Positions 1-64,000 of a stretch of 64,000 bases of DNA are shown here, piece after piece. The notes beneath the pieces were generated by a model that did no database searches, was not told the DNA's origin, and was given only the letters and a program-made list of their open reading frames with translations. Source of the DNA: Micromonospora chersina (lineage in GTDB: Bacteria > Actinomycetota > Actinomycetes > Mycobacteriales > Micromonosporaceae); NCBI RefSeq assembly GCF_900091475.1, contig NZ_FMIB01000002.1, positions 4,278,001-4,342,000 on the forward strand, in the 5' to 3' direction. The translations under genes were made by a program, and so were the position numbers. Position 1 is the first letter of the stretch. The number at the start of each line of letters is the position of its first letter.

Positions 1-426
1 GAGTTCGGAGAAGCGGTCGTGCGGGAGCGCCACCCAGTCGGGCGTGGGGATGCCGGCCTCGCGCAGCACCGTTTTGGCGGAGGGCTTGTCCCAGGCGAGC
101 CGGGACGCGCGGGCGTCACAGCCCACGTAGGGCACGTCGCAGAGGTCGAGCACGCCGCGCAGCGAGCCGTCCTCGCCCGTGGCGCCGTGCAGGGCGATCA
201 CCACGGCGTCCGGCGGGTCGGCGGCGAGAGCGGGCAGGAGCGCCACGTCGGCGTCCCGCAGTTCGGCCTCCACGCCGACGGCGCGCAGCGCGTCGAGCAC
301 CCGCCGGCCGGACCGGAGCGAGACGTCCCGCTCGTAGGAGAGGCCGCCGGCGAGCACCAGCACGTGCAGTTCGTCGGTGGCGGCGGATCCGGTCACGGGA
401 GTGTGTGCGGCAGGGCTGACGGCCAT
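1..426 (-). CDS. ddl: D-alanine--D-alanine ligase, N-terminal part (cut by left window edge)
   Basis: The reverse strand from ATG at 426 reads off the left edge, giving about 142 residues. The start of the ATP-grasp ligase is recognisable: a short leader, then a beta strand and 'VLAGGLSYERDVSLRSG', the N-terminal substrate-binding signature of D-Ala-D-Ala ligases. Further on are 'ALHGATGEDGSLRG' and 'YVGCDARASRLAWDKPSAK', which match the conserved central blocks. The enzyme makes the D-Ala-D-Ala dipeptide for peptidoglycan in the cytosol. Its ATG lies 7 nt after the stop of the upstream aminotransferase, so the two are probably co-transcribed. The catalytic C-terminal half is outside the window. 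Actinobacteria may carry more than one ddl paralogue, so this could be a secondary copy. Confidence 0.88.
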   Translation of the reverse strand, partial: MAVSPAAHTPVTGSAATDELHVLVLAGGLSYERDVSLRSGRRVLDALRAVGVEAELRDADVALLPALAADPPDAVVIALHGATGEDGSLRGVLDLCDVPYVGCDARASRLAWDKPSAKTVLREAGIPTPDWVALPHDRFSEL

Positions 427-433
427 GCGGGAA

Positions 434-1747
434 TCATGCCAAGTCGGGACCGGGCGCGTCCGAGCCGCCCTGCCGACGCCGCGGACCCGCGCCGCCGACC
501 GCCCCGAAGACCTTGCGCATGGCGATCTCCTGCTCCATCACGCCGGCCAGCCGGCGGACGCCCTCCCGGATCCGCTCCGGGGGCGGGAAGGAGAAGTTGA
601 GCCGCATGTTGCCGCTGCCGGTCCCGTCGGCGTAGAAGCCGGTGCCCGGCACGTACGCGACCCGGGCGGCGATCGCCCGCGGCATCATCGCCTTGGAGTC
701 CAGGCCGTCGGGCAGGGTCGCCCAGACGAAGAGGCCGCCGGCCGGGGTGGTCCAGGTGGTGCCGTCCGGCATCAGGTCCGCGAGCGCGTCGAGCATGGCG
801 TCGCGGCGCTCCCGGTAGACCTCCCGGTAGACCTTGAGCTGCTGCCGCCAGGGCATGGTGCCGAGGTACGTCGAGACGGCGGCCTGCGCGTAGCCGCTCG
901 GGCAGAGGATCTGCGCCTCGCTGGCGATGACCAGCTTGTCGCGGACGGCGTGCGGGGCGAGGATCCAGCCGACCCGCAGGCCGGGCGCGAACGTCTTCGA
1001 GAAGGTGCTCAGGTAGAAGACACCGTCGCGGCGCCGGGCCCGCAGCGGCGCGGGCGCCTCGCCCTCGAAACCGAGCTGGCCGTACGGGTCGTCCTCCACC
1101 ACCAGCAGCCCGGCGCGCTCGCAGATGTCGAGCACCCGCTCGCGCCGCTCCTCGCTCAGCGTCACGCCGGTCGGGTTCTGGTAGGTGGGGATGGTGTAGA
1201 GGAACTTGACCCGCCGGCCGGCCCGGGCCAGGTCGGCGATGGCCGTCTCCAGCGCCTCCGGGATGAGCCCCTCGTCGTCCATCGGCACGTGCGCCACCTG
1301 GGCCTGGGCGGCCTGGAACACCCCGAGTGCGCCGACGTACGTCGGGCCCTCGGCGAGCACCACGTCCCCCGGGTCCAGGAAGAGGCGGGCCACCAGGTCG
1401 AGCGCCTGCTGGCCGCCGACGGTGACCACCACGTCCTCGGGCGAGGCGCCGCACGACGCGTCGATCCCGGAGAGCGCCATCACCTCGCAGATCCGCTCGC
1501 GCAGCTCCGGGGTGCCCTGGCCGATGCCGTACTGGAGGGTGGTGGCGCCGTGCTCGGCGCCGAGCCGGCCGAGCATCTCGCCGACCGCGTCGAGCGGCAG
1601 CGCCGCGATGTAGGGCGCCCCACCGGCGAGCGAGACGACCTCCGGCCGGCTGGCCACCGCGAACAGTGCCCGGATCTCGGAGGCCGTCATCCCCCGGACC
1701 CGCCGGGCGTACCGGTCGGTGTAGTCGTCGAGCGTCGTGCCGGTCAT
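434..1747 (-). CDS. PLP-dependent aminotransferase (2-aminoadipate/MocR-like fold I)
   Basis: A 437-residue fold-type I aminotransferase without the GntR domain of MocR regulators. Visible signatures are 'VSLAGGAPYI' near the N terminus, 'LQYGIGQGTPELRE', 'TVGGQQALDLVARLFLDPGD', the 'YTIPTYQNPTGVTLS' stretch with the conserved Asn-Pro, 'VVEDDPYGQL' with the PLP-pyridine Asp, and 'YLSTFSKTFAPGLRVGWI' with the Schiff-base lysine. These are typical of 2-aminoadipate or valine-pyruvate type transaminases. The true substrate cannot be read from sequence. The start at 1747 is preferred over an upstream in-frame one because a GAGGTGAT ribosome site precedes it and the family homology begins there. 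Its stop is 7 nt before the ddl start, suggesting one operon, so D-amino acid or cell-wall metabolism is possible but unproven. Confidence 0.85.
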   Translation of the reverse strand: MTGTTLDDYTDRYARRVRGMTASEIRALFAVASRPEVVSLAGGAPYIAALPLDAVGEMLGRLGAEHGATTLQYGIGQGTPELRERICEVMALSGIDASCGASPEDVVVTVGGQQALDLVARLFLDPGDVVLAEGPTYVGALGVFQAAQAQVAHVPMDDEGLIPEALETAIADLARAGRRVKFLYTIPTYQNPTGVTLSEERRERVLDICERAGLLVVEDDPYGQLGFEGEAPAPLRARRRDGVFYLSTFSKTFAPGLRVGWILAPHAVRDKLVIASEAQILCPSGYAQAAVSTYLGTMPWRQQLKVYREVYRERRDAMLDALADLMPDGTTWTTPAGGLFVWATLPDGLDSKAMMPRAIAARVAYVPGTGFYADGTGSGNMRLNFSFPPPERIREGVRRLAGVMEQEIAMRKVFGAVGGAGPRRRQGGSDAPGPDLA

Positions 1748-2040
1748 GACATCACCTCGATCGGGTGTCGGCGGGGCTGCCGCCCGGTGTGGTACCCGCG
1801 ATGCCGGCATCCATGGCGGCGCGCGGGACGCCGGTTGGTCGATCGTAGTCGCCGCCGTCCAGGACCGGGCCCACCATGTGGGTACGTCCACATCCCGGAC
1901 CGGCCGGCTGCCCGCCACGGGTGGGCGTTCGCGCGTCCACTCCCGTAGCGTCAGGTGGGGGCGTACGATCGCTCGTCGGGGGCAGGAAGGCGGCGGGTGA
2001 CCGCGGTGGTGCCCGCTGGCGAGCCATTGGTGGGGTGCTC

Positions 2041-2706
2041 ATGTCGCGACGTCTGGTCAGTCTGACCCTGGACACGCTGGAGGACCTGCCCCGCTCCTGC
2101 CGGCAGTGCGTCTACTGGGAGCTGGACCCGGTCTCCGCCGAGCGCGCGTGCGCCGCCGGCGACCCGGGCCTGGAGAAGGAGGCCTGGGTCTCCCAGACGC
2201 TCCTGGAGTGGGGTTCCTGCGGCAAGCTCGCGTACGTCGACGGCATGCCGGCCGGTTTCGTCATGTACGCCCCACCGGCGTACGTCCCGCGGTCGATGGC
2301 CTTTCCCACCTCGCCGGTCTCCGCGGACGCCGCGCTGCTCATGACCGCCCACGTGGTGCCCGCCTTCGCGGGCGGTGGGTTGGGCCGGATGCTGGTGCAG
2401 GGGGTGGCCCGGGATCTCACCAAGCGGGGCATCAAGGCGATCGAGGCGTTCGGCGACGCGAAGTTCGGCGACGACGGGGACGACCCGACCCGGGCCTGCC
2501 TCGCACCGGCCGACTTCTTCCTGTCGGTGGGCTTCAAGACGGTCCGCCCGCACCCGCGCTACCCCCGGCTGCGGCTAGAGTTGCGCACCGCGCTGAGCTG
2601 GAAGTCCGACGTCGAGTACGCGCTGGAGAAGCTGCTCGGCTCGATGAGCCCGGAGACGCTGCTCCGCCCGGTCCGGCCGGCTCCGGCCACCCGCTCGACC
2701 AGCTGA
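2041..2706 (+). CDS. GNAT-family N-acetyltransferase
   Basis: A 221-residue protein with a GNAT core in its middle: 'AFAGGGLGRMLVQGVARDLTKRGIKAIEAFGD' fits motif A (acetyl-CoA pyrophosphate loop) and 'FFLSVGFKTVR' fits motif B. A Cys-containing N-terminal segment (around residues 20-40, 'CRQCVYW') may be structural. An ATG at 2041 fits the protein start better than the in-frame GTG at 1876, whose translation is low-complexity. This protein type is commonly found between parAB and the trx genes near actinobacterial origins, which agrees with the neighbours here. The substrate is unknown. It converges on the amidase gene with only 15 nt between the stops. Confidence 0.8.
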   Translation: MSRRLVSLTLDTLEDLPRSCRQCVYWELDPVSAERACAAGDPGLEKEAWVSQTLLEWGSCGKLAYVDGMPAGFVMYAPPAYVPRSMAFPTSPVSADAALLMTAHVVPAFAGGGLGRMLVQGVARDLTKRGIKAIEAFGDAKFGDDGDDPTRACLAPADFFLSVGFKTVRPHPRYPRLRLELRTALSWKSDVEYALEKLLGSMSPETLLRPVRPAPATRSTS

Positions 2707-2721
2707 CGGGGCCCGGCGGGC

Positions 2722-3882
2722 TCAGTCCACCACCGTGCCGGCGGCCACCACCGCCCGCAGCTCGCTCACGTCGATGGAGCCGGTGGGCACGTCCCGCTCG
2801 ATCGGGAAGTACATCCGCTGCACGGCGGCGACGATGGCCTCGACCACCCGGTCCCGGAACCGGGGGTCCACGAGCCGGCCCCGGTCGGCCGGCGAGGTCA
2901 GGTAGCCCACCTCGACGCGTACCGCCGGCATCCGGGTCAGCCGCAGCAGGTCCCACGCCTTGGCGTGGGTGCGGCAGTCCCGCAGCCCGGTGCGCGCCAC
3001 GATCTCCCGCTGGACCAGCCCGGCCAGCCGCTCCCCGGTGGCCGAGGTGACGCCGTTGTCGGTGCCGTAGTGGTAGGTGGCCACCCCGTCGGCCTCCGGG
3101 TTGGCGTGCCCGTCGGTGTGCAGCGAGATGAAGACGTCGGCGCCGAGGGAGTTGGCCAGTTGGGCGCGGTCCGCGTCCGGCAGGCAGGTCCGCGGGGACG
3201 GGCCCCGGGTGAGCTGCACCCGTACGCCGGCCGCGGCGAGCCGCCCCTCCAGGCGGCTGGCCAGGTCGTGCACGATGTCCGCCTCGCTCCAGCGCAGCGG
3301 GCCGTCGGGCACGACCACGCCAGGGTCGGTGCCGCCGTGCCCCGGGTCGATCACCACGGTCCGCCCGACCAGTGTGGGCCCGGCCTGTCGGATGGCGTCG
3401 GACTCGCGGAGCCACTGCGGCCGCCCGCCGACCACCTTGCGGCCGAGGCGGCGGAGCGCGTTGATGGTGTGCGGCCCGCACGCCCCGTCCGGTTTCAGCC
3501 CCATCTCCCGCTGGAACTGGGCGACGGCGCGGGAGGTGCGGACGCCGTAGATGGCGTCGGCGCGGCCCACGTCGTACCCCATCTCCAGGAGCCGTTCCTG
3601 GAGCGACCGGACGTCCTCGCCGATGAGCGGCTCGGGGACCGCGTGGTAGAGGGTGCGCGCGCCGAACCGCCAGCGGGCGGCGTCCAGCGCCTGCCAGGTC
3701 TCCGCGCCGACCCGCCCGTCCACGCTGAGGCCGCGGGACTGCTGGAACGCCCGGACCGCGCGTTCGGTCTCCGGGTCGAACTCGTCGCCCCCGCCGCCGG
3801 CCGGGAGCAGTTCCAGGCCGGTGAGTACGGTGCGGATCTCGGCAACGGCGGGTCCCCGGTCACCGGGTCGGATGGGACGCAC
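2722..3882 (-). CDS. cwlM: CwlM-type N-acetylmuramoyl-L-alanine amidase family protein
   Basis: The 386 residues hold two N-terminal peptidoglycan-binding-type repeats (about 1-70 and 85-150), then an Amidase_3 domain (about 173-350). The four expected zinc/catalytic residues are present: His182 (DPGHGG), Glu200, His255 (SLHTDGH) and Glu324 (VEVGYLT). No signal peptide or membrane segment is visible. The GTG at 3882, after an AGAGGGGG ribosome site, fits better than an in-frame start at 4107 with an unrelated leader. In Mycobacterium tuberculosis the protein at the same place beside trxC/trxB2 is CwlM, a cytoplasmic regulator of MurA controlled by PknB. Lack of a signal peptide and the location suggest the same role here rather than wall hydrolysis, which is inference. 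Confidence 0.82.
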   Translation of the reverse strand: MRPIRPGDRGPAVAEIRTVLTGLELLPAGGGGDEFDPETERAVRAFQQSRGLSVDGRVGAETWQALDAARWRFGARTLYHAVPEPLIGEDVRSLQERLLEMGYDVGRADAIYGVRTSRAVAQFQREMGLKPDGACGPHTINALRRLGRKVVGGRPQWLRESDAIRQAGPTLVGRTVVIDPGHGGTDPGVVVPDGPLRWSEADIVHDLASRLEGRLAAAGVRVQLTRGPSPRTCLPDADRAQLANSLGADVFISLHTDGHANPEADGVATYHYGTDNGVTSATGERLAGLVQREIVARTGLRDCRTHAKAWDLLRLTRMPAVRVEVGYLTSPADRGRLVDPRFRDRVVEAIVAAVQRMYFPIERDVPTGSIDVSELRAVVAAGTVVD

Positions 3883-4014
3883 GACGACCCCCCTCTGCAC
3901 GGACGCTGGCTGGCCGGGCACCCCGACGGGGGTTGCTTCCCGCCGCCGAACGCCTAACGGAGCGTACCGTGGCCGGTCACCGAGCGGCCCGGGTTCGGGG
4001 CAGGTCAGGAAAGG

Positions 4015-4054
4015 CGGAACCCCCGTCACCCGGGGCGGGTGGACGGGGGTTCCG
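4015..4054 (-). terminator. Hairpin terminator downstream of trxA
   Basis: A perfect 13-bp stem (arms 4015-4027 and 4042-4054) sits 18 nt beyond the trxA stop on the reverse strand. Inside the loop a further ACCC/GGGT pairing extends it with one unpaired G. There is no clear T run, as is usual for GC-rich actinobacteria. It would separate trxBA from the amidase gene. Confidence 0.7.
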
Positions 4055-4072
4055 GCGGTGTCGGACGTCGGC

Positions 4073-4396
4073 TCAGAGCGCCGACTCGATGAGCTTGACC
4101 AGCTCACCCTTCGGCTTGGCGCCGGCGATGGACTGCACCGGCTCGCCGTTCTTGAAGATGGTCAGGGTCGGCACGGACATCACCCGGTAGGTGCGCGCCG
4201 TCTCGGGGTTCTCGTCGATGTTGAGCTTGACGATGGTGACCTGGTCGCCCATCTCGCCCGCGATCTCCTCCAGCAGCGGCGAGACCTTGCGGCACGGACC
4301 GCACCATTCCGCCCAGAAGTCGACCAGAACCGGCTTGTCGGACTTCAGCACGTCGCTCGCGAAGCTCGCGTCCGTGACCGCCTTGGTTGCTCCCAC
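4073..4396 (-). CDS. trxA: Thioredoxin
   Basis: A 107-residue single-domain thioredoxin. The active-site motif WCGPC lies around residues 31-35 after 'VLVDFWAE', and the conserved cis-proline appears in 'VMSVPTLTIFKNG'. It reduces protein disulfides in the cytosol and is itself reduced by the thioredoxin reductase encoded just upstream. The ATG at 4396 follows the trxB stop by 36 nt with a GGAGGGT ribosome site, so trxB-trxA form an operon transcribed leftward, probably from the sigma-R-type promoter at 5479-5506. Confidence 0.96.
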   Translation of the reverse strand: MGATKAVTDASFASDVLKSDKPVLVDFWAEWCGPCRKVSPLLEEIAGEMGDQVTIVKLNIDENPETARTYRVMSVPTLTIFKNGEPVQSIAGAKPKGELVKLIESAL

Positions 4397-4432
4397 TATG
4401 AACCCTCCTCCGGGACCTTTTCGTACGTTTTT

Positions 4433-5386
4433 TCAGCCTTGCAGGGTGGCGATGAAGCGCTCGGCGTCCAGGGCGGCGGCACACCCCGTGCCGGCCGCCG
4501 TGATCGCCTGCCGGTAGGTGTGGTCGACCACGTCACCGGCGGCGAAGACACCCGGGATGCTCGTCCGGGTGCTGGGCGCCTGCACCTTCACGTACCCCTC
4601 GTCGTCGAGTTCCACCTGGCCGCGGAACAGCTCACTGCGCGGGTCGTGGCCGATCGCCACGAAGACGCCGGTGACGTCGAGCACCTTGGTCTCGCCGGTG
4701 TGCACGTTGCGCACCCGTACGCCGCTGACCTTGCCGTCCTCGCCGAGGATCTCCTCGATCACGCTGTTCCACTCGACCTTGATCTTCTCGTTGCCGAGGG
4801 CGCGGGCGGCCATGATCTTGCTGGCGCGGAACGAGTCGCGGCGGTGGATGATCGTCACCGACTCGGCGAACCGGGTGAGGAAGCTGGCCTCCTCCATCGC
4901 CGAGTCGCCGCCGCCGACCACCACGATGTGCTGGTTGCGGAAGAAGAAGCCGTCACAGGTGGCGCAGGACGACACGCCGTGGCCCAGGTACTCCTGCTCG
5001 CCCGGCACGCCCAGCGGGCGCCAGGCCGAGCCGGTGGAGAGGATGATCGCCTTGGCCCGGTAGGCGGTCTCGCCGACCCAGACGGTGCTGACCGCGTCGG
5101 AGCCGGTCTCGCCGGTGTCCTTGAGCTCGACCCGGGTCACGTCGTCCGTGAGGAACTCGGCGCCGAACCGCTCGGCCTGCTTGCGCATGTTGTCCATCAG
5201 CTCGGGGCCGAGGATGCCGTCCGCGAACCCGGGGAAGTTCTCCACCTCGGTGGTGGTCATCAGCGCGCCGCCGGACTGCACGCCCTCGATGACCAGCGGA
5301 TTGAGGTTGGCGCGCGCGGCATAGACCGCCGCCGTGTAACCGGCCGGCCCGGAGCCGATGATGATCAGGTTGCGGACCTCGTCCAC
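4433..5386 (-). CDS. trxB: Thioredoxin reductase (NADPH)
   Basis: A 317-residue low-molecular-weight thioredoxin reductase. It opens with the FAD-binding '[20 protein letters not shown]', carries the redox disulfide in 'CATCDG', then the NADPH-binding '[15 protein letters not shown]' and the C-terminal FAD motif '[15 protein letters not shown]'. It passes electrons from NADPH to thioredoxin. The start is taken at GTG 5386, preceded by GGGAGACGG; a further upstream in-frame GTG at 5425 lacks a good site. It is the first gene of the trxBA operon, with an oxidative-stress-type promoter in the gap upstream. The length and motif order are standard for the family. Confidence 0.96.
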
Positions 5387-5478
5387 TGCCGTCTCCCGAT
5401 GTGTGTGTTCGTCACCGGCGCGCACCGATGTCGATCCCGAGTGCCGACGGCTCAGCGGCGCCGGCGCCTGACTTGCAG

Positions 5479-5506
5479 AACGTCATCGTACGAAGCGGGG
5501 ATTCCC
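5479..5506 (-). promoter_or_regulatory. Candidate sigma-R/SigH-type promoter of trxBA
   Basis: On the reverse strand GGGAAT (5506-5501) is followed, after 19 nt, by GTT (5481-5479), about 93 nt before the trxB start. The thiol-stress sigma factors SigR (Streptomyces) and SigH (mycobacteria) recognise GGAAT and GTT elements about 18-19 nt apart, and the trx genes are their classic targets. The match is by eye only. Confidence 0.6.
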
Positions 5507-5564
5507 GAGCCGGTCATCCGGTGGGTCACGTCACGTGGCGGGACACGACGGGGTGACCGTGACC

Positions 5565-6533
5565 TCACCCTACCCGCGTGGTGAACCGGGTGTCCGCGCC
5601 GGATCCGGGAACCCCGCACTCGGGTCCGCTCACCCACGCCCACCGTGCGCCGCCCGCGTCCGTGAAGGTGACCACCAGCGCCGGGCTGCCCCGGAACCGG
5701 GCGTAGTCGACCAGGTCGACGGTGAGCGGGGCTGCGCCGTGCTCGGCGCCGATCTCCGACAGGCAGGCGGCCAGCGCCTCGGGGCGGGCGAGCCGCTCCA
5801 GCCCGAACGCCTCCGAGAGCCGCCCTCCGTCCTGCCCCTCGGCGGAGTTCGCCTTGCCGCTCTCCAGCGTCGAGGGTCCGGTGACCCCGGTCCGCATCCC
5901 GAGGAAGCTGTCAACGGTGTAGTCGGTGCCGCTGTGCCGAGCCGGCCCGGTGGTCCGAAACGGCGCGGCGGCCAGCGGGGCGGCCTGGTCGTCGGCCCGG
6001 CTGCCCGCGTTGTCGGCCGCACCGGTGACTCGGCCGGCCCCCGCGTCGACCAGGTGGCTGACCCCGAACCCGACAGCGGTCACCGAGGCGGCGGCCAGCA
6101 CGACCGGACCGGCGATCCGGGCCCAGCGCCGCGAACGGCGCCCCGGTCCGGTGTTCCGGCCCGGCCGGTCGGTCACGCCGGTCGGATGGGTGTTCCGGCT
6201 GGGCTGCGCCGGCACGACGGCCGGCGCCGGGCCCGGCTCGGCCGGGTCGGACGCCGGTTCGCCGGTCGGGGCCGGCCCGGCGCCGGCGAGCGCCGCGTTG
6301 ATCCGGTCCGCCACGGTGGGCGGCAGCTCCGGGGCGGGCTCGGCGGCCCACGCGGCCAGGTCGGCGTCGACCAGCTCGACCGCCCGGGCCAGGGCGCTGT
6401 ACGCCTCGGCCCAGGTCGGGTCCTGCTCGACCAGCCGGGCGACGGTGGCCTGCTCCGGGGTGCCGTCCAGCGCACCGCCGAGGTAGTCGGCGAGCAGGTC
6501 GTGGTCGACCTCGCTGAACTCCCGGGAAGTCAC
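5565..6533 (-). CDS. Anti-sigma factor of SigM (RsmA/RsmM-like), membrane protein
   Basis: A 322-residue protein starting GTG at 6533, which overlaps the sigM stop as GTGA and indicates translational coupling. The N-terminal 100 residues are acidic and helical ('DHDLLADYLGGALDGTPEQATVARLVEQDP'), as in anti-sigma domains. A Pro/Ala linker, an Arg-rich stretch and one membrane segment around residues 150-180 ('AGPVVLAAASVTAVGFGVSHLV') follow, then an extracytoplasmic domain of about 130 residues. The zinc-binding HxxxCxxC of ZAS anti-sigmas is not seen; two cysteines occur in the C-terminal half. Identification rests on position directly after the sigma factor and on the domain layout, since sequence similarity in this family is low. 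Confidence 0.75.
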   Translation of the reverse strand: MTSREFSEVDHDLLADYLGGALDGTPEQATVARLVEQDPTWAEAYSALARAVELVDADLAAWAAEPAPELPPTVADRINAALAGAGPAPTGEPASDPAEPGPAPAVVPAQPSRNTHPTGVTDRPGRNTGPGRRSRRWARIAGPVVLAAASVTAVGFGVSHLVDAGAGRVTGAADNAGSRADDQAAPLAAAPFRTTGPARHSGTDYTVDSFLGMRTGVTGPSTLESGKANSAEGQDGGRLSEAFGLERLARPEALAACLSEIGAEHGAAPLTVDLVDYARFRGSPALVVTFTDAGGARWAWVSGPECGVPGSGADTRFTTRVG

Positions 6534-7261
6534 GTCTCCTCCTGGCTGGCGTCCCGCCGGGACCAACCCGACGTGGATCCGACGCCCTCGGGCGGCCGCG
6601 GGTTCCCGCTGGTGACCGGGGGCACGTCCGCCGGCTCGTCGGAGCCGGTCCGCAGGTGCCCCAGGAGTACGGCCAGCCGGGCCCGCCCCCGCGCGCACCG
6701 GCTCTTCACCGTCCCCTCGGCGACGCCGAGCATGCGGGCCACCTCGGCCACCGGGTAGCCCTGCACGTCCACGAGGACCAGCGCGGCGCGCTGCTCGGCC
6801 GGCAGCGCGGCGAGGGCCTGCCGGACCACCAGGGCGGTGTCGTGGTCCCGGGCCGGCGCGGCCGGCTCCACCCCGCCGGTGTGCCGGCCGGGCTCCCCGT
6901 CGGTGTGCACCCCGTCGGGCAGCGGGACCGTGGCGTGCGTCTGGCGCCGCCGGATCCGGTCCAGGCAGGCGTTGACCACGATCCGGTGCAGCCAGGTGGT
7001 GACCGCCGAGTCGCCCCGGAACCGGGCGGCGGCGCGGTGCGCCGACAGCAGGGCGTCCTGGAGGGCGTCGGCCGCCTCCTCGCGGTCGCCCACCGTGCGC
7101 AGGGCCACCGCCCAGAGCCGGTCGCGGTGCCTGTGGAACAGCTCGGTGAAGGCGTTGCGGTCGCCGGCGACGTGCGCCCGCAGCAGGTCGAGGTCGGACA
7201 CCCCGGCCGGCGGGCCGTCCCCGGTCGCCGGCCCGGGCGTACGCCCACCGCGACCCGCCAT
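6530..7261 (-). CDS. sigM: RNA polymerase ECF sigma factor SigM-like
   Basis: A 243-residue ECF sigma factor. Region 2 is clear from about residue 30 ('AFTELFHRHRDRLWAVALRTVGDREEAADALQDALLSAHRAAARFRGDSAVTTWLHRIVVNACLDRIRRR'), and region 4 runs from about 130 ('LPAEQRAALVLVDVQGYPVAEVARMLGVAEGTVKSRCARGRARLAVLL'). The two are joined by an acidic and His-containing linker. ATG 7261 is chosen over an in-frame start at 7354 that would overlap the upstream gene. Orthologues in this position (between murJ and trxB) are SigM of Streptomyces and mycobacteria. Its stop overlaps the anti-sigma gene by 4 nt. It probably controls envelope or osmotic/oxidative stress genes, which is inferred from position. 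Confidence 0.9.
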   Translation of the reverse strand: MAGRGGRTPGPATGDGPPAGVSDLDLLRAHVAGDRNAFTELFHRHRDRLWAVALRTVGDREEAADALQDALLSAHRAAARFRGDSAVTTWLHRIVVNACLDRIRRRQTHATVPLPDGVHTDGEPGRHTGGVEPAAPARDHDTALVVRQALAALPAEQRAALVLVDVQGYPVAEVARMLGVAEGTVKSRCARGRARLAVLLGHLRTGSDEPADVPPVTSGNPRPPEGVGSTSGWSRRDASQEET

Positions 7262-7304
7262 CACCACGTCCGACGGAGGCGGTGCACCGGGTGCGGCGAG
7301 CGGC

Positions 7305-8921
7305 TCACGAGCCCTGGACCGTGATTTCCTGGACGCCGAGCTTCCAGCCGCCACCGCTGTCCTTCTCCGGCAGCTCGGTGATCCAGAAGAGGAGGTACTG
7401 GTACTTCGCCTCCGGGTTGAACCCGTCGAAGGTCATCGTGGTGCCGTCGTGCTCCTCGAACGGCTGCCCGATCCGCTCGGTGTAGGCGGCGACCAGCTGC
7501 TTGTCGCCCGAGGAGCTGGACGGGAACTCGTTCTTGCCCGCGCGCAGCTCCGCGGAGGCGCCGGTGGACGACAGGGTGGCCTGGATCGACTTGACCGTGC
7601 GCGGGGCACCGAGGTCGATCCAGATCCCCATGCCCTTCTTCAGGCCGCCGAACTTGCCGTTGTTCCGGTAGCTGGCGGTCTCCCAGCCCTCGTTCGGGTC
7701 GCCGTCGATCACCTTCTCGGCGTTCCGCACCTCGGCGCGGTCCCGGCTCTCCGGGTCGATGATCCGGACGTCCTGGATGGTCAGCTTTCGGACCGGCGCG
7801 GCCGGGGCGCTGGTGCCGCCGCCGGCGGGGGCGCTGCTGGTCGGCTGAGAGACCGGCTCCTTTGTCTTGTCCTTGTCGTCGCCGCCGAGGGCGCTGATCC
7901 CGATGAGCAGACCGACCAGGGCCACCGCCAGCAGGCCGGCGATGCCCAGGGCGACCTTGCGGCCGCCGGCCGCGGCCAGCGGTGAGGGCTCGTCCTCGGT
8001 GTCGGCGGTGAAGCGCAGCGGACCGGCCTGCTCCAGGAAGTGCTCGTCGGCGGGGATGTCGAGCCGGTTGAGCTCGGCCGACAGCACGTCCGACGAGGGC
8101 GGGGCGATCTCCGGGTCGAGCAGGTCCATGGTGAGGTCGTCGAGGTACGCCGGCACCCCGGCCCGCACCTGGCGGGGCGCGGCGATGGCGCCGCCGGCGT
8201 CGCGGACCGCGTCGGGGAGGGCGGCGCGGCCGTGCCCGGCGGTGGCGCCGTGCAGCGGGGCCTCGCCGTGCGGCCAGTGCCCGGTCAGGGCGAAGTAGAG
8301 CACGCCGCCGACCGCCCGGAGGTCGTTCTCCTGGCTGTCCGCCCCGTCGGTCCGGGCGTCGGCCAGGACCACGCGGGCGTCGTCGCTGATCATCACGGTG
8401 CCGGGGTGGACGTTGCCGTGCACCATGCCGGTGGCGTGGACGGCGGCGAGGGCGCTGGCCACCGCGCTGCCGATGGCGGTGGCCCGGGCCGGGTCCAGCG
8501 GACCGTCGGCGGCGACCAGTTCCCGCAGCGACTGGCCGTCCACCCACTCGCGGACCACGTAGGCCCGGTCGTCCTCGTCGATCGCGTCGTAGACGCCGAC
8601 CAGGTTGGGGTGGATCACCCGGCTGGCGGCGACGGCGGCCTGGAGCATCTCGGTGGCGGAGTCGCCACCCGGGTAGCGGAGGACCACCGCGACGGGACGG
8701 CGCAAGATCACGTCGACCCCGCGCCAGACGAGCCGGCCCGCGCTGTCGTTGTTGATGTGCTCGACCAGCTCGTACCGCTCGGCAAGGACCTCACCGGCCG
8801 TGGGAGCACCGAAGGTCACGACCGGAGGAGAGGTCTCCTCCGCCTCCTGACCCTCGCCGACCTGGGTCACCCGTCCTCCCTCGGTGATCGTGTCGATCGA
8901 TGGACCCGTGCTGCTGGGCAT
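7305..8921 (-). CDS. Membrane-anchored pseudokinase with extracytoplasmic sugar-binding-like domain (MurJ partner)
   Basis: A 538-residue protein. Residues 45-290 have a Ser/Thr kinase fold but lack the catalytic residues: the VAIK lysine is replaced in 'VAVVLRYP', HRD is HGN (168-170) and DFG is DAR (188-190). One membrane helix lies at about 322-345. A C-terminal domain from about 378 resembles a discoidin or F5/8-type C fold ('VIDGDPNEGWETASY', 'IWIDLGAPRTVKSI'). In mycobacteria an equivalent pseudokinase, helix and outer domain are fused to MviN/MurJ, where PknB phosphorylates the pseudokinase and recruits FhaA. Here they are a separate gene downstream of murJ. The ATG at 8921 follows a GGGAAG site. 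The distance to sigM is 43 nt, so co-transcription is likely. Confidence 0.85.
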   Translation of the reverse strand: MPSSTGPSIDTITEGGRVTQVGEGQEAEETSPPVVTFGAPTAGEVLAERYELVEHINNDSAGRLVWRGVDVILRRPVAVVLRYPGGDSATEMLQAAVAASRVIHPNLVGVYDAIDEDDRAYVVREWVDGQSLRELVAADGPLDPARATAIGSAVASALAAVHATGMVHGNVHPGTVMISDDARVVLADARTDGADSQENDLRAVGGVLYFALTGHWPHGEAPLHGATAGHGRAALPDAVRDAGGAIAAPRQVRAGVPAYLDDLTMDLLDPEIAPPSSDVLSAELNRLDIPADEHFLEQAGPLRFTADTEDEPSPLAAAGGRKVALGIAGLLAVALVGLLIGISALGGDDKDKTKEPVSQPTSSAPAGGGTSAPAAPVRKLTIQDVRIIDPESRDRAEVRNAEKVIDGDPNEGWETASYRNNGKFGGLKKGMGIWIDLGAPRTVKSIQATLSSTGASAELRAGKNEFPSSSSGDKQLVAAYTERIGQPFEEHDGTTMTFDGFNPEAKYQYLLFWITELPEKDSGGGWKLGVQEITVQGS

Positions 8922-9243
8922 GTGGCTTCCCGCTCTGCCTTGGATGGAACCGGCAGACCGGTGTCGACGCCCACGTCGGCACCTGCCGTGCCCGTCGAGA
9001 GCGACCTTACCCGGGATGCCCGGTTCTCCGACATGTCATCTTCCCGCCGGAGCCGTCGGGACACCAGTGACGCCGGGCATCGGCCGGGTAACGGCCGCGT
9101 CCGGCCAGGTCGCCGGGACATGCACGCCCAATCTAGAGGTTGACGGCAAGTAGTCGGCGCAGGGGCGACCGGTGTGGCGGCCGCCCGTGAGCCGGCGTGG
9201 GTTTCCCCGGCTCCGGCCTGGCCACCCTCAGCCGTACGGTTGG

Positions 9244-9296
9244 TTGTCCACAGGCCGAGAGGCCCATTGGGCGGCGGAACCCGGGGTTATCCACAG
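9244..9296 (+). promoter_or_regulatory. Pair of DnaA-box-like sequences in the murJ/pseudokinase gap
   Basis: The 431-nt gap 8922-9352 contains no gene. It carries TTGTCCACAG at 9244-9253 and TTATCCACAG at 9287-9296, both on the plus strand, 43 nt apart. Each agrees with the actinobacterial DnaA box (TTGTCCACA/TTATCCACA). The rest of the gap must hold any separate promoter of the pseudokinase gene, but no clear -35/-10 pair was found. Confidence 0.55.
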
Positions 9297-9352
9297 CCGT
9301 ATCCCCAGGCTGGTGATCCTCGTTCACCGTCCGTCATCGGCGCCGGTCGAGG

Positions 9353-11092
9353 TCAGCGCCCGAGCCGGCGCCGGACCATCCCGACCACCTCGGTGATCTC
9401 GCCGATCCGCAGCGCCATGGCCAGCCCGAGGTAGGTCACGCCGATCACCGCGCCACCGATCACCAGCTGGACGGCGGCGGCCAGCCAGCTCAGGTGCGCC
9501 GGATCGCCGGGGAGCAGCTTCACCACCAGGAGGCCGACCAGGGCCGCGCCCAGCGCGGCGATCACCACCCGGCCCATGGTCCGCATGATCCCGCCCAGCC
9601 CGATCCGGCCCACCCGCGGCCGCAGCAGCATCGCCGAGATGATCGCCGCGGCCACGTAGGAGATCGCGTTGCCGAGCATCATGCCGGCCGCCGCGAAGGT
9701 GGCCGAGAAGGCGAGGAAGAGGCCGACCTGGAGGAGCACCCGCAGCGCCACCACCGGGATGTTGACAAGCGCCGGGGTGCGGGTGTCCGGCAGCGCGTAG
9801 AAGGCGAAGGTGAAGAGCTGGCTGATCGCGAACGGGACCAGGCCGAGCGCCGCGACCAGCAGCACGGTCGAGGTGGCCACCGCGTTGTCGCCGGTGAAGG
9901 CGCCGTACCGGAAGACCACCACGGAGATCGGGCCGGCGAGCACCGCGTAGCAGACGGCGATCGGGGCGAGCACCGCGGTGACCATCCGGGTGCCCCGGGA
10001 CAGGTCGGCGGTGACGTCGCGGAACCGGCCCTCGGCGGCGGCGGCGCTCATCCGTGGCATCAGCGCCGTGATGATCGAGACGGCGATGATGCCGTGCGCC
10101 ATCATCAGCAGGAGGAAGACGTTGTTGTAGATCAGCAGGCCGGCGTTCTTCGACCCGGCGGCCCGGGTCAGCAGGTTGACCACCACGAACAGGCCGAGCT
10201 GGTTGACCCCGACGTAGCAGAACATCCAGCCACCGAGCCGGGCCAGCTCGCGAAGGCCGAGTTCGCGGAAGTCGAACCGCCACTTCCACCGGAAGCCGAC
10301 CTTGCGCAGCGCCGGCAGCAGGCCCAGCGTCTGCACCGCCACGCCGAGCAGGGTGCCGCCGCCGACCAGCAGGATCCGGCCCGCGCCCATCTGGTCCGGC
10401 TGGAGCGCCCGGGCGCCGTACAGGGCGACGTACAGCCCGAAGGTGCCGATGACCACGAGGTTGTTGAGGATCGGCGCCCACATCGGGGCGGCGAAGTGCC
10501 CCCGCGTGTTCAGTACCGCGGCGATCAGCGCGCTCACGCCGGTGAAGAACAGCATCGGCAGCATCAGGTAGGACAGGTCGTTGACCAGGCCCTTGTACGT
10601 GTCGTCCTTGCCGGCCGCGTAGATCGCGGTGAGCACCGGGGCGGAGACCATCGCCAGCAGTGCGGTCACGGCCAGGGCGAGCACCGCCAGGGAGAGCAGC
10701 CGCTGGGCGTACGCCTCGCCCCGGTCCGGGTCGACCTTGCGGCGGCGGACCAGCACCGGGATCAGCACGCTGGTGAGCACGCCGCCGAGGAGGAACTCGT
10801 ACACCTGGTTGGGCAGGAACTGCGCCGTGGTGTACACGTTGCCGACCGCGTTGCCGAGGGCGGCGCCGATCATCAGGTTGCGGATGAAGCCCGTACCCCG
10901 GCTGACCAGGCTGCCGATCGCCATCACCGCGCTGTTCGCCGCGGCGCTGGTCTCCGCGACCACCTCCTGCGGCGGCGCGGTGGCCTCCACGGCCGGCTGG
11001 TTGAGCGGCTCGGCCGAGATGAATGTCGCCTCGTCGTCCGGCGGCTGGCTGCCGCCGTGCGCGTTGGCGCTGCGGTACAGGCCGCCGCTCAT
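9353..11092 (-). CDS. murJ: Lipid II flippase MurJ (MviN)
   Basis: A 579-residue polytopic membrane protein of the MOP superfamily with about 14 hydrophobic segments. The first 55 residues are a cytosolic extension, after which 'SAVMAIGSLVSRGTGFIRNLMIGAALG' and 'LPNQVYEFLLGGVLTSVLIPVLVRR' match the conserved MurJ/MviN start, including the family's essential Arg residues. It moves lipid-linked peptidoglycan precursor across the membrane. It heads a leftward run: murJ, pseudokinase, sigM, anti-sigma, trxB, trxA. Unlike the mycobacterial orthologue it has no C-terminal kinase-like domain; that part is encoded as the next gene. It diverges from cca with 129 nt between starts. Confidence 0.94.
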   Translation of the reverse strand: MSGGLYRSANAHGGSQPPDDEATFISAEPLNQPAVEATAPPQEVVAETSAAANSAVMAIGSLVSRGTGFIRNLMIGAALGNAVGNVYTTAQFLPNQVYEFLLGGVLTSVLIPVLVRRRKVDPDRGEAYAQRLLSLAVLALAVTALLAMVSAPVLTAIYAAGKDDTYKGLVNDLSYLMLPMLFFTGVSALIAAVLNTRGHFAAPMWAPILNNLVVIGTFGLYVALYGARALQPDQMGAGRILLVGGGTLLGVAVQTLGLLPALRKVGFRWKWRFDFRELGLRELARLGGWMFCYVGVNQLGLFVVVNLLTRAAGSKNAGLLIYNNVFLLLMMAHGIIAVSIITALMPRMSAAAAEGRFRDVTADLSRGTRMVTAVLAPIAVCYAVLAGPISVVVFRYGAFTGDNAVATSTVLLVAALGLVPFAISQLFTFAFYALPDTRTPALVNIPVVALRVLLQVGLFLAFSATFAAAGMMLGNAISYVAAAIISAMLLRPRVGRIGLGGIMRTMGRVVIAALGAALVGLLVVKLLPGDPAHLSWLAAAVQLVIGGAVIGVTYLGLAMALRIGEITEVVGMVRRRLGR

Positions 11093-11221
11093 CTCCAGCC
11101 TCCAAGGGGTACGTCGCAGCCGGACCTCCGGGCCCGTACACCCGAGACCTTAGTCAACCTCGGTGGCATACCCGCGCCCGGCGCAGTTGATCGGGCCCCG
11201 GCCCGATAGGCTGGCGGTCCC

Positions 11222-12682
11222 ATGTCCGAAGTCTCCGCCTCCCACGCCGCCGAACGCCGCGAGCTGACCGCCGCGCAGCGCAACGCCGTCGCCGAGCTGC
11301 TCCGCGTCTCGCCCGTCGCCGACGAGCTGGGCCGGCGTTTCGCTCAGGCCGGTCACGAACTGCACCTGGTGGGCGGTTCGGTCCGGGACGCCCTGCTCGG
11401 CCGCCTCGGTGACGATCTGGACTTCTGCACCGACGCCCATCCGGACGAGACCATCCGGATCATCCGGGGTTGGGCCGAGTCGATCTGGGAGACCGGGCGG
11501 GAGTTCGGCACCATCGGTTGCCAGCGCGACGGGCTCCGGCTGGAGATCACCACCTTCCGCGCGGAGGCGTACGACCAGGTCAGCCGGAACCCGATCGTCG
11601 AGTACGGGACCAACCTCGTCGACGACCTGAAGCGCCGGGACTTCACCGTCAACGCGATGGCGGTAAGCCTTCCCGACCACCGGTTCACCGACCCGTACGG
11701 CGGCCTGGCCGACCTGGCCGCCAAGATCATCCGTACCCCCGGCACGCCGCAGGAGTCGTTCCGGGACGACCCCCTGCGGATGCTGCGCGCGGCGCGGTTC
11801 GCCGCCCAACTCCGTTTCACGGTCCACCCGGACGTCGGCGAGGCGATGGCCCGGATGGCCGCCGACCTGGACCGGATCACCGCCGAGCGGATCCGGGACG
11901 AGTTCACGAAGCTGCTCTGCGGCGCCGACCCGATCACCGGGCTGCGCCTGCTGGTCGACACCGGGCTGGCCGACCGCTTCCTGCCCGAGCTGACCGGGCT
12001 GAAGCTGGAGATCGACGAGCACGCCCAGCACAAGGACGTCTACGAGCACACGCTGACCGTGGTCAGCAACGCCATGTCGATGGAGGAGGACGGCTGCGAC
12101 TTCGTGCTGCGGATGGCCGCGCTGATGCACGACGTCGGCAAGCCGGCCACCAAGGCGGTCGGCCCGGACGGCCGGGTCAGCTTCCACCACCACGAGGTGG
12201 TCGGCGCCCGGCTGACCAAGGCCCGTATGAAGGCGCTGCGCTACCCCAAGGACGTGACCTCGCAGGTGGTCAAGCTGGTCGGCCTGCACCTGCGCTTCTA
12301 CGGCTACGGCCGGGGCGAGTGGACCGACTCGGCGGTCCGCCGCTACGTCACCGACGCCGGTGACCTGCTGTCGCGCCTGCACAAGCTGACCCGCTCCGAC
12401 TGCACCACCCGCAACCGGCGCAAGGCGGCCCAGCTCGCCGCCGACTACGACGCGCTGGAGGAGCGGATCGCCCGGATCGCCGCCGAGGAGGACCTGGCGC
12501 GGGTCCGTCCCGACCTCGACGGCAACGCGATCATGGAGCTGCTCGGTGTGCCGCCGGGCCCGGTCGTCGGGCGGGCCTGGCAGCACCTCAAGGAGCTGCG
12601 GCTGGAACGCGGCCCGCTGGAGCGGGACGAGGCCGAGGCCGAGCTGCTGCGCTGGGCCAGGGAGCAGGGCGTCGTCGGCTGA
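11222..12682 (+). CDS. cca: CCA tRNA nucleotidyltransferase (PcnA family with HD domain)
   Basis: The 486-residue product has the class II nucleotidyltransferase head: 'LVGGSVRDALLGRLGDDLDFCTDAHPDE' with the G(G/S)xxR and DxD motifs near residues 45-68. The flexible-loop and RRDFTVNAMA block follow, then 'DPLRMLRAARFAAQLRF'. An HD hydrolase-like region is seen at 'MHDVGKPATK' and 'FHHHEVVGARL'. It adds or repairs the 3' CCA end of tRNAs. It is the orthologue of mycobacterial pcnA, which lies at the same place next to murJ. The ATG at 11222 gives the usual length. There is little room for a long leader, and it probably shares a divergent promoter region with murJ. Confidence 0.95.
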   Translation: MSEVSASHAAERRELTAAQRNAVAELLRVSPVADELGRRFAQAGHELHLVGGSVRDALLGRLGDDLDFCTDAHPDETIRIIRGWAESIWETGREFGTIGCQRDGLRLEITTFRAEAYDQVSRNPIVEYGTNLVDDLKRRDFTVNAMAVSLPDHRFTDPYGGLADLAAKIIRTPGTPQESFRDDPLRMLRAARFAAQLRFTVHPDVGEAMARMAADLDRITAERIRDEFTKLLCGADPITGLRLLVDTGLADRFLPELTGLKLEIDEHAQHKDVYEHTLTVVSNAMSMEEDGCDFVLRMAALMHDVGKPATKAVGPDGRVSFHHHEVVGARLTKARMKALRYPKDVTSQVVKLVGLHLRFYGYGRGEWTDSAVRRYVTDAGDLLSRLHKLTRSDCTTRNRRKAAQLAADYDALEERIARIAAEEDLARVRPDLDGNAIMELLGVPPGPVVGRAWQHLKELRLERGPLERDEAEAELLRWAREQGVVG

Positions 12683-12847
12683 CGGCTGACGGCGATACGC
12701 CGGCGTTTCGACCGAACGGTTGACGCGCATGATCGATCTGTCCCCCATGATGTTGGTCATCACCGGCCTCCCGCTTCGAGGGTGAGGCTGTTCTGATCGC
12801 ATCCGCCCGTCCGATCCGGACGGTCCCTGGAACGGGGAGAACACTTC

Positions 12848-14890
<2,043 letters not shown>

Positions 14891-14905
14891 CCCGCCCACA
14901 CGAGA

Positions 14906-14946
14906 GCGCCCGCCGGAATTCCCCGACGAGGGGATCCGGCGGGCGC
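14906..14946. terminator. Hairpin terminator between convergent protease and flotillin genes
   Basis: A 12-bp GC-rich stem (14906-14917 with 14935-14946) continues, after a small internal loop, with CCCC/GGGG around a GACGA loop. It lies between the stops of two convergent genes and can serve both. Confidence 0.7.
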
Positions 14947-14963
14947 CGTCGTTTCGTCCCGGA

Positions 14964-16478
14964 TCAGTGCTCCACGGTGCTGCCGTCCACCGCGGTCCGG
15001 CCGTTGCCGCTGCCGCCGGCCGCGCCGCCCAGCTTGGCGAGCAGCCCGGCCAGGTCGATGCCGGTCAGGTCGCTGCCGAGCTGGAGGCCCTGTGCCACGT
15101 TGCCGGCGACCGACTTGGTCAGCGACGAGGCGCCGTCGGTGGAGATCACCGTCATCTTGTCGATCGCGCCGATCGGGGCGCTGGCCGCCTCGACCACCTG
15201 CGGCAGCACCTTGACCAGCAGGTCCAGCACCGCGGCCTCGCCGTACGCGGCGAACGCCTCGGCCTTGCGCGCCATCGCGTCGGCCTCGGCCTGGCCCTTG
15301 GCCAGGATGGCCGCGGCCTCGGCCTGGCCCTCGCGCTCCACCGCCTCCGCGATCGCGGAACGCCGGCGCTGCTCCGCCTCACCCTCCTTGGCGCCCTCGA
15401 TGGCGTTCGCCTCGGCCAGCGCGGCACGCCGGGCCCGCTCGCCCTCACCGGTGAGCCGGGCCTGCTCGGCGGCGGCCTGGGCGGCCGCGATGGTGGCCTG
15501 CCGCTGCGCGTCCGCGTTGAGCACCGCCGCGTTGCGGGCCGCCTCGGCCTCCTGCTCGACCTTGTAGCGGGCCGCGTCGGCCGGCTTGCGCACCTCGGTG
15601 TCGAGCTGGCGCTGCTTCAGCTCGGCGTTGCGCTCGGCCACCTTCTGCTGCTCGGAGAGGATCGCCTGGTCGCGCTCGGCCTGGGCGAGCGGGCCGGCCG
15701 CCGCCGACTTCGCCTTGGCCGCGTCGATCTCGGCCTGGATGGCGGCCTGCTTGAGCGACAGGTTGCGGTTCGCCTCGGCGATCGCCTCCTCGGCGAGCAG
15801 CCGCTCCTGCTCGGCCTGCTGCCGGGCCCGCGCCTCGGCGATGGCCGCGTCCTTGAGCACCCGGGCCGCCTCGGGCCGGCCGAGGTCGGACAGGTAGGAC
15901 CCCTCGGCCAGGATGTCCTGGAGCTGGAAGGTGTCGAGCACCAGACCCTGGTTGGTCATCGAGTGCTCGGCCTCCTCGGCAACCGCGCTCGCGAACGCGG
16001 CCCGGTCCCGGATGACCTCCTCGACGGTGAGCCGGCCGACGATCGAGCGCAGCGCGCCGGCCAGCACCTCCCGGGTGAAGTCCTCGATCTCGTCCTGCTG
16101 GTGCAGGAACCGCTGGGCGGCCGCGCGGATGGCGTCCTCGGTGCCGCCGACCTTGACGATCGCCACGCCGTGCAGGTCGGTGCGGATGCCCTGCTTGCTC
16201 ACGGCGCCCTTGATGCCGACGTCGATGCGCCGGCTGGACAGGTCGAGGGACTGGAGCTTCTGCACCACCGGCAGCACGAAGACCGACGCGCCGAGCACGA
16301 CCTTCTGCCCGGACATGTCGGTGGAGCGTCCGCCGTCGGCGGTCTGGGTGGTCCGGCCCTTGCGGCCGGTGACGATGAACGCCTCGTTCGGGCCGGCCAC
16401 CTTGATCCGGGAGAGCACGAAGAGGACGAGGACGACGGCGAGGAGGACCGCGCCGCCGATGGCGACGAGCAGGGGCAT
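14964..16478 (-). CDS. Flotillin-like SPFH-domain protein
   Basis: The 504 residues begin with one membrane segment (about 4-26) followed by 'IKVAGPNEAFIVTGRKGR', the start of an SPFH/Band 7 domain that runs to about residue 190. A long coiled-coil, rich in Ala, Glu, Gln and Arg with the EA repeats of flotillins, covers about 220-430. The tail is Gly-rich. Flotillins scaffold membrane microdomains. The gene is 26 nt after the NfeD/YuaF-like gene, the classic YuaF-YuaG (FloT) pairing of Bacillus. The two products probably act together at the membrane. The ATG at 16478 gives the expected short cytosolic N terminus. Confidence 0.9.
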   Translation of the reverse strand: MPLLVAIGGAVLLAVVLVLFVLSRIKVAGPNEAFIVTGRKGRTTQTADGGRSTDMSGQKVVLGASVFVLPVVQKLQSLDLSSRRIDVGIKGAVSKQGIRTDLHGVAIVKVGGTEDAIRAAAQRFLHQQDEIEDFTREVLAGALRSIVGRLTVEEVIRDRAAFASAVAEEAEHSMTNQGLVLDTFQLQDILAEGSYLSDLGRPEAARVLKDAAIAEARARQQAEQERLLAEEAIAEANRNLSLKQAAIQAEIDAAKAKSAAAGPLAQAERDQAILSEQQKVAERNAELKQRQLDTEVRKPADAARYKVEQEAEAARNAAVLNADAQRQATIAAAQAAAEQARLTGEGERARRAALAEANAIEGAKEGEAEQRRRSAIAEAVEREGQAEAAAILAKGQAEADAMARKAEAFAAYGEAAVLDLLVKVLPQVVEAASAPIGAIDKMTVISTDGASSLTKSVAGNVAQGLQLGSDLTGIDLAGLLAKLGGAAGGSGNGRTAVDGSTVEH

Positions 16479-16504
16479 GGGAGTTCCCGTCTGTGCTGGG
16501 GGAA

Positions 16505-17047
16505 TCAGTAGGTCTCGACGTGCACGCTGGTCTCGCTGAGCGCTTCGACCACGAAGATCCGGGCGCCGACCGGGATGGGATGGTCGGCGCGGGCGTTGAG
16601 TTTGACCGGCTGGCCGGCGAGGCGTACCCGGACCTCGCCGTAGCCGGCGGCGGGGACCGGGGTCACCACCAGGCCGATCGCGCCGACCAGGTGGTCCCGG
16701 GTCGGCGTGGCGTCCGTGCGCATGTTCCGGGCCGCGCGGCTGAGCCGGGCCGCCAGCCAGCCGGTGGGCACGGCGGCGAACGCGCCGCCGGCCACCGCAG
16801 CCGCGATCATTCCGGGGGTACGCCCACCGAGCAGTTCGTTGACTATCGCGGCGCCGAAGCCGAACGCCCCGGTGAACCCGGCGACCGCCTCCAGCGACAC
16901 CGGCCCGTCGACGTCCGGATGGCCGAGGTGGAGCACGCCCGACCCGAGCAGGGCGAGCGTCAGCACGCCGACCCCGGCCCCGCCGATGATCAGGAAGATG
17001 AGCGTCCCCGTGGCCACGACCTGCACGGTATCGACGTCGCGCAACAT
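16505..17047 (-). CDS. NfeD/YuaF-like membrane protein
   Basis: About 180 residues with three to four hydrophobic segments in the N-terminal two thirds ('VVATGTLIFLIIGGAGVGVLTLALL', 'VAGFTGAFGFGAAIV', 'MIAAAVAGGAFAAVP'). A short beta-rich C-terminal domain with an OB-fold look follows ('GAIGLVVTPVPAAGYGEVRVRLAGQPVKLNARAD', 'VFVVEAL'-type strand). This layout is that of the YuaF/NfeD proteins that accompany flotillins, and the flotillin gene follows directly. An ATG at 17047 is used; the codon before it is TTG and could also start. The gap to the TolB-like gene upstream is only about 18 nt, so all four leftward genes (sigma, TolB-like, NfeD, flotillin) may form one operon. Confidence 0.8.
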   Translation of the reverse strand: MLRDVDTVQVVATGTLIFLIIGGAGVGVLTLALLGSGVLHLGHPDVDGPVSLEAVAGFTGAFGFGAAIVNELLGGRTPGMIAAAVAGGAFAAVPTGWLAARLSRAARNMRTDATPTRDHLVGAIGLVVTPVPAAGYGEVRVRLAGQPVKLNARADHPIPVGARIFVVEALSETSVHVETY

Positions 17048-17065
17048 CAACGACCGCCCGAACGG

Positions 17066-18160
17066 TCAGCGGGGAGCGACACTCACCTCAAGATCGACCA
17101 GCTGCTTCGGCAGCGGCTGGCGGACCAGTTCGCGGCCGGACGTGTCGGCGAGCACGAAGTCCCGCGACCCGTGCGGCCGCCGGTAGAGCAGCCGGTCGTC
17201 GGTGACCCAGACGACGTCGGCGGCGGGCAGCGGGTTCACCACCCGGCCGGTCGCCGCCTCGACCAGCAGCGGCTCCTGCTGGCCCTGCACGACCACGAGC
17301 CTGCCGTCGGGCGACCACGCCCACGGGCCGGCCGGGTCGCCGGGCACGGGAAGCAGCCTGGTGGGCCGGCCGTCGTCGGCGGAGAAGAGCTGCACCCCCC
17401 GCCGCTCGTCCCGCACAGCCTCGTTGTGGCCGCTCCCACCGGTCTGCGGCAGCGCGACCTCCCGGGCGTCCGGCATCCAGGTGAAGTCGCAGTGGTCGGT
17501 GCAGAAGTACGCCCGCCGATCCACCCGGTAGGTGTGCTTCGTGCCGTCCACCTCCAGCACGATGAAGCCCTCGTGGTCGAGCTGGGTCGTGGTGAACAGC
17601 AGCCGCCGTCCGTCCGGCGACCAGCGCGGCACGGAGAGCGCGCGGCCCACCTCGTGCCAGCGGGTCTTTCCGCTGGCCAGGTCGAACAGGCCGATCTCCC
17701 GGGGCCGGTCGTCCTCCCGCACGGCGACGAGGGAGCCGGTCGGCGCCGGGAAGATGCCGTCGTAGCGGTCGGTGCTGAAGTAGCGACCCCGTTTCCGGTC
17801 GAGCAGGACCCCGTTACCGGAGCCACCGGTGCCCTGCGCCCGGGTCACCACCCAGTCGCCGGGCAGCACCAGCGGTCTCCCGGCCCAGTCCGCGCCGGGC
17901 GTCGGCCGCATCGCCGGCGACGGAACAGCGGTCACCGGTGGCGTCGTCGGTGGCGGAGCCGGCCGGGGCCGGAGCAGCACGAACGGCAGGGTGACGGCCA
18001 CGACCGCGACCACTGCGGCGCCGGCCGCGGCCATTCTCCGCCGGCGGCGCAGCCGCCGACCCCGGCCGAGCGCCCGGGCGGCCAGGTCCGGCGCGGGGCC
18101 GGCGTGGTCCGCGAGCTCGCGTACGGCCGCCCGGAGGGTCTCGTCCAGCGACGTGCTCAT
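17066..18160 (-). CDS. TolB-like membrane-anchored protein, probable partner of the SigE-family sigma factor
   Basis: The 364-residue product has a short N-terminal cytosolic part ('LDETLRAAVRELADHAGPAPDLAARALGRGRRL'), a membrane segment (about residues 48-66) and an outer domain. That domain carries WSPDGRRL-type motifs three times, as in TolB/WD40-like beta-propeller blades, plus a Cys pair in 'FCTDHCDF'. The ATG at 18160 overlaps the sigma-factor stop as ATGA, so the two are co-translated. A short cytosolic N terminus followed by a helix and a sensor domain is the usual anti-sigma design of the Streptomyces SigE-family pairs. The anti-sigma role is inferred from position. Confidence 0.75.
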   Translation of the reverse strand: MSTSLDETLRAAVRELADHAGPAPDLAARALGRGRRLRRRRRMAAAGAAVVAVVAVTLPFVLLRPRPAPPPTTPPVTAVPSPAMRPTPGADWAGRPLVLPGDWVVTRAQGTGGSGNGVLLDRKRGRYFSTDRYDGIFPAPTGSLVAVREDDRPREIGLFDLASGKTRWHEVGRALSVPRWSPDGRRLLFTTTQLDHEGFIVLEVDGTKHTYRVDRRAYFCTDHCDFTWMPDAREVALPQTGGSGHNEAVRDERRGVQLFSADDGRPTRLLPVPGDPAGPWAWSPDGRLVVVQGQQEPLLVEAATGRVVNPLPAADVVWVTDDRLLYRRPHGSRDFVLADTSGRELVRQPLPKQLVDLEVSVAPR

Positions 18161-18669
18161 CGGGTCACCTCCGTTCGGCTGGTCCGCTCGTCCAGCCCCG
18201 GCACCAGCTGGCGGAGCTTGGCCAGAGCCTTGGCGCTCTGGCTGGCCACCGTGCCGGTCCGGCAGCCGAGCAGCGCCGCGGTCTGTTCGACGCTCAGGTC
18301 CTCCAGGTAGCGCAGGGTCAGCACGGCCCGCTGCCGGGGAGGCAGTGCCCGCAGGGCGTCCCGGAGGAGCAGCCGCAGGTCGCTGTCGTCCTCGCCGGTC
18401 ACCGCCCGCTCCGGCAGCTCCGCCAGCGGCACCTCCGGGCGCCGCGCCCGGCGCCGCCAGCCGGAGACCTGGTCGTGGTAGAGGATCCGTTTCACGTACG
18501 GCTCGGCGTCGCCGCGGATGCGGGGCCAGCGGGCGTACGCCTTGGCCAGCGCGTTCTGGAGCAGGTCCTCCGCCGCGTGCTGGTTCCCGGCGAGCGCGTA
18601 CGCGACGCGCAGCAGGGCCGCTCCCCGTTCGTTGACGAACGCGGTGAACTCCCCGTCGACCTCTGCCAC
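18157..18669 (-). CDS. ECF RNA polymerase sigma factor, SigE-family (170 aa)
   Basis: The 170-residue product has sigma region 2 at about 5-70 ('FTAFVNERGAALLRVAYALAGNQHAAEDLLQNALAKAYARW') and region 4 at about 105-160 ('LPPRQRAVLTLRYLEDLSVEQTAALLGCRTGTVASQSAKALAKLRQL'). The size and the 'LRVAYALAGN.HAAEDLLQ' motif are typical of the large actinobacterial SigE-like ECF group. GTG 18669, preceded by GGAGGTGG at ideal distance, is clearly better than an in-frame upstream start that would run through the divergent ogt gene. Its regulator is probably the coupled downstream membrane protein. Confidence 0.9.
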   Translation of the reverse strand: MAEVDGEFTAFVNERGAALLRVAYALAGNQHAAEDLLQNALAKAYARWPRIRGDAEPYVKRILYHDQVSGWRRRARRPEVPLAELPERAVTGEDDSDLRLLLRDALRALPPRQRAVLTLRYLEDLSVEQTAALLGCRTGTVASQSAKALAKLRQLVPGLDERTSRTEVTR

Positions 18670-18739
18670 CGCCCACCTCCGTAGCTCAGACGCCCGGGGC
18701 GGGAGGAACTTTGCCTCATGGCGCGGGACAATGGGCGAC

Positions 18740-19219
18740 ATGCGTTGGACCGTGCTCGACTCGCCCATCGGGGAGTTCTCCGTCGGCACCGACGCCGACG
18801 CCGTCCGCGGGGCGCACTTCGGCCGGGTGGCGTCGGCGACCGAGGAGCCCGGCGACGAGGTCGCCCGGCTGGCGGTGGCCGAGTTGCGGGCGTACTTCGC
18901 CGGTGAGCTGACCGGGTTCACCGTGCCGGTGGTGGCGCCGCGCGGCTCGGAGTTCGAGCGCGCGGTGTGGCGGGAGATGACCCTCATCCCCTACGGGGAG
19001 ACGAAGACCTACGGCGAGGTGGCGAAGGCGGTCGGCGATCCGGGGGCGGCCCGGGCGGTCGGGGTGGCCTGCAACCGCAACCCGATACCCGTGATCGTGC
19101 CCTGTCACCGGATCGTCGGGGCGGGCGGCAAGCTGGTGGGCTTCGGCGGCGGGCTGCCGCGCAAGGTGACCCTGCTGGAGTTGGAAGCCGCCGTGGCGCT
19201 GCGGCACGCCTGGTCCTGA
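18740..19219 (+). CDS. ogt: Methylated-DNA--protein-cysteine S-methyltransferase
   Basis: A 159-residue O6-alkylguanine-DNA alkyltransferase. The C-terminal domain has 'FERAVWREMTLIPYGETKTYGEVA' and the active-site 'IPVIVPCHRIVGAGGKLVGFGGGL' with the alkyl-acceptor Cys in PCHR. The N-terminal domain is short, as in Ogt. It removes O6-alkyl groups from guanine by irreversible transfer to itself. ATG 18740 is used; another in-frame ATG lies 9 nt upstream at 18731 and either could be real. It is divergent from the sigma-factor gene (about 70 nt apart) and convergent with ino1, with a strong terminator between. Confidence 0.93.
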   Translation: MRWTVLDSPIGEFSVGTDADAVRGAHFGRVASATEEPGDEVARLAVAELRAYFAGELTGFTVPVVAPRGSEFERAVWREMTLIPYGETKTYGEVAKAVGDPGAARAVGVACNRNPIPVIVPCHRIVGAGGKLVGFGGGLPRKVTLLELEAAVALRHAWS

Positions 19220-19234
19220 CGTACACACAAAAAG

Positions 19235-19262
19235 AAGGCCGGGTCCGTGCGGACCCGGCCTT
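19235..19262. terminator. Bidirectional terminator between ogt and ino1
   Basis: A perfect 12-bp stem (19235-19246 with 19251-19262) closes a GTGC tetraloop. An A-rich run precedes it and a TT.CTTCC stretch follows, so it reads as an intrinsic terminator in both directions. It lies between two convergent genes. Confidence 0.88.
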
Positions 19263-19281
19263 CCTTCCGTTGCTCAGCGCG

Positions 19282-20361
19282 TCAGCGCTCGACCTCGCCG
19301 GCGATGAACGCCTCGACGGCGGCGTGCGCGTCGTGGTCGGCGTACTGCTGCGGCGGGGACTTCATGAAGTACGAGGACGCGGAGAGGATCGGGCCACCGA
19401 TCTTCCGGTCCAGCGCGATCTTCGCGGCCCGGACGGCGTCGATGATGACACCTGCCGAGTTCGGGGAGTCCCACACCTCGAGCTTGAGCTCGGCGTTGAG
19501 CGGGGTGTCACCGAAGGAGCGGCCCTCCAGGCGGATGTACGCCCACTTGCGGTCGTCCAGCCACGGCACGTGGTCGGACGGGCCGATGTGCACGTCGCTC
19601 TTCTGCATCTCGTGCGGGATCTGGGAGGTCACCGACTGGGTCTTCGAGATCTTCTTCGAGACCAGGCGGTTGCGCTCCAGCATGTTCATGAAGTCCATGT
19701 TGCCGCCGAAGTTGAGCTGGTACGTGCGCAGCAGCTCGACCCCGCGGTCCTCGAAGAGCTTCGCGAGGGCGCGGTGCACGATGGTGGCGCCGACCTGGCT
19801 CTTGATGTCGTCACCGACGATCGGCAGGCCCGCGTCCTCGAACTTCTTGGCCCACTCCGGGTCGGAGGCGATGAAGACCGGCAGGGCGTTCACGAACGCG
19901 CAGCCCGCGTCGATCGCGGCCTGGGCGTAGAACTTGTCGGCCTGCTCGGAGCCCACCGGCAGGTAGGAGACGACCACGTCGACCTGCGCGTCGCGCAGCG
20001 CCTGGGCCACGTCGACCGGCTCGGCGTCCGACTCCTCGATGATCTCGCGGTAGTACTGGCCGAGACCGTCGAAGGTCGGGCCGCGCTGCACGGTGACGCC
20101 GGTCGGCGGCACGTCGCACAGCTTGATGGTGTTGTTTTCGCTGGCCACGATGGCCTCGGCGAGGTCCATGCCCACCTTCTTGGCGTCCACGTCGAACGCC
20201 GCGACGAACTTCACGTCCGAGACGTGGTAGTCGCCGAAGGTGACGTGCATGAGACCCGGGACGCGGTCGTTCGGGTCGGCGTTCCGGTAGTACTCCACGC
20301 CCTGCACGAGGGACGAGGCGCAGTTACCTACACCGACGATGGCGACGCGGACGGAGCCCAT
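19282..20361 (-). CDS. ino1: Inositol-3-phosphate (myo-inositol-1-phosphate) synthase
   Basis: The 359-residue protein has the NAD-binding '[22 protein letters not shown]' at the N terminus and the synthase core further on: '[17 protein letters not shown]', '[11 protein letters not shown]', 'KSKKISKTQ'-like lysines and '[18 protein letters not shown]'. It turns glucose-6-phosphate into inositol-3-phosphate, the first step to phosphatidylinositol and mycothiol. ATG 20361 is preceded by GAAGGAGG at 8 nt, better than an in-frame start at 20388. The PadR-family gene lies 23 nt upstream in the same direction, as in the mycobacterial Rv0047c-Rv0046c pair, so the two are probably one transcript under the palindromic operator at 21065-21089. 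Confidence 0.96.
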
Positions 20362-20384
20362 AACGTCTGCCTCCTTCTTCTTCA

Positions 20385-21023
20385 TCACGGCCGCTTCGTC
20401 CTGGACTCTCCAGGCGGGGGCGGGCTGTCGTTTTCTCCTCGGCCGCCGGTCGTCCCGGGTTGGGGGACCGTCGGGGCTCGGCCGGAGCGCTCGTTGGCGA
20501 TGAGCTCCTCCAGCCAGCGGACCTCGCGCTCACAGGCGTCGAGCCCGTGGCGTTGCAGTTCCAGGGTGTACGCGTCGAGCCGCTCGGCTGCCCGGCCGAG
20601 CACGTCACGAAGGCCCTCGCGACGCTCCTCGATCTTCCGGCGACGACCTTCCAGGATCCGGAGCCGGGTGGCCTGGTCGGTCCGGGCGAAGAACGCGAAG
20701 TGCACGCCGAAGCCCGTGTCGTCGTACGTCTCGGGTCCAGCCTGCGCTATGAGCTGGGCGAAGCGTTCCTTGCCCTCCGCGGTAATGGTGTAGACCACCC
20801 GACCGCGTCGGCTGGTCAGCGCGGGAACCTCCTCGGCGGTCGCGGGTGTCTCGGCGGCTTCGATGATCCATCCCGCCGCCTGCAGCCGGCGCAGGGTCGG
20901 GTAGAGCGAGCCGTAGCTGATCGCCGCCCGGATCGCGCCGAGCTTGGCGGTCAACTCCTTACGCAGCTCGTAGCCGTGCATCGGAGCCTCCTGCAGGAGG
21001 CCCAGGATGGCGAGTTCGAGCAC
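20385..21023 (-). CDS. PadR-family transcriptional regulator of ino1
   Basis: The 212-residue product begins with the PadR winged helix: '[28 protein letters not shown]' and '[20 protein letters not shown]', followed by '[19 protein letters not shown]'. The C-terminal half is a helical Vir-like dimerisation domain with many Arg and Glu residues. GTG 21023 matches the usual start of this family; the GTG/ATG further upstream would place the operator within the coding region. A perfect inverted repeat lies 42-66 nt upstream of the start, suggesting self-regulation. The position upstream of ino1 is conserved in actinobacteria, so it is probably the repressor of inositol synthesis; the effector is unknown. 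Confidence 0.9.
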
Positions 21024-21064
21024 GGGCCATCCCTTCTTACCCCCGGCGCGGAGTGGTAACCGCC

Positions 21065-21089
21065 GCGATGTATCGAACCGATACATCGC
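21065..21089. promoter_or_regulatory. Palindromic operator for the PadR regulator
   Basis: A perfect 11-bp inverted repeat, half-site GCGATGTATCG, with a 3-nt AAC spacer. It contains the ATGT...ACAT ends that PadR proteins recognise. It lies just upstream of the padR-ino1 unit and probably overlaps or abuts its promoter. Confidence 0.75.
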
Positions 21090-21197
21090 ACGTTAGCGGA
21101 GACGCATGATCAGGGCAAACCCCCGATTACGCGGTTCTGTCGTCACGGATCGTGACGGTGGTCGCCTCGTCCCGCCGGACCGCGTACCCTTTGCCGC

Positions 21198-21644
21198 ATG
21201 CGTACGCAGCGCCAGGTGGTCGACTACTCGCTCCAGAAGCGAGCGGTGCTGCGTGAACTCCTCGCCGGGCGGATCGGCACGTACGACGTCTGCGACGCCT
21301 CGCCGTACCTGAAGAACGCCGCCCGCTTCCACGGCGAGCCCACCGACCAGCGCTGCCCGATCTGCCGCAGTGAGAACCTCATCCACGTCCACTACATTTA
21401 CGGCGACGAACTCAAGCAGTCGGCCGGCCAGGCGCGTACCCGGGCGGAGTTGCCCGTCCTGGCGATGACCCTGCGTGAGTTCCAGGTGTTCGTGGTGGAG
21501 GTGTGCCCCGGCTGTGACTGGAACCATCTCGTCGAGCAGTTCCTGCTCGGCCGGGACGGTCTGGCCGGCGGCACGGAGGATGCGGTGGAGCAGGAGACCG
21601 CGACCGGCTCCACCCCTCGGCGAAGGCGAGAGGCCCAACGGTGA
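21198..21644 (+). CDS. DUF5318 family zinc-ribbon-like protein
   Basis: The 148-residue product matches the small conserved actinobacterial protein found upstream of ponA1 (Rv0049 in M. tuberculosis). Two cysteine pairs, 'CPICRSE' around residue 55 and 'VCPGCDWNH' around residue 103, suggest a zinc ribbon. The ends are basic and variable. The function is not known. The ATG at 21198 gives the conserved start ('QRQVVDYSLQKRAVLRELLAGR'). It diverges from padR and is followed by the PBP gene 194 nt downstream. Confidence 0.88.
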   Translation: MRTQRQVVDYSLQKRAVLRELLAGRIGTYDVCDASPYLKNAARFHGEPTDQRCPICRSENLIHVHYIYGDELKQSAGQARTRAELPVLAMTLREFQVFVVEVCPGCDWNHLVEQFLLGRDGLAGGTEDAVEQETATGSTPRRRREAQR

Positions 21645-21838
21645 ACCCGGCTGTCCCGATCGATCCCGACCTGATCCATGGGCGGGGCGAGCGACAGCTG
21701 CTAGGTCTGATTGGTCCGAATAGGTCGGATTTGACGCCTGCGCCCCGGCACGCCCGGGGTGTAGCGTCTCGTGTTCCATCTCACGGCAACCCGGTGGCGG
21801 CGCGTCCGCGCCCCACCGCGACCGGCAGGGTGTGAGGA

Positions 21839-24619
21839 ATGAACTACGGCGATCCCAGTTCTTCGCGTGGGCGGGCCCAGATCCCGGGCCCGAACGGCGA
21901 CCCGCACGGGAACGGCTGGTCCTCCGGGTCCGAGGGCGCTGCCTCGGCCCGGGCCTCCGTGACGCCGCGCGGCTCCGCGTCCGGCGGCCGGGCCTCGGTC
22001 GGCGGCGCGGCACCGGCACCCCGCGGTGCCGCGGGCTCGGCCTCCGTGGGCCGGGCCGGCCCGGGACGCGCCTCGGTGCCCGTCTCGCCAGCACCCGGCG
22101 GGCGGGCTTCCGTGCCGGTGTCCCCGGGAGCACCGGCCGGGCGTGCGTCCGTCGGCGCGGCGAGCGTCGGCACGGCCGGGCGGGCGAGCGTCGGCTCGGC
22201 GGCCGTGGGCGGCCGGGCCACGGTGGCCCGGGCCGGCGTGCCCGGCATGGCCGGTGGCGGCCCCGGTGGGCCCGGCGGTCCGACCGGCCCCGGCCGGGGT
22301 GGTCGCGGCGGGCGCGGGGACGACCCGGCGTCGCGGGCCCGGGCGAAGAAGCGCCGGCGCATCAACATCATGATCGCCGGGTTCGCCGTCTTCATCATGC
22401 TCGCCGGCATGGGCGTGGTCGGCTTCACCTGGTACTCGCAGAAGGTGCCGCTGCCCGAGGACACCATCCCGCCGCTGTCGACCACCATCTACGACAGCAC
22501 CGGCAAGACGGCCATCGCCAAGATCGGTGACCAGAACCGGCAGCTGGTCACCATCGAGCAGATCCCGGAGTGGGTCCAGCACGCCGTCGCCGCGGCCGAG
22601 GACCGGAACTTCTACCGGCACTCCGGTGTGGACTACAAGGGCATCGCCCGGGCCGCCTGGAACAACATCAGCGGCGGCGACAAGCAGGGCGCCTCGACGA
22701 TCACCCAGCAGTACGCCCGCAACGCGTTCGACAACCTGAACCAGGACACGTACGGCCGCAAGGTGAAGGAGGCGATCCTCGCCTCCAAGCTGAACGACAA
22801 GTACGACAAGCGCACGATCATGCAGCACTACCTGAACGTGATCTACTTCGGCCGCGGCGCGTACGGCATCCAGGCGGCGGCGCAGACGTACTTCAAGAAG
22901 GACGTCTCCAAGCTGACCGTGGCGGAGGCGGCCGTGCTCGCCGCGCTCATCAAGCAGCCCGAGCCCGACACGAGCACGGGTCACAAGGGTTACGACCCGG
23001 CGATCAACCCGCAGGCCGCGCTGGACCGGTGGAACTACGTCATCAACGGCATGATCACCGAGAAGTGGCTCGACGCGCCGAACATGCCGCAGCATCCCAC
23101 CGAGTACCCGACCAAGACGCTGCAGAAGCCCACGAAGAACAACGGCGGCGGCTTCGGCATCGACACCCCGTACGGCAACGTCGTCAACTATGTCTCGCAG
23201 GAACTGCGCGAGATGAAGCTCTGCACCGACAACGAGGCCGAGGTGACCGACAAGAAGCCGCTCTGCGCGAAGGCGTTGAGCCGGGGCGGCTACAAGATCA
23301 CCACCACCATCAACAAGAAGATGCAGGAGGCGGCGCTCGACGCCGCCCAGCGGGCCAAGAAGGGCTCCGAGCTCTACGGGCAGCCGAAGAACCTGATGGC
23401 CGCCGTGGTGTCGATCGACCCGAAGACCGGGCGGGTGCTCGCCTACTACGGCGGAGACAACGGCACCGGCACCGACTACGCCGGCAAGAACAACGAGAAC
23501 GGCGTGGTCAGCGGCGGGCACTCGCCGGGTTCAAGCTTCAAGATCTACACGCTGGCCGCGGCGCTCAAGGCGGACATCTCCATCAAGTCGCGGTGGAAGG
23601 GCTCGGCGTTCACCCCGGAGGGCACGAAGTTCAAGGTCAGCAACGCCGGTGCCGACAAGGTCTCCTGTGGCGACTCCTGCACCCTTGAGCAGTCGACCCT
23701 CAAGTCGCTGAACGTGCCGTTCTACTACATCACCGAGCAGATCGGCCCGGACAAGGTAATTGACATGGCCAAGCAGGCCGGCGTGACCACGATGTGGCAG
23801 ACCGACACCAATCCGGCGACGCCGCACGACCTCACCAAGGCCGACCCGAAGGACCTGGCCCCGGCACCGTTCTTCCACGTGGTCGGCTACGGCCAGTACC
23901 CGATCACCGTGCTCGACCACGCCAACGGCGTGGCGACCTTCGCCAACCAGGGTGTCTACAACAAGGCGCACTTCGTGAAGCTGGTGCAGAAGCAGAACAC
24001 GGTCACCGGCAAGTGGGACACGGTCGGCGGGGAGAAGCTCAAGGGACAGCAGCGGATCGACAAGGGCATCGTCGCCGACGTCACCTCCGTGCTCGAGCAG
24101 TACCCGGGCCACGTGAACCGCCGCCTGGACGACGGCCGCAAGGCCGCCGAGAAGACCGGTACCTGGGAACTCGGTGACGGCAGCACCCGCAACGGCGACG
24201 CCTGGATGATCGGTTACACGCCGCAGCTCGCCACGGCCGTCTGGGTGGGTAACGTCAAGGACCGCAAGGCGATCAAGGACAAGAACGGCAACGACATCAG
24301 CGGTGCCAGGATGCCCGGCGCGATCTTCCAGCGCTTCATGAACGAGGCGCTCAAGGGCCAGGAGCAGGTGGACTTCCCGCCGGCCGCGCACGTCGGCAAG
24401 GACGACGCCGGCAACGGCGAGCCGCCGCCGCCGGACCCGACGCAGCCGGGCCAGCAGCCGGGCTGCGACCCGCTGGGCCTGTTCTGTCCCGGCGGCACCC
24501 CCGGCGGTGGCACCCCCGGCGGTGGCGGTCCGGGTGGCGGCGGCCCGGGTGGCGGCGGCCCCGGTGGGGGCGGTGGCGGCCTGCTGCCGAGCACACCACC
24601 GACCCGGCAGGCCTACTGA
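21839..24619 (+). CDS. ponA: Class A penicillin-binding protein (PonA-type transglycosylase/transpeptidase)
   Basis: A 926-residue bifunctional PBP. A long low-complexity cytosolic tail (1-174) holds six RASV units. A membrane helix spans about 175-197. The GT51 glycosyltransferase carries catalytic Glu254 in 'AAEDRNFYRHSGVD', then 'GASTITQQYARN' and 'YFGRGAYGIQAAA'. The transpeptidase has the SxxK at Ser565-Lys568, an SLN-type motif in 'TLKSLNVPFYY', and KTGT at 772-775. The tail is Gly/Pro-rich. It polymerises and cross-links peptidoglycan outside the membrane. It is the positional equivalent of mycobacterial ponA1 (Rv0050), next to the DUF5318 and GT87 genes. The ATG at 21839 has a close GAGGA; the exact start is uncertain within the tail. 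Confidence 0.95.
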   Translation: MNYGDPSSSRGRAQIPGPNGDPHGNGWSSGSEGAASARASVTPRGSASGGRASVGGAAPAPRGAAGSASVGRAGPGRASVPVSPAPGGRASVPVSPGAPAGRASVGAASVGTAGRASVGSAAVGGRATVARAGVPGMAGGGPGGPGGPTGPGRGGRGGRGDDPASRARAKKRRRINIMIAGFAVFIMLAGMGVVGFTWYSQKVPLPEDTIPPLSTTIYDSTGKTAIAKIGDQNRQLVTIEQIPEWVQHAVAAAEDRNFYRHSGVDYKGIARAAWNNISGGDKQGASTITQQYARNAFDNLNQDTYGRKVKEAILASKLNDKYDKRTIMQHYLNVIYFGRGAYGIQAAAQTYFKKDVSKLTVAEAAVLAALIKQPEPDTSTGHKGYDPAINPQAALDRWNYVINGMITEKWLDAPNMPQHPTEYPTKTLQKPTKNNGGGFGIDTPYGNVVNYVSQELREMKLCTDNEAEVTDKKPLCAKALSRGGYKITTTINKKMQEAALDAAQRAKKGSELYGQPKNLMAAVVSIDPKTGRVLAYYGGDNGTGTDYAGKNNENGVVSGGHSPGSSFKIYTLAAALKADISIKSRWKGSAFTPEGTKFKVSNAGADKVSCGDSCTLEQSTLKSLNVPFYYITEQIGPDKVIDMAKQAGVTTMWQTDTNPATPHDLTKADPKDLAPAPFFHVVGYGQYPITVLDHANGVATFANQGVYNKAHFVKLVQKQNTVTGKWDTVGGEKLKGQQRIDKGIVADVTSVLEQYPGHVNRRLDDGRKAAEKTGTWELGDGSTRNGDAWMIGYTPQLATAVWVGNVKDRKAIKDKNGNDISGARMPGAIFQRFMNEALKGQEQVDFPPAAHVGKDDAGNGEPPPPDPTQPGQQPGCDPLGLFCPGGTPGGGTPGGGGPGGGGPGGGGPGGGGGGLLPSTPPTRQAY
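21950..22192 (+). repeat. RASV tetrapeptide repeats in the cytosolic tail of the PBP
   Basis: Six copies of Arg-Ala-Ser-Val occur at residues 38-41, 51-54, 77-80, 89-92, 102-105 and 115-118, with related SASV, AASV and RATV units between and after them. The spacing is irregular (12-26 residues). The tail is otherwise Gly, Pro and Ala. Confidence 0.75.
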
Positions 24620-24633
24620 CGCCCACGGCCTGA

Positions 24634-24670
24634 CGACGGCGGCCGGACCAACCTGGTCCGGCCGCCGTCG
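24634..24670 (+). terminator. Intrinsic terminator after ponA
   Basis: A perfect 17-bp GC-rich stem (24634-24650 with 24654-24670) with a 3-nt ACC loop begins 15 nt after the ponA stop. No T run follows, which is common for terminators in GC-rich actinobacteria. Confidence 0.8.
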
Positions 24671-24742
24671 GCGTTCCGCGTACCGGAATTTCTGCGCGCG
24701 AGGCGCGACGGCGGGGCCCGGCGTACGGCAGGATGCCTCTCC

Positions 24743-26329
24743 ATGAGCACCGAGTCGACCGCAGGCATCGACGAGAACGGGTCCGACCGGCAACTCCAGC
24801 TCGGCACGTCCGCGTCCGCGGGACGACCTGGAGCCGTCGTGGACCACCCGTCCCGCTCGGACGGCTTCGTCCGCGGCGCCGCCGGGCTGATCGGCGGCCC
24901 GCTGGGTGACCACGCCGTCGCCCTGGACCGGCCCGCCGGCCGGGAGGGCCGGTTCTGGACCGCGGCGCGGATCGTGCTGGCCCTGGTCTGCCTGACGCTG
25001 GCCCTGCACTGGGTGCAGAAGTCGCCCTGTCAGGACGGCGCCTGGCAGAACAACGTCCAGTACACGCGGATGTGCTACACCGACGTGCTGGCCCTCTACT
25101 ACGCCGAGGGGCTCAACGAGGGCAAGGTCCCGTACGCCGACCACCCGGTGGAGTACCCGGTGCTGACCGGCTACTTCATGGGCGCGCTCGGCCTGCCGGT
25201 GCACGCCCTCGGCGTCGACAACCCCGGCATCAACCAGGGGCAGTGGTTCTACAACCTCAACGCGCTGGTGCTCAGCGCGTTGGCCGTCGCCACCGTCGCC
25301 GTGATCCTCAGCCTGCGGCGCCGACGACCCTGGGACGCCGCCCTCTTCGCGCTCTCACCGGCCCTCGTGCTCACCGCCACCGTCAACTGGGACCTGCTCG
25401 CCGTCGGGCTGGCCGCCTTCGGGCTGTGGGCCTGGGCGCGCACCCGACTCGACCTCGCCGGTGTCCTGCTCGCCGGTCTGGCCGGGGTGCTGCTCGGACT
25501 CGGCGGCGCGGCGAAGCTGTGGCCACTGTTCATCCTCGGGCCGATCCTGGTGCTCGCGGTCCGCGCCGGCCGCATCCTGCACGCCGTCGTGTCCGTCGGC
25601 GCGGCCGCGCTGACGGTCGTGGTGGTGAACCTCCCGGTGGCGATCCCCTACCCCGAGAGCTGGGGCAGGTTCTTCGACCTGAACACCACCCGGCCGATCG
25701 ACTGGGGCACGCTCTGGTACATCGGCCGCTACCTCGACGGCCGGGTCAGCCCGTCCGCGCCCGGCGACCTCGGGCCCTTCGAGTGGCTGAACGTGCACAT
25801 CTCCACCCTCAACTGGGTGTCGTACCTGCTCTTCGGCCTGGCCTGCGCCGGCGTCGCCGCGCTGGCGCTGCTCGCACCGCGCCGGCCCCGGCTCGCCCAG
25901 CTGGCCTTCCTGGTGGTCGCCGCCTTCCTGATCTTCAGCAAGGTCTGGTCCCAGCAGTTCGTGCTGTGGCTGCTCCCGCTGGCGGTGCTCGCCCGGCCAC
26001 GCTGGGGCGCCTTCCTGGCCTGGCAGGTCGCCGAGGTCTGCTACTTCGCCGCCTTCTACGGCGAGCTGCTCGGCGCGGCCACCACCCGGCCGGTCTTCCC
26101 CGAGGGCGTCTTCGTGCTGGCCGCCAGCCTGCGCCTGATCACCGTGGCGGTGCTCTGCGGCTTCGTGATCCGGGACATTCTGCGCCCCGAGCGGGACGCC
26201 GTCCGGGACACCTACGCCGACGACCCCGACGGCGGCGTGCTCGACGGCGCCGAGGACGCGCCCTGGTACCAGCGCTGGCGGCACCGCCCCGCCGCCGTCG
26301 ACCGACCCGCCGAGCCGGTCACCGCCTGA
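24743..26329 (+). CDS. GT87-like polyprenyl-phosphate-mannose-dependent mannosyltransferase family protein
   Basis: The 528-residue protein has about ten membrane segments after an 75-residue cytosolic N terminus. The loop after the first helix has 'CYTDVLALYYAEGLNEGKVPYADHPVEYPVLTGYFM', with the acidic residues of a GT-C active site, as in the DUF2029/GT87 family. It is the positional orthologue of Rv0051, which follows ponA1 in M. tuberculosis. Members use polyprenyl-phosphate mannose to extend lipoglycans or glycoproteins; the acceptor here is unknown. ATG 24743 is preceded by AGGA at 9 nt. It converges with the next membrane protein gene with only 12 nt between the stops. Confidence 0.82.
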   Translation: MSTESTAGIDENGSDRQLQLGTSASAGRPGAVVDHPSRSDGFVRGAAGLIGGPLGDHAVALDRPAGREGRFWTAARIVLALVCLTLALHWVQKSPCQDGAWQNNVQYTRMCYTDVLALYYAEGLNEGKVPYADHPVEYPVLTGYFMGALGLPVHALGVDNPGINQGQWFYNLNALVLSALAVATVAVILSLRRRRPWDAALFALSPALVLTATVNWDLLAVGLAAFGLWAWARTRLDLAGVLLAGLAGVLLGLGGAAKLWPLFILGPILVLAVRAGRILHAVVSVGAAALTVVVVNLPVAIPYPESWGRFFDLNTTRPIDWGTLWYIGRYLDGRVSPSAPGDLGPFEWLNVHISTLNWVSYLLFGLACAGVAALALLAPRRPRLAQLAFLVVAAFLIFSKVWSQQFVLWLLPLAVLARPRWGAFLAWQVAEVCYFAAFYGELLGAATTRPVFPEGVFVLAASLRLITVAVLCGFVIRDILRPERDAVRDTYADDPDGGVLDGAEDAPWYQRWRHRPAAVDRPAEPVTA

Positions 26330-26341
26330 CCGGGGACCCGG

Positions 26342-28390
26342 TCAGAGGCGGTAGACCACCGCGTCGCCGACCTCTTCCCGGGTCACGCCCAGCCCGTCGA
26401 CCGGCCGGTCGAGCATCCCCTCCCACGGGGTGCCGCCCAGCCGGTCGCGGAGCACCACCACGTTCTTCACGCCCCGCCGGCGCAGGTAGTCGACGCTGGC
26501 GAAGTCGGGGAAGCTGACCGTGAACTCGCGTGCCTGGGCCTGGGAGTCCGGGGTGAACCCGCTGCCGCCGTTGACCATCCGCTGGAACCGGTCGGTCGAC
26601 CAGAGCATCACCGGCTGGTCCAGGTTCTGGCTGCTCGGCAGCACCAGCATCGGGCCGTCCACCGTGCGCATCACCGCGGGCTGCCGCGGCACCACCGGGT
26701 GCGGGGTGACGTTCAACCCCTCCACCACGACCAGCAGCAGCGGCACCAGGGTGGCCAGCCGCAGCCACGGGCCCGGCCACGGCGGGACCCGCTCGGCGGC
26801 GAGTTCGCGTACCCGGGCGCAGAACGCGGTCACCGCGCCGGCCGCGAGCAGGCCGAGCAGGAGGGTGGCCCAGAGCATCATCCGGCCCGGCGTGCGCAAT
26901 CCGTTCCAGCCCGGCAGGTGCTCGAAGAGCGGCACGTAGGTGAACCGGCCGCCCAGGAACCGGGTGCCCATGGCCAGCGCCATCGTGACCAGCACCCCGG
27001 CCAGCAGGAAGAGCCGGTGGCGGACCCGCCAGACCGAGAAGAACAGCCCGCCGGCGGCCAGCGCGTAGAGCACGAAACCCGGCAGCAACGTCATCTCCGG
27101 GTGCCAGGGCAGCGCGGCCCGGGCCCCCTCGTGCAGCTCACCCCAGATCCGCGACTCGGCCGGAGCGGTGAAGAACCCGCTGGCCGGCGGCGAGTAGAGC
27201 TGGATGTCGCCCAGCGTCCGCGCGGCGTTCGGGTGCAGCTCCGCCACCTTGAAGTACGGCACGGCCAGCGCGGCGCCCACCGCGGCGAAGACCAGCCCGC
27301 CGAGCAGGTCGGCCAGGAACAGCCGCCGGCCGAACGGGCGCTTCACCCGGCGCCGCACGAACCAGACGACCGCCGAGACCAGCACGACAGCGGCCAGCAG
27401 GTACGCGAACGGCAGCCCGATGCCGAAGCCGAGACTGAGCTGCCACGCGGCCACCAGCCAGCCGGCGAACGCCCAGCCGGCGTGCCGGCGCCGCGGCCGG
27501 TAGCCGTGCCGCAGCGACCAGCCGTGCCCCCGGGCCAGCATGGCCAGCGCCAGCGGGATGCCGCCGTTGGAGAGGATGTGCAGGTGCCCGGCCTGGGCCA
27601 GCAGCCACGGGGCGTAGGCGTAGCTCGCCCCGGCCACCGCGCTGCCGATCCGGCCCGCGCCGAGCTGCCGCGCCAGCGCGTACGCCCCGAACGTGGCGAG
27701 CGCGTGGGCCAGCACGAACAGGATGTTGTAGCGCAGCAGGGCGTCCTCGGGGCCGACCCCGATCATGCCGGCCGGGGCGTACCCGAGCAGGGTGTCGGAG
27801 AAGGCGAAGCTCCACGGCTCCGGGAAGAACGTGTTCGAGCTCCACAGCTGCCCCGGGTCGGTCAGCAGGATGTGCCCGGACCAGGCGACCTGCCAGGACT
27901 GGAGGCTCGGGTCCCAGTAGTCCTGCGGCAGGGTGTAGCGCGGGTAGCGCAGCGTGGGCCAGGTCATCAGCACGGCCAGCGCCAGGGAGCCCACGGCGGC
28001 CAGGGTCCACTCGTGCACCAGGAACCGGCCCACGGCGCGGACGGCCCGGCGGGGCCGGGTGAGCACGGGGTCGGGGGCCGGACCGAACGCGGTCCAGGGA
28101 TCCCCGGCCTCCTCCCCGTCCTTATCGCCGCGTTTGGCCGCGTCGCCGGCCTTCGCCTTGTCGCCGGTCCCGGACCGGCCCGCCTTCGCCTCGTCGCCCG
28201 CCTCGGCCTGGTCGCCCGTCTCCGCCTTGCTGTCGGTTCGGGCCTTGCCGTCGGTCCCGGCGCTCGCGATCTCGGCCTTGCCGGGCTCGGCGCGGCTGTC
28301 CGGGGTCGTGTCGGGCGGGGTGTCGCCGGCCGCCGGTCGCGGGGCGCTGCCGGCCCGGCCGCCGGCCGCGTCGGACTGCTCGGTGGTCAT
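26342..28390 (-). CDS. Large integral membrane protein, possible GT-C glycosyltransferase
   Basis: A 682-residue protein with a 110-residue Lys/Ala/Gly/Asp-rich low-complexity N terminus ('GDKAKAGDAAKRGDKDG'-like repeats), then about twelve membrane helices. The first outer loop carries 'TLPQDYWDPSLQSWQVAWSGHILLTDPGQLWSSNTFFPEPWSF', which resembles the DPxxxxW loop of GT-C proteins. The last 130 residues form an extracytoplasmic domain. Function is not established. The start overlaps the stop of the endonuclease IV-like gene as ATGA, so they are translated together although no functional link is obvious. Related proteins stand near dnaB in other actinomycetes. Confidence 0.7.
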   Translation of the reverse strand: MTTEQSDAAGGRAGSAPRPAAGDTPPDTTPDSRAEPGKAEIASAGTDGKARTDSKAETGDQAEAGDEAKAGRSGTGDKAKAGDAAKRGDKDGEEAGDPWTAFGPAPDPVLTRPRRAVRAVGRFLVHEWTLAAVGSLALAVLMTWPTLRYPRYTLPQDYWDPSLQSWQVAWSGHILLTDPGQLWSSNTFFPEPWSFAFSDTLLGYAPAGMIGVGPEDALLRYNILFVLAHALATFGAYALARQLGAGRIGSAVAGASYAYAPWLLAQAGHLHILSNGGIPLALAMLARGHGWSLRHGYRPRRRHAGWAFAGWLVAAWQLSLGFGIGLPFAYLLAAVVLVSAVVWFVRRRVKRPFGRRLFLADLLGGLVFAAVGAALAVPYFKVAELHPNAARTLGDIQLYSPPASGFFTAPAESRIWGELHEGARAALPWHPEMTLLPGFVLYALAAGGLFFSVWRVRHRLFLLAGVLVTMALAMGTRFLGGRFTYVPLFEHLPGWNGLRTPGRMMLWATLLLGLLAAGAVTAFCARVRELAAERVPPWPGPWLRLATLVPLLLVVVEGLNVTPHPVVPRQPAVMRTVDGPMLVLPSSQNLDQPVMLWSTDRFQRMVNGGSGFTPDSQAQAREFTVSFPDFASVDYLRRRGVKNVVVLRDRLGGTPWEGMLDRPVDGLGVTREEVGDAVVYRL

Positions 28391-29169
28391 GCCGCGGCGC
28401 CCAGCTGTCCGCGCAGGAAGGCGATGTCGGCGGCCTGGCCCTCGACGCCGCCGGGGGTCTCCACGATCACCGGCGCGCCCGCCGCCCGGATCACCGCGAC
28501 GACCAGCTCCGGGTCGATCGTCCCGCCGGTGAGGTTGTCGTGCCGGTCCTGGCCGGAGTTGAACGTGCCCTTGGAGTTGTTCGCGTGGATCAGGTCGATC
28601 CGGCCGGTGATCGCCTTCACCCGGTCGACCAGCCCCAGCAGCTCCTCGCCCCCGGCGTGGGCGTGGCAGGTGTCGAGGCAGAAGCCCACCTCGTAGTCGC
28701 CTAGCGCGTCCCAGAGCCGGGCCAGCGCGTCCAGGTGCCGGGCGCAGGCGTTGTCGCCGCCCGCGGTGTTCTCGATCAGGATGGGGAGCGGGAAGCCGCC
28801 GGAGTCCGCCGCGTACGCGAAGGTCTTCCGCCAGTTGTCGAAGCCGGCGGCGAGGTCGTCACCGGCGTTGACGTGCCCGCCGTGCACGATCAGCCCCCTG
28901 GCGCCGACCGTCGCCGCGGCGGCGGCGTGGCTGAGCAGCAGCTTGCGGCTCGGGATGCGGATCCGGTTGTTCAGGGTGGCCACGTTGATGACGTACGGCG
29001 CGTGCACGTAGAGGTCGACGTCGGCCGCGCGCAGGCGCTCGGCGTCCTCACGCGGCTTCGGGGCCTTCCAGCCCTGGGGGTCGGCGAGGAAGAACTGCAC
29101 CGCCTCGGCGTCCCGGGCGGCCGCCTCGGCCAGCGGGTCGGTCGGATCGACGTGGGCTCCGATTCGCAT
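28387..29169 (-). CDS. nfo: Endonuclease IV-like AP endonuclease (deoxyribonuclease IV)
   Basis: The 260-residue protein is a TIM-barrel AP endonuclease 2 family member: 'MRIGAHVDP' at the start, 'VHAPYVINVA', 'LIVHGGHVNAG', 'ILIENTAGGDNACARHLD', 'GFCLDTCHAHAGG', 'LIHANNSKGTFNSGQDRH' and 'VIVETPGG'. These place the His, Glu and Asp ligands of the three-zinc site in the expected order. It would cut DNA 5' of abasic sites. ATG 29169 gives exactly the family start; a longer in-frame start at 29493 is not supported. Its stop overlaps the following membrane protein gene. The 646-nt gap to rpsF is discussed under the leader RNA. Confidence 0.9.
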   Translation of the reverse strand: MRIGAHVDPTDPLAEAAARDAEAVQFFLADPQGWKAPKPREDAERLRAADVDLYVHAPYVINVATLNNRIRIPSRKLLLSHAAAAATVGARGLIVHGGHVNAGDDLAAGFDNWRKTFAYAADSGGFPLPILIENTAGGDNACARHLDALARLWDALGDYEVGFCLDTCHAHAGGEELLGLVDRVKAITGRIDLIHANNSKGTFNSGQDRHDNLTGGTIDPELVVAVIRAAGAPVIVETPGGVEGQAADIAFLRGQLGAAA

Positions 29170-29471
29170 GCAGGGCAGCCTACGTCGCGCCTCCGACGCA
29201 CGGGGCTCGCGCACGCGGGGGTTGCGGGAACGGATCGCGTCACCACCCGGCCCGGCGGTCGTTGTCCGAGGTGGGATCGATGGTCGACGCTCCACCCGGA
29301 CGCGGGTCCACAGCGCGTACGGGTGAAGGGGAGGCCCCCGGCAACGGGACGCCCCGCCGTGCGGCCCGGCACGACGGGGCGGGATCCGGCTCGTCAGACC
29401 CGACGGCTCGTCCGCGAGCCAGCTGGGGCGAATTCCTCCATTTCCCCCAAGAGGTGACGAGAGCCGTTGTA

Positions 29472-29482
29472 TGGTCAGACCA
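29472..29482. promoter_or_regulatory. FadR-type GntR operator-like palindrome
   Basis: TGGTC-A-GACCA is a perfect 5-bp inverted repeat around one base, the core of the E. coli FadR site and of some other GntR/FadR-subfamily operators. TTGT and ACAA flank it at slightly unequal distance. It lies between the divergent nfo and rpsF genes, so it could act on either. Confidence 0.35.
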
Positions 29483-29596
29483 GGTAACAACACGATAAAG
29501 CTCCGCGGGGCGTCCTCGATCCAACCTCATCGGTGTGGTCGTTCCTCCCCAGGTCCCACCCAAGGAATGCGGACGGGACGCCCCGCGGCCCTGTGG

Positions 29597-29641
29597 ACAG
29601 GGGTCCACCTTCCGGTACGCGAGCCGGAGGTGGGCCCCTGT
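29597..29641. other. Long hairpin upstream of rpsF
   Basis: Arms 29597-29615 and 29624-29641 pair over 18 bp with one G-T wobble and one bulged T, around an 8-nt TACGCGAG loop. It lies about 175 nt upstream of the rpsF start. It may be a terminator, an attenuator or a leader structure. No gene is seen anywhere in 29170-29815. Confidence 0.6.
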
Positions 29642-29761
29642 CGCCGCGCCCGGACCCATGGACGACCGGCCCCGGGCATGATCGTCCGGACCGGGTATCC
29701 TGGTCCGGTTGTCCGCGTCCGGCCGGGTTCCCCCGGCACCGGTCACGGGCAGCGACGCACG

Positions 29762-29806
29762 ACCTCCTGCCACGGAAGGACCGTGGCCGCTTAGCCCACA
29801 GGAGGT
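29762..29806 (+). ncRNA. S6:S18-binding rpsF leader element (cis-regulatory RNA)
   Basis: ACCTCCTG (29762-29769) pairs perfectly with CAGGAGGT (29799-29806), which contains the rpsF Shine-Dalgarno sequence. Directly stacked inside is a 6-bp hairpin (29770-29775 with 29781-29786) with an AAGGA loop. On the 3' side a 12-nt unpaired strand (29787-29798) begins with CCG. This two-stem shape with a one-sided internal loop and CCG is the known autoregulatory site for the ribosomal S6:S18 complex. Binding would lock up the ribosome site and lower expression of rpsF, ssb and rpsR. Confidence 0.75.
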
Positions 29807-29815
29807 GAGCACGTC

Positions 29816-30106
29816 TTGCGTCATTACGAAGTCATGGTGATCCTCGACCCCAGCCTCGAGGAGCGCACCGTCGCCCCGTCGCTCGACACGTACCTGAACG
29901 TGATCCGGACCGCGGGTGGCTCGGTGGAGAAGACCGACGTGTGGGGCCGCCGGCGCCTCGCGTACGAGATCAACAAGAAGGCCGAGGGCATCTACGCCGT
30001 CATCGACCTCCAGGCGTCGCCTGAGGCCGTGGCTGAGCTGGACCGTCAGCTCCGACTCAACGAGTCGGTGCTGCGCACCAAGGTCATCCGCCCGGAGATG
30101 CGCTGA
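29816..30106 (+). CDS. rpsF: 30S ribosomal protein bS6
   Basis: The 96-residue product is a typical bS6: '[30 protein letters not shown]', '[25 protein letters not shown]' and '[19 protein letters not shown]'. It binds bS18 on the platform of the small subunit. The start is TTG at 29816, chosen because the AGGAGGT site is 9 nt upstream and the sequence begins with the family's conserved N terminus. It is the first gene of the rpsF-ssb-rpsR-rplI operon, with a candidate S6:S18 leader element upstream. Confidence 0.97.
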
Positions 30107-30204
30107 GCATCTAGACCCGGCACGTCCGGATCAAGCCTCATCGACGCTGTCGGAGGGCTCTGAGAGCCTGTACGGCACAGAGATGAGTGCGCGAGGAGAT
30201 GGTC

Positions 30205-30714
30205 ATGGCAGGAGACACCACCATCACGGTCATCGGCAACCTGACCGATGACCCCGAGTTGCGGTTCACCCCCTCCGGGGCGGCGGTCGCCAAGTTCCGG
30301 GTCGCTTCGACGCCCCGCTTCATGGACAAGGCGTCCGGCGAGTGGAAGGACGGCGAGCCGCTGTTCCTCTCGTGCACGGTCTGGCGGCAGGCCGCCGAGA
30401 ACGTCGCCGAGTCGCTGCAGCGCGGCGCCCGGGTGATCGTGTCCGGCCGGCTGCGTCAGCGGTCGTACGAGACGCGTGAGGGTGAGAAGCGCACCGTCAT
30501 CGAGCTGGAGGTCGACGAGATCGGCCCGTCCCTGCGCTACGCCACGGCGAAGGTGCAGAAGATGTCCCGCTCGGGCGGCGGTGGCGGCGGCTTCGGTGGT
30601 GGTGGTGGCCAGGGTGGCGGCGGAGGCAACTTCGACGACCCCTGGGCCTCGGCTGCCCCGGCCCCCTCGCGCGGTGGTTCGGGCGGAAACTTCGACGAGG
30701 AGCCCCCGTTCTAA
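30205..30714 (+). CDS. ssb: Single-stranded DNA-binding protein
   Basis: The 169-residue SSB has the OB fold at about 1-115 ('[30 protein letters not shown]', '[26 protein letters not shown]'). A Gly-rich linker with polyglycine runs follows, and the acidic tip ends in DEEPPF, which binds partner proteins. It coats single-stranded DNA during replication and repair. ATG 30205 is 7 nt after an AGGAG site; in-frame starts at 30187 and 30199 are poorly placed. It lies between rpsF and rpsR, as in most bacteria. Confidence 0.97.
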
Positions 30715-30755
30715 TGGCGCCGAGCGCCCGCGATCGCAAACCAGGAGCAAGAGCA

Positions 30756-30995
30756 ATGGCCAAGGCTGCGGCACTTCGCAAGCCGAAGAAGAAGGTGAAC
30801 CCGCTCGACAAGGACGGGATCACCTACATCGACTACAAGGACACCGCGCTGCTGCGCAAGTTCATCTCCGACCGCGGCAAGATCCGCGCTCGGCGGGTGA
30901 CCGGTGTGACCTCGCAGCAGCAGCGGCAGATCGCCCGTGCGGTCAAGAACGCCCGCGAGATGGCGCTCCTGCCGTACACGGCCACGACCCGCTGA
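30756..30995 (+). CDS. rpsR: 30S ribosomal protein bS18
   Basis: The 79-residue product matches bS18: '[51 protein letters not shown]'. It contains no cysteine, so this is the zinc-independent form; actinobacteria may also carry a Cys-containing copy elsewhere. It pairs with bS6 in the small subunit. The start at ATG 30756 follows an AGGAG site by about 10 nt. The longer in-frame start at 30714 would add an unrelated Arg-rich leader. Confidence 0.97.
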
Positions 30996-31009
30996 GAGGA
31001 GGCACCGAC

Positions 31010-31456
31010 ATGAAGATCATCCTGACTCAGGAGGTGTCCGGCCTCGGTGCCCCGGGCGACATCGTCGAGGTGAAGGACGGCTACGGCCGTAACTACCTGC
31101 TTCCGCAGGGCTTCGCGATCGCCTGGACCAAGGGCGCGGAGAAGCAGGTCACGGTCATCAAGCGGGCCCGCTCGGCCCGGGAGATCCGCGACCTCGACCA
31201 CGCCAACGAGGTCAAGGCCCAGATCGAGGGTCTGAAGGTCAACCTGAAGGCCCGCGCCGGCGACGGCGGCCGGCTCTTCGGCTCGGTCACCTCGGCCGAG
31301 ATCGTCGACGCCGTCAAGGCGGCCGGCGGCCCGACCCTCGACCGTCGTCGGCTGGAGCTGCCCAGCCACATCAAGTCGCTCGGCGCCTACCCGGTCAGCA
31401 TCCGGCTGCACCCCGAGGTGACCGCCAAGTTCGACCTGAACGTGGTCAAGGGCTGA
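31010..31456 (+). CDS. rplI: 50S ribosomal protein bL9
   Basis: The 148-residue protein has the bL9 N domain ('[37 protein letters not shown]'), a long central helix and the C domain ('[20 protein letters not shown]', '[21 protein letters not shown]'). It binds 23S rRNA near the L1 stalk. ATG 31010 lies 8 nt after GAGAGGAGG. It is the last gene of the rpsF operon and is followed after 17 nt by a strong terminator. Confidence 0.97.
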
Positions 31457-31473
31457 CACCCGCACAGCACGAC

Positions 31474-31510
31474 GGAAGGGCCCGCACCGGCATCCGGTGC
31501 GGGCCCTTCC
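31474..31510. terminator. Terminator after the rpsF-ssb-rpsR-rplI operon
   Basis: A perfect 17-bp stem (31474-31490 with 31494-31510) with a CAT loop starts 18 nt after the rplI stop. It ends in CCTTCC. It lies between convergent genes and may serve both strands. Confidence 0.88.
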
Positions 31511-31540
31511 GCATGTCGAGCGACGACGCCGGTCGCCGCG

Positions 31541-33082
31541 TCACCCGATCGGCTGGCCCGTCACCGCACTGATGATCACCGTGGACAGGCCGCCACCCAC
31601 CACGGCAGCCGCCAGCGCCACAGTGGCCGACCGCCAGGTCGTGCCGACCCGGCGCAGCACCACCGCCACCACGAGACTGCTCAGCAGCGCCAGCCCGAAC
31701 CGCGGCGCGCCCGCCACCAACGAGGCGACGGCATGCGCCCGCGGTGAGTCACAACCGCCCCCGGTGATGTCCGTGACACACCCCGCCGGCGGCTGCCCGT
31801 CGAGGAACAGCAGCCCGACGAAGAGCAGCAGGGCCGGCACCAGGTAGCACGCGGCCGTGTAGGCCAGCGGCCGCAGCGGCCCACCCGGATCCGGGTCGAG
31901 CAGGTCGTCCTCCAGCCGGCGGCTCCACGAACCGCCGCCGATGGTCTCCACCCGCTGCCGCAGCGTCGACGCCCCGGCCCGTCCCGCCCGTACCGGCTCC
32001 ACCGGCCGGCGGCGCGGCGCCGGCCGCGGCGCCGTGTAGGCGACCATCGGCGACCGGGGGGCCGACGACGGGGTCTCCGTCCAGCGGGGATCGTCACCCG
32101 CCAGCCGCGTCCCCGACCAGAAGCCCTCGGCCTGCTCCGGCGACGCCCAGCCCTCCCGGGTCGGCACCGGCGGCGCCGTCCGGTCCCACGCGTCGACCTC
32201 CGCGTACCGGTCCCAGGCCCCGGTCTCCCGGACCCGGTCCCACTGGCCCGTGTCGGCGTGCCGGTCCCACTGGCCGGTGTCCGTGAACCGGTCCCACTCG
32301 CCCGTCTGCTCCGTGCGGTCCCAGCGGCTCCCCGCCTGCTCCCACCGGCGGTCGGCGGAACGGCCCCACGCGTGCACACCCGACGCGTCCCACGGGTCGA
32401 CCGCCGGCTGCTCCGCCGGATCCGGCTCGGCCGCCCGGCCCCGCTGCCACGGGTCGACCGCCGGACGCGACCACGAATCCGCCGCGCGCCGGCCCCGCCG
32501 GGTCGGCCGCTCGGCCGCCCACCGGTCACCGTCGTCACCCGACGCGGGCGCCTCCTCCAGGCCCGACCAGGTCACCTGCGGGCGCCGGGTCGCCGCGCGT
32601 CGCGGCCGGCTCCGCGGGCCCACCCCGGAGACCGGCTCGCCCTCGATCCCGTCGGCCCGCCGGCTCCCGACGTACCCCTGGTCCTGCGGGGTCTCCAGGG
32701 TCCACTCGGCGGTGTGCTCCGACACCGGGCCCGCGCCGATGGCCCGCAGGTCGCGGCGATCGTCCTCGCGGCCCCAGCCGGCGTCCGCCCGCCAGCCCCC
32801 ACCCGGGGGGTACGACGGCTCGACGTCGGCGCCGTCGTCCGGCGCGGCGTGCCGACCCCCACCGTCCGCCCGGCGGATCCCGGACTCCAGCGCCCACCGG
32901 GGAAGATAGCTGTCGACCGGCTCGCCCTGGCCGCGCTCGACAGCGCGCCGGCGGCTCGGTGTGCGGTAGCCCTCGGGAGCTGACGACTCGACCGGGAGCG
33001 GATCGGCGGAAGCGTCCCAGGAGGCGCTAAGCCGGCGCTCGCGCGGGCTGTCCTCCCCGCTTCCCCAGTCCCGGTGTCTCAC
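31541..33082 (-). CDS. Low-complexity membrane protein with six 9-residue WDR repeats
   Basis: A 513-residue protein not assigned to a family. Residues 1-400 are charged, Arg/Asp/Gly/Trp-rich and probably disordered in the cytosol. Six tandem 9-residue repeats begin with Trp-Asp-Arg at residues 254, 263, 272, 281, 290 and 299, most with a Thr-Gly at positions 7-8. Three membrane segments lie near the C terminus, starting around 405, 445 and 485. The start is GTG at 33082, whose ribosome site is weak, so it may start further inside. It lies between rplI and dnaB on the opposite strand, where mycobacteria have the unrelated Rv0057. Function unknown. Confidence 0.65.
   Translation of the reverse strand: MRHRDWGSGEDSPRERRLSASWDASADPLPVESSAPEGYRTPSRRRAVERGQGEPVDSYLPRWALESGIRRADGGGRHAAPDDGADVEPSYPPGGGWRADAGWGREDDRRDLRAIGAGPVSEHTAEWTLETPQDQGYVGSRRADGIEGEPVSGVGPRSRPRRAATRRPQVTWSGLEEAPASGDDGDRWAAERPTRRGRRAADSWSRPAVDPWQRGRAAEPDPAEQPAVDPWDASGVHAWGRSADRRWEQAGSRWDRTEQTGEWDRFTDTGQWDRHADTGQWDRVRETGAWDRYAEVDAWDRTAPPVPTREGWASPEQAEGFWSGTRLAGDDPRWTETPSSAPRSPMVAYTAPRPAPRRRPVEPVRAGRAGASTLRQRVETIGGGSWSRRLEDDLLDPDPGGPLRPLAYTAACYLVPALLLFVGLLFLDGQPPAGCVTDITGGGCDSPRAHAVASLVAGAPRFGLALLSSLVVAVVLRRVGTTWRSATVALAAAVVGGGLSTVIISAVTGQPIG
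32180..32323 (-). repeat. Tandem 27-bp repeats encoding W-D-R-x3-T-G-x
   Basis: Five complete 27-bp units and the first three codons of a sixth. Trp residues fall exactly every nine residues (254 to 299). The DNA of neighbouring units is very similar, with a recurring CCGGTCCCACTGGCC on the plus strand, suggesting recent expansion. Confidence 0.85.
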
Positions 33083-33190
33083 GGCCGGAGCGTGACCCTT
33101 CTCAACCGAAAGTGCAATCCGCTGTCCAGGTGTAGCCGTTCGCAGAGATAGTACGGGACGAACGTCGCCAAGGCTCGACCCGAAATCTTC

Positions 33191-33308
33191 CGTCCACAGG
33201 GTGGGGATCGTAAAACTGCAGGTCAGCGCCGTGGGGCCCGGAATTCCCCATCACTTATCCACACCCTGTGCACACCCTGCGCACATGACTGTCCACCGGT
33301 GTCCACAG
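33191..33308 (+). promoter_or_regulatory. Cluster of DnaA-box-like sequences upstream of dnaB
   Basis: The 394-nt gap 33083-33476 has no gene. It contains CGTCCACAGG near 33191, a consensus TTATCCACA at 33255-33263 and TGTCCACAGG near 33300, plus related GTCCACCGG words at about 33291 and 33325. All are on the plus strand. Local base composition is lower in GC than the genes. No clear promoter motif was recognised. Confidence 0.5.
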
Positions 33309-33476
33309 GTTGTCCCGAGGCTCGTCCACCGGTGCTGTTGAGCGGCTGACCTCGGGTTCCGTATCGTGGTCCCCCGACCGTCCGGCCGATGGCCCCCGAT
33401 CGACCGGAGGGTCGTCGGAAGTTGTCACACCCCGGCGGTAGAGCTGGAACCGATCCGACGCAGCAAGGGGGGACCC

Positions 33477-34880
33477 GTGTCGGTCACCGACGAGACGCGC
33501 TCGGAGCGGGCCGGGGGGCAAACGCCCGCACCCGCGCCGCGGGACGGCCAGTTCGAGAAGACCCCGCCTCAGGACGTGGCCGCCGAGCAGTGCGTCCTCG
33601 GCGGCATGCTGCTCTCCAAGGACGCCATCGCGGACGTCGTCGAGATCCTCAAGTCGAACGACTTCTACCGCCCGGTGCACGCCACCATCTTCGACGCGAT
33701 CCTCGACATCTACGGCCGGGGCGAGCCCGCCGACCCCATCACCGTGGCCGCCGCGCTCGCCGACTCCGGCGACCTGGCCCGGATCGGTGGCGCACCCTAC
33801 CTGCACACGCTCATCGCCAGCGTCCCCACCGCGGCCAACGCCGCGTACTACGCCCGCATCGTCGGTGAGCGGGCGGTGCTGCGCCGGCTGGTCGAGGCCG
33901 GCACCCGGATCGTCCAGTTGGGCTACGGCACCGGCCAGGGTGGCAGCCGGGACGTCGACGACATCGTCGACCTCGCCCAGCAGGCCGTCTACGAGGTGAC
34001 CGAGAAGCGCGTCAGCGAGGACTTCGCCGTCCTGGCCGACATGCTCCAGCCGACGCTCGACGAGATCGAGGCGGTGGGCGCCCAGGGCGGGGTCATGACC
34101 GGTGTGCCCACCGGGTTCAGCGACCTCGACCGCCTGCTCAACGGCCTGCACCCGGGTCAGCTCATCATCGTGGCCGGCCGGCCTGGCTTGGGCAAATCGA
34201 CCGCATCTATGGATTTTGCCCGAAATGCCGCTATCCGCTTCAATCAGGCGTCGGCGATCTTCTCGCTGGAAATGAGCAAGGTCGAGATCGTCATGCGACT
34301 CCTCTCGGCCGAGGCGCGCGTACCGTTGCACGTGCTGCGCAGCGGCCAGCTCTCCGACGACGACTGGACCAAGCTGGCCCGCTGCATGGGCGAGATCAGC
34401 GAGGCGCCGCTCTTCGTCGATGACACGCCGAGCATGAACCTGATGGAGATCCGGGCGAAGGCCCGGCGGCTCAAGCAGAAGCACGACCTCAAGCTGATCG
34501 TGGTCGACTACCTCCAGCTGATGACCTCGCCGAAGCGCACCGAGAGCCGGCAGCAGGAGGTCGCGGACCTGTCCCGTGGCCTGAAGCTGCTGGCCAAGGA
34601 GGTCGAGTGCCCGGTGATCGCGGTGAGTCAGCTGAACCGTGGCCCGGAGCAGCGCACCGACAAGCGCCCACAGCTGTCCGACCTGCGTGAATCGGGCTCG
34701 ATCGAGCAGGACGCCGACGTCGTCCTGCTGCTGCACCGCGACGACTACTACGACAAGGAGTCGCCGCGGGCGGGCGAGGCGGATTTCATAATCGCCAAGC
34801 ACAGGAATGGCCCGACCGACACGGTCACCGTGGCGGCTCAACTCCACCTGTCGCGCTTCGTGGACATGGCCATCGTATGA
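33477..34880 (+). CDS. dnaB: Replicative DNA helicase DnaB (intein-free)
   Basis: The 467-residue helicase has its N-terminal helical domain at about 30-140 ('PPQDVAAEQCVLGGMLLSKDAI') and the RecA-like domain with Walker A 'GRPGLGKS' (234-241), 'FSLEMSK', the Walker B region 'LIVVDYLQLM', 'AVSQLNRG' and 'LRESGSIEQDADVVLLLHR'. It unwinds DNA at the fork. GTG 33477, after an AGGGGGGA site, gives the usual length. M. tuberculosis DnaB holds an intein; this one is continuous across the P-loop and ESG/SIEQ sites. Codons around the P-loop (34186-34250: TTG, AAA, GCA, TCT, TTT, AAT) are rare here and the stretch is near 56% GC. The stop overlaps the next gene as ATGA. Confidence 0.97.
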   Translation: MSVTDETRSERAGGQTPAPAPRDGQFEKTPPQDVAAEQCVLGGMLLSKDAIADVVEILKSNDFYRPVHATIFDAILDIYGRGEPADPITVAAALADSGDLARIGGAPYLHTLIASVPTAANAAYYARIVGERAVLRRLVEAGTRIVQLGYGTGQGGSRDVDDIVDLAQQAVYEVTEKRVSEDFAVLADMLQPTLDEIEAVGAQGGVMTGVPTGFSDLDRLLNGLHPGQLIIVAGRPGLGKSTASMDFARNAAIRFNQASAIFSLEMSKVEIVMRLLSAEARVPLHVLRSGQLSDDDWTKLARCMGEISEAPLFVDDTPSMNLMEIRAKARRLKQKHDLKLIVVDYLQLMTSPKRTESRQQEVADLSRGLKLLAKEVECPVIAVSQLNRGPEQRTDKRPQLSDLRESGSIEQDADVVLLLHRDDYYDKESPRAGEADFIIAKHRNGPTDTVTVAAQLHLSRFVDMAIV

Positions 34881-35815
34881 CCAGGGTTGGTCGCCGGCTG
34901 ACTCCCGCCGAACGGGAGGAGATCCTTGCCCGGGCGACCAGCGGTGACAGCATCACCGCCATCGGCGTGCGTTACGGGGTGACGAGGCAGGCGATCCGGG
35001 GCCTCCTCCGTCGCAACGGAGTGCCGCCCCGCCGCGCGGGCACATTGACGGACGCCCAGAGATCCGAGGTCGTCCGCAGATTTCTCGGTGGAGCGTCGCT
35101 CAGCCAGATCGCTGCGGACTTCGGTGTGACAGCCCCGTCCGTTCGTGGTCTTGTCCTTCGCCGAGGCATCCAGATCCGGTCGGTGTCTGAGGGTCTGCGG
35201 CACGATGCCTTCGACAGCTTCGAGCCGGACACCTGTTACTGGATCGGGTTCCTGTTCGCGGACGGATGTGTCAGCTACCGCCCGGGTCACATTCCCCAGA
35301 TCTCCGTCGGCCTGGCCGAGCGGGACCGAGACCACCTGGTGGCCCTCCGGAGCTACCTGGGCTGCGACAACAGCATCTCGCGTACGAGCCCGACTCACGG
35401 GTCGTGCCAGTTCTCTGTGCGCTCACACCGGCTGGCGGACCGCCTCGTCGAGTTGGGTCGGTACAAGCAAGCGATCGACGAACGGCTGGTCGCCTCTCGC
35501 GACTTCTGGCGTGGCGTTGTGGACGGCGACGGATCGCTGGGCATCTACCGGCGCCCTGCCCCGAGCACTCGGTCCTTTGCCCAGTTCAGAGTGGTGGGCC
35601 GGCGCCACGTGCTGGATGCGTTCGTAGCGTTCCTCGAAAACGAAGGGATAACCGGCCTGTCGGTGCGGCCGCACCGGAGCATCTTCACGGTGGGGACCAC
35701 CTGTGGGCCGGCCGAGCGGATTGCCGCGCTGCTCTACGCCGGTGCCGCGACAGCTCTTGCCCGTAAGGCCGAGACCGCCGCGCGGATGATTGGGCGGCAG
35801 CGCGAGGGCGCGTGA
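34877..35815 (+). CDS. Free-standing LAGLIDADG homing endonuclease with two HTH domains
   Basis: The 312-residue protein starts with two similar helix-turn-helix units (about 8-46 and 57-98; both 'LT.A.R.E(E/V)...GDSIT/ASLSQIA..(Y/F)GVT' patterned). Two LAGLIDADG motifs follow: 'IGFLFADG' at 123-130 and 'RGVVDGDG' at 212-219, with the metal-binding acids Asp129 and Asp218 present. A single chain with both motifs acts as a monomeric, site-specific double-strand nuclease. No intein splice residues are visible. GC content is lower (roughly 64%) and codon use more relaxed than around it, a sign of transfer. Its ATG overlaps the dnaB stop (ATGA), so it should be translated with dnaB. Its target is unknown, dnaB itself being the obvious candidate. 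Confidence 0.9.
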   Translation: MTRVGRRLTPAEREEILARATSGDSITAIGVRYGVTRQAIRGLLRRNGVPPRRAGTLTDAQRSEVVRRFLGGASLSQIAADFGVTAPSVRGLVLRRGIQIRSVSEGLRHDAFDSFEPDTCYWIGFLFADGCVSYRPGHIPQISVGLAERDRDHLVALRSYLGCDNSISRTSPTHGSCQFSVRSHRLADRLVELGRYKQAIDERLVASRDFWRGVVDGDGSLGIYRRPAPSTRSFAQFRVVGRRHVLDAFVAFLENEGITGLSVRPHRSIFTVGTTCGPAERIAALLYAGAATALARKAETAARMIGRQREGA

Positions 35816-35830
35816 ATCGAACGTCCGAGG

Positions 35831-36514
35831 TCAGCCGAGCAGGGGGAACCAGCCGGCGGCCTCGCCCAGTTCCAGCCGGTCGCGGTCGGTGAGCGGCACC
35901 CGGCCGGTGGCCTTGAGCAGGTAGTCCCGGTCGTCCCAGCCGGTCGGCCGGACCGCGTCGTCGCTGAGCAGCCCGTCCACGGTGGCCACCGCCACCCGCG
36001 TGGGCGCCGCGGCGGGGAGCGGGGCGTCGGGCAGGTCCACGACCAGGTCGAGGTGGTGGATGACCGCCTCGGTGGTCAGGGTGGCGAGGAGATCGGGTAC
36101 GCGCAGGACGTGCCCCTGCGTGGTCACGTACCCGTCGGGGTCCGCGGCGGCGGCGGCCCGGGCGGCGGCGGGCGCGGTGTCGGACCAGATCCGTACCACG
36201 CCGCTGGGCCGGTCGAAGGCGGCGGCCGAGCGGCGGGCCCACCAGGCGTGCTTCACGCTCGCGTCGTCGTCGCCGCCCGGGGTGAACGCGCGCCAGTAGC
36301 TGACGTCGTCGACGTCGGCCGGGCCGGTTGCGGGGCTGGCGAGGGCGACAAGTGCCCGTTGCGCGTCGCAGAGCACGTGGAAGAGCAGGTCGGCGACGAG
36401 CCAGCCCCGGCAGCGGGTGGGTCGTTGCAGGCCGGCGTCGTCGAGTGGGGCCACGACGGCGGTGATGCCGTCGTACGCCTGCGCCAGCGCCTCGTGCTGC
36501 CGGATCGCGGTCAT
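35831..36514 (-). CDS. Maleylpyruvate isomerase family mycothiol-dependent enzyme
   Basis: The 227-residue protein has the DinB-like mycothiol-dependent N-terminal domain: 'ALAQAYDGITAVVAPLDDAGLQRPTRCRGWLVADLLFHVLCDAQRAL' followed by 'EAVIHHLDLVVDLPDAP', which carries the His residues of the metal site. Proteins of this type use mycothiol or bind a metal; most have no known substrate. ATG 36514 matches the conserved start; the sequence upstream is low-complexity. It converges with the homing endonuclease gene with 15 nt between the stops, so the endonuclease insertion ends close to this gene. Confidence 0.82.
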   Translation of the reverse strand: MTAIRQHEALAQAYDGITAVVAPLDDAGLQRPTRCRGWLVADLLFHVLCDAQRALVALASPATGPADVDDVSYWRAFTPGGDDDASVKHAWWARRSAAAFDRPSGVVRIWSDTAPAAARAAAAADPDGYVTTQGHVLRVPDLLATLTTEAVIHHLDLVVDLPDAPLPAAAPTRVAVATVDGLLSDDAVRPTGWDDRDYLLKATGRVPLTDRDRLELGEAAGWFPLLG

Positions 36515-36557
36515 GTCGTGCAGCCTGCCACGGCGTGGCGGGGTCGGCACGACGGCG

Positions 36558-36588
36558 ACGCCGGGCCGGTGGGTCGCCGGCCCGGCGT
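36558..36588 (-). terminator. Terminator after the zf-TFIIB gene
   Basis: A perfect 12-bp stem (36558-36569 with 36577-36588) with a 7-nt loop sits 9 nt after the stop of the zf-TFIIB gene on the reverse strand. Confidence 0.7.
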
Positions 36589-36596
36589 GGCGTCGG

Positions 36597-36980
36597 TCAG
36601 TCGAACAGTTCGCCGAGGAAGCCGTGGTGCTTCTTCTTCCGCCGGTAGTGGCCGTGGTAGCCGTAGTGCTGCTGCCCGTAGGCGGGCTGCGGGTAGCCGT
36701 GGCCGGGCGGCGGCGGAGGGGGCGGGGGGACGGCGCCGTAGCCGGGCTGGTGCGGTGCCGCGGCGGGCGGGGGCGGCGGGGGCGGGGTGTAGCCGGCACC
36801 GGCCGGGGCGGCCTGCCGCGTGCCGTGCTGCTGGTTCCAGTTCGCCTCGGCCTCGAACAGCTTCTCGAGCTCGCCGCGGTCGAGGAAGATGCCGCGGCAT
36901 TCGCCGCACTGGTCGATGATCACTCCGCTGCGCTCGTACTGGCGCATCTCTCCGTGGCATTTGGGACAGGTGAGCTGCAT
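36597..36980 (-). CDS. zf-TFIIB domain protein with Pro-rich region
   Basis: The 127-residue protein has a TFIIB-type zinc ribbon at residues 1-40: 'CPKCHGEM' and 'DQCGECRGIFLDRGELEKL', with four Cys ligands. A Pro/Gly/Tyr-rich linker with two polyproline runs follows. The C terminus is His/Lys-rich. Such small proteins are common in actinobacteria and their role is not known. ATG 36980 is used; an in-frame start at 37007 would overlap the stop of the phosphoribosyltransferase gene. Both genes run leftward and are 23 nt apart, suggesting co-transcription. Confidence 0.85.
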   Translation of the reverse strand: MQLTCPKCHGEMRQYERSGVIIDQCGECRGIFLDRGELEKLFEAEANWNQQHGTRQAAPAGAGYTPPPPPPPAAAPHQPGYGAVPPPPPPPPGHGYPQPAYGQQHYGYHGHYRRKKKHHGFLGELFD

Positions 36981-37003
36981 GACACCGAAGGTACCCGGTG
37001 GAT

Positions 37004-37636
37004 TCACGCGGTGGCGGTGAGCGCCTGCGTCACCTCGTCGTCGGAGACCTCGTGGAAGTCGTCGTAGTACGCCCCGACGGCGGCGAAGTCGGGTGGGACC
37101 TGGGGGCAGATCACCTGGTCGGCTTCCTGGGCGAGCATCTCGTACGCCTGGTCGGAGCCGACCGGGACGGCCACCATCACGCGGGCGGCGCCCAGGTGCC
37201 GGGCGACCTGCACGGCGGCGCGGGCGGTGGCGCCGGTGGCCAGTCCGTCGTCGACGATGACGGCGGTGCGTCCGGTCAGGTCGAGCTGCGGGCGGCCGCC
37301 CCGGTAGAGCCGTTCGCGGCGGTCGAGTTCGGTCTGCTCGTTCCGGCGTACCTCGGCCCGCTCGTCCTCGCCGATCCGGCCGGCGACCATCTCGTTGAGC
37401 ACCTGCACGCCGCCGGGGCCGAGCGCCCCGTACGCCACCTCGGGGGCCCAGGGCACGCCGAGCTTGCGGACCACGAGCACGTCAAGTGGCGTGCCGAGCC
37501 GTTCGGCGATCACCCGGGCGACGGGTACGCCGCCGCGCACCAGCCCGAGGACGATGACGTCGGGTCGGCCGGCGAGGTCGCCGAGCCGGTCGGCGAGCAT
37601 CCGTCCCGCCTCGGCCCGGTCGCGGTAGGTGGTCAT
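37004..37636 (-). CDS. Type I phosphoribosyltransferase family protein
   Basis: The 210-residue protein contains the PRPP-binding motif 'AVIVDDGLATGATARAAVQ' at about 123-141 and an N-terminal 'VIVLGLVRGGVPVARVIAERLGTPLDVLVVRKLG' core with the flexible-loop region 'EDERAEVRRNEQTELDRRERLYRGG' between. This arrangement is typical of stand-alone phosphoribosyltransferases of unknown nucleobase preference. The ATG at 37636 has GAGGA just upstream. It is followed by the zf-TFIIB gene in the same direction. Confidence 0.85.
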   Translation of the reverse strand: MTTYRDRAEAGRMLADRLGDLAGRPDVIVLGLVRGGVPVARVIAERLGTPLDVLVVRKLGVPWAPEVAYGALGPGGVQVLNEMVAGRIGEDERAEVRRNEQTELDRRERLYRGGRPQLDLTGRTAVIVDDGLATGATARAAVQVARHLGAARVMVAVPVGSDQAYEMLAQEADQVICPQVPPDFAAVGAYYDDFHEVSDDEVTQALTATA

Positions 37637-37692
37637 TCCTCAGGTCTACGCCTTCGGGCCGGGCCGTGCCGGCGAGTTGCGCGGAAAGCCGG

Positions 37693-38988
37693 TCAGGGTG
37701 CGACGTCGGGGCGGCGTTCGGCGAGCGCCAGGGCGGGGGCGGTGACCAGCAGGGCGAGGGGGTAGAGCAGGTAGCCGAAGCGGGTCGAGGGCATCAGCAG
37801 GATCGCGGCGAGCAGCCCGTACCCGCAGATCAGCGCGGTGGCGGCGGCGGTGCGCGGCGGGCGGCGCAGCAGCCGGGCGGCGATCGCCACGGCGACGGCG
37901 ACGAGCAGCGCGGCGGCGATCAGGCGGCCGGCGGGCAGCGCGGCCGCGATGAGGTGGCCGGGGAACGGGGACTGCGCGGGGCTGGTCACCAGCCCGTGCC
38001 CGAGCGGGAAGCGCAGGACGTTCTCCACGAGGGCGTCGCGGTCGACAAGCAGCACGGGGAGGAGCGCGAGGACCGGCAGGCCGAGGGCGCCGAGGGCGGT
38101 GCGCAGGCCCGCCCGGCGGGTGACGGCCCAGCAGACCAGCACGACGGCCACGGGCCAGGCGAAGAGCTTCAGCGCGCCGGCCGCGCCGACCGCGATGCCC
38201 GCGCGGCCGGGCCGGCCGGCGGCGGCGAGGGCCAGGGCGAGCAGGCAGAGCGCGAGTACGGGCAGGTCGTCGCCGCCGGTGGCCAGGGTGAGCGCGCAGA
38301 TCGGCAGGACGGTGGCGGCCTGGACGGCGCGCAGGACGGCGGCGTCCCGCCGGGGTGCGGCGGGGCCGGCGGTGGTCCGCAGGGTGAGGACGGCGGCGGC
38401 CAGCGTCAGCGCGGTGACCAGGGCGAACCAGACCCGCGCGTCGGTCCACCAGGCGTCGGTGGCGGCCCGGGGCAGCCCGAACAGCGCCATTCCGGGCTGG
38501 TAGGGGGTGTAGCCGAGCAGTTGCTCGGCGGGGGGCAGGGCGGCGATCGCGTCGTGGCCGAGGTAGGGGGTGCCGTGCTCGGCGAGCCGCGCGCCGGCGT
38601 GTTCGACAACGACCACCTCCTCCTGCGCCCGGTCGGTCCGCCCACCGGCCCGTTGGATGCTCTGCGCGACGACCGGCAGGAGGGCGGTGGTGGCCCAGGC
38701 GAAGCCGGTGACCGCCCAGCGGGCGGGCAGGCCGGTGAGGGGGGTGCCGGCGCGCCGGCGTCGGGCCAGGAGCTGGCCGGCGGCGGCGAGGGCCGCCAGC
38801 GCGTACCCGATGGTGGCGAGCGTGCCCCAGGCGCGGTGCGGCAGCAGCGTGGAGGTGGCGGCGGTGACCGCGGCGAACAGCGCGGAGACGGCGTAGAGGC
38901 CCAGGTCGAGGGGGAGGCCGCCGCCGGCGGTGTCGACCGCCTGCCAGCGGCGGGCGGCGGGGGTGGTCCGGTCGGCGTCGGCGGTCAC
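37693..38988 (-). CDS. GT87-like integral membrane protein
   Basis: The 431-residue polytopic membrane protein has about ten helices. After the third there is an outer loop with 'EHGTPYLGHDAIAALPPAEQLLGYTPYQPGMALFGLPRA', comparable to the acidic active-site loop of DUF2029/GT87 transferases, and later 'GGDDLPVLALCLL' and 'GALKLFAWPVA'. A polyprenyl-phosphate sugar donor is likely for the family; the acceptor cannot be told. The start is GTG 38988. It lies 45 nt after the GGDEF/EAL gene stop and may be in the same transcript. Confidence 0.72.
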   Translation of the reverse strand: MTADADRTTPAARRWQAVDTAGGGLPLDLGLYAVSALFAAVTAATSTLLPHRAWGTLATIGYALAALAAAGQLLARRRRAGTPLTGLPARWAVTGFAWATTALLPVVAQSIQRAGGRTDRAQEEVVVVEHAGARLAEHGTPYLGHDAIAALPPAEQLLGYTPYQPGMALFGLPRAATDAWWTDARVWFALVTALTLAAAVLTLRTTAGPAAPRRDAAVLRAVQAATVLPICALTLATGGDDLPVLALCLLALALAAAGRPGRAGIAVGAAGALKLFAWPVAVVLVCWAVTRRAGLRTALGALGLPVLALLPVLLVDRDALVENVLRFPLGHGLVTSPAQSPFPGHLIAAALPAGRLIAAALLVAVAVAIAARLLRRPPRTAAATALICGYGLLAAILLMPSTRFGYLLYPLALLVTAPALALAERRPDVAP

Positions 38989-39033
38989 GCCGGCCAGTCT
39001 GGCAGACCCGCGGATCTTGGTGGGTCGCCGTGG

Positions 39034-41556
39034 TCAGGGAGCGGGGGTGGCGGTGCGGTTGCGGCCCCCGCCGGTGCGGCGGCCGGGCAGGCGGATCACC
39101 GCGCCGGCGTCGTGCAGCGGCGGCGCGAGGGCGCCCGGGCGGCCGCCCGCGCCCCGCTGGAGGGCGGCGAGCAGCGTGCCGGACGGCAGCGGCCGGGCGA
39201 ACAGGTGGCCCTGCCCGGCGGCGCAGCCCAGCTCCCAGAGGGCCCGCCGCTGCGGCTCGCTCTCCACGCCCTCGGCCACCACGGTCAGATCGAGGCTGCG
39301 GCCCAGGTCGAGGGTGGAGCGGATCACGGCGGCGGCCTCGGCCGTGCTCTCCATCGCGGTGACGAAGCTCCGGTCGATCTTCAGTTCGTGCACCGGGATC
39401 CGGGAGAGCAGCGAGAGGGAGGAGTAGCCGGTGCCGAAGTCGTCCAGGGCCAGCCGTACGCCCGAGTCGCGCAGCCGGCTGAGCACCCGGTCGACCACGT
39501 CGAGCTGGCTGAGCGTCAGGGTCTCGGTCAGCTCCAGCACGAGCCGGTCGGGCGGCAGGTCGTGCGCCCGCAGCCGGGCCAGCACCGCCCCGGGGAAGCG
39601 GGCGTCGAGGAGGCTGCGCGGCGACACGTTCACCGAGACGGGCAGGTCGAAGCCGGCGTCCCGCCAGGAGCCGGCGGCGATCAGCGCCTGGTCGAGGATC
39701 GCCTCCGCGAAGGCGGGCAGCAGCCCGGAACGCTCGACCGCCTCCAGGAACCGCAGCGGGTCGATCATGCCGTGCGTCGGGTGGTGCCAGCGGGCCAGCG
39801 CCTCCGCGCCGATCACCTCGCCGCTGCCCAGGTCGACGATCGGCTGGAAGTTGACGGTGAACTCGTGGTCGGCGACCGCCCGGGGCAGTTCGCCGCCGAG
39901 GGTGAGCCGGCCCAGGTCGGCGGTGTCGTGGGTCGGGGCGTACGTGGCGATGCGCTGGCCGGCCCGCTTGGCCTGGTACATGGCCACGTCGGCCCGGCGC
40001 AGCAGCTCGGGCATCCCGCCGCTGGCCGGGGCGACCGCGATGCCGCCGCTGGCCTCCACGCTGATCCGCATGCCGTCCAGGTCGAGCGGCTCGTGCAGCG
40101 CGGCCAGCAGCGCCTCGGCGCGGTGCGCGGCGACCGCCGGGGCGGGCAGGCCGCGTAGCAGGACGGCGAACTCGTCGCCGCCGAGCCGGGCCACCAGGTC
40201 GTCGGGGCGGGCCGCGGCGCGCAGCCGGTCGGCGACCTGCGTCAGCACCCGGTCGCCGGCGCCGTGTCCGAGGGTGTCGTTGACCTCCTTGAAGTGGTTG
40301 AGGTCGATCAGCACCAGGGCGGTGACGCCGTCGGCGTGCCGGTTGGTGAGCTGCTCGGTGCCCTCGTCGAGGAGGTGCCGCCGGTTGGAGAGCCCGGTGA
40401 GGGCGTCGTGGGTGGCGGCGTACGCGTGCTCGTCGGCGATCCGGGCCAGCTCGGCGTACGCCTGCGCGTTGCGGACCGCGGTGCACAGCGCAGAGGCGAA
40501 GGTACGCAGGGTGTACTGCTCCCGCTCGGACAGCTCCACCGGCCCGGCGAACCGCAGCCGCAGCACCCCGATGTCGGCGGTCTGGTCGTGCCCTTCGAGG
40601 CGGGTGGTGAGCACCGAGCCGTCGATCGCGCTGGGCGTGCCGGCCGGTCCGCGGAAGGTGATGAGGCCACCGGCGCCCCGCACGACCCGCCCCTCCTCGC
40701 GAAGCTCGATGTCGACCTCGTCGGCGGAGAAGAGTTCGGTGGCCTGGGTGACCGCCGTGGTCAGCACCTGGTCGAGGTCGACCACGTTGAGCGCGTCCGT
40801 GGTGCGCGCCAGGCGTTGCCACGCCTCCCGCTCCGCCCTGTTGCGTACGCGGCTGGAGTAGGCGAGATGCAGGCTCAGGATGAGCGGTGGAACGACGATG
40901 AGGAAGCTCGGGTTGCTGCGAAGGATCAGGAGCGTCGAAAGGATGACCACAAAACGGGCGACCATGCTGGCGACCCGTAGGTCGACATGTTCCCGGAAGA
41001 GGTGGACGAGACGCGTCCCGGTCGCGAGAGCGATGACCGGCAGGGTGAGCAGTTCATCCAGGACCACGACAGCCAGGTAGGCCAGCGCGAGGGCCGGAAG
41101 TGAGCGCGTGATCGGGCCGGTCCACGGCCAGCTCCACCCGGCGACGATCAGCACGGCCCCGCCCACGGCGGCGAGCATGGTGTCCTTGGCGACGCCGAAC
41201 GCCAACTTGATGGGGGGCAGCCGGGGTATCGCCCGAGCTATCCCGACCCCCAGACCGGTAGCGATGATCACCCACGGGACGGGTGCGACCGCAAGGCCGA
41301 CCACGGAGGCCACCTCGGTCCACGACACTCCGTGGTTGGTTGCGCGGATGCGAATGCGCACATTGACCGTCGCACCGACCGCGACCAGGAACGTCACGGC
41401 TGCTGCTCGTGCAAGATCACGTGGCGTCGTCAGGCCGCTCAGCAGAACTGATCGGAAGCTGAGGAGGACGGCAATCGCGGCCGCAAACACGACGAGACCG
41501 ACAAGCAGCACGAGCCGCCGATCGGTCCCATTGTCGCGTGCGATGGCCTTGGTCAC
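39034..41556 (-). CDS. Membrane GGDEF/EAL bifunctional cyclic-di-GMP protein
   Basis: The 840-residue protein has an N-terminal MASE-like membrane sensor with about eight helices (15-230), a GAF-like domain (about 245-365), a GGDEF domain (about 380-540) and an EAL domain (about 555-800). GGDEF is intact at 459-463 with an RPDD inhibitory I-site at 450-453, five residues upstream. The EAL domain keeps E585-A586-L587, Glu676, Asp705-Asp706 (DDFGTGYSSL), Lys726 and Glu762, so both synthase and phosphodiesterase activity look possible. GTG 41556 is preceded by GGAGG at 8 nt. It diverges from the SARP regulator across an AT-rich gap. Confidence 0.92.
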   Translation of the reverse strand: MTKAIARDNGTDRRLVLLVGLVVFAAAIAVLLSFRSVLLSGLTTPRDLARAAAVTFLVAVGATVNVRIRIRATNHGVSWTEVASVVGLAVAPVPWVIIATGLGVGIARAIPRLPPIKLAFGVAKDTMLAAVGGAVLIVAGWSWPWTGPITRSLPALALAYLAVVVLDELLTLPVIALATGTRLVHLFREHVDLRVASMVARFVVILSTLLILRSNPSFLIVVPPLILSLHLAYSSRVRNRAEREAWQRLARTTDALNVVDLDQVLTTAVTQATELFSADEVDIELREEGRVVRGAGGLITFRGPAGTPSAIDGSVLTTRLEGHDQTADIGVLRLRFAGPVELSEREQYTLRTFASALCTAVRNAQAYAELARIADEHAYAATHDALTGLSNRRHLLDEGTEQLTNRHADGVTALVLIDLNHFKEVNDTLGHGAGDRVLTQVADRLRAAARPDDLVARLGGDEFAVLLRGLPAPAVAAHRAEALLAALHEPLDLDGMRISVEASGGIAVAPASGGMPELLRRADVAMYQAKRAGQRIATYAPTHDTADLGRLTLGGELPRAVADHEFTVNFQPIVDLGSGEVIGAEALARWHHPTHGMIDPLRFLEAVERSGLLPAFAEAILDQALIAAGSWRDAGFDLPVSVNVSPRSLLDARFPGAVLARLRAHDLPPDRLVLELTETLTLSQLDVVDRVLSRLRDSGVRLALDDFGTGYSSLSLLSRIPVHELKIDRSFVTAMESTAEAAAVIRSTLDLGRSLDLTVVAEGVESEPQRRALWELGCAAGQGHLFARPLPSGTLLAALQRGAGGRPGALAPPLHDAGAVIRLPGRRTGGGRNRTATPAP

Positions 41557-42085
41557 CCTGCCTCCAGCGCGCTCATTCGGTAGCGCTGTGTGTCCCGGTA
41601 CTCTACGGCCCGCTGACGGGTACCGGGAAGGCTGCTCACAACCAGTCGTGGGTACGCATCCGTCTCACCTTTCGATGGCCACTTGCCGGGCGCTTCAGCC
41701 CTGAGGACGTAGCCATCTTATGGCGTTTAGCCAACGTTGGTACCGTTAGATGTCCATATGCGCATATTGCGCTAATGCTGCCGCGTGATGTCACGGTGTG
41801 TCTTTGACTGGAAACTAAATGCGTATTCAGTCATGTCGTCTCGTGTGATTATCGGATCCTGACGAGAAGGTGTCTCTCCCCGCTTTGGCGCGGCCTTGGC
41901 TTCCTACGCCCCGTTGCCACCGACGGCCGTACTGCAGTTCGACGCACCGGAAAAATGTCGTCGCTCTCTGATATCTTTTGAAGTCGTGCGGCGGATCGCG
42001 CACTATCTTCCTTTAGGGATGCTTACGCATATCCTGGCTGTAAATGCATCGGTTATTCGATATCAGCGTCACGGCGGAGGAAGGA
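41557..42085. promoter_or_regulatory. AT-rich divergent intergenic region with two palindromes
   Basis: 529 nt without a convincing gene. From about 41741 to 42060 the GC content is near 50%, against over 70% in most of the window. Palindromes are CCAACGTTGG at 41731-41740 and GCGCA-TAT-TGCGC at 41760-41772. It must hold the promoters of the GGDEF/EAL gene (left) and of the SARP gene (right). The low GC could mark a strongly regulated or recently acquired region. Confidence 0.6.
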
Positions 42086-45000
42086 TTGGCGGAGGTCCGG
42101 CTCCTGGGGGCACCCGAGGCGTGGTGCGGGTCGTCCCGGCTACCGCTGGGGACACCGAAACAGCAGCTCGTGCTGGTGATGCTCGCCCTGCACGGCGGGC
42201 GTGTCGTTACGACCGACGCTCTCGTCGACGAGCTGTGGCCGGAGCAGCCGCCGCGTTCCGCGCTGGCCAACGTGCGGACGTACGCCGGCAATCTCCGGCG
42301 GGCGTTCGAGAGGCAGGGCGGCCCGACCATAGTCCGGCTCCCCGGCGGCTACCGGATCGACCTGACCGACGAGCAGGTGGACGTACCTCGCTTCGAGCAT
42401 CTTGTCGACGCTGCGGCGACCGCTTGGTCGCGCGGTGCCGTCGAGAATGCCGGCGCGCTGCTCGCGCAGGCCGAGCGGGTGTGGCGCGGGTCCCTGGCGG
42501 CCGGGCTGCCGACGGGCCCGGTCCTCACCGCACGCCGAGCGGCCCTAGACGAGCAGCGCCTGTCCGCGATCGAGCTGCGGGCCAGGCTGGAGCTCCAGCT
42601 CGGCCGGACCAGAACCGCGGTCACCTTTCTTACCGACCATGTGGTGGCCCACCCCTACCGCGAGCAGGCGCACGCCCTGCTCGCCCGTGCCAGGTACGCG
42701 GACGGCGACCCCGTCGGGGCGCTCGCCGCGGTCCGCCGGGCGGAAGCCGTACTCGCCGAGCAGCTCGGCATCGAGCCGGGCATCGAGTTGCGCACGCTCC
42801 ACCAGGCCCTGCTCGACGGGGAGCCGATCGTCACCGTGCCGCCAGCCGACGACGCGGGTGCCGCCCGGGCGGCCGGGCGGACCGAACCGACGGCGGGGAC
42901 GCCGGCGTCCGGCAACCACCTGCCCCGGATGGTCAGCGACTTCGTCGGTCGGCGGGAACTCGCCGAGCGCTTGATGGCCGAGATCGCGGCCGCCGACGCA
43001 CGTACGTCACCGGTCCGGGTGATCGACGGGATGGCGGGCAGCGGCAAGACGACGCTCGCCGTTCACCTGGCCTACCGGCTCGCCGGGCGGTACTCCGACG
43101 CGCAGCTCTTCATCGACCTGCGTGGTCACGCGGAAGGCGTCCCGGTTGATCCGGCGGACGCACTGACCGCCCTGCTGCGGCAGCTCGGGGTGCCCGCCGG
43201 CCGGATCCCCACCGACCACGACTCCCGGGCCGAGCTGTGGCAGCGCGAGCTGAGGGGCCGCCATGCCGTCATCGTGCTGGACAACGCGGCCGGTGGGGAC
43301 CAGGTACGACCTCTTCTGCCCGCCGGGCCCGGGTCGGTCGTGCTGGTGACCAGCCGACGGCGGCTGTCGACCGGGGACGTCGGACCGCCCGTCCCGCTCC
43401 CGGTGCTCACTCCTGCCGAGGCGGTCCAGCTGCTGGCCCGGACCGTCGGCGAGGAGCGGGTCGGCAAAGAGCCGGAGGCGGCCGCCGAGGTGGTCCGGCG
43501 CTGCGGTCACCTGCCGCTGGCCATCCGGCTGGCCGGCGGGCGTCTCGCGCACCGACCGGCCTGGCAGGTCGCCGACCTGGCCGACCGCCTGAGCGCCGGG
43601 GGCACGGTGCTCCGGCAGCTCGCGGTCGAGCAGCAGACGGTCGCGAGGGCGTTCACCGCCTCCTACGAACCGCTTGCGGAGCCGGTCAAGCGACTGTTCC
43701 GGCTCGTGAGCGTCCACCCCGGCGACCGGTTCGACGCGCCGATGGCGGCCGCCCTCGCCGACCTGCCGCTGGATCGCACCGAGGGGATGCTGGACGACCT
43801 CCTCGACCAGCACCTGATCGAGGAGATCGGCCCAGGGCGTTACCGGCTGCACGACCTGATGCGGCAGTACTCGGCCGAGCTGTCCCGCGAGCCGGCCGAA
43901 CGCCGCGACCGGGACGAGGCGGCCGGGCGGCTTCTCGACCACGTGCTGCACGAGGTCGCGAGGCGTGCGCAGTCGTTGGATCCGCTGGCTCTGCGCGCTC
44001 ACCTCCGTCTGGATCCGCCGCGTCGCCCCGACCTGCTGGGCCCCGGACCGCCGGACGTCGAGTGGTTGGAGCAGGAACGGTCCGACCTCGTGGCCCTGGT
44101 CCGCTTCGCCGAGCAAGCGGACCTGTACGGGTACGGGTGGCGGCTGGCCCGCGCCCTGTGGCGGTTCTGTTACATGCGCGGATACTTCGACGAAATCCTG
44201 GTCACCCATCGCGCCGGGCTGACCGCCGCGGAGCGGAGCGGCGACCGGGCGGCGCAGGCGGTCATGCACAACTATCTGGCCTCCGCCTACACCCGCACCG
44301 GGAGCTACCTGGACTCGCTGCGGCACCTGGAGGTGGCGGTGGCCATCTCCCGGGAGCTCGGCGACCACGGCAACGAACACCGCTACCGGGCCAACCTCGT
44401 GGTCGTCCACTGGCTGACCGGCGATCCCGCGCGCTCGGTCAGCCTCGGACGGCAGCTCCTCAGGGACTGGCCGGGCGGCGTCGACCCGGTCCCGTCACTG
44501 CCGAACCTCGGCTACGCCCTGACCACACTGGGTCGATACGCGGAGGCGCTCCGGGCGCACCGCCAGCACCTGTTCCTCGGGCGCTGCCAGGGCAGTGGCT
44601 ACCACATCTCGAACGCCCTCGGTCACATCGCTTCCGTCGAGAACCGGCTCGGTCACCACGCCAAGGCGGTCCGGCTCATCACGGCGTCCCTCCGGCTGCG
44701 CGACCGCACCGGGCACCGGTTCGGTGAGGCGGAGGCGCGCAACGACCTGGGCATCGCGTACCGGCACCTGGGCCGGCTCGACGCGGCCCGGGAGCAGCAC
44801 GAGCTGGCCCTCGACCTCGCGCGGGACTCCGGGGAGCGTCATGTGCAGGCCGCCGTCCTCAACGATCTCGGCCTGACGCTGACCGAGTCGGGACGCACGG
44901 GCGCGGCGGTCGCCGCCCATCGGAGCGCCCTCGCGCTCGCCACCCGCATCGCGCATCCGTACGAGCAGGGCCGGGCGCTGGCGGCGCTGGCCGACCACCT

Positions 45001-45130
45001 CGGCGACGACGAGCGCGATGAGGCGTTGCGATTCCGGCGACGCGCCCTTGCGATCTTCCGCCGCATCGGGGCACCCGAGCGGAGGGACCTGGAGCGGCGC
45101 CTGTCGCCAACCGCCACCGACCCGGACTGA
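42086..45130 (+). CDS. AfsR/SARP-family regulator with BTAD, NB-ARC and TPR domains
   Basis: About 1014 residues. An OmpR-like winged helix (about 5-90, 'LAEVRLLGAPEAW', 'GRVVTTDALVDELWPEQPPRSALANVRTYAGNLRR') is followed by a bacterial activation domain (about 90-245), an NB-ARC ATPase with the P-loop 'DGMAGSGKTTLA' near 315 and a 'GHLPLAIRLAGG' motif, and C-terminal TPR repeats (about 700-1000). This is the AfsR type that activates antibiotic or morphological genes in response to ATP/ADP state. TTG 42086, 5 nt after GGAGG, is preferred; the in-frame ATG at 42044 has no ribosome site but is possible. No biosynthetic cluster lies next to it. Confidence 0.9.
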   Translation: MAEVRLLGAPEAWCGSSRLPLGTPKQQLVLVMLALHGGRVVTTDALVDELWPEQPPRSALANVRTYAGNLRRAFERQGGPTIVRLPGGYRIDLTDEQVDVPRFEHLVDAAATAWSRGAVENAGALLAQAERVWRGSLAAGLPTGPVLTARRAALDEQRLSAIELRARLELQLGRTRTAVTFLTDHVVAHPYREQAHALLARARYADGDPVGALAAVRRAEAVLAEQLGIEPGIELRTLHQALLDGEPIVTVPPADDAGAARAAGRTEPTAGTPASGNHLPRMVSDFVGRRELAERLMAEIAAADARTSPVRVIDGMAGSGKTTLAVHLAYRLAGRYSDAQLFIDLRGHAEGVPVDPADALTALLRQLGVPAGRIPTDHDSRAELWQRELRGRHAVIVLDNAAGGDQVRPLLPAGPGSVVLVTSRRRLSTGDVGPPVPLPVLTPAEAVQLLARTVGEERVGKEPEAAAEVVRRCGHLPLAIRLAGGRLAHRPAWQVADLADRLSAGGTVLRQLAVEQQTVARAFTASYEPLAEPVKRLFRLVSVHPGDRFDAPMAAALADLPLDRTEGMLDDLLDQHLIEEIGPGRYRLHDLMRQYSAELSREPAERRDRDEAAGRLLDHVLHEVARRAQSLDPLALRAHLRLDPPRRPDLLGPGPPDVEWLEQERSDLVALVRFAEQADLYGYGWRLARALWRFCYMRGYFDEILVTHRAGLTAAERSGDRAAQAVMHNYLASAYTRTGSYLDSLRHLEVAVAISRELGDHGNEHRYRANLVVVHWLTGDPARSVSLGRQLLRDWPGGVDPVPSLPNLGYALTTLGRYAEALRAHRQHLFLGRCQGSGYHISNALGHIASVENRLGHHAKAVRLITASLRLRDRTGHRFGEAEARNDLGIAYRHLGRLDAAREQHELALDLARDSGERHVQAAVLNDLGLTLTESGRTGAAVAAHRSALALATRIAHPYEQGRALAALADHLGDDERDEALRFRRRALAIFRRIGAPERRDLERRLSPTATDPD

Positions 45131-45275
45131 GCCGGTTTATCGATTTCTTATCGCCGGGCCCGTTAGCGTCGCCGGCATGTCGACCAACGGGGGCGGTCCA
45201 CTCCACGGGGGACCCGGTCGACGAGGCCCCCGCCGTCAGATTTCCCCCCAGCGAGTCGACGGTGGGCAGGTGAGG

Positions 45276-45320
45276 GAGGGGTGTCGTGTCGACTGATCGG
45301 CACCGGACGCGACGCCCCTC
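45276..45320 (+). other. Hairpin between the SARP gene and moaC
   Basis: Arms 45276-45290 and 45306-45320 pair over 15 positions, two of them G-U type, around a 15-nt loop. It lies 146 nt after the SARP stop and 56 nt before the moaC start. It may be a terminator of the SARP gene or a leader structure for the moa genes. The whole gap 45131-45375 shows nothing else recognisable. Confidence 0.55.
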
Positions 45321-45375
45321 CCCGCCGACGGCCCGGAGCGCGCGCCCGGTCGTACCCGACGGATAGGCTCGCGCC

Positions 45376-45867
45376 GTGACCGAACCCGCGCAGCTCACCC
45401 ACGTCGACCAGGCCGGCGCGGCCCGGATGGTCGACGTCTCCGCCAAGCCGGTGTCCGGCCGGCTCGCGGTCGCCGCCGGCCGGCTCCGCACCACCGCCGA
45501 GGTGGTCGACCTGCTGCGCCGCGACGGCCTGCCCAAGGGGGACGCCCTGGCGGTCGGCCGGCTCGCCGGGATCATGGGGGCCAAGCGCACCCCCGACCTG
45601 ATTCCGCTCTGCCACCCGATCGCCCTGCACGGCGTCGCCGTCGACCTGCGTCTCACCGACGACACTGTCGAGATCACCGCCACGGCGCGGACCGCCGACC
45701 GGACGGGGGTCGAGATGGAGGCGCTCACCGCGGTGGCCGTCGCCGGGCTCGCCCTCGTCGACATGGTGAAGGCTGTCGACCCGGCCGCCTCGGTGGACGC
45801 CGTCCGGGTGCTGCGCAAGGAGGGTGGCAAGACCGGCGAGTGGGTCCGGCCGGAGAACCGGCCGTGA
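45376..45867 (+). CDS. moaC: Cyclic pyranopterin monophosphate synthase MoaC
   Basis: The 163-residue product matches MoaC: 'LTHVDQAGAARMVDVSAKPVSGRLAVAAG', 'GLPKGDALAVGRLAGIMGAKRTPDLIPLCHPI' and 'TGVEMEALTAVAVAGLALVDMVKAVDP' with the catalytic lysine and PLCHP motif. It converts the MoaA product to cyclic pyranopterin. The GTG start at 45376 gives the usual length. It is the first of four coupled Moco genes; the mog start overlaps its stop as GTGA. The MoaA partner is 14 kb away at 59989. Confidence 0.95.
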   Translation: MTEPAQLTHVDQAGAARMVDVSAKPVSGRLAVAAGRLRTTAEVVDLLRRDGLPKGDALAVGRLAGIMGAKRTPDLIPLCHPIALHGVAVDLRLTDDTVEITATARTADRTGVEMEALTAVAVAGLALVDMVKAVDPAASVDAVRVLRKEGGKTGEWVRPENRP

Positions 45868-46334
45868 TCCGGGCCCGGGTGATCGTCGCCTCCAACCGGG
45901 CCGCCGCCGGGGTCTACGCGGACACCAGCGGCCCGCTGCTCGTCGCCGGCCTGCGGGACCTGGGCTGCGAGGTCGACGAACCGGTGGTGGTGCCCGACGG
46001 TGCGCCGGTCGGCGAGGCGCTGCGGGCGGCGCGCGACGAGGGCGTCGACGTGGTGTTGACCAGCGGCGGCACGGGCGTCACCCCGACCGACCGCACCCCC
46101 GAGGTCACCCGCGCCCTGCTCGACTACGAGATCCCCGGCATCGCCGAGGCGATCCGGGCGTACAGCCGCGACGCGGTGCCGACGGCCGCGCTGTCCCGGG
46201 GGCTGGCCGGGGTGGCCGGCCGGATGCTGGTGGTGAACCTGCCGGGCTCGCGCGGCGGGGCGAAGGACGGGCTGGCCGTGCTCGGGCCGATCCTGCGGCA
46301 CACCGTCGACCAGCTCCGCGGCGGCGACCACTGA
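45864..46334 (+). CDS. mog: Molybdenum cofactor MogA/MoaB-family protein
   Basis: The 156-residue protein has the molybdopterin-binding fold: 'IVASNRAAAGVYADTSGPLLVAGLRDLG', 'DVVLTSGGTGVTPTDRTPEVTRALLDYEIPGIAEAIR', 'LSRGLAGVAGRMLVVNLPGSRGGAKDGLAVL'. The TSGGTG and NLPGS blocks are characteristic. It adenylates molybdopterin (MogA) or is the related MoaB. GTG 45864 overlaps the moaC stop, showing translational coupling. moeA follows 37 nt downstream, which would complete metal insertion after adenylation. Confidence 0.93.
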   Translation: MIRARVIVASNRAAAGVYADTSGPLLVAGLRDLGCEVDEPVVVPDGAPVGEALRAARDEGVDVVLTSGGTGVTPTDRTPEVTRALLDYEIPGIAEAIRAYSRDAVPTAALSRGLAGVAGRMLVVNLPGSRGGAKDGLAVLGPILRHTVDQLRGGDH

Positions 46335-46371
46335 CCACGCGCGGCCACCGGGCCGGCGATAGGCTCGGTCG

Positions 46372-47628
46372 ATGAGCACGGAAACCGCCGCCGCCGCCGA
46401 GGTCGTCGCGCTGCCGCCGGCCGGGTGGGAGGAGGCCCGTTCCCGGGTGTACGCGGTGGGTCTCGCCGCCGCGCTCCCCGCGGTCAGCCGGCCGCTCGCC
46501 GACGCCGACGGGCACACCCTGGCCGAGCCGCTGACCCCGCGGACCGACCTGCCGGCCTTCCCGACCTCCAGCGTGGACGGCTGGGCGGTGCGCGGGGACG
46601 GCCCGTGGCAGGTGGTCGGCCGGGTGCTCGCCGGGCACACCCCGCCCCCGCTGGAGGCCGACGGCAGCACGGTGGAGATCGCCACCGGCGCGATGGTCCC
46701 CGAGGGCACGACGGCGATCCTGCGCATCGAGGAGTCGACCCGGACGGCCGACGGCCGGGTGGCCGGCACGCCCCGCCCGGCGCCGGAGTGGCGGGAGCCG
46801 GGCGAGGAGGCGTACGCCGGGGAGGAGCTGTTGCCCGCCGGCACGCCGGTCGATCCGGCGGTGCTCGGCCTGGCTGCCTCCTGCGGGCACGACACCCTGC
46901 GGGTCCGCCGCCGGCCCCGGGCCGCGCTGCTGGTCTTCGGTGACGAGCTGCTGACCTCGGGCCCGCCGGGGGCCGGCCGGGTCCGCGACGCGCTCGGTCC
47001 GTCGGTGCCGGCCTGGCTGCGCCGGTACGGCTGCCAGGTGCGCCCCGCCGACGTGGTGGGTCCGGTGGCCGACACGCTGCCCGCCCACGTGGCCGCGTTG
47101 CGCGCCGCCCTGGCCGACGCCGATCTGGTCTGCACCACCGGCGGCACCATGCACGGCCCGGTCGACCACCTGCATCCGACGCTGGAGGCGCTCGGCGCCG
47201 ACTACGTGGTGAACACCGTGGCGGTCCGGCCGGGCTTCCCGATGCTGCTGGCCCGGCTGGTCGACGACGACGGCCGGGTGCGCTTCGTGGCCGGGCTGCC
47301 GGGCAACCCGCAGTCCGCGGTCGTCGCGCTGGTCTCGCTCGTCGCGCCGCTGCTCGCCGGCCTGCAGGGTCGGCCGATGCCGGTGCTGCCGCAGGTCACG
47401 CTCGCCGAGCCGGTCGCGGGGCGGGGCGATTACACCCACCTCGCGCTGGTGCGTTTGGATCGGGTCGCGGGCACCGCGCACCCGGTCCGGCACGTCGGCT
47501 CGGCGATGCTGCGCGGCCTGTCCGGCGCGGACGGCTTCGCGGTCATCCGGCCGGGCACGAGCGGCGCGGCCGGCGACCGGGTGCCGGTGGTGCCGCTGCC
47601 GCTGACCCCCGGGGAGCGGTCGTGGTGA
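46372..47628 (+). CDS. moeA: Molybdopterin molybdotransferase MoeA
   Basis: The 418-residue MoeA shows 'PAVSRPLADADGHTLAEPLTPRTDLPAFPTSSVDGWAVR' in domain I/II, then 'ATGAMVPEGTTAILRIEE', 'LVFGDELL', 'CTTGGTMHGPVDHLHPTLEALG', 'KPGFP'-like 'RPGFPMLLARL' and 'VAGLPGNPQSAVVALVSLVAPLLAGLQG'. The order fits the three MoeA domains and a C-terminal beta barrel. It inserts molybdenum into adenylated molybdopterin. ATG 46372 is used. The last codons and stop (TGG TGA) fall inside the first copy of a 28-bp direct repeat. Confidence 0.94.
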   Translation: MSTETAAAAEVVALPPAGWEEARSRVYAVGLAAALPAVSRPLADADGHTLAEPLTPRTDLPAFPTSSVDGWAVRGDGPWQVVGRVLAGHTPPPLEADGSTVEIATGAMVPEGTTAILRIEESTRTADGRVAGTPRPAPEWREPGEEAYAGEELLPAGTPVDPAVLGLAASCGHDTLRVRRRPRAALLVFGDELLTSGPPGAGRVRDALGPSVPAWLRRYGCQVRPADVVGPVADTLPAHVAALRAALADADLVCTTGGTMHGPVDHLHPTLEALGADYVVNTVAVRPGFPMLLARLVDDDGRVRFVAGLPGNPQSAVVALVSLVAPLLAGLQGRPMPVLPQVTLAEPVAGRGDYTHLALVRLDRVAGTAHPVRHVGSAMLRGLSGADGFAVIRPGTSGAAGDRVPVVPLPLTPGERSW

Positions 47629-47708
47629 GCGCGAGGAGTGAGCCGGGGTTGCGAGCCCCGCAGTCGCGAACGGAAGGCGGCGTGGTGAGCGCGAGGAGTG
47701 AGCCGGGG
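47621..47708 (+). repeat. 28-bp direct repeat spanning the moeA stop and the moaE start
   Basis: Two identical 28-nt copies lie at 47621-47648 and 47681-47708, exactly 60 nt apart, so they stay in the same reading frame. Each begins CGTGGTGAGCGCGAGGAG. Copy 1 contains the moeA stop and copy 2 a GTG that can start moaE. The intervening 32 nt contain GGAAGGCGG, a usable ribosome site. Confidence 0.85.
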
Positions 47709-48131
47709 AAGGTGGGCGTGGTCCTCGGTGCGGTGACGGACCGGCCGTTGGACCTGGCCGCGCACGAGGCGGCGGTCGCCGACCGCCGGGCCGGCGCCGT
47801 GGTCTCGTTCCAGGGCGTGGTCCGCGACCACGACCACGGCCGCACGGTCGATCTGCTGGAGTACGAGGGCCACCCGACCGCCGAGGCAGTGCTGCGCGAG
47901 GTGGCGGCCGAGGTCGCCGCCGACCCGGAGGTGTACGCGGTGGCCGTGTCGCACCGGATCGGTCCGCTGGAGATCGGCGATGTGGCCCTGGTGGCGGCGG
48001 TCAGCACGGCGCACCGGGCGGCGGCCTTCGCGGCCTGCGCGCGGCTGGTCGACGAGGTGAAGGCGCGGCTGCCGATCTGGAAGCGGCAGGTGTTCGCCGA
48101 CGGGACCGAGGAGTGGGTGAACTGCCCCTGA
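47685..48131 (+). CDS. moaE: Molybdopterin synthase catalytic subunit MoaE
   Basis: The product (148 residues from GTG 47685) matches MoaE: 'DRPLDLAAHEAAVADRRAGAVVSFQGVVRDHDHGRTVDLLEYEGHPTAEAVLREVA', 'VAVSHRIGPLEIGDVALVAAVSTAHRAAAFAACARLVDEVKARLPIWKRQVF'. The lysine-containing 'LPIWK.' and 'HR.G.L..GD' motifs are conserved. With MoaD it makes molybdopterin. The start is uncertain: 47625 overlaps the moeA stop as GTGA, 47685 has GGAAGGCGG upstream, and 47712 is closest to the fold. The first 20-30 residues are encoded by the direct repeat and are not part of the family. Confidence 0.9.
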   Translation: MSARSEPGKVGVVLGAVTDRPLDLAAHEAAVADRRAGAVVSFQGVVRDHDHGRTVDLLEYEGHPTAEAVLREVAAEVAADPEVYAVAVSHRIGPLEIGDVALVAAVSTAHRAAAFAACARLVDEVKARLPIWKRQVFADGTEEWVNCP

Positions 48132-48134
48132 CGG

Positions 48135-49571
48135 TCAGCGTCGGGCGGCGAGCTGTGCCGTCCGGGCGAGCCTGTCGTGGTAGAACGCCGGCTCGGCGCC
48201 GGGCCGCCACGGCAGTGCCGCGACAAGCACGATCAGGGCGATCGCCAGGGAGTTCTCCATGAGCGCGCCGAACAGGCCGTCCTGGTAGTGGGACACTTCG
48301 GGGAGCTGGTGCTCGTACGGCCAGATCGGTGAGATCAGGAAGAGCAGGTAGAGCCCGAGCGCGCCGACCCCGTGCCGGAGCCCGGTCAGGGTCGGGTACC
48401 AGATGGGCGGGCGCAGGGCCGGCACTCCGGTGGCCGGCGGCGTGGCGGTGGCCCGGGGCAGCAGGCCACGGGTGGCCTCGCGGCGGCGTACCGCGGCGTC
48501 GGCCAGCACGATGACGGCCGGGATGACCCAGACCAGGTGGTGTGACCAGGAGATCGGGCTGATCACGTTGGCGGTGAGCCCGACCAGGGTGAACGCGGTC
48601 AGCTCGTCCCCGTCGGCGCGGGCACTTGCCGCCCGGGACAGCCCCAGCGCCAGCATCAGCACCGAGAACGCCAGCCAGAGCAGGCCGGGCGTGTCGATCG
48701 AGTCGTACAGCCGGGCCAGCAGGCCGGCGAGCGACTGGTTGGCGGTCATGTCCGCCGCGCCCACCCGCTCGGTCTGCCAGAGCACGCTGGTGAAGTAGGT
48801 CCGCGACTCGGCGCCGACCAGCCCGAACGTCGCGATGGTGACGCCGACGGCGGTGCCGACCGCGGTGAGGGCGGCCCGCCACTGCCGGGTGATCACGAGG
48901 TAGCCCACGAACAGTGCCGGGGTGAGCTTGACCGCGGTGGCCAGCCCGATGCCGACCCCGGCCCAGGCGCCGCTGTAGACGAACCGGGCCAGCGCCGAGT
49001 CGGCGGTCTCGTAGTGGGTGCCGCGGCGGGCCCGCCAGCGCAGGCCGACCAGGTCCGCCATGATCAGCGCGAAGAGCAGCAGGTTGACCTGGCCGTAGCC
49101 GAGGGTCTCCCGGGACGGCTCGATGGCCGCGGCAAGCGGGGTGGCGATGCCGACGGTGAACCAGAGCGACCAGCCGAGCCGGTCGACGATCGGGCGCAGC
49201 AGCGCGGCCAGCACGACGGCGAGCGCGGCGATGCTGGCCAGCGCGTTGAGCCAGCCGGCGGCGTCGACCGGCAGCCAGGACATCGGCAGCATGGCCAGGC
49301 CGGCGAAGGGCGGGTACGTGAAGCCCAGGGTGGTCGACGGTGCGATGAAGTCGTACAGCTCGTTGCCGCTCGCCCAGTACACGACGGCACCGTGGTAGAT
49401 CTTCATGTCGAAGAAGTTGTACGGTCGCCCGAAGGCGCCGACGGCGAGCCAGGCGGCGTAGGCCACGGCGGCCACGATGCCGGTCCGGGTGGCCGTCCTG
49501 CGGTCGATCCCCCGCGTCACGCGCTGGAGGGGAGCGAGGCGGTCCGTCCGTCTACCGACTGTCGTCGGCAT
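48135..49571 (-). CDS. GT87-family mannosyltransferase-like membrane protein
   Basis: The 478-residue membrane protein is a clear DUF2029/GT87 member: 'FFDMKIYHGAVVYWASGNELYDF' in the first outer loop with the catalytic Asp, 'FTYPPFAGLAMLPMSWLP', 'TLGYGQVNLLLFALIMADL', 'TAVKLTPALFVGYL', 'NQSLAGLLARL' and 'SPISWSHHLVWVIPA'. These proteins add mannose from polyprenyl-phosphate-mannose to phosphatidylinositol mannosides or lipoglycans in mycobacteria. ATG 49571 is preceded by GGGGGTGG. It converges on moaE with 3 nt between stops. It is the strongest of the three GT87-like genes in this window. Confidence 0.88.
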   Translation of the reverse strand: MPTTVGRRTDRLAPLQRVTRGIDRRTATRTGIVAAVAYAAWLAVGAFGRPYNFFDMKIYHGAVVYWASGNELYDFIAPSTTLGFTYPPFAGLAMLPMSWLPVDAAGWLNALASIAALAVVLAALLRPIVDRLGWSLWFTVGIATPLAAAIEPSRETLGYGQVNLLLFALIMADLVGLRWRARRGTHYETADSALARFVYSGAWAGVGIGLATAVKLTPALFVGYLVITRQWRAALTAVGTAVGVTIATFGLVGAESRTYFTSVLWQTERVGAADMTANQSLAGLLARLYDSIDTPGLLWLAFSVLMLALGLSRAASARADGDELTAFTLVGLTANVISPISWSHHLVWVIPAVIVLADAAVRRREATRGLLPRATATPPATGVPALRPPIWYPTLTGLRHGVGALGLYLLFLISPIWPYEHQLPEVSHYQDGLFGALMENSLAIALIVLVAALPWRPGAEPAFYHDRLARTAQLAARR

Positions 49572-49778
49572 GGCGTGGCCACCCCCGTACCAAGGTCGTC
49601 GTCCTGCCCGTCCAGGTCCAGCACGGAGCCTAGAACGGCGCCTCACGTCACTGCCTCCCGCGTTATGCGACCGTGTCCGATCCCACACGTGTTTTTGACA
49701 TTTCCGCCGGGTTAACGGGTCTCGGACGGTTCAGGTGATTGGTGGCCTTGCGGGGGGTGGTGGCCGTATAGATGCAGG

Positions 49779-50324
49779 TCAGCCTGGGATTCGACGGGCG
49801 GTGGCCGCCGAGCGTACGGCGATCTTCGCCTCGCGGCGGGCGGTGCGGACCGCGCGCTGCACCGAGCGGCGCGAGTGGTTGATCCGGTGGCCGGTGCGCC
49901 AGCGGAGCCCCGGCTTGCCCTCGGTGTCGGCGGCGGCGAGCAGGAGACCGCCGAAGAGCCCGAGGTTCTTCAGGAAGTGGATCTGGTTGTTGTTCCGTGC
50001 CGCCGGGTCGTCGTTGTTCCAGAAGGGATGGCCGGCGGCGGTGGTCGGCACCAGGGTGGCGGCGAGGACGAGCGCGGCCGGCCGGGTGAACTTGCCGGTC
50101 GCCAGCATCAGCCCGCCGATCAGCTGGGTGGCCGAGTTGGCCCGGACCAGCGTCGCGGTGTCGGTGGGCAGGCGGGGGTTGAGGTTCTGGATCAGCGGCG
50201 TGACCTTGTCGGTGATCGGCTGCGCGGCCGGGACGAGCCGTCCCGGGTTCCGCAGGTTGCGGGCGCCGCTGACCACGAAGATGCCGCTCAACATGACGCG
50301 GGCGAGGGAGCGCACGGGCTTCAT
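49779..50324 (-). CDS. DoxX-family membrane protein
   Basis: A 181-residue protein with four hydrophobic segments. The start 'MKPVRSLARVMLSGIFVVSGARNLRNP' is the DoxX signature, followed by 'TQLIGGLMLATGKFTRPAALVLAATLVPTTAAGHPFW' and 'QIHFLKNLGLFGGLLLAA'. The C-terminal tail is Arg-rich and cytosolic. DoxX proteins work near redox partners or thiosulfate oxidation in some organisms, but most actinobacterial ones are uncharacterised. It diverges from the GNAT gene with 135 nt between the starts. Confidence 0.88.
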   Translation of the reverse strand: MKPVRSLARVMLSGIFVVSGARNLRNPGRLVPAAQPITDKVTPLIQNLNPRLPTDTATLVRANSATQLIGGLMLATGKFTRPAALVLAATLVPTTAAGHPFWNNDDPAARNNNQIHFLKNLGLFGGLLLAAADTEGKPGLRWRTGHRINHSRRSVQRAVRTARREAKIAVRSAATARRIPG

Positions 50325-50459
50325 GGCTCAGTCATACCCCGTCGCGGCGCTCGGCACCCCTGCAACACCCGAAAGGGATCGGCCGACGTGGACGTCCGCG
50401 CGGTATTGATTTCAGCGACCGTCGCGGATGGACGGCCTCCGCGCGGTAAGGTCGCGCGG

Positions 50460-51005
50460 GTGACGACCCTGCGACTCCGACCGGAGGACCCGGCAGACGA
50501 GGCGCCGGTCGCCCGGGTGCTGGCCGCCGCGTTCGCCCGCCCCGAGGTGACCACCCCGCCCGAGGTGGGGCTGGTCGAGGACCTGCGGCGCAGCGACGCC
50601 TGGATCCCGGAGCTGGCCATGGTCGCCGAGTACGGCGGCGAGGTGGTGGGCTACGCGCTGCTCACCCGGGTGCGGGTGCGCACCGACGGCGGCACCTGGC
50701 CCGCGCTGGCGCTCGGCCCGGTGGCGGTCGCCCCGCACCGGCAGCGGATCGGGCACGGCGCGGCCGTGGTGCAGGCCGCCCTCGACGCCGCGACCGAACT
50801 GGGCGAGCGGCTGGTGGTGGTGCTGGGCGACCCGGCGTACTACCGCCGGTTCGGGTTCGGCCCGGCGGACCGGCTGGGGCTGACCAGCCCGTGGTCGGGG
50901 CTGGGGGAGCCGTGGCAGGCGCTGGTGCTGCCGCCGTCCACCAGCGACGAGCCGCCGCCCCCGTCCGGCGAGGTGGTCTTCCCGGCGCCCTGGTCCAAGG
51001 TCTGA
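50460..51005 (+). CDS. GNAT-family N-acetyltransferase
   Basis: The 181-residue product is a compact GNAT of the YhbS/Eis-like type: 'LRLRPEDPADEAPVARVLAAAFARPE' at the start, 'ALALGPVAVAPHRQRIGHGAAVVQAALDAATELGERLVVVLGDPAYYRRFGFGPADRLGL' as the acetyl-CoA motif A and the 'YYRRFGF' motif B. The GTG at 50460 follows an AAGG at about 9 nt. Substrate unknown. The stop is 7 nt from the stop of the convergent ATPase gene. Confidence 0.88.
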   Translation: MTTLRLRPEDPADEAPVARVLAAAFARPEVTTPPEVGLVEDLRRSDAWIPELAMVAEYGGEVVGYALLTRVRVRTDGGTWPALALGPVAVAPHRQRIGHGAAVVQAALDAATELGERLVVVLGDPAYYRRFGFGPADRLGLTSPWSGLGEPWQALVLPPSTSDEPPPPSGEVVFPAPWSKV

Positions 51006-51012
51006 CCGGCGG

Positions 51013-52290
51013 TCAGGCCGGCTGGGTGCGCAGGTAGCGGCCGAAGTGCGGGACGGTGAACGCGACCGTCCCCCGCTCGCCGGAGTAGATCAGCCCCTTC
51101 TTGATCAGCGCGTCCCGGGCCGGCGAGAGGCTGGCCGGCTTGCGGCCGAGCGCGCGGGCGATCTCCGCGGTCGGCACGGCCGCGTCCATGTCGTCGCGGC
51201 CGCTCTCCTCCCCGTCCACAAGCGCGAGCGTCGCCATGGCGCGCATGTACTCGCGTTCGGCCGGGGTGGCCCGTTCGAACCGGGAGCCGAAGAAGCCCAC
51301 CGCCAGCTCGGCCTCCGCCTCGGGCGCGGCGACCCGGACGTCCGCCGCGGTGATCGGCGAGCGGGGCGCATGGTCCCAGGTGGCCTTCCCGTACGCCTGG
51401 ACGAAGTACGGGTAGCCGCCGGACTTCTCGTAGAGCAGGTCGAGGGCCTTCTGCTCGTACTCGACCTCCTCCCGCTCGGCGGGGGCGCAGAGCGCCTGGT
51501 CGGCGGCGATGCGGTCCAGCCGGTCGATCCGCTGGTAGCGGAAGAGCCGCTCGGAGTACGACTTCGCGGCGCTCAGCACGGCCGGCAGGTGCGGCAGCCC
51601 GGCGCCCACCACGATGAGCGGCGCGCCGAGCTGGGACAGCTCGTGGCAGGCGGCGCAGAGCGCGGAAACGTCCTCAGGGCCGAGGTCCTGCATCTCGTCG
51701 ATGAAGATCGCGATGCCGGTGCCCACGTCGGTGGCCACCGCGGCGGCGTCGGTGAGCAGCTCGACCAGGTCGATCTCGATGTCCCCGGAGTCGGCGCGGC
51801 CGCTGCTGGCCGGCACGTCGATGCCGGGCTGCCAGCGGTCGCGCAGCTTCGGGGCGGCCCCGCCGCGCCCGGCCGGCGCGGCCCGCTGGGCGAACGCCTT
51901 GAGCACGCCGAGGAAGGCGTCGATCCGGTCGGGGGCGCGGTGCCGGGGAGCCAGTTCGCGGACCGCCATGTGCAGGGCGGCGGCGACCGGCCGGCGCAGC
52001 GACTGGTCGGGCCGGGCCTCGATCTTGCCGGTGCCCCAGAGATGGTTGATGGCCTGTGAGCGCAGCGTGTTGAGCAGGACGGTCTTGCCGACGCCGCGCA
52101 GCCCGGTGAGCATGAGGCTGCGTTCCGGCCGGCCGCGGGCGATCCGCTCCAGCACCACGTCGAAGACGTCCAGTTCCCGCCCCCGCCCGGCGAGTTCGGG
52201 CGGGCGCTGGCCGGCGCCGGGGGCGTACGGGTTGCGGACCGGATCCACGAATCGCACAGTATCGGGCCGTCTAGCGGCGGGGCTAGACAT
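51013..52290 (-). CDS. ORC1/CDC6-like AAA ATPase with C-terminal winged helix
   Basis: The 425-residue protein has an AAA core: Walker A 'LTGLRGVGKTVLL' (about 62-74), Walker B 'IAIFIDEMQDLG' (about 192-203), sensor 1 'LIVVGAGLPHLP' and an arginine-rich helix 'YSERLFRYQRIDRL'. The C-terminal 70 residues look like a winged helix ('TAEIARALGRKPASLSPARDALIKKGLIY'). This is the ORC/CDC6-like group seen in actinobacteria with no known function. The start is taken at ATG 52290, which lies within a perfect palindrome copy; in-frame GTGs at 52257 and 52248 could also start. No ribosome site is obvious, so it may be leaderless. Confidence 0.82.
   Translation of the reverse strand: MSSPAARRPDTVRFVDPVRNPYAPGAGQRPPELAGRGRELDVFDVVLERIARGRPERSLMLTGLRGVGKTVLLNTLRSQAINHLWGTGKIEARPDQSLRRPVAAALHMAVRELAPRHRAPDRIDAFLGVLKAFAQRAAPAGRGGAAPKLRDRWQPGIDVPASSGRADSGDIEIDLVELLTDAAAVATDVGTGIAIFIDEMQDLGPEDVSALCAACHELSQLGAPLIVVGAGLPHLPAVLSAAKSYSERLFRYQRIDRLDRIAADQALCAPAEREEVEYEQKALDLLYEKSGGYPYFVQAYGKATWDHAPRSPITAADVRVAAPEAEAELAVGFFGSRFERATPAEREYMRAMATLALVDGEESGRDDMDAAVPTAEIARALGRKPASLSPARDALIKKGLIYSGERGTVAFTVPHFGRYLRTQPA
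52269..52288. promoter_or_regulatory. Palindrome copy 1 at the start of the ATPase gene
   Basis: GTCTAGC, 6 nt, GCTAGAC. The identical half-sites with the same spacing recur at 52341-52360, inside a terminator hairpin 72 nt away. This copy covers the first codons if translation starts at 52290, or is an upstream operator if it starts at 52257 or 52248. Confidence 0.65.
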
Positions 52291-52328
52291 GCGTAGATGC
52301 GACTACCGCGTGTCGGGACCGTCGAGAC

Positions 52329-52372
52329 AAAACTAGGGCTGTCTAGCGTTCAAGCTAGACAGCCCTAGTTTT
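52329..52372 (-). terminator. Intrinsic terminator containing palindrome copy 2
   Basis: A perfect 19-bp stem (52329-52347 with 52354-52372) with a 6-nt GTTCAA loop, AAAA on one side and TTTT on the other. It lies 12 nt after the stop of the LppU-like gene and upstream of the ATPase gene. The inner 7 bp of each arm are the GTCTAGC/GCTAGAC half-sites also found at 52269-52288. Confidence 0.85.
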
Positions 52373-52383
52373 GGCTACCGGTC

Positions 52384-53145
52384 CTATCGCCGCTTGAGGC
52401 AGAGCACGAAGTCGAGCGTGTCGAGCTGGCTGTCGAAGAAGTACCAGTCGGTGTAGCCCTCGACCTTGGCGCACTTCGCCTCGGCGTCCTTCTTGCCGCT
52501 TGTCGACCCGTCGATGCGGCGCAGGACCTGGTAGGTCTTCGCGCCGCACTCGGTGATCACCAGCTTCGGCTGGGCGGAGCCGCCCTCGTTGGCCACGCAC
52601 TGACCCGCCTTCACGAACCGCGGGTCGGTCGAGGACGCCGGGGCCGGCGGGGTGGTCGCCGCGTCGGCCGGCTCGCTCGCCGCCCCGGTCGGCCCGGCGG
52701 CCGGCGCGGAGGAGGACGCCGTCCCGCCCGTCGGGGTCGCGTCGTCCCGGCCGAGCACCCAGTACGCGCCGGCGCCGCCGAGCAGCAGCACCGCCAGCAC
52801 GACAAGCACCACGAGCAGCGGCCCCTTGCCGCGCTTCGGCGGCGTCGGCTCGGCGTACGGCGGCTGCCCGGCGTATCCCGGGTCGGCCGGGTAGCCCTGG
52901 TAGGGCGGGGCGGCGGGCGGCGGGCCGGCGTTCCAGGCGGGAGCCGGGTCGTAGCTCTGGGTCGGCTGGTCGTAACGCTGGGCGGGCGGCTCGTAGTGCT
53001 GCGTCGGTGGCTCGCCCCAGCCGCCCGGCTGTCCGCCGTACCCCGGGTCGTAGCGCGGATCGGCCGGCGGCGCGTACCCGTCGTCGGGGCGCCGCCCACC
53101 CCACGGCTCGGGGGAGCCGCCGCCCGGTGGTCCGAAGTTCGACAT
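52384..53145 (-). CDS. LppU/SCO3897-family membrane-anchored protein
   Basis: The 253-residue protein has a 105-residue Pro/Gly/Tyr-rich cytosolic N terminus, a membrane helix at about 108-130 ('GPLLVVLVVLAVLLLGGAGAYWVLG'), a Ser/Thr/Ala/Pro linker and an outer domain of about 80 residues with four Cys ('AGQCVANEGG', 'ITECGAKTYQVL', 'EAKCAKVEGYTDWYFF', 'DFVLCLKRR'). That layout fits the LppU/SCO3897 family, often encoded near the origin. Function not known. ATG 53145, 5 nt after AGGAGGG, fits well. It diverges from the DMT transporter gene. Confidence 0.75.
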   Translation of the reverse strand: MSNFGPPGGGSPEPWGGRRPDDGYAPPADPRYDPGYGGQPGGWGEPPTQHYEPPAQRYDQPTQSYDPAPAWNAGPPPAAPPYQGYPADPGYAGQPPYAEPTPPKRGKGPLLVVLVVLAVLLLGGAGAYWVLGRDDATPTGGTASSSAPAAGPTGAASEPADAATTPPAPASSTDPRFVKAGQCVANEGGSAQPKLVITECGAKTYQVLRRIDGSTSGKKDAEAKCAKVEGYTDWYFFDSQLDTLDFVLCLKRR

Positions 53146-53231
53146 GAACGCCCTCCTGCGTACGCCAGTGCTGAGAGGCCGGCCACCAACGGGGGACGCC
53201 GACGCCGTGGTCACCGTAGCGTGGTCCACCG

Positions 53232-54239
53232 ATGAGCTCACGCCCCACGAGTGCGACGTCCGCACCCGACCGCCCCGCCGTCCCGACCCGCCCGGCCCTG
53301 ATCTGGACCGCGCTGGTCCTCGTCTACGTGCTCTGGGGCTCGACCTACCTGGGCATCCGGGTCGCCGTCGAGTCCCTGCCGCCGCTCACCTCCGCCGCGC
53401 TGCGGTTCGCCGCCGCCGGAGCGGTGCTCGCCCTGGCGCTGCGGCTGCGCCGGGGGCCCGGCGCGCTCCGCGTCGACAGGCGGCAGCTCGGGTCGGCCGC
53501 GCTGGTCGGCGTGCTGCTGCTGGCCGGCGGCAACGGTCTCGTGGTGCTGGCCGAGTCCGGCCCCGAGGGCACGGCGCTGCCCTCCGGCATCGCCGCGCTG
53601 CTGGTGGCGACCGTCCCGCTCCTCGTGGTGCTGCTGCGGACGGCCGGCGGCGACCGGCCCCGGCCGTGGACCTTCGCCGGTGTGGCCCTCGGCTTCGTCG
53701 GTCTCGTGCTGCTCGTCCTGCCGAGCGGCGGGTCGGGGAGCGTGCCGCTCGTCGGCGCGCTGACCGTGGTCGCGGGGGCGGTCAGCTGGTCGGTCGGTTC
53801 GTACCTCTCGAACCGGATCCGGATGCCGGACGACCCGTTCGTGGCCACGGTCTACGAGATGGTCGCCGGCGCGGCGGCGCTCGCCGTGATCGCCACGGTC
53901 CGGGGCGAGCTGCACGGCTTCTCCCCCGCCGAGGTGACCGGCCGCTCGTGGGCGGCGCTGGTCTACCTCATGGTGGCGGGCTCGCTGGTGGCCTTCACGG
54001 CGTACGTCTGGTTGCTGGCCCACGCCCCGATCTCCCTGGTCTCCACCTACGCGTACGTGAACCCGGCGGTCGCGGTGGCGCTCGGCGCCCTGCTCGCCGC
54101 CGAGCCGGTGACCGCGCAGGTGCTGCTCGGCGGGGCGGTGATCGTGGCCGGCGTCGCGGTGGTGGTGAGCACCGAGCGGCCCCGCCGGTCCGCGGCACCA
54201 GCCGTCGACGGGGCGGCCCCGGAGGCGGCCCGCCGGTAA
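53232..54239 (+). CDS. EamA/DMT-superfamily exporter
   Basis: The 335-residue protein has ten hydrophobic segments in two EamA repeats: 'LIWTALVLVYVLWGSTYLGIRVAVESLPPLTSAALRFAAAGAVLALAL' opens the first and 'LVGALTVVAGAVSWSVGSYLSN' the second, with 'HAPISLVSTYAYVNPAVAVALGALLAAEPVTAQVLLGGAVIVAGVAVV' at the end. These are drug/metabolite exporters. Substrate unknown. ATG 53232 lies 86 nt from the divergent LppU-like start. The prepilin-peptidase-like gene follows after 11 nt, so the two may share a transcript. Confidence 0.9.
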   Translation: MSSRPTSATSAPDRPAVPTRPALIWTALVLVYVLWGSTYLGIRVAVESLPPLTSAALRFAAAGAVLALALRLRRGPGALRVDRRQLGSAALVGVLLLAGGNGLVVLAESGPEGTALPSGIAALLVATVPLLVVLLRTAGGDRPRPWTFAGVALGFVGLVLLVLPSGGSGSVPLVGALTVVAGAVSWSVGSYLSNRIRMPDDPFVATVYEMVAGAAALAVIATVRGELHGFSPAEVTGRSWAALVYLMVAGSLVAFTAYVWLLAHAPISLVSTYAYVNPAVAVALGALLAAEPVTAQVLLGGAVIVAGVAVVVSTERPRRSAAPAVDGAAPEAARR

Positions 54240-54250
54240 CGTTCCGGCCC

Positions 54251-54964
54251 GTGTCGGCCTGGCTGGTGACGGGTGTGGCGCTCCTCGGCGCGCTGGCCGG
54301 CCGGGCCGCCGTCCCGCTCGCCCGGGTCTTCACCACCGCGACGCCGGCCGTCCGGTCCGCCGGGCCAGTTGGTCCCGTGTCCGGCCATGAGCTGGCCAGT
54401 GTCGCCTTCGGCAGCGGGCGCCCCGACGACGACCTCCGGACCGGCCGGCTCGGGGCGGCGGCGCTGGCCGGAACGCTGGTGTTCGGGGGGCTCGCGGTCG
54501 CGCGGGGCGGTGACCCGGCGCTGCCGGCGTTCCTGGCGGTGGCCACGGTCGGGTTGGCGCTCGCCCTCGCCGACCTCGCCTGCCTGCGGCTGCCCGACCC
54601 GCTGGTGGCCGCCTCGGCGGCGGCCGCGCTCGGCCTGGTCCCGGTCGCGCTGGCCGGCGGCACCCCGCAACGACTGCTCACCGCCCTCGCCGGCGCGGCC
54701 GTCTCCTTCGCCGCGTACGTGCTGCTCGCCCTGCTCCCCGGCTCGCGCCTCGGCTTCGGCGACGTCAAGCTCGCCGCCGCGCTCGGCCTGCCGCTCGGCT
54801 GGCTCGGCTGGCCGGCCCTGGGCCTCGGCCTGCTCCTCCCGCACCTGCTGAACGGGGTGGTCGTCCTCGTCCTGCTGGCCACCCGCCGGGTCCGCCGGGA
54901 CACCCCGCTCCCGTTCGGCCCGGCGATCCTGGCCGGCGCCTGGCTGGCGGTCCTGCTCGCGTGA
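54251..54964 (+). CDS. Prepilin peptidase-like (A24 family) membrane protein
   Basis: The 237-residue integral membrane protein has about seven helices. Two aspartates needed for A24 peptidases are seen: one in 'ALALADLACLRLPDPLV' and one in 'GFGDVKLAAALGLPLGW', the latter fitting the family's GxGD motif. It lacks the N-terminal Cys-rich methylase domain, as do other small actinobacterial forms. It could process type IV pilin or Flp-type signal peptides, but no pilus genes lie in the window. GTG 54251 is the likely start. Confidence 0.8.
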   Translation: MSAWLVTGVALLGALAGRAAVPLARVFTTATPAVRSAGPVGPVSGHELASVAFGSGRPDDDLRTGRLGAAALAGTLVFGGLAVARGGDPALPAFLAVATVGLALALADLACLRLPDPLVAASAAAALGLVPVALAGGTPQRLLTALAGAAVSFAAYVLLALLPGSRLGFGDVKLAAALGLPLGWLGWPALGLGLLLPHLLNGVVVLVLLATRRVRRDTPLPFGPAILAGAWLAVLLA

Positions 54965-55069
54965 CCGGGGTCGGTCCGGCCGCGCCGGCTCGGCGCCGTG
55001 AGGTCGGGATGCCGCCGGCTCACCAAGCTGAATCGGGATCCCGACCCCCCGGCGAGCCGGCGTCGAGGC

Positions 55070-58000
55070 TCAGATCAGCCGGAGCTGGCGGTCCTTCGGG
55101 CGGCGGGGTTCGGTGTCGCCGAAGCGCTCGAACAGCCCCGGGTCGATGACGTCGAGGAACGGGGAGGGGCGGCACTCGCGCTCCGACCCGTGCCGCGTGC
55201 GCCGGGCGGCGTGGCTCACGTAGAGCCGGTCCTGGGCCCGGGTCAGCCCGACGAAGAACAGCCGTCGCTCCTCGGCCACCGCGTCGTCGTCCGGCTCCTG
55301 GCCCGGCCAGCGCAGCGGCAGGAGCCCGTCCTCGGCGCCGACCAGGAAGACCACCGGGAACTCCAGCCCCTTTGCCGCGTGCAGGGTGAGCAGGGTGACC
55401 GCCTCGGCGCGCGGGTCGAGGGCGTCCACCTCCGCCCCGGTCGCGAGCTGGGCCAGGAACAGCCCGAGGTCGTCGCCGCAGCGCCGGGCCAGCGGGGTGA
55501 GCAGGTCGACAGCGGCGCGGACGTCCTCGGGGCGTACCGCGCCGGAGCCGTCGAGGGTCGGCACGGCGAAGCGCTCCGCCACGAGCTGGCCGGCCAGCCG
55601 TACCCGGGCGGGCAGGGAGCCGTCGAGCCCGGCGTGCCGCAGCTCGCGGGCGATGGCCGTCACGCCCGGCCGGTCGCGCAGCCGGTCGTGCGAGCGCTTC
55701 TGCACGGGGATGTTCGCCCGGGCCAGCGCGTCCACGATGGGCGCGGCCTGCGAGTCGGTGCGGTAGAGCACCGCGATGTCGGAGAAGGACAGCGACGTGG
55801 CCCGCCCGTCGATCCGCCCCGAGTCCAGCGAGCGGTGGGAGAGGCCGCCGACCAGGTCGTCGATGGTTCGTACCAGGAAATCGGCCTCGTCCGCGACGGA
55901 GGTCGCGGCGTAGCGACCGACAAGCGGGGCCTCCGGGTCGAGCCGGGCCGGGTCGAGGCGCCGGCCGCGGACCAGCGACGACGGCGCGATGGCCTGCACG
56001 GCGGCCGCCAGGATCGGCGCCGACGACCGGTAGTTGCGGTTCAGCCGGACCAGCCGGGCGTCGGTGAAGTCCTGGGAGAAGCGCAGGAAGTAGCCGACGT
56101 CCGCGCCCCGGAACGAGTAGATCGCCTGATCGGGGTCGCCGATCGCGCAGAGGTTGCCGTCGGCGGGGCTGAGCAGCCGGAGCAGGTCGTACTGGACGGC
56201 GTCGACGTCCTGGTACTCGTCGACGAAGATCCACTTCCAGCGCTCGCGGTACTCCTTCACCAGCTTCCGGTCGCCCTTCAGCAGCGCCACCGGAAGGGTG
56301 AGCAGCTCGTCCAGGTCGACCAGGTCCCGCTTGCGCAGCAGCGCGGCGTACCGCTCGTCGTCGTCGCCGGCCTCCGCGCGGGCGGCGGCCCGGTCGGCGT
56401 CGTCGGCGATCCGGAAGTCCGCCGGCAGCCCGGCCGCCTGCGCGTTCTCCCGCAGGATGGTCAGGCCCAGCGAGTGGAAGGTGCCGACCGTGACGTCCTC
56501 GGCCACCGGGCCGAGCAGCCCGTCCAGCCGGTGCCGCAGCTCCTCGGCGGCCCGCCGGGTGAAGGTGATCGCCAGGCACTGCTCCGGGAAGACGTTCAGC
56601 TCCGCGCAGAGGTAGGCGATCCGGTGGGTGAGCGTGCGGGTCTTCCCGGTGCCCGGTCCGGCCACGATGAGCAGCGGACCGCCCGGCGCGGAGGCCGCCA
56701 CCCGCTGCATCGCGTCGAGCCGGTCCAGCAGGCCCGTGCCGACCTCCTCCATCCCGGCGAGCATCGGCTCGAACGGCTCGTGCGGGGAGGGCGCCGGCGC
56801 GATCGGTGGCGGGGGCGGTGGGGCCGGCTTGCGCTTCGGCTCCGCCTTGGCCGCCGCCGGGCGCCGGGCCTTCGGCTTCGGCGCCGGCTCCGCGGGCTTC
56901 CGCTGCGCGGGCACGGGTACGTCGAAGAGCGCGTCCTGGCCGCCGCCCCCGGCCGACGAGCCCAGCTCGGCCGGGTCGAACAGGGTGATCACGCCGTACT
57001 CGCCGTCGTAGCCGGGAACCCGGCGCACCTCGCCGCGGCGCAGCCGGCCGATGCCCTCGGCGAGCAGCTCACCACCGACCCGGCCGATCTCGTCCAGCGG
57101 GGTGCGGGTGAGGATGTCCAGCTCCGGGCCGAGCGCGGCGATCAGCTCGTGGAGCTTCCCCTCGACCTTCTTGGAGCGCGCGCCGACCCGGTTGAGCTCG
57201 CCGAGGATCTCGGCCAGCGGCACGAGGTGGGTCACCTCCCGGGCGTGCGCCGGCCGGTGCCCCTCGGGCCGGTCGGCCAGTTCCGCCACCCGGCTCAGTA
57301 CGCCCACCGTCAGCGGCTTGCCGCACTCCGGGCAGCGGCCGCCGGCCTCCCGGGTGCGCTCCGGGGACCAGTTCACCCCGCAGAGCCGGTGCCCGTCGGC
57401 GTGGTACTTGCCCTCCTCCGGGAAGAACTCGATGGTGCCGGCCAGCCCGTCGCCGGTGCGCAGCGCCTCGCGGATCGCGAAGTAGTCGCGGGCCGAGTTC
57501 AGGACGGTGGCCTCCCGGGCCAGCGCCGGCGGCGAGTGCGCGTCCGAGTTCGACACCAGCTGGTAGCGGTCCAGGCTGCCGACCCGCCAGTTCATCTCCG
57601 GGTCGGAGGACAGGCCGGTCTCCACGGCGAAGATGTGCTCGGCCAGGTCGGCGTAGCAGTCGGCGATCGCGTCGAAGCCGGACTTCGAGCCGAGCGCGGA
57701 GAACCAGGGCGTCCAGATGTGCGCCGGCACCAGATAGCCGTCCGGGCTGGCCTCCAGGGTGATCTCCAGCAGGTCGCGGGAGTCCAGCCCGAGGATCGGG
57801 CGGCCGTCCGAGCCCAGGTTGCCGATCCGGCCCAGCGCGGCGTTGAACCGGGCCACCGCGTCCAGGTCCGGCAGGTAGATGAGGTGGTGCACCTTCCGGG
57901 TCCGGTCGTCCCGCTTGTAGATCGTGGAGATCTCCACGCTGAGCATGAACCGGACCGGGTCCGCCTCCGCCTCGCTCGCCAGCCGGGGCGGCAGCCGCCG

Positions 58001-58276
58001 GGCGATGTCCCGCTCCGCCTCCGGGCTGAGCCGGTAGAGGCCCGGCTCGGCCGGGTGCAGGGTCTCGCGCAGGTGGTCGTACCAGGCGGGATGCGTGAAG
58101 TCACCGGTGCCGAGCACGCCGATGCCCTTGCGTCGGGCCCACCAGCCGAGGTTCGGCAGGGTCAGGTCACGGCTGCACGCGCGCGAGTACTTCGAGTGGA
58201 TGTGCAGATCCGCGACGAATGGCGGGAGGCCACCGGGGGGTGCGGCGCTGAACGGAGGCACGCCGCATCCTGTCAC
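55070..58276 (-). CDS. EndoQ-like PHP nuclease fused to a UvrD-type helicase
   Basis: A 1068-residue fusion. Residues 20-430 are an endonuclease Q-like PHP protein: 'DLHIHSKYSRACSRDLTLPNL' with the HxH metal ligands His25 and His27, 'VLGTGDFTHPAWY', 'FMLSVEISTIYK', 'VSNSDAHSP' and a zinc-site-like region with Cys299, Cys315 and Cys318. A Pro/Ala/Lys-rich linker covers 435-505. Residues 510-1068 are a UvrD/PcrA-like SF1A helicase with Walker A 'AGPGTGKTRT' (539-548), 'FVDEYQDVD', 'GDPDQAIYSFRGA', 'TLHAAKGLEFP' and 'VGLTRAQDRLYV'. EndoQ nicks DNA at deaminated bases and abasic sites; the helicase could then open the nicked strand. GTG 58276 is used; GTG 58261 is possible. Confidence 0.9.
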   Translation of the reverse strand: MTGCGVPPFSAAPPGGLPPFVADLHIHSKYSRACSRDLTLPNLGWWARRKGIGVLGTGDFTHPAWYDHLRETLHPAEPGLYRLSPEAERDIARRLPPRLASEAEADPVRFMLSVEISTIYKRDDRTRKVHHLIYLPDLDAVARFNAALGRIGNLGSDGRPILGLDSRDLLEITLEASPDGYLVPAHIWTPWFSALGSKSGFDAIADCYADLAEHIFAVETGLSSDPEMNWRVGSLDRYQLVSNSDAHSPPALAREATVLNSARDYFAIREALRTGDGLAGTIEFFPEEGKYHADGHRLCGVNWSPERTREAGGRCPECGKPLTVGVLSRVAELADRPEGHRPAHAREVTHLVPLAEILGELNRVGARSKKVEGKLHELIAALGPELDILTRTPLDEIGRVGGELLAEGIGRLRRGEVRRVPGYDGEYGVITLFDPAELGSSAGGGGQDALFDVPVPAQRKPAEPAPKPKARRPAAAKAEPKRKPAPPPPPPIAPAPSPHEPFEPMLAGMEEVGTGLLDRLDAMQRVAASAPGGPLLIVAGPGTGKTRTLTHRIAYLCAELNVFPEQCLAITFTRRAAEELRHRLDGLLGPVAEDVTVGTFHSLGLTILRENAQAAGLPADFRIADDADRAAARAEAGDDDERYAALLRKRDLVDLDELLTLPVALLKGDRKLVKEYRERWKWIFVDEYQDVDAVQYDLLRLLSPADGNLCAIGDPDQAIYSFRGADVGYFLRFSQDFTDARLVRLNRNYRSSAPILAAAVQAIAPSSLVRGRRLDPARLDPEAPLVGRYAATSVADEADFLVRTIDDLVGGLSHRSLDSGRIDGRATSLSFSDIAVLYRTDSQAAPIVDALARANIPVQKRSHDRLRDRPGVTAIARELRHAGLDGSLPARVRLAGQLVAERFAVPTLDGSGAVRPEDVRAAVDLLTPLARRCGDDLGLFLAQLATGAEVDALDPRAEAVTLLTLHAAKGLEFPVVFLVGAEDGLLPLRWPGQEPDDDAVAEERRLFFVGLTRAQDRLYVSHAARRTRHGSERECRPSPFLDVIDPGLFERFGDTEPRRPKDRQLRLI

Positions 58277-58355
58277 GGCCGGTCCCCTGCCCGCCCGCCG
58301 CCACGCGTACGCGTGACCTGAGCAATGCGGTGCTGGACCGGGCGGCCGGGACGCG

Positions 58356-59729
58356 CTATGGGGCGCGCAGCTCGACCAGGGTCACCTGCGGTGGCGCGCC
58401 CACCCGGACCGGCGGGCCCCAGAAGCCGGCGCCGTTTGTCACGTAGACCTTGGTGCCGTCCACCTCGCCCAGCCCGGAGACCACCGGCTGCTGGAGCTTC
58501 ACCAGCAGGTTGAACGGCACCATCTGGCCGCCGTGGGTGTGCCCGGAGAGCTGGAGGTCCACGCCGAACTTCGCGGCCTCGTGCGCGGCCACCGGCTGGT
58601 GGGCCAGCAGCACCACGGGCCGGCTCGGGTCGCGGTCGCCCAGGGCGGCGGCGTAGTCGGCGGGGGCGGCCAGCCCGGTGCCGGCGGCGGTGACGTCGTT
58701 GACGCCGGCCAGGTCCAGCACGCCGCCCCGGGCCCGGATCTCCTGGCGCTCGTTCTGGAGCACCCGCAGGCCGAGGCGGTCCACCTCCCGCACCCACTCC
58801 TCCACGCCGGAGTAGTACTCGTGGTTGCCGGTGACGAAGAAGCTGCCGTAGCGGGAGCGCAGGTCGCGCAGCGGTTCCGCGGCCGCGCCCAGCTCGGCCA
58901 CCGAGCCGTCGACCAGGTCACCGACGACCGCCACCAGGTCGGCGTCGAGCCGGTTGATCATCGCGACGATCCGCTCGGTGTGCGCCCGGCCGCGCAGCGG
59001 CCCGAGGTGGATGTCCGAGACGGTGGCGATGCGCAGCCCGTCCATGCTCCGGGGCAGCCTGGCCAGGGGGATCCGCACCCGGTCCAGGCGGGGCGGTCCC
59101 ATCGCGGTGCGTACGCCGTACCCGGTGACACCCGCGGCGGTGAGCCCGGCGAAGATCGCGGCCCCCCGGGCGAGCAGCAACCGGCGGGACGGGTCGTGGT
59201 CCGGCCGGCCCCCCGCGGCCCGCGGCCCGCTGTCCCCGGCGACCGGCGGCTCGGCGGACCCCACCTCCACCGGCGCGGCGGGCGGCTCCGCGAGCGCGAC
59301 GGGCGACGTGGCGGTGGGGCCGGTCGCCGCCGGTTCCGCGACGTTGCCCGTCGTGGCGGTGTCCGCCCGGCCGGTGCCACCCGCCGGCACCGGCGCCGGC
59401 TCGCCGGCCGCGCCGGTCGCGGCCCGCTCGCGGCGCCGCAGCACCAGCTTCGCCACCGCCACGGGCACTTCGAGGACCAGCAGCAGCACGAGCAGGTAGA
59501 ACATCAGGGCCAGCCACAGGTAGCCCGGCCAGGCCAGCCAGTACGAGCCGTTGCGGGTGCCCACCATGGTCGCCGGCACGAGCAGCGCCAGCAGCAGCGC
59601 GGCCACCCCGCCGGCCCTGCGCCAGCGCCCCGGCCGGGTGGTGTCGCGGACCAGCCGTTTCCACAGGTAGAGGTGGATCAGGGCGGTGACGAGCACAGCG
59701 AAGCCCACGAAAGTCGCCATCGCCAGCAC
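58356..59729 (-). CDS. Membrane metallophosphoesterase
   Basis: The 457-residue protein has four hydrophobic segments in its first 220 residues with a Pro/Ala-rich loop, then a metallophosphoesterase domain: 'VSDIHLGPLRGR', 'AVVGDLVDGSV', 'FVTGNHEYYSG', 'VVLLAHQP' and 'LQLSGHTHGGQM'. All five metal-binding blocks are intact. Similar proteins hydrolyse phosphodiesters or UDP-diacylglucosamine; the substrate here is unknown. The start is GTG 59729, 5 nt after GGAGG. It is 10 nt downstream of moaD and probably in the same transcript. Confidence 0.9.
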   Translation of the reverse strand: MLAMATFVGFAVLVTALIHLYLWKRLVRDTTRPGRWRRAGGVAALLLALLVPATMVGTRNGSYWLAWPGYLWLALMFYLLVLLLVLEVPVAVAKLVLRRRERAATGAAGEPAPVPAGGTGRADTATTGNVAEPAATGPTATSPVALAEPPAAPVEVGSAEPPVAGDSGPRAAGGRPDHDPSRRLLLARGAAIFAGLTAAGVTGYGVRTAMGPPRLDRVRIPLARLPRSMDGLRIATVSDIHLGPLRGRAHTERIVAMINRLDADLVAVVGDLVDGSVAELGAAAEPLRDLRSRYGSFFVTGNHEYYSGVEEWVREVDRLGLRVLQNERQEIRARGGVLDLAGVNDVTAAGTGLAAPADYAAALGDRDPSRPVVLLAHQPVAAHEAAKFGVDLQLSGHTHGGQMVPFNLLVKLQQPVVSGLGEVDGTKVYVTNGAGFWGPPVRVGAPPQVTLVELRAP

Positions 59730-59739
59730 GGGAGCCTCC

Positions 59740-59985
59740 TCAGCCGCCCGCGAAGGGCGGCAGCACGTCCACCGTCGCCCCGGCCGGCAGCGGTGCCTGA
59801 CGATCATGGCAGGCCAGCCCGTCGACCAGGAAACTCGCCGCCTTCAGCACCACGGCCAGCCGATCGCCGTGCCGCTCGGTCAGCTCGTCGAGGAGTTCGT
59901 CGAGCGACCGGCCGGCGGGCGCGTTCTCCTCGGCGCGGCCGGCCGCGGCCCGCGCGCCGGCGAAATAGCGGACGGTGAGCTGCAC
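59740..59985 (-). CDS. moaD: MoaD/ThiS-family sulfur carrier protein
   Basis: The 81-residue ubiquitin-fold protein ends in the essential Gly-Gly ('DVLPPFAGG') that carries the thiocarboxylate. The start 'MQLTVRYFAGARAAAGRAEE' is MoaD-like. It donates sulfur to MoaE for molybdopterin synthesis. It lies 3 nt after the moaA stop and 10 nt before the metallophosphoesterase start. Its partner MoaE is encoded 12 kb away at 47685, so the Moco genes are split between two loci. Confidence 0.93.
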   Translation of the reverse strand: MQLTVRYFAGARAAAGRAEENAPAGRSLDELLDELTERHGDRLAVVLKAASFLVDGLACHDRQAPLPAGATVDVLPPFAGG

Positions 59986-59988
59986 CGG

Positions 59989-61005
59989 TCAGCCTCCGAT
60001 CGCCGACATGGGGCGGGTGGGTTGCAGGAAGGTGGGGTCGTCGATGCCGTGCCCGGCCCGCTTGCCCCAGGTCGCGGCCCGCCACCGCCGGGCGAGCTCC
60101 TCGTCGTCCGCCCCGGCGCGCAGCGCGCCGCGCAGGTCGGACTCCTCGGTGGCGAAGAGGCAGTTGCGGACCTGGCCGTCGGCGGTGAGCCGGGTCCGGT
60201 CGCAGTCGCCGCAGAACGGCCGGGTCACGCTCCCGATCACACCGACCCGGGCCGGCCCGCCGTCCACCAGCCAGGTCTCGGCCGGGGCCGCGCCCCGCTC
60301 GCCCGGGTCGGCGGTCAGGACGAACTCGGCGCGCAGGGCGGCGAGGATCTCCTCGGCGGTGACCATGGTGGACCGGTCCCAGCCGTGCTGGGCGTCCAGC
60401 GGCATCTGCTCGATGAACCGCAGCTCGTAGCCGTGGGTCAGGGCGAACCGGAGCAGCGCGGGCGCCTCGCCGTCGTTGACCCCCCGCATCAGCACGGAGT
60501 TGATCTTCACCGGGGTCAGCCCGGCCGCCGCCGCGCCGGCCAGCCCGGCCAGCACGTCGGCGTGCCGGTCCCGCCGGGTCAGCTCGGCGAACCGGGACCG
60601 GTCGAGGGTGTCCAGCGAGACGTTGACCCGGTCCAGCCCGGCGGCGCGCAGGGTGGGCGCCAGGCGGTCCAGGCCGATGCCGTTGGTGGTCAGCGAGATG
60701 CGCGGGCGGGGCTCCAGCGCGGCCACCGCCGACACGATGCGGGCCAGGCCCGGGCGGATCAGCGGCTCGCCACCGGTGAAGCGGACCTCGGTGACGCCGA
60801 GCCGCTGCACCGCCACCCGGATGAGCCGGACGATCTCGTCGTCGTCGAGCAGCTGCGGCCCGGCCAGCCAGGGCAGCCCCTCGGCCGGCATGCAGTAGGT
60901 GCAGCGCAGGTTGCACTTGTCGGTAAGCGAGACCCGCAGGTCCCGGGCGATCCGGCCGTACCGGTCGACGAGGACCCCGTCGGTCGTCATCGGCGCGGCG
61001 GTCAC
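59989..61005 (-). CDS. moaA: GTP 3',8-cyclase MoaA
   Basis: The 338-residue radical-SAM enzyme carries the first [4Fe-4S] motif in 'TDKCNLRCTYCMP', 'EVRFTGGEPLIRPG', 'SLTTNGIGL', 'RVNVSLDTLD', the second cluster in 'FCGDCDRTRLTADGQVRNCLF' and the C-terminal Gly-Gly ('MSAIGG'). It starts Moco synthesis from GTP. GTG 61005 overlaps the stop of the fructosamine-kinase-like gene as GTGA, so that start is preferred to ATG 60990. moaD follows 3 nt after the stop. Confidence 0.96.
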   Translation of the reverse strand: MTAAPMTTDGVLVDRYGRIARDLRVSLTDKCNLRCTYCMPAEGLPWLAGPQLLDDDEIVRLIRVAVQRLGVTEVRFTGGEPLIRPGLARIVSAVAALEPRPRISLTTNGIGLDRLAPTLRAAGLDRVNVSLDTLDRSRFAELTRRDRHADVLAGLAGAAAAGLTPVKINSVLMRGVNDGEAPALLRFALTHGYELRFIEQMPLDAQHGWDRSTMVTAEEILAALRAEFVLTADPGERGAAPAETWLVDGGPARVGVIGSVTRPFCGDCDRTRLTADGQVRNCLFATEESDLRGALRAGADDEELARRWRAATWGKRAGHGIDDPTFLQPTRPMSAIGG

Positions 61006-61916
61006 CCGTCGACCGTAGCGCGTCCGGTGCCGCGCAGCGCGGCGCGGGCGGCGGAGTCCACGGCCGCCCGGTACGCCGCGCCGAACAGCGCGGTGTGCAC
61101 CAGCAGCAGGTGGAGCTGGTGCAGCGGCACCCGCTCCCGCCAGCCGTCGGCCAGCGGCCACGCCTCCCGGTAGGCGGCGGTGATCCGGTCGAGGTGCGGC
61201 GGGCCGCCGAAGAGGGCGAGCTGGGCCAGGTCGGTCTCCCGGTGGCCGCCGTGCGCGGCGGGGTCGACCAGCCAGACCCGGTCGTCGGCGCCCCAGAGCA
61301 GGTTGCCGGGCCAGAGGTCGCCGTGGATCCGGGAGGGCGGCTCGTCGCCGCCGAACTCGGCGATCCGGTCGACCAGGTCCTCGACCGGGCCGGACTCCGC
61401 GCGGGTGAGCGCGCCGTTGTCGACCGACATCCGCAGGTACGGCAGGAGCCGCCGCCGGGCGAACCACTCCGACCAGGGGCCCGGGTCGGGGGTGTTGTCC
61501 TGCGGCAGCAGGCCGATGAACCCCGGCCACTCGGCGCCGAAGGCGGGCGCCCCGGCCCGGTGCAGCCCGGCCAGCTCGCGGCCGAACAGCTCGGCCGCCT
61601 CCGGGGTGGGCTCGTCGGGCTCGACCCAGTCGAGCGCCAGCAGCTCCGGCAGCGCCACAACCACCTCCGGCACGGCGACCGTGCCCGCGTCACGCAGCCA
61701 GCGCAGCCCGGCCGCCTCGGCGGCGAAGAAACCCTCGGGCACGGCCCGTTCCGCGTGCTCCGGCCAGGTCTTGGCGAAGACCGAGTGCCCGTCGTCCAGG
61801 GTGAGCCGGGACGCGGCGCAGCTGTCCCCGCCGGAGACCGGCGTCTCCCGGATCCGCTGGTGGGTCAGGAAGGTCGGCAGGTGCTCCGGGTGTGCCCGCA
61901 GGTACGCCAGGTCCAT
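61002..61916 (-). CDS. Fructosamine kinase-like phosphotransferase
   Basis: The 304-residue protein belongs to the fructosamine/ketosamine kinase branch of aminoglycoside phosphotransferase-like kinases: 'SCAASRLTLDDGHSVFAKTW' with an N-lobe lysine, 'FAAEAAGLRWLRDAGTVAVPEVV', then the catalytic 'RIHGDLWPGNLLWG' and the Mg-binding 'VWLVDPAAHGGHRETDLAQL'. FN3K-type enzymes phosphorylate sugar adducts on proteins or small molecules, which then fall off. ATG 61916 is used. Its stop overlaps the moaA start, so kinase and moaA are translated together. Confidence 0.9.
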   Translation of the reverse strand: MDLAYLRAHPEHLPTFLTHQRIRETPVSGGDSCAASRLTLDDGHSVFAKTWPEHAERAVPEGFFAAEAAGLRWLRDAGTVAVPEVVVALPELLALDWVEPDEPTPEAAELFGRELAGLHRAGAPAFGAEWPGFIGLLPQDNTPDPGPWSEWFARRRLLPYLRMSVDNGALTRAESGPVEDLVDRIAEFGGDEPPSRIHGDLWPGNLLWGADDRVWLVDPAAHGGHRETDLAQLALFGGPPHLDRITAAYREAWPLADGWRERVPLHQLHLLLVHTALFGAAYRAAVDSAARAALRGTGRATVDG

Positions 61917-62010
61917 GAGCGCAACGTAGCCGGTCCGCGGACCCCGCGCGGGCCGTGCCCGGCTCCGGGGCGTGCCGCTCCTCGCCGACCTGGACCGATA
62001 CTCTCCGTAT

Positions 62011-62040
62011 CTGTGGACAACCCGCGTGTCGTCCACAGGG
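62011..62040. promoter_or_regulatory. Inverted pair of DnaA-box-like sequences
   Basis: CTGTGGACAA (62011-62020, consensus box on the reverse strand) and CGTCCACAGG (ending 62039, one mismatch) face each other 9 nt apart. They lie in the divergent gap between the kinase gene (start 61916) and the DUF4192 gene (start 62080). Confidence 0.4.
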
Positions 62041-62079
62041 CCTGTCGCGGCGGCATCGCTCCGCCGCAGGCTCCCCGGC

Positions 62080-63093
62080 ATGAACTCCACCGAGCGTCCC
62101 CGCCTCGCCGTCCGCTCGCCCGGCGACCTCGTCGCCGCCGTGCCGTACCTGCTCGGCTTCCATCCCGCCGACAGCGTCGTGGTGGTGGCGGTACGCGGCC
62201 GCCGGGTCGTCTTCGCCGCCCGGGGTGACCTGCCGGAGCCGGGCGTCGACCCGCGTCCGGCCGCCCGGCACCTGGCCGAGGTGGTCGCCCGGCAGGGCAC
62301 CGACGCCGCCACGGTGATCGGCTACGGTCCGGCCGCCCGGGTCACGGCCGCCGTGGACGCGGTCGGCGAGGCACTGGACCGGACCGGCCTGATCGTCCTC
62401 GACGCGCTCCGGGTCACCGACGGGCGGTGGTGGTCCTACCTCTGCGCCGAGCCGGAATGCTGCCCGCCCGAGGGCACCCCGTACGACCCGGCGGCCAGCG
62501 AGGTCAGCGCGGCGGCCGTCTTCGCCGGTCAGGTCGCGCTGCCCGACCGGGCCGCGCTGGCCGCGCAGGTGTCCCCGCTCGGCGGGCCGGTCCGGGTGGC
62601 CATGCGCCGGGCCACCGCCCGGGCCCACCGCCGGCTGGCCGGGCTGGCAGGTGAGGCGGCCTCGGTCCGCTCGGCCGGGGTGGCGGCGGTGCGCACCGCG
62701 TTCCGCCGGCACCGGCGGGGTGAGCGGCTCGGCGACGACGAGGTGGCCTGGCTGACCGTGCTCCTCACCCACCTCCCCGTACGCGACCACGCCTGGTCCC
62801 GCACCGACGGCCGGGACGCCGATATCGGCCTCTGGACCGATGTGCTGCGCCGGGCCGAGCCGGAGCTGATCGCCGCCCCGGGCAGCCTCCTGGCCTTCGC
62901 CGCCTGGCGGGCGGGGCACGGCGCGGTGGCCGCCGTCGCCCTGGAACGGGTGCTCGCCGCGCATCCCGGCTACTCGCTGGCCGTGCTCCTCGACGACGCG
63001 CTGCGCCGTGGGTTGTCCCCCGCCGAGCTGGACGGCTGGCCGGTGACCGCCGGCCCGGTGCTGCGCCCCCGCAAGCGCCGTCCGCGCCGGTGA
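62080..63093 (+). CDS. DUF4192 family protein
   Basis: The 337-residue protein matches the actinobacterial DUF4192 family: 'RLAVRSPGDLVAAVPYLLGFHPADSVVVVAVRGRRVVFAARGDLP' at the start, 'SYLCAEPECCPPEGTPYDPAASEVSAAAVFAGQVALPDRAAL' in the middle and a helical C-terminal half with 'PGSLLAFAAWRAGHGAVAAVALERVLAAHPGYSLAVLLDDALRRGLSP'. Nothing is known of its function. Cysteines in the 'LCAEPECCPP' block are conserved in the family. ATG 62080 fits the conserved start. It converges with fdhD with 5 nt between the stops. Confidence 0.88.
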   Translation: MNSTERPRLAVRSPGDLVAAVPYLLGFHPADSVVVVAVRGRRVVFAARGDLPEPGVDPRPAARHLAEVVARQGTDAATVIGYGPAARVTAAVDAVGEALDRTGLIVLDALRVTDGRWWSYLCAEPECCPPEGTPYDPAASEVSAAAVFAGQVALPDRAALAAQVSPLGGPVRVAMRRATARAHRRLAGLAGEAASVRSAGVAAVRTAFRRHRRGERLGDDEVAWLTVLLTHLPVRDHAWSRTDGRDADIGLWTDVLRRAEPELIAAPGSLLAFAAWRAGHGAVAAVALERVLAAHPGYSLAVLLDDALRRGLSPAELDGWPVTAGPVLRPRKRRPRR

Positions 63094-63098
63094 CCGGG

Positions 63099-63953
63099 TC
63101 ATCCGGTCACGCGCTGCGCCCCCGTGTAGACGTTCATGGTCCCGCCGCGCAGGAAGCCGACAAGCGTCATCCCGGCCTCGTCGGCCAGGTCGGCCGCGAG
63201 CGTGCTGGGCGCCGAGACCGCGGCCAGCAGCGGCACGCCGGCCATCCACGCCTTCTGGGTCAGCTCGAAGCTGGCCCGGCCCGACACGAGCAGCAGGTGC
63301 CCGGTGAGGGGGAGACGGCCCTCCCGGACCGCCCAGCCGACCACCTTGTCCACCGCGTTGTGCCGGCCGACGTCCTCGCGCAGCACCACCAGCTCGCCGT
63401 CGGCGGTGAAGAGGCCGGCCGCGTGCAGGCCGCCGGTCCGGTCGAAGGTGCGCTGGGCCGCGCGCAGCCGGTCGGGCAGCGCGGCGAGCAGTTCGGCGCT
63501 CACCGCGAGCGGGTCCTCGTCCACGGCGAAACGCGAGCGGGTCCGGACGGAGTCGATGCTCGCCTTGCCGCAGACCCCGCACGAGCTGGTGGTGTAGAAG
63601 TTGCGGGCCGGGTCGGTGGCCGGCTCGGGCACGCCGGGCGCCAGGACCACGTCGACCACGTTGTAGGTGTTCGGGGTCTCCGCGCCGGCGCAGAGCTGTG
63701 CGGTGCGCACGTCGTCGGCCGACCGGATCAGCCCCTCGGTGAGCAGGAAGCCGATCGCCAGGTCCAGGTCGTCGCCGGGGGTCCGCATGGTCACCGCGAG
63801 CGGCCTGCGCCGGCCGGGCCCGGCCGCACCCACCCGGATCTCCAGGGGCTCCTCCACGACCAGGGTGTCCTGCCGGCGCAGCCGTGCCCGCCCGTCGGCC
63901 CCCGCGTCGAGGTCGATCCGGAGCACGCCGCGTCGGTCAGTCGCCCGTCCCAT
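63099..63953 (-). CDS. fdhD: Formate dehydrogenase accessory sulfurtransferase FdhD
   Basis: The 284-residue FdhD has '[23 protein letters not shown]', the cysteine pair '[12 protein letters not shown]' that carries sulfur, '[35 protein letters not shown]' and '[28 protein letters not shown]'. It passes sulfur from a cysteine desulfurase to the molybdenum centre of formate dehydrogenase. ATG 63953, preceded by AGGATGG, is used. No formate dehydrogenase gene lies in the window, but it is close to moaD/moaA. From 63954 to the right edge nothing more is seen. Confidence 0.95.
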
Positions 63954-64000
63954 GCCGCCATCCTGCCCCGCGCCCCGCGACACCCGCACGCCGACGCCGC

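Follow-up and report, generated by a model that had tools for sequence, protein, structure and literature searches.

Homing endonucleases that bring along a replacement for the end of their host gene have been described from fungal mitochondria. These mobile endonuclease ORFs (mORFs) are found in atp6 of Allomyces macrogynus and in atp6, atp9, cox2 and nad3 of Glomus sp., where the endonuclease ORF (of the LAGLIDADG type in atp6, cox2 and nad3) imports an in-phase foreign C-terminal segment, and the native C-terminal segment is displaced downstream and is closer to the relatives than the inserted one (PMC3630166). Searching the open-access literature, with subscription journals outside its scope, we found no bacterial endonuclease that replaces the C-terminus of its host protein; such an architecture seems to be known from fungal mitochondrial genes with no bacterial counterpart in that literature. 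Two other systems are related in a wider sense. Free-standing homing endonuclease genes in T4-like phages lie near their presumed target and are patchily distributed, and in the regulator WhiA the LAGLIDADG core comes first, the HTH part comes last and the catalytic acids have been lost.

Here we analyzed a stretch of 64,000 nucleotides from Micromonospora chersina (the window), in which a LAGLIDADG gene overlaps the stop codon of dnaB. With a probability of roughly 0.85 this gene forms the right-hand portion of a cassette with neither intron nor intein, which consists of replacement dnaB codons ~436–466 and the LAGLIDADG gene with its overlapping start. As in the mORFs, an in-phase foreign tail is combined with a displaced native tail, and we propose this likeness as a functional one. 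In contrast to the mORFs, the dnaB element is located on a bacterial chromosome, in the gene of the replicative helicase and at a single dnaB site, its nuclease has an N-terminal HTH pair and a start codon of its own, which overlaps the stop, and its scars and decayed relics are spread across two actinobacterial families. With the free-standing endonucleases of T4-like phages it shares the stand-alone gene near a presumed target and the patchy distribution, but it is chromosomal and brings along a substitute for coding sequence of its host. The dnaB inteins (sites a and b) have the same host gene, LAGLIDADG-type homing and a similar synonymous-codon trough at their sites, whereas the element described here does without protein splicing and has a replacement tail that keeps the host protein whole. 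WhiA has the core fold and the HTH DNA binding in common with the nuclease, which however retains its catalytic acids, shows the reversed domain order and is mobile.

The 3' end of dnaB in carriers and non-carriers

The features of the locus are collected in Table 1. The GTG at 33477 is the likely start codon of dnaB, and codons are numbered with codon 1 at 33480 and 466 as the last sense codon. The gene gives one unbroken tblastn match, and dnaB in the M. chersina genome is without an intein.

Table 1: Features of the dnaB locus in positions of the window.
Feature	Position	Strand	Basis
dnaB, replicative helicase	33477..34880	+	Pfam DnaB N and C domains; TIGR00665 DnaB, 534 bits
Intein site a (P-loop), dnaB codons 235–252, unoccupied in the window	34182..34235	+	synonymous-codon trough
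Intein site b (RESG/SIEQ), dnaB codons 397–414, unoccupied in the window	34668..34721	+	synonymous-codon trough
Putative homing site C region, dnaB codons 433–444, EADFIIAKHRNG	34776..34811	+	third GC3 trough; start of the replaced segment
Putative replacement tail, dnaB codons 436–466	34785..34877	+	divergence step in carriers; displaced native tails in Nonomuraea
LAGLIDADG homing endonuclease gene, 312 aa	34877..35815	+	ATGA overlap of its start codon with the dnaB stop
Two tandem HTH units, residues 10–46 and 59–95	34904..35161	+	Pfam and model
Two-motif LAGLIDADG core, residues 113–312	35213..35812	+	motif residues, model and structure matches
Catalytic-type Asp129	35261-35263	+	
Catalytic-type Asp218	35528-35530	+	

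We compared the dnaB loci of 159 of the 160 genomes of the genus (G301 was left out) and of one Virgisporangium (G349). The nuclease gene is present at 26 of these 160 loci (21 near full-length copies and 5 fragments) and lacking at the other 134. At least six loci scored as being without the gene (G249, G283, G276, G148, G294 and G295) seem by eye to open with a nuclease remnant. The sequence-only reading had proposed a mobile nuclease lodged at the 3' end of dnaB and had suggested looking for alleles without the ORF; such alleles being this frequent, the gene is not a vertically inherited constituent of every genome. Mobility, patchy occurrence and the tie to dnaB were all borne out, but the left border of the insertion, for which an alignment with relatives had been proposed, came out at dnaB codon ~436 and not between the genes, as the element takes in the 3' tail of dnaB.

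The border follows from third-position differences between 20 carriers and the non-carrier nearest to each of them by dnaB body, for which 127 non-carriers, compared in a matched range with their own nearest non-carrier, were the control. Five loci without the gene (L111, L120, L139, L177 and L190) were omitted from the divergence, tree and Mantel analyses owing to mapping trouble, and G349 was additionally omitted from the tail divergence. In the carriers the body has a divergence of 0.105, and codons 415–432, 433–444 and 445–466 have divergences of 0.214, 0.404 and 0.461, respectively, compared with 0.111, 0.219, 0.276 and 0.213 in the controls. This results in a tail to body ratio of 5.28 versus 1.68 (p 1.2e-6), and the ratio for codons 415–432 does not differ between carriers and controls (p 0.93). 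Resolved into steps of three codons, the carrier excess is +0.03 at codons 433–435 and +0.25 at codons 436–438, ranges from +0.07 to +0.34 per step downstream of codon 438 and reaches +0.73 at the last codon. The foreign sequence thus appears to begin sharply at codon 436 and to run without a gradient to the dnaB stop, which would make codons 436–466 a portion of the mobile cassette. Two of the 20 carriers, G158 (0.14) and G180 (0.18), show a tail divergence not above the control mean of 0.213.

The third base of the final dnaB codon provides the first base of the nuclease start codon and the last codon is therefore tied to it: together with the TG of TGA this base yields one of the triplets ATG, GTG and TTG in 24 of the 25 carriers from Micromonospora and in 21 of 134 non-carriers.

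Displaced native tails and the proposed replacement of the dnaB end

In Nonomuraea sp. SYSU D8015 (G714, locus L294) dnaB with an AT-rich functional tail (GC3 0.36) is followed by a nuclease gene, frameshifted near its start, and by a second tail, which comprises 84 bases and a stop codon, begins at codon 436/437, has the native ending and is host-like in its composition (GC3 0.82). This second tail is nearer than the functional one to 23 of 27 gene-free Nonomuraea (mean 0.871 vs 0.768). Four loci do not follow this pattern: L365, L386 and L387 have a tail 93–94% identical to the foreign one, and L380 is intermediate (0.833 vs 0.810). As no nuclease match was found within ~1.5 kb downstream of dnaB in any of the four, the three loci that kept the foreign-type tail can be read as tail-only scars and L380 only as a partial one. 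A 45-aa stretch with 62% identity to the Nonomuraea nuclease (L341; G757, C23:509447-509581) was seen ~8 kb from the scar-bearing dnaB of its genome. The tail of the Nonomuraea carrier G705 is no closer to the foreign type (0.798 vs 0.810).

Scored against the native tail consensus, the second tail of G714 reaches 140 (shuffle maximum 25), and decayed native tails were detected behind the nuclease gene of N. jabiensis (L291, G765; score 92, shuffle maximum 24) and in M. sicca (G237), where the final 45 bases, with the stop codon among them, remain as a relic (score 57, shuffle maximum 23, best non-carrier 34). Nothing above the noise level was found in the window and the other carriers, and the evidence for displaced tails therefore comes from three other genomes, since the window retains none. 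Hence, of the two hallmarks of the fungal mORFs, the in-phase foreign C-terminal segment is found in Micromonospora as the step at codon 436 and in G714 and G765 as the tail of low GC3, and the native segment displaced downstream is found in G714 and in decayed form in G765 and G237.

A simpler alternative, in line with the sequence-only reading, would be an ordinary free-standing homing endonuclease in the spacer behind dnaB that cuts nearby, with the dnaB coding sequence being outside of the element. It would explain the position of the nuclease directly 3' of dnaB in the carriers, it agrees with the lack of a relic tail in the window, and one-sided co-conversion of the flanks, as expected in any homing event, would also render the end of dnaB foreign. 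Nevertheless we regard it as unlikely, because the second native tails that follow the gene in three genomes mean that the insertion must lie inside dnaB and because the foreign stretch starts so abruptly. Even less can be said for an AT-rich dnaB tail that was selected in place for the translation start of the nuclease instead of being imported: the coupling of the last codon to the start codon would fit, but three Nonomuraea retain a tail of the foreign type where a nuclease gene is missing within 1.5 kb, native second copies exist, and the excess of divergence sets in 31 codons ahead of the nuclease start.

Returning to the cassette, we propose that the nuclease recognises empty dnaB around codons 433–444 and would cut it at about codons 436–438 (34785-34793 in the window), whereupon repair of the break would copy tail and nuclease gene together from the carrier allele and the incoming tail would be joined in frame to the host dnaB. 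The helicase would stay whole because the imported tail fuses in frame and stands in for the end of the host gene. The native tail of the host would either be overwritten or end up behind the nuclease gene and decay there, and the nuclease gene might later decay or be lost, with the foreign tail having to remain as a scar. The sequences compared here show an insertion inside dnaB that replaces its last ~31 codons, native tails that were displaced and have decayed, and loci that lost the nuclease but kept the tail, next to a nuclease that has its fold and acids in place; cleavage, the exact cut, transfer driven by repair, protection of the carrier allele and translational coupling are predicted by the model. 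Self-protection by a changed cut site is plausible; codons 436–438 differ in many carriers, and at codons 437–438 the window has ATAATC and the alleles of G157 and G187 have ATTGTC, the difference lying exactly there. L116 (G181), the non-carrier nearest to the window, has ATAATC at codons 437–438 and several of the next codons in common with it, followed by the native tail, and looks like a mosaic scar.

If this is true, the cassette would be a third route, beside introns and inteins, by which a homing endonuclease can settle within an essential bacterial gene at a conserved site, and dnaB codons ~436–438 are a concrete predicted target. The stages of the cycle would be visible in living species as intact insertions, as native tails left behind, as decayed nucleases and as scars that consist of the tail alone. 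It would also call for caution, as the 3' end of dnaB would be foreign in many actinobacteria.

The nuclease and its distribution

As the sequence-only reading had described, the ORF is intact and starts with an ATG that overlaps the dnaB stop; it encodes a single-chain LAGLIDADG homing endonuclease that has two HTH units at its N-terminus. The structure prediction that it had called for gave a LAGLIDADG homing-endonuclease fold and matched solved homing endonucleases: the two alpha-beta-beta-alpha-beta-beta-alpha halves were recovered with Foldseek and VIA-align against I-Tsp061I, I-DmoI, PI-PfuI and I-AniI, with PI-PfuI as the top structural row. In the model D129 and D218 close the helices 117–129 and 208–218, respectively, and both are invariant in 27/27 aligned relatives as well as in 15/15 intact dnaB-linked copies. 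The Pfam model LAGLIDADG_3 stays below its curated cut-off (19.2 vs 22.5 bits), and the assignment to the homing endonucleases is based on the fold and the motif residues, not on this model; from them, cleavage is predicted. The nearest protein, from Micromonospora chersina, is 99% identical, and homologues from metagenomes are 40–50% identical.

WhiA was also among the structural matches, and one might think of a domesticated regulator of this kind, with HTH and LAGLIDADG fold, that has lost its nuclease activity and is co-expressed with dnaB. This is highly improbable given the invariant motif acids, the HTH pair that precedes the LAGLIDADG core and does not follow it as in WhiA, and the patchy and decaying occurrence, as 11 of the 26 copies are broken. 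An intact reading frame was found in the remaining 15, among which L067 is not counted because a frameshift separates its HTH part from the remainder. The intact copies show a median dN/dS of 0.144 (range 0.11–0.28; 11 of 105 pairs with dS < 1.2), a ratio by which they are under purifying selection.

In the family 38 of 354 genomes gave any nuclease match (E <= 0.001), and all of the 24 strong homologue loci listed (L001–L024) are located directly 3' of dnaB. Presence and absence require 23 changes on the dnaB-core tree (155 rows), a number that may be too high because the dnaB core resolves poorly, and 16 independent pairs are located on well-supported branches of the same tree. The nuclease tree is broadly congruent with the host tree (Mantel r 0.665), which suggests transfer mostly among relatives. 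One conflict is well supported in both trees: G147 groups with G236 by dnaB (99/98) and with the clade of the window by nuclease (100/100).

Of 27 loci from named genomes, 17 count as close relatives and all 17 adjoin dnaB, including three from Nonomuraea and one from Virgisporangium; the remaining 10 are at most 38% identical and none of them lies directly behind dnaB. One distant homologue (31%) in a member of the Solirubrobacteraceae (L304) sits 1.5 kb upstream of dnaB. A phage donor was not found, as none of 18 matching phage records covers more than 80% of the query (24.9–29.1% identity among the 10 listed), and none of 26 homologue loci in the viral contigs (24–30% identity) has a dnaB match. 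Beside 33 loci of distant homologues (10 genomic ones and 23 of the 26 viral ones) we saw scattered short matches and no clear case of a duplicated tail of the same gene, in a test that overlooks decayed relics, since among its controls L294 was found by both searches, L291 by the protein search only and L287 by neither.

Intein sites and synonymous-codon troughs in dnaB

Across the 160 dnaB genes GC3 is ~0.9 or more over most of the length and falls in three multi-codon troughs, two of which (codons 235–252 and 397–414) are the insertion sites of the inteins a and b, and the third of which (codons 433–444) has no intein seen. Isolated codons of low GC3 occur elsewhere, e.g., Arg366 and Arg387. 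In the 134 gene-free loci the dip is limited to the third site (0.665, tail 0.928), and in the carriers the tail is low too (site 0.571, tail 0.726). Outside of Micromonospora codons 433–444 have a GC3 of 0.847 in 30 loci from other genera of the family and of 0.922 in 29 loci from the class; in the other family genera it is 0.73 at codons 439–444 but 0.96 at codons 433–438, and the third trough is therefore mainly specific for Micromonospora and partly general. With the intein sites as internal controls, our reading is that it may have arisen at a homing site through recurrent invasion, partial conversion or escape. We find it rather probable, with less confidence than for the cassette itself, that a class of bacterial homing elements invades conserved sites of essential genes by replacing the rest of the gene, and that the synonymous-codon scars left by such elements, and by inteins as well, mark homing sites in GC3-saturated genes. 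The homing sites of stand-alone endonucleases would then be readable from a genome sequence alone.

The two busy intein sites in dnaB of this genus, and PI-PfuI as best structural match, might suggest an endonuclease domain that has escaped from a dnaB intein and is still bound to the site of that intein, which is hardly credible, as a Hint domain is missing and the replaced segment begins 30 codons past site b. No Hint splicing domain was among the Pfam matches, and the nuclease is a separate ORF behind the dnaB stop and hence not an intein. Descent from a dnaB intein was also tried by blastp against five extracted dnaB inteins and rejected, the best E value being 0.003 (30.6% over 72 aa), with one a intein only.

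The suggestion of an intein-free lineage fails for the group, as carriers hold the a intein about as often as non-carriers (14/26 vs 64/134, Fisher p 0.67). The b intein is present in 1/26 carriers and 44/134 non-carriers (Fisher p 0.0016, without correction for kinship), and a kinship-corrected sign test gave 1.0 vs 5.6 pairs with a median p of 0.125; mutual exclusion of nuclease and b intein was thus set aside as a lead only, with weak support after this correction. The b intein lies 30 codons upstream of site C and could be removed by conversion tracts that originate there. Adjacent inteins are reported to hamper the homing of one another (PMC10643990).

Altogether 78 of the 159 Micromonospora dnaB genes carry an a intein and 45 a b intein. 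Beyond these inteins and fragments the sizes of the inserts range widely, which suggests inteins both with and without endonuclease domains. At site a, GC3 is 0.515 in intein-free alleles and 0.739 in occupied ones, and the low value may reflect escape from cleavage or be a record of lost inteins.
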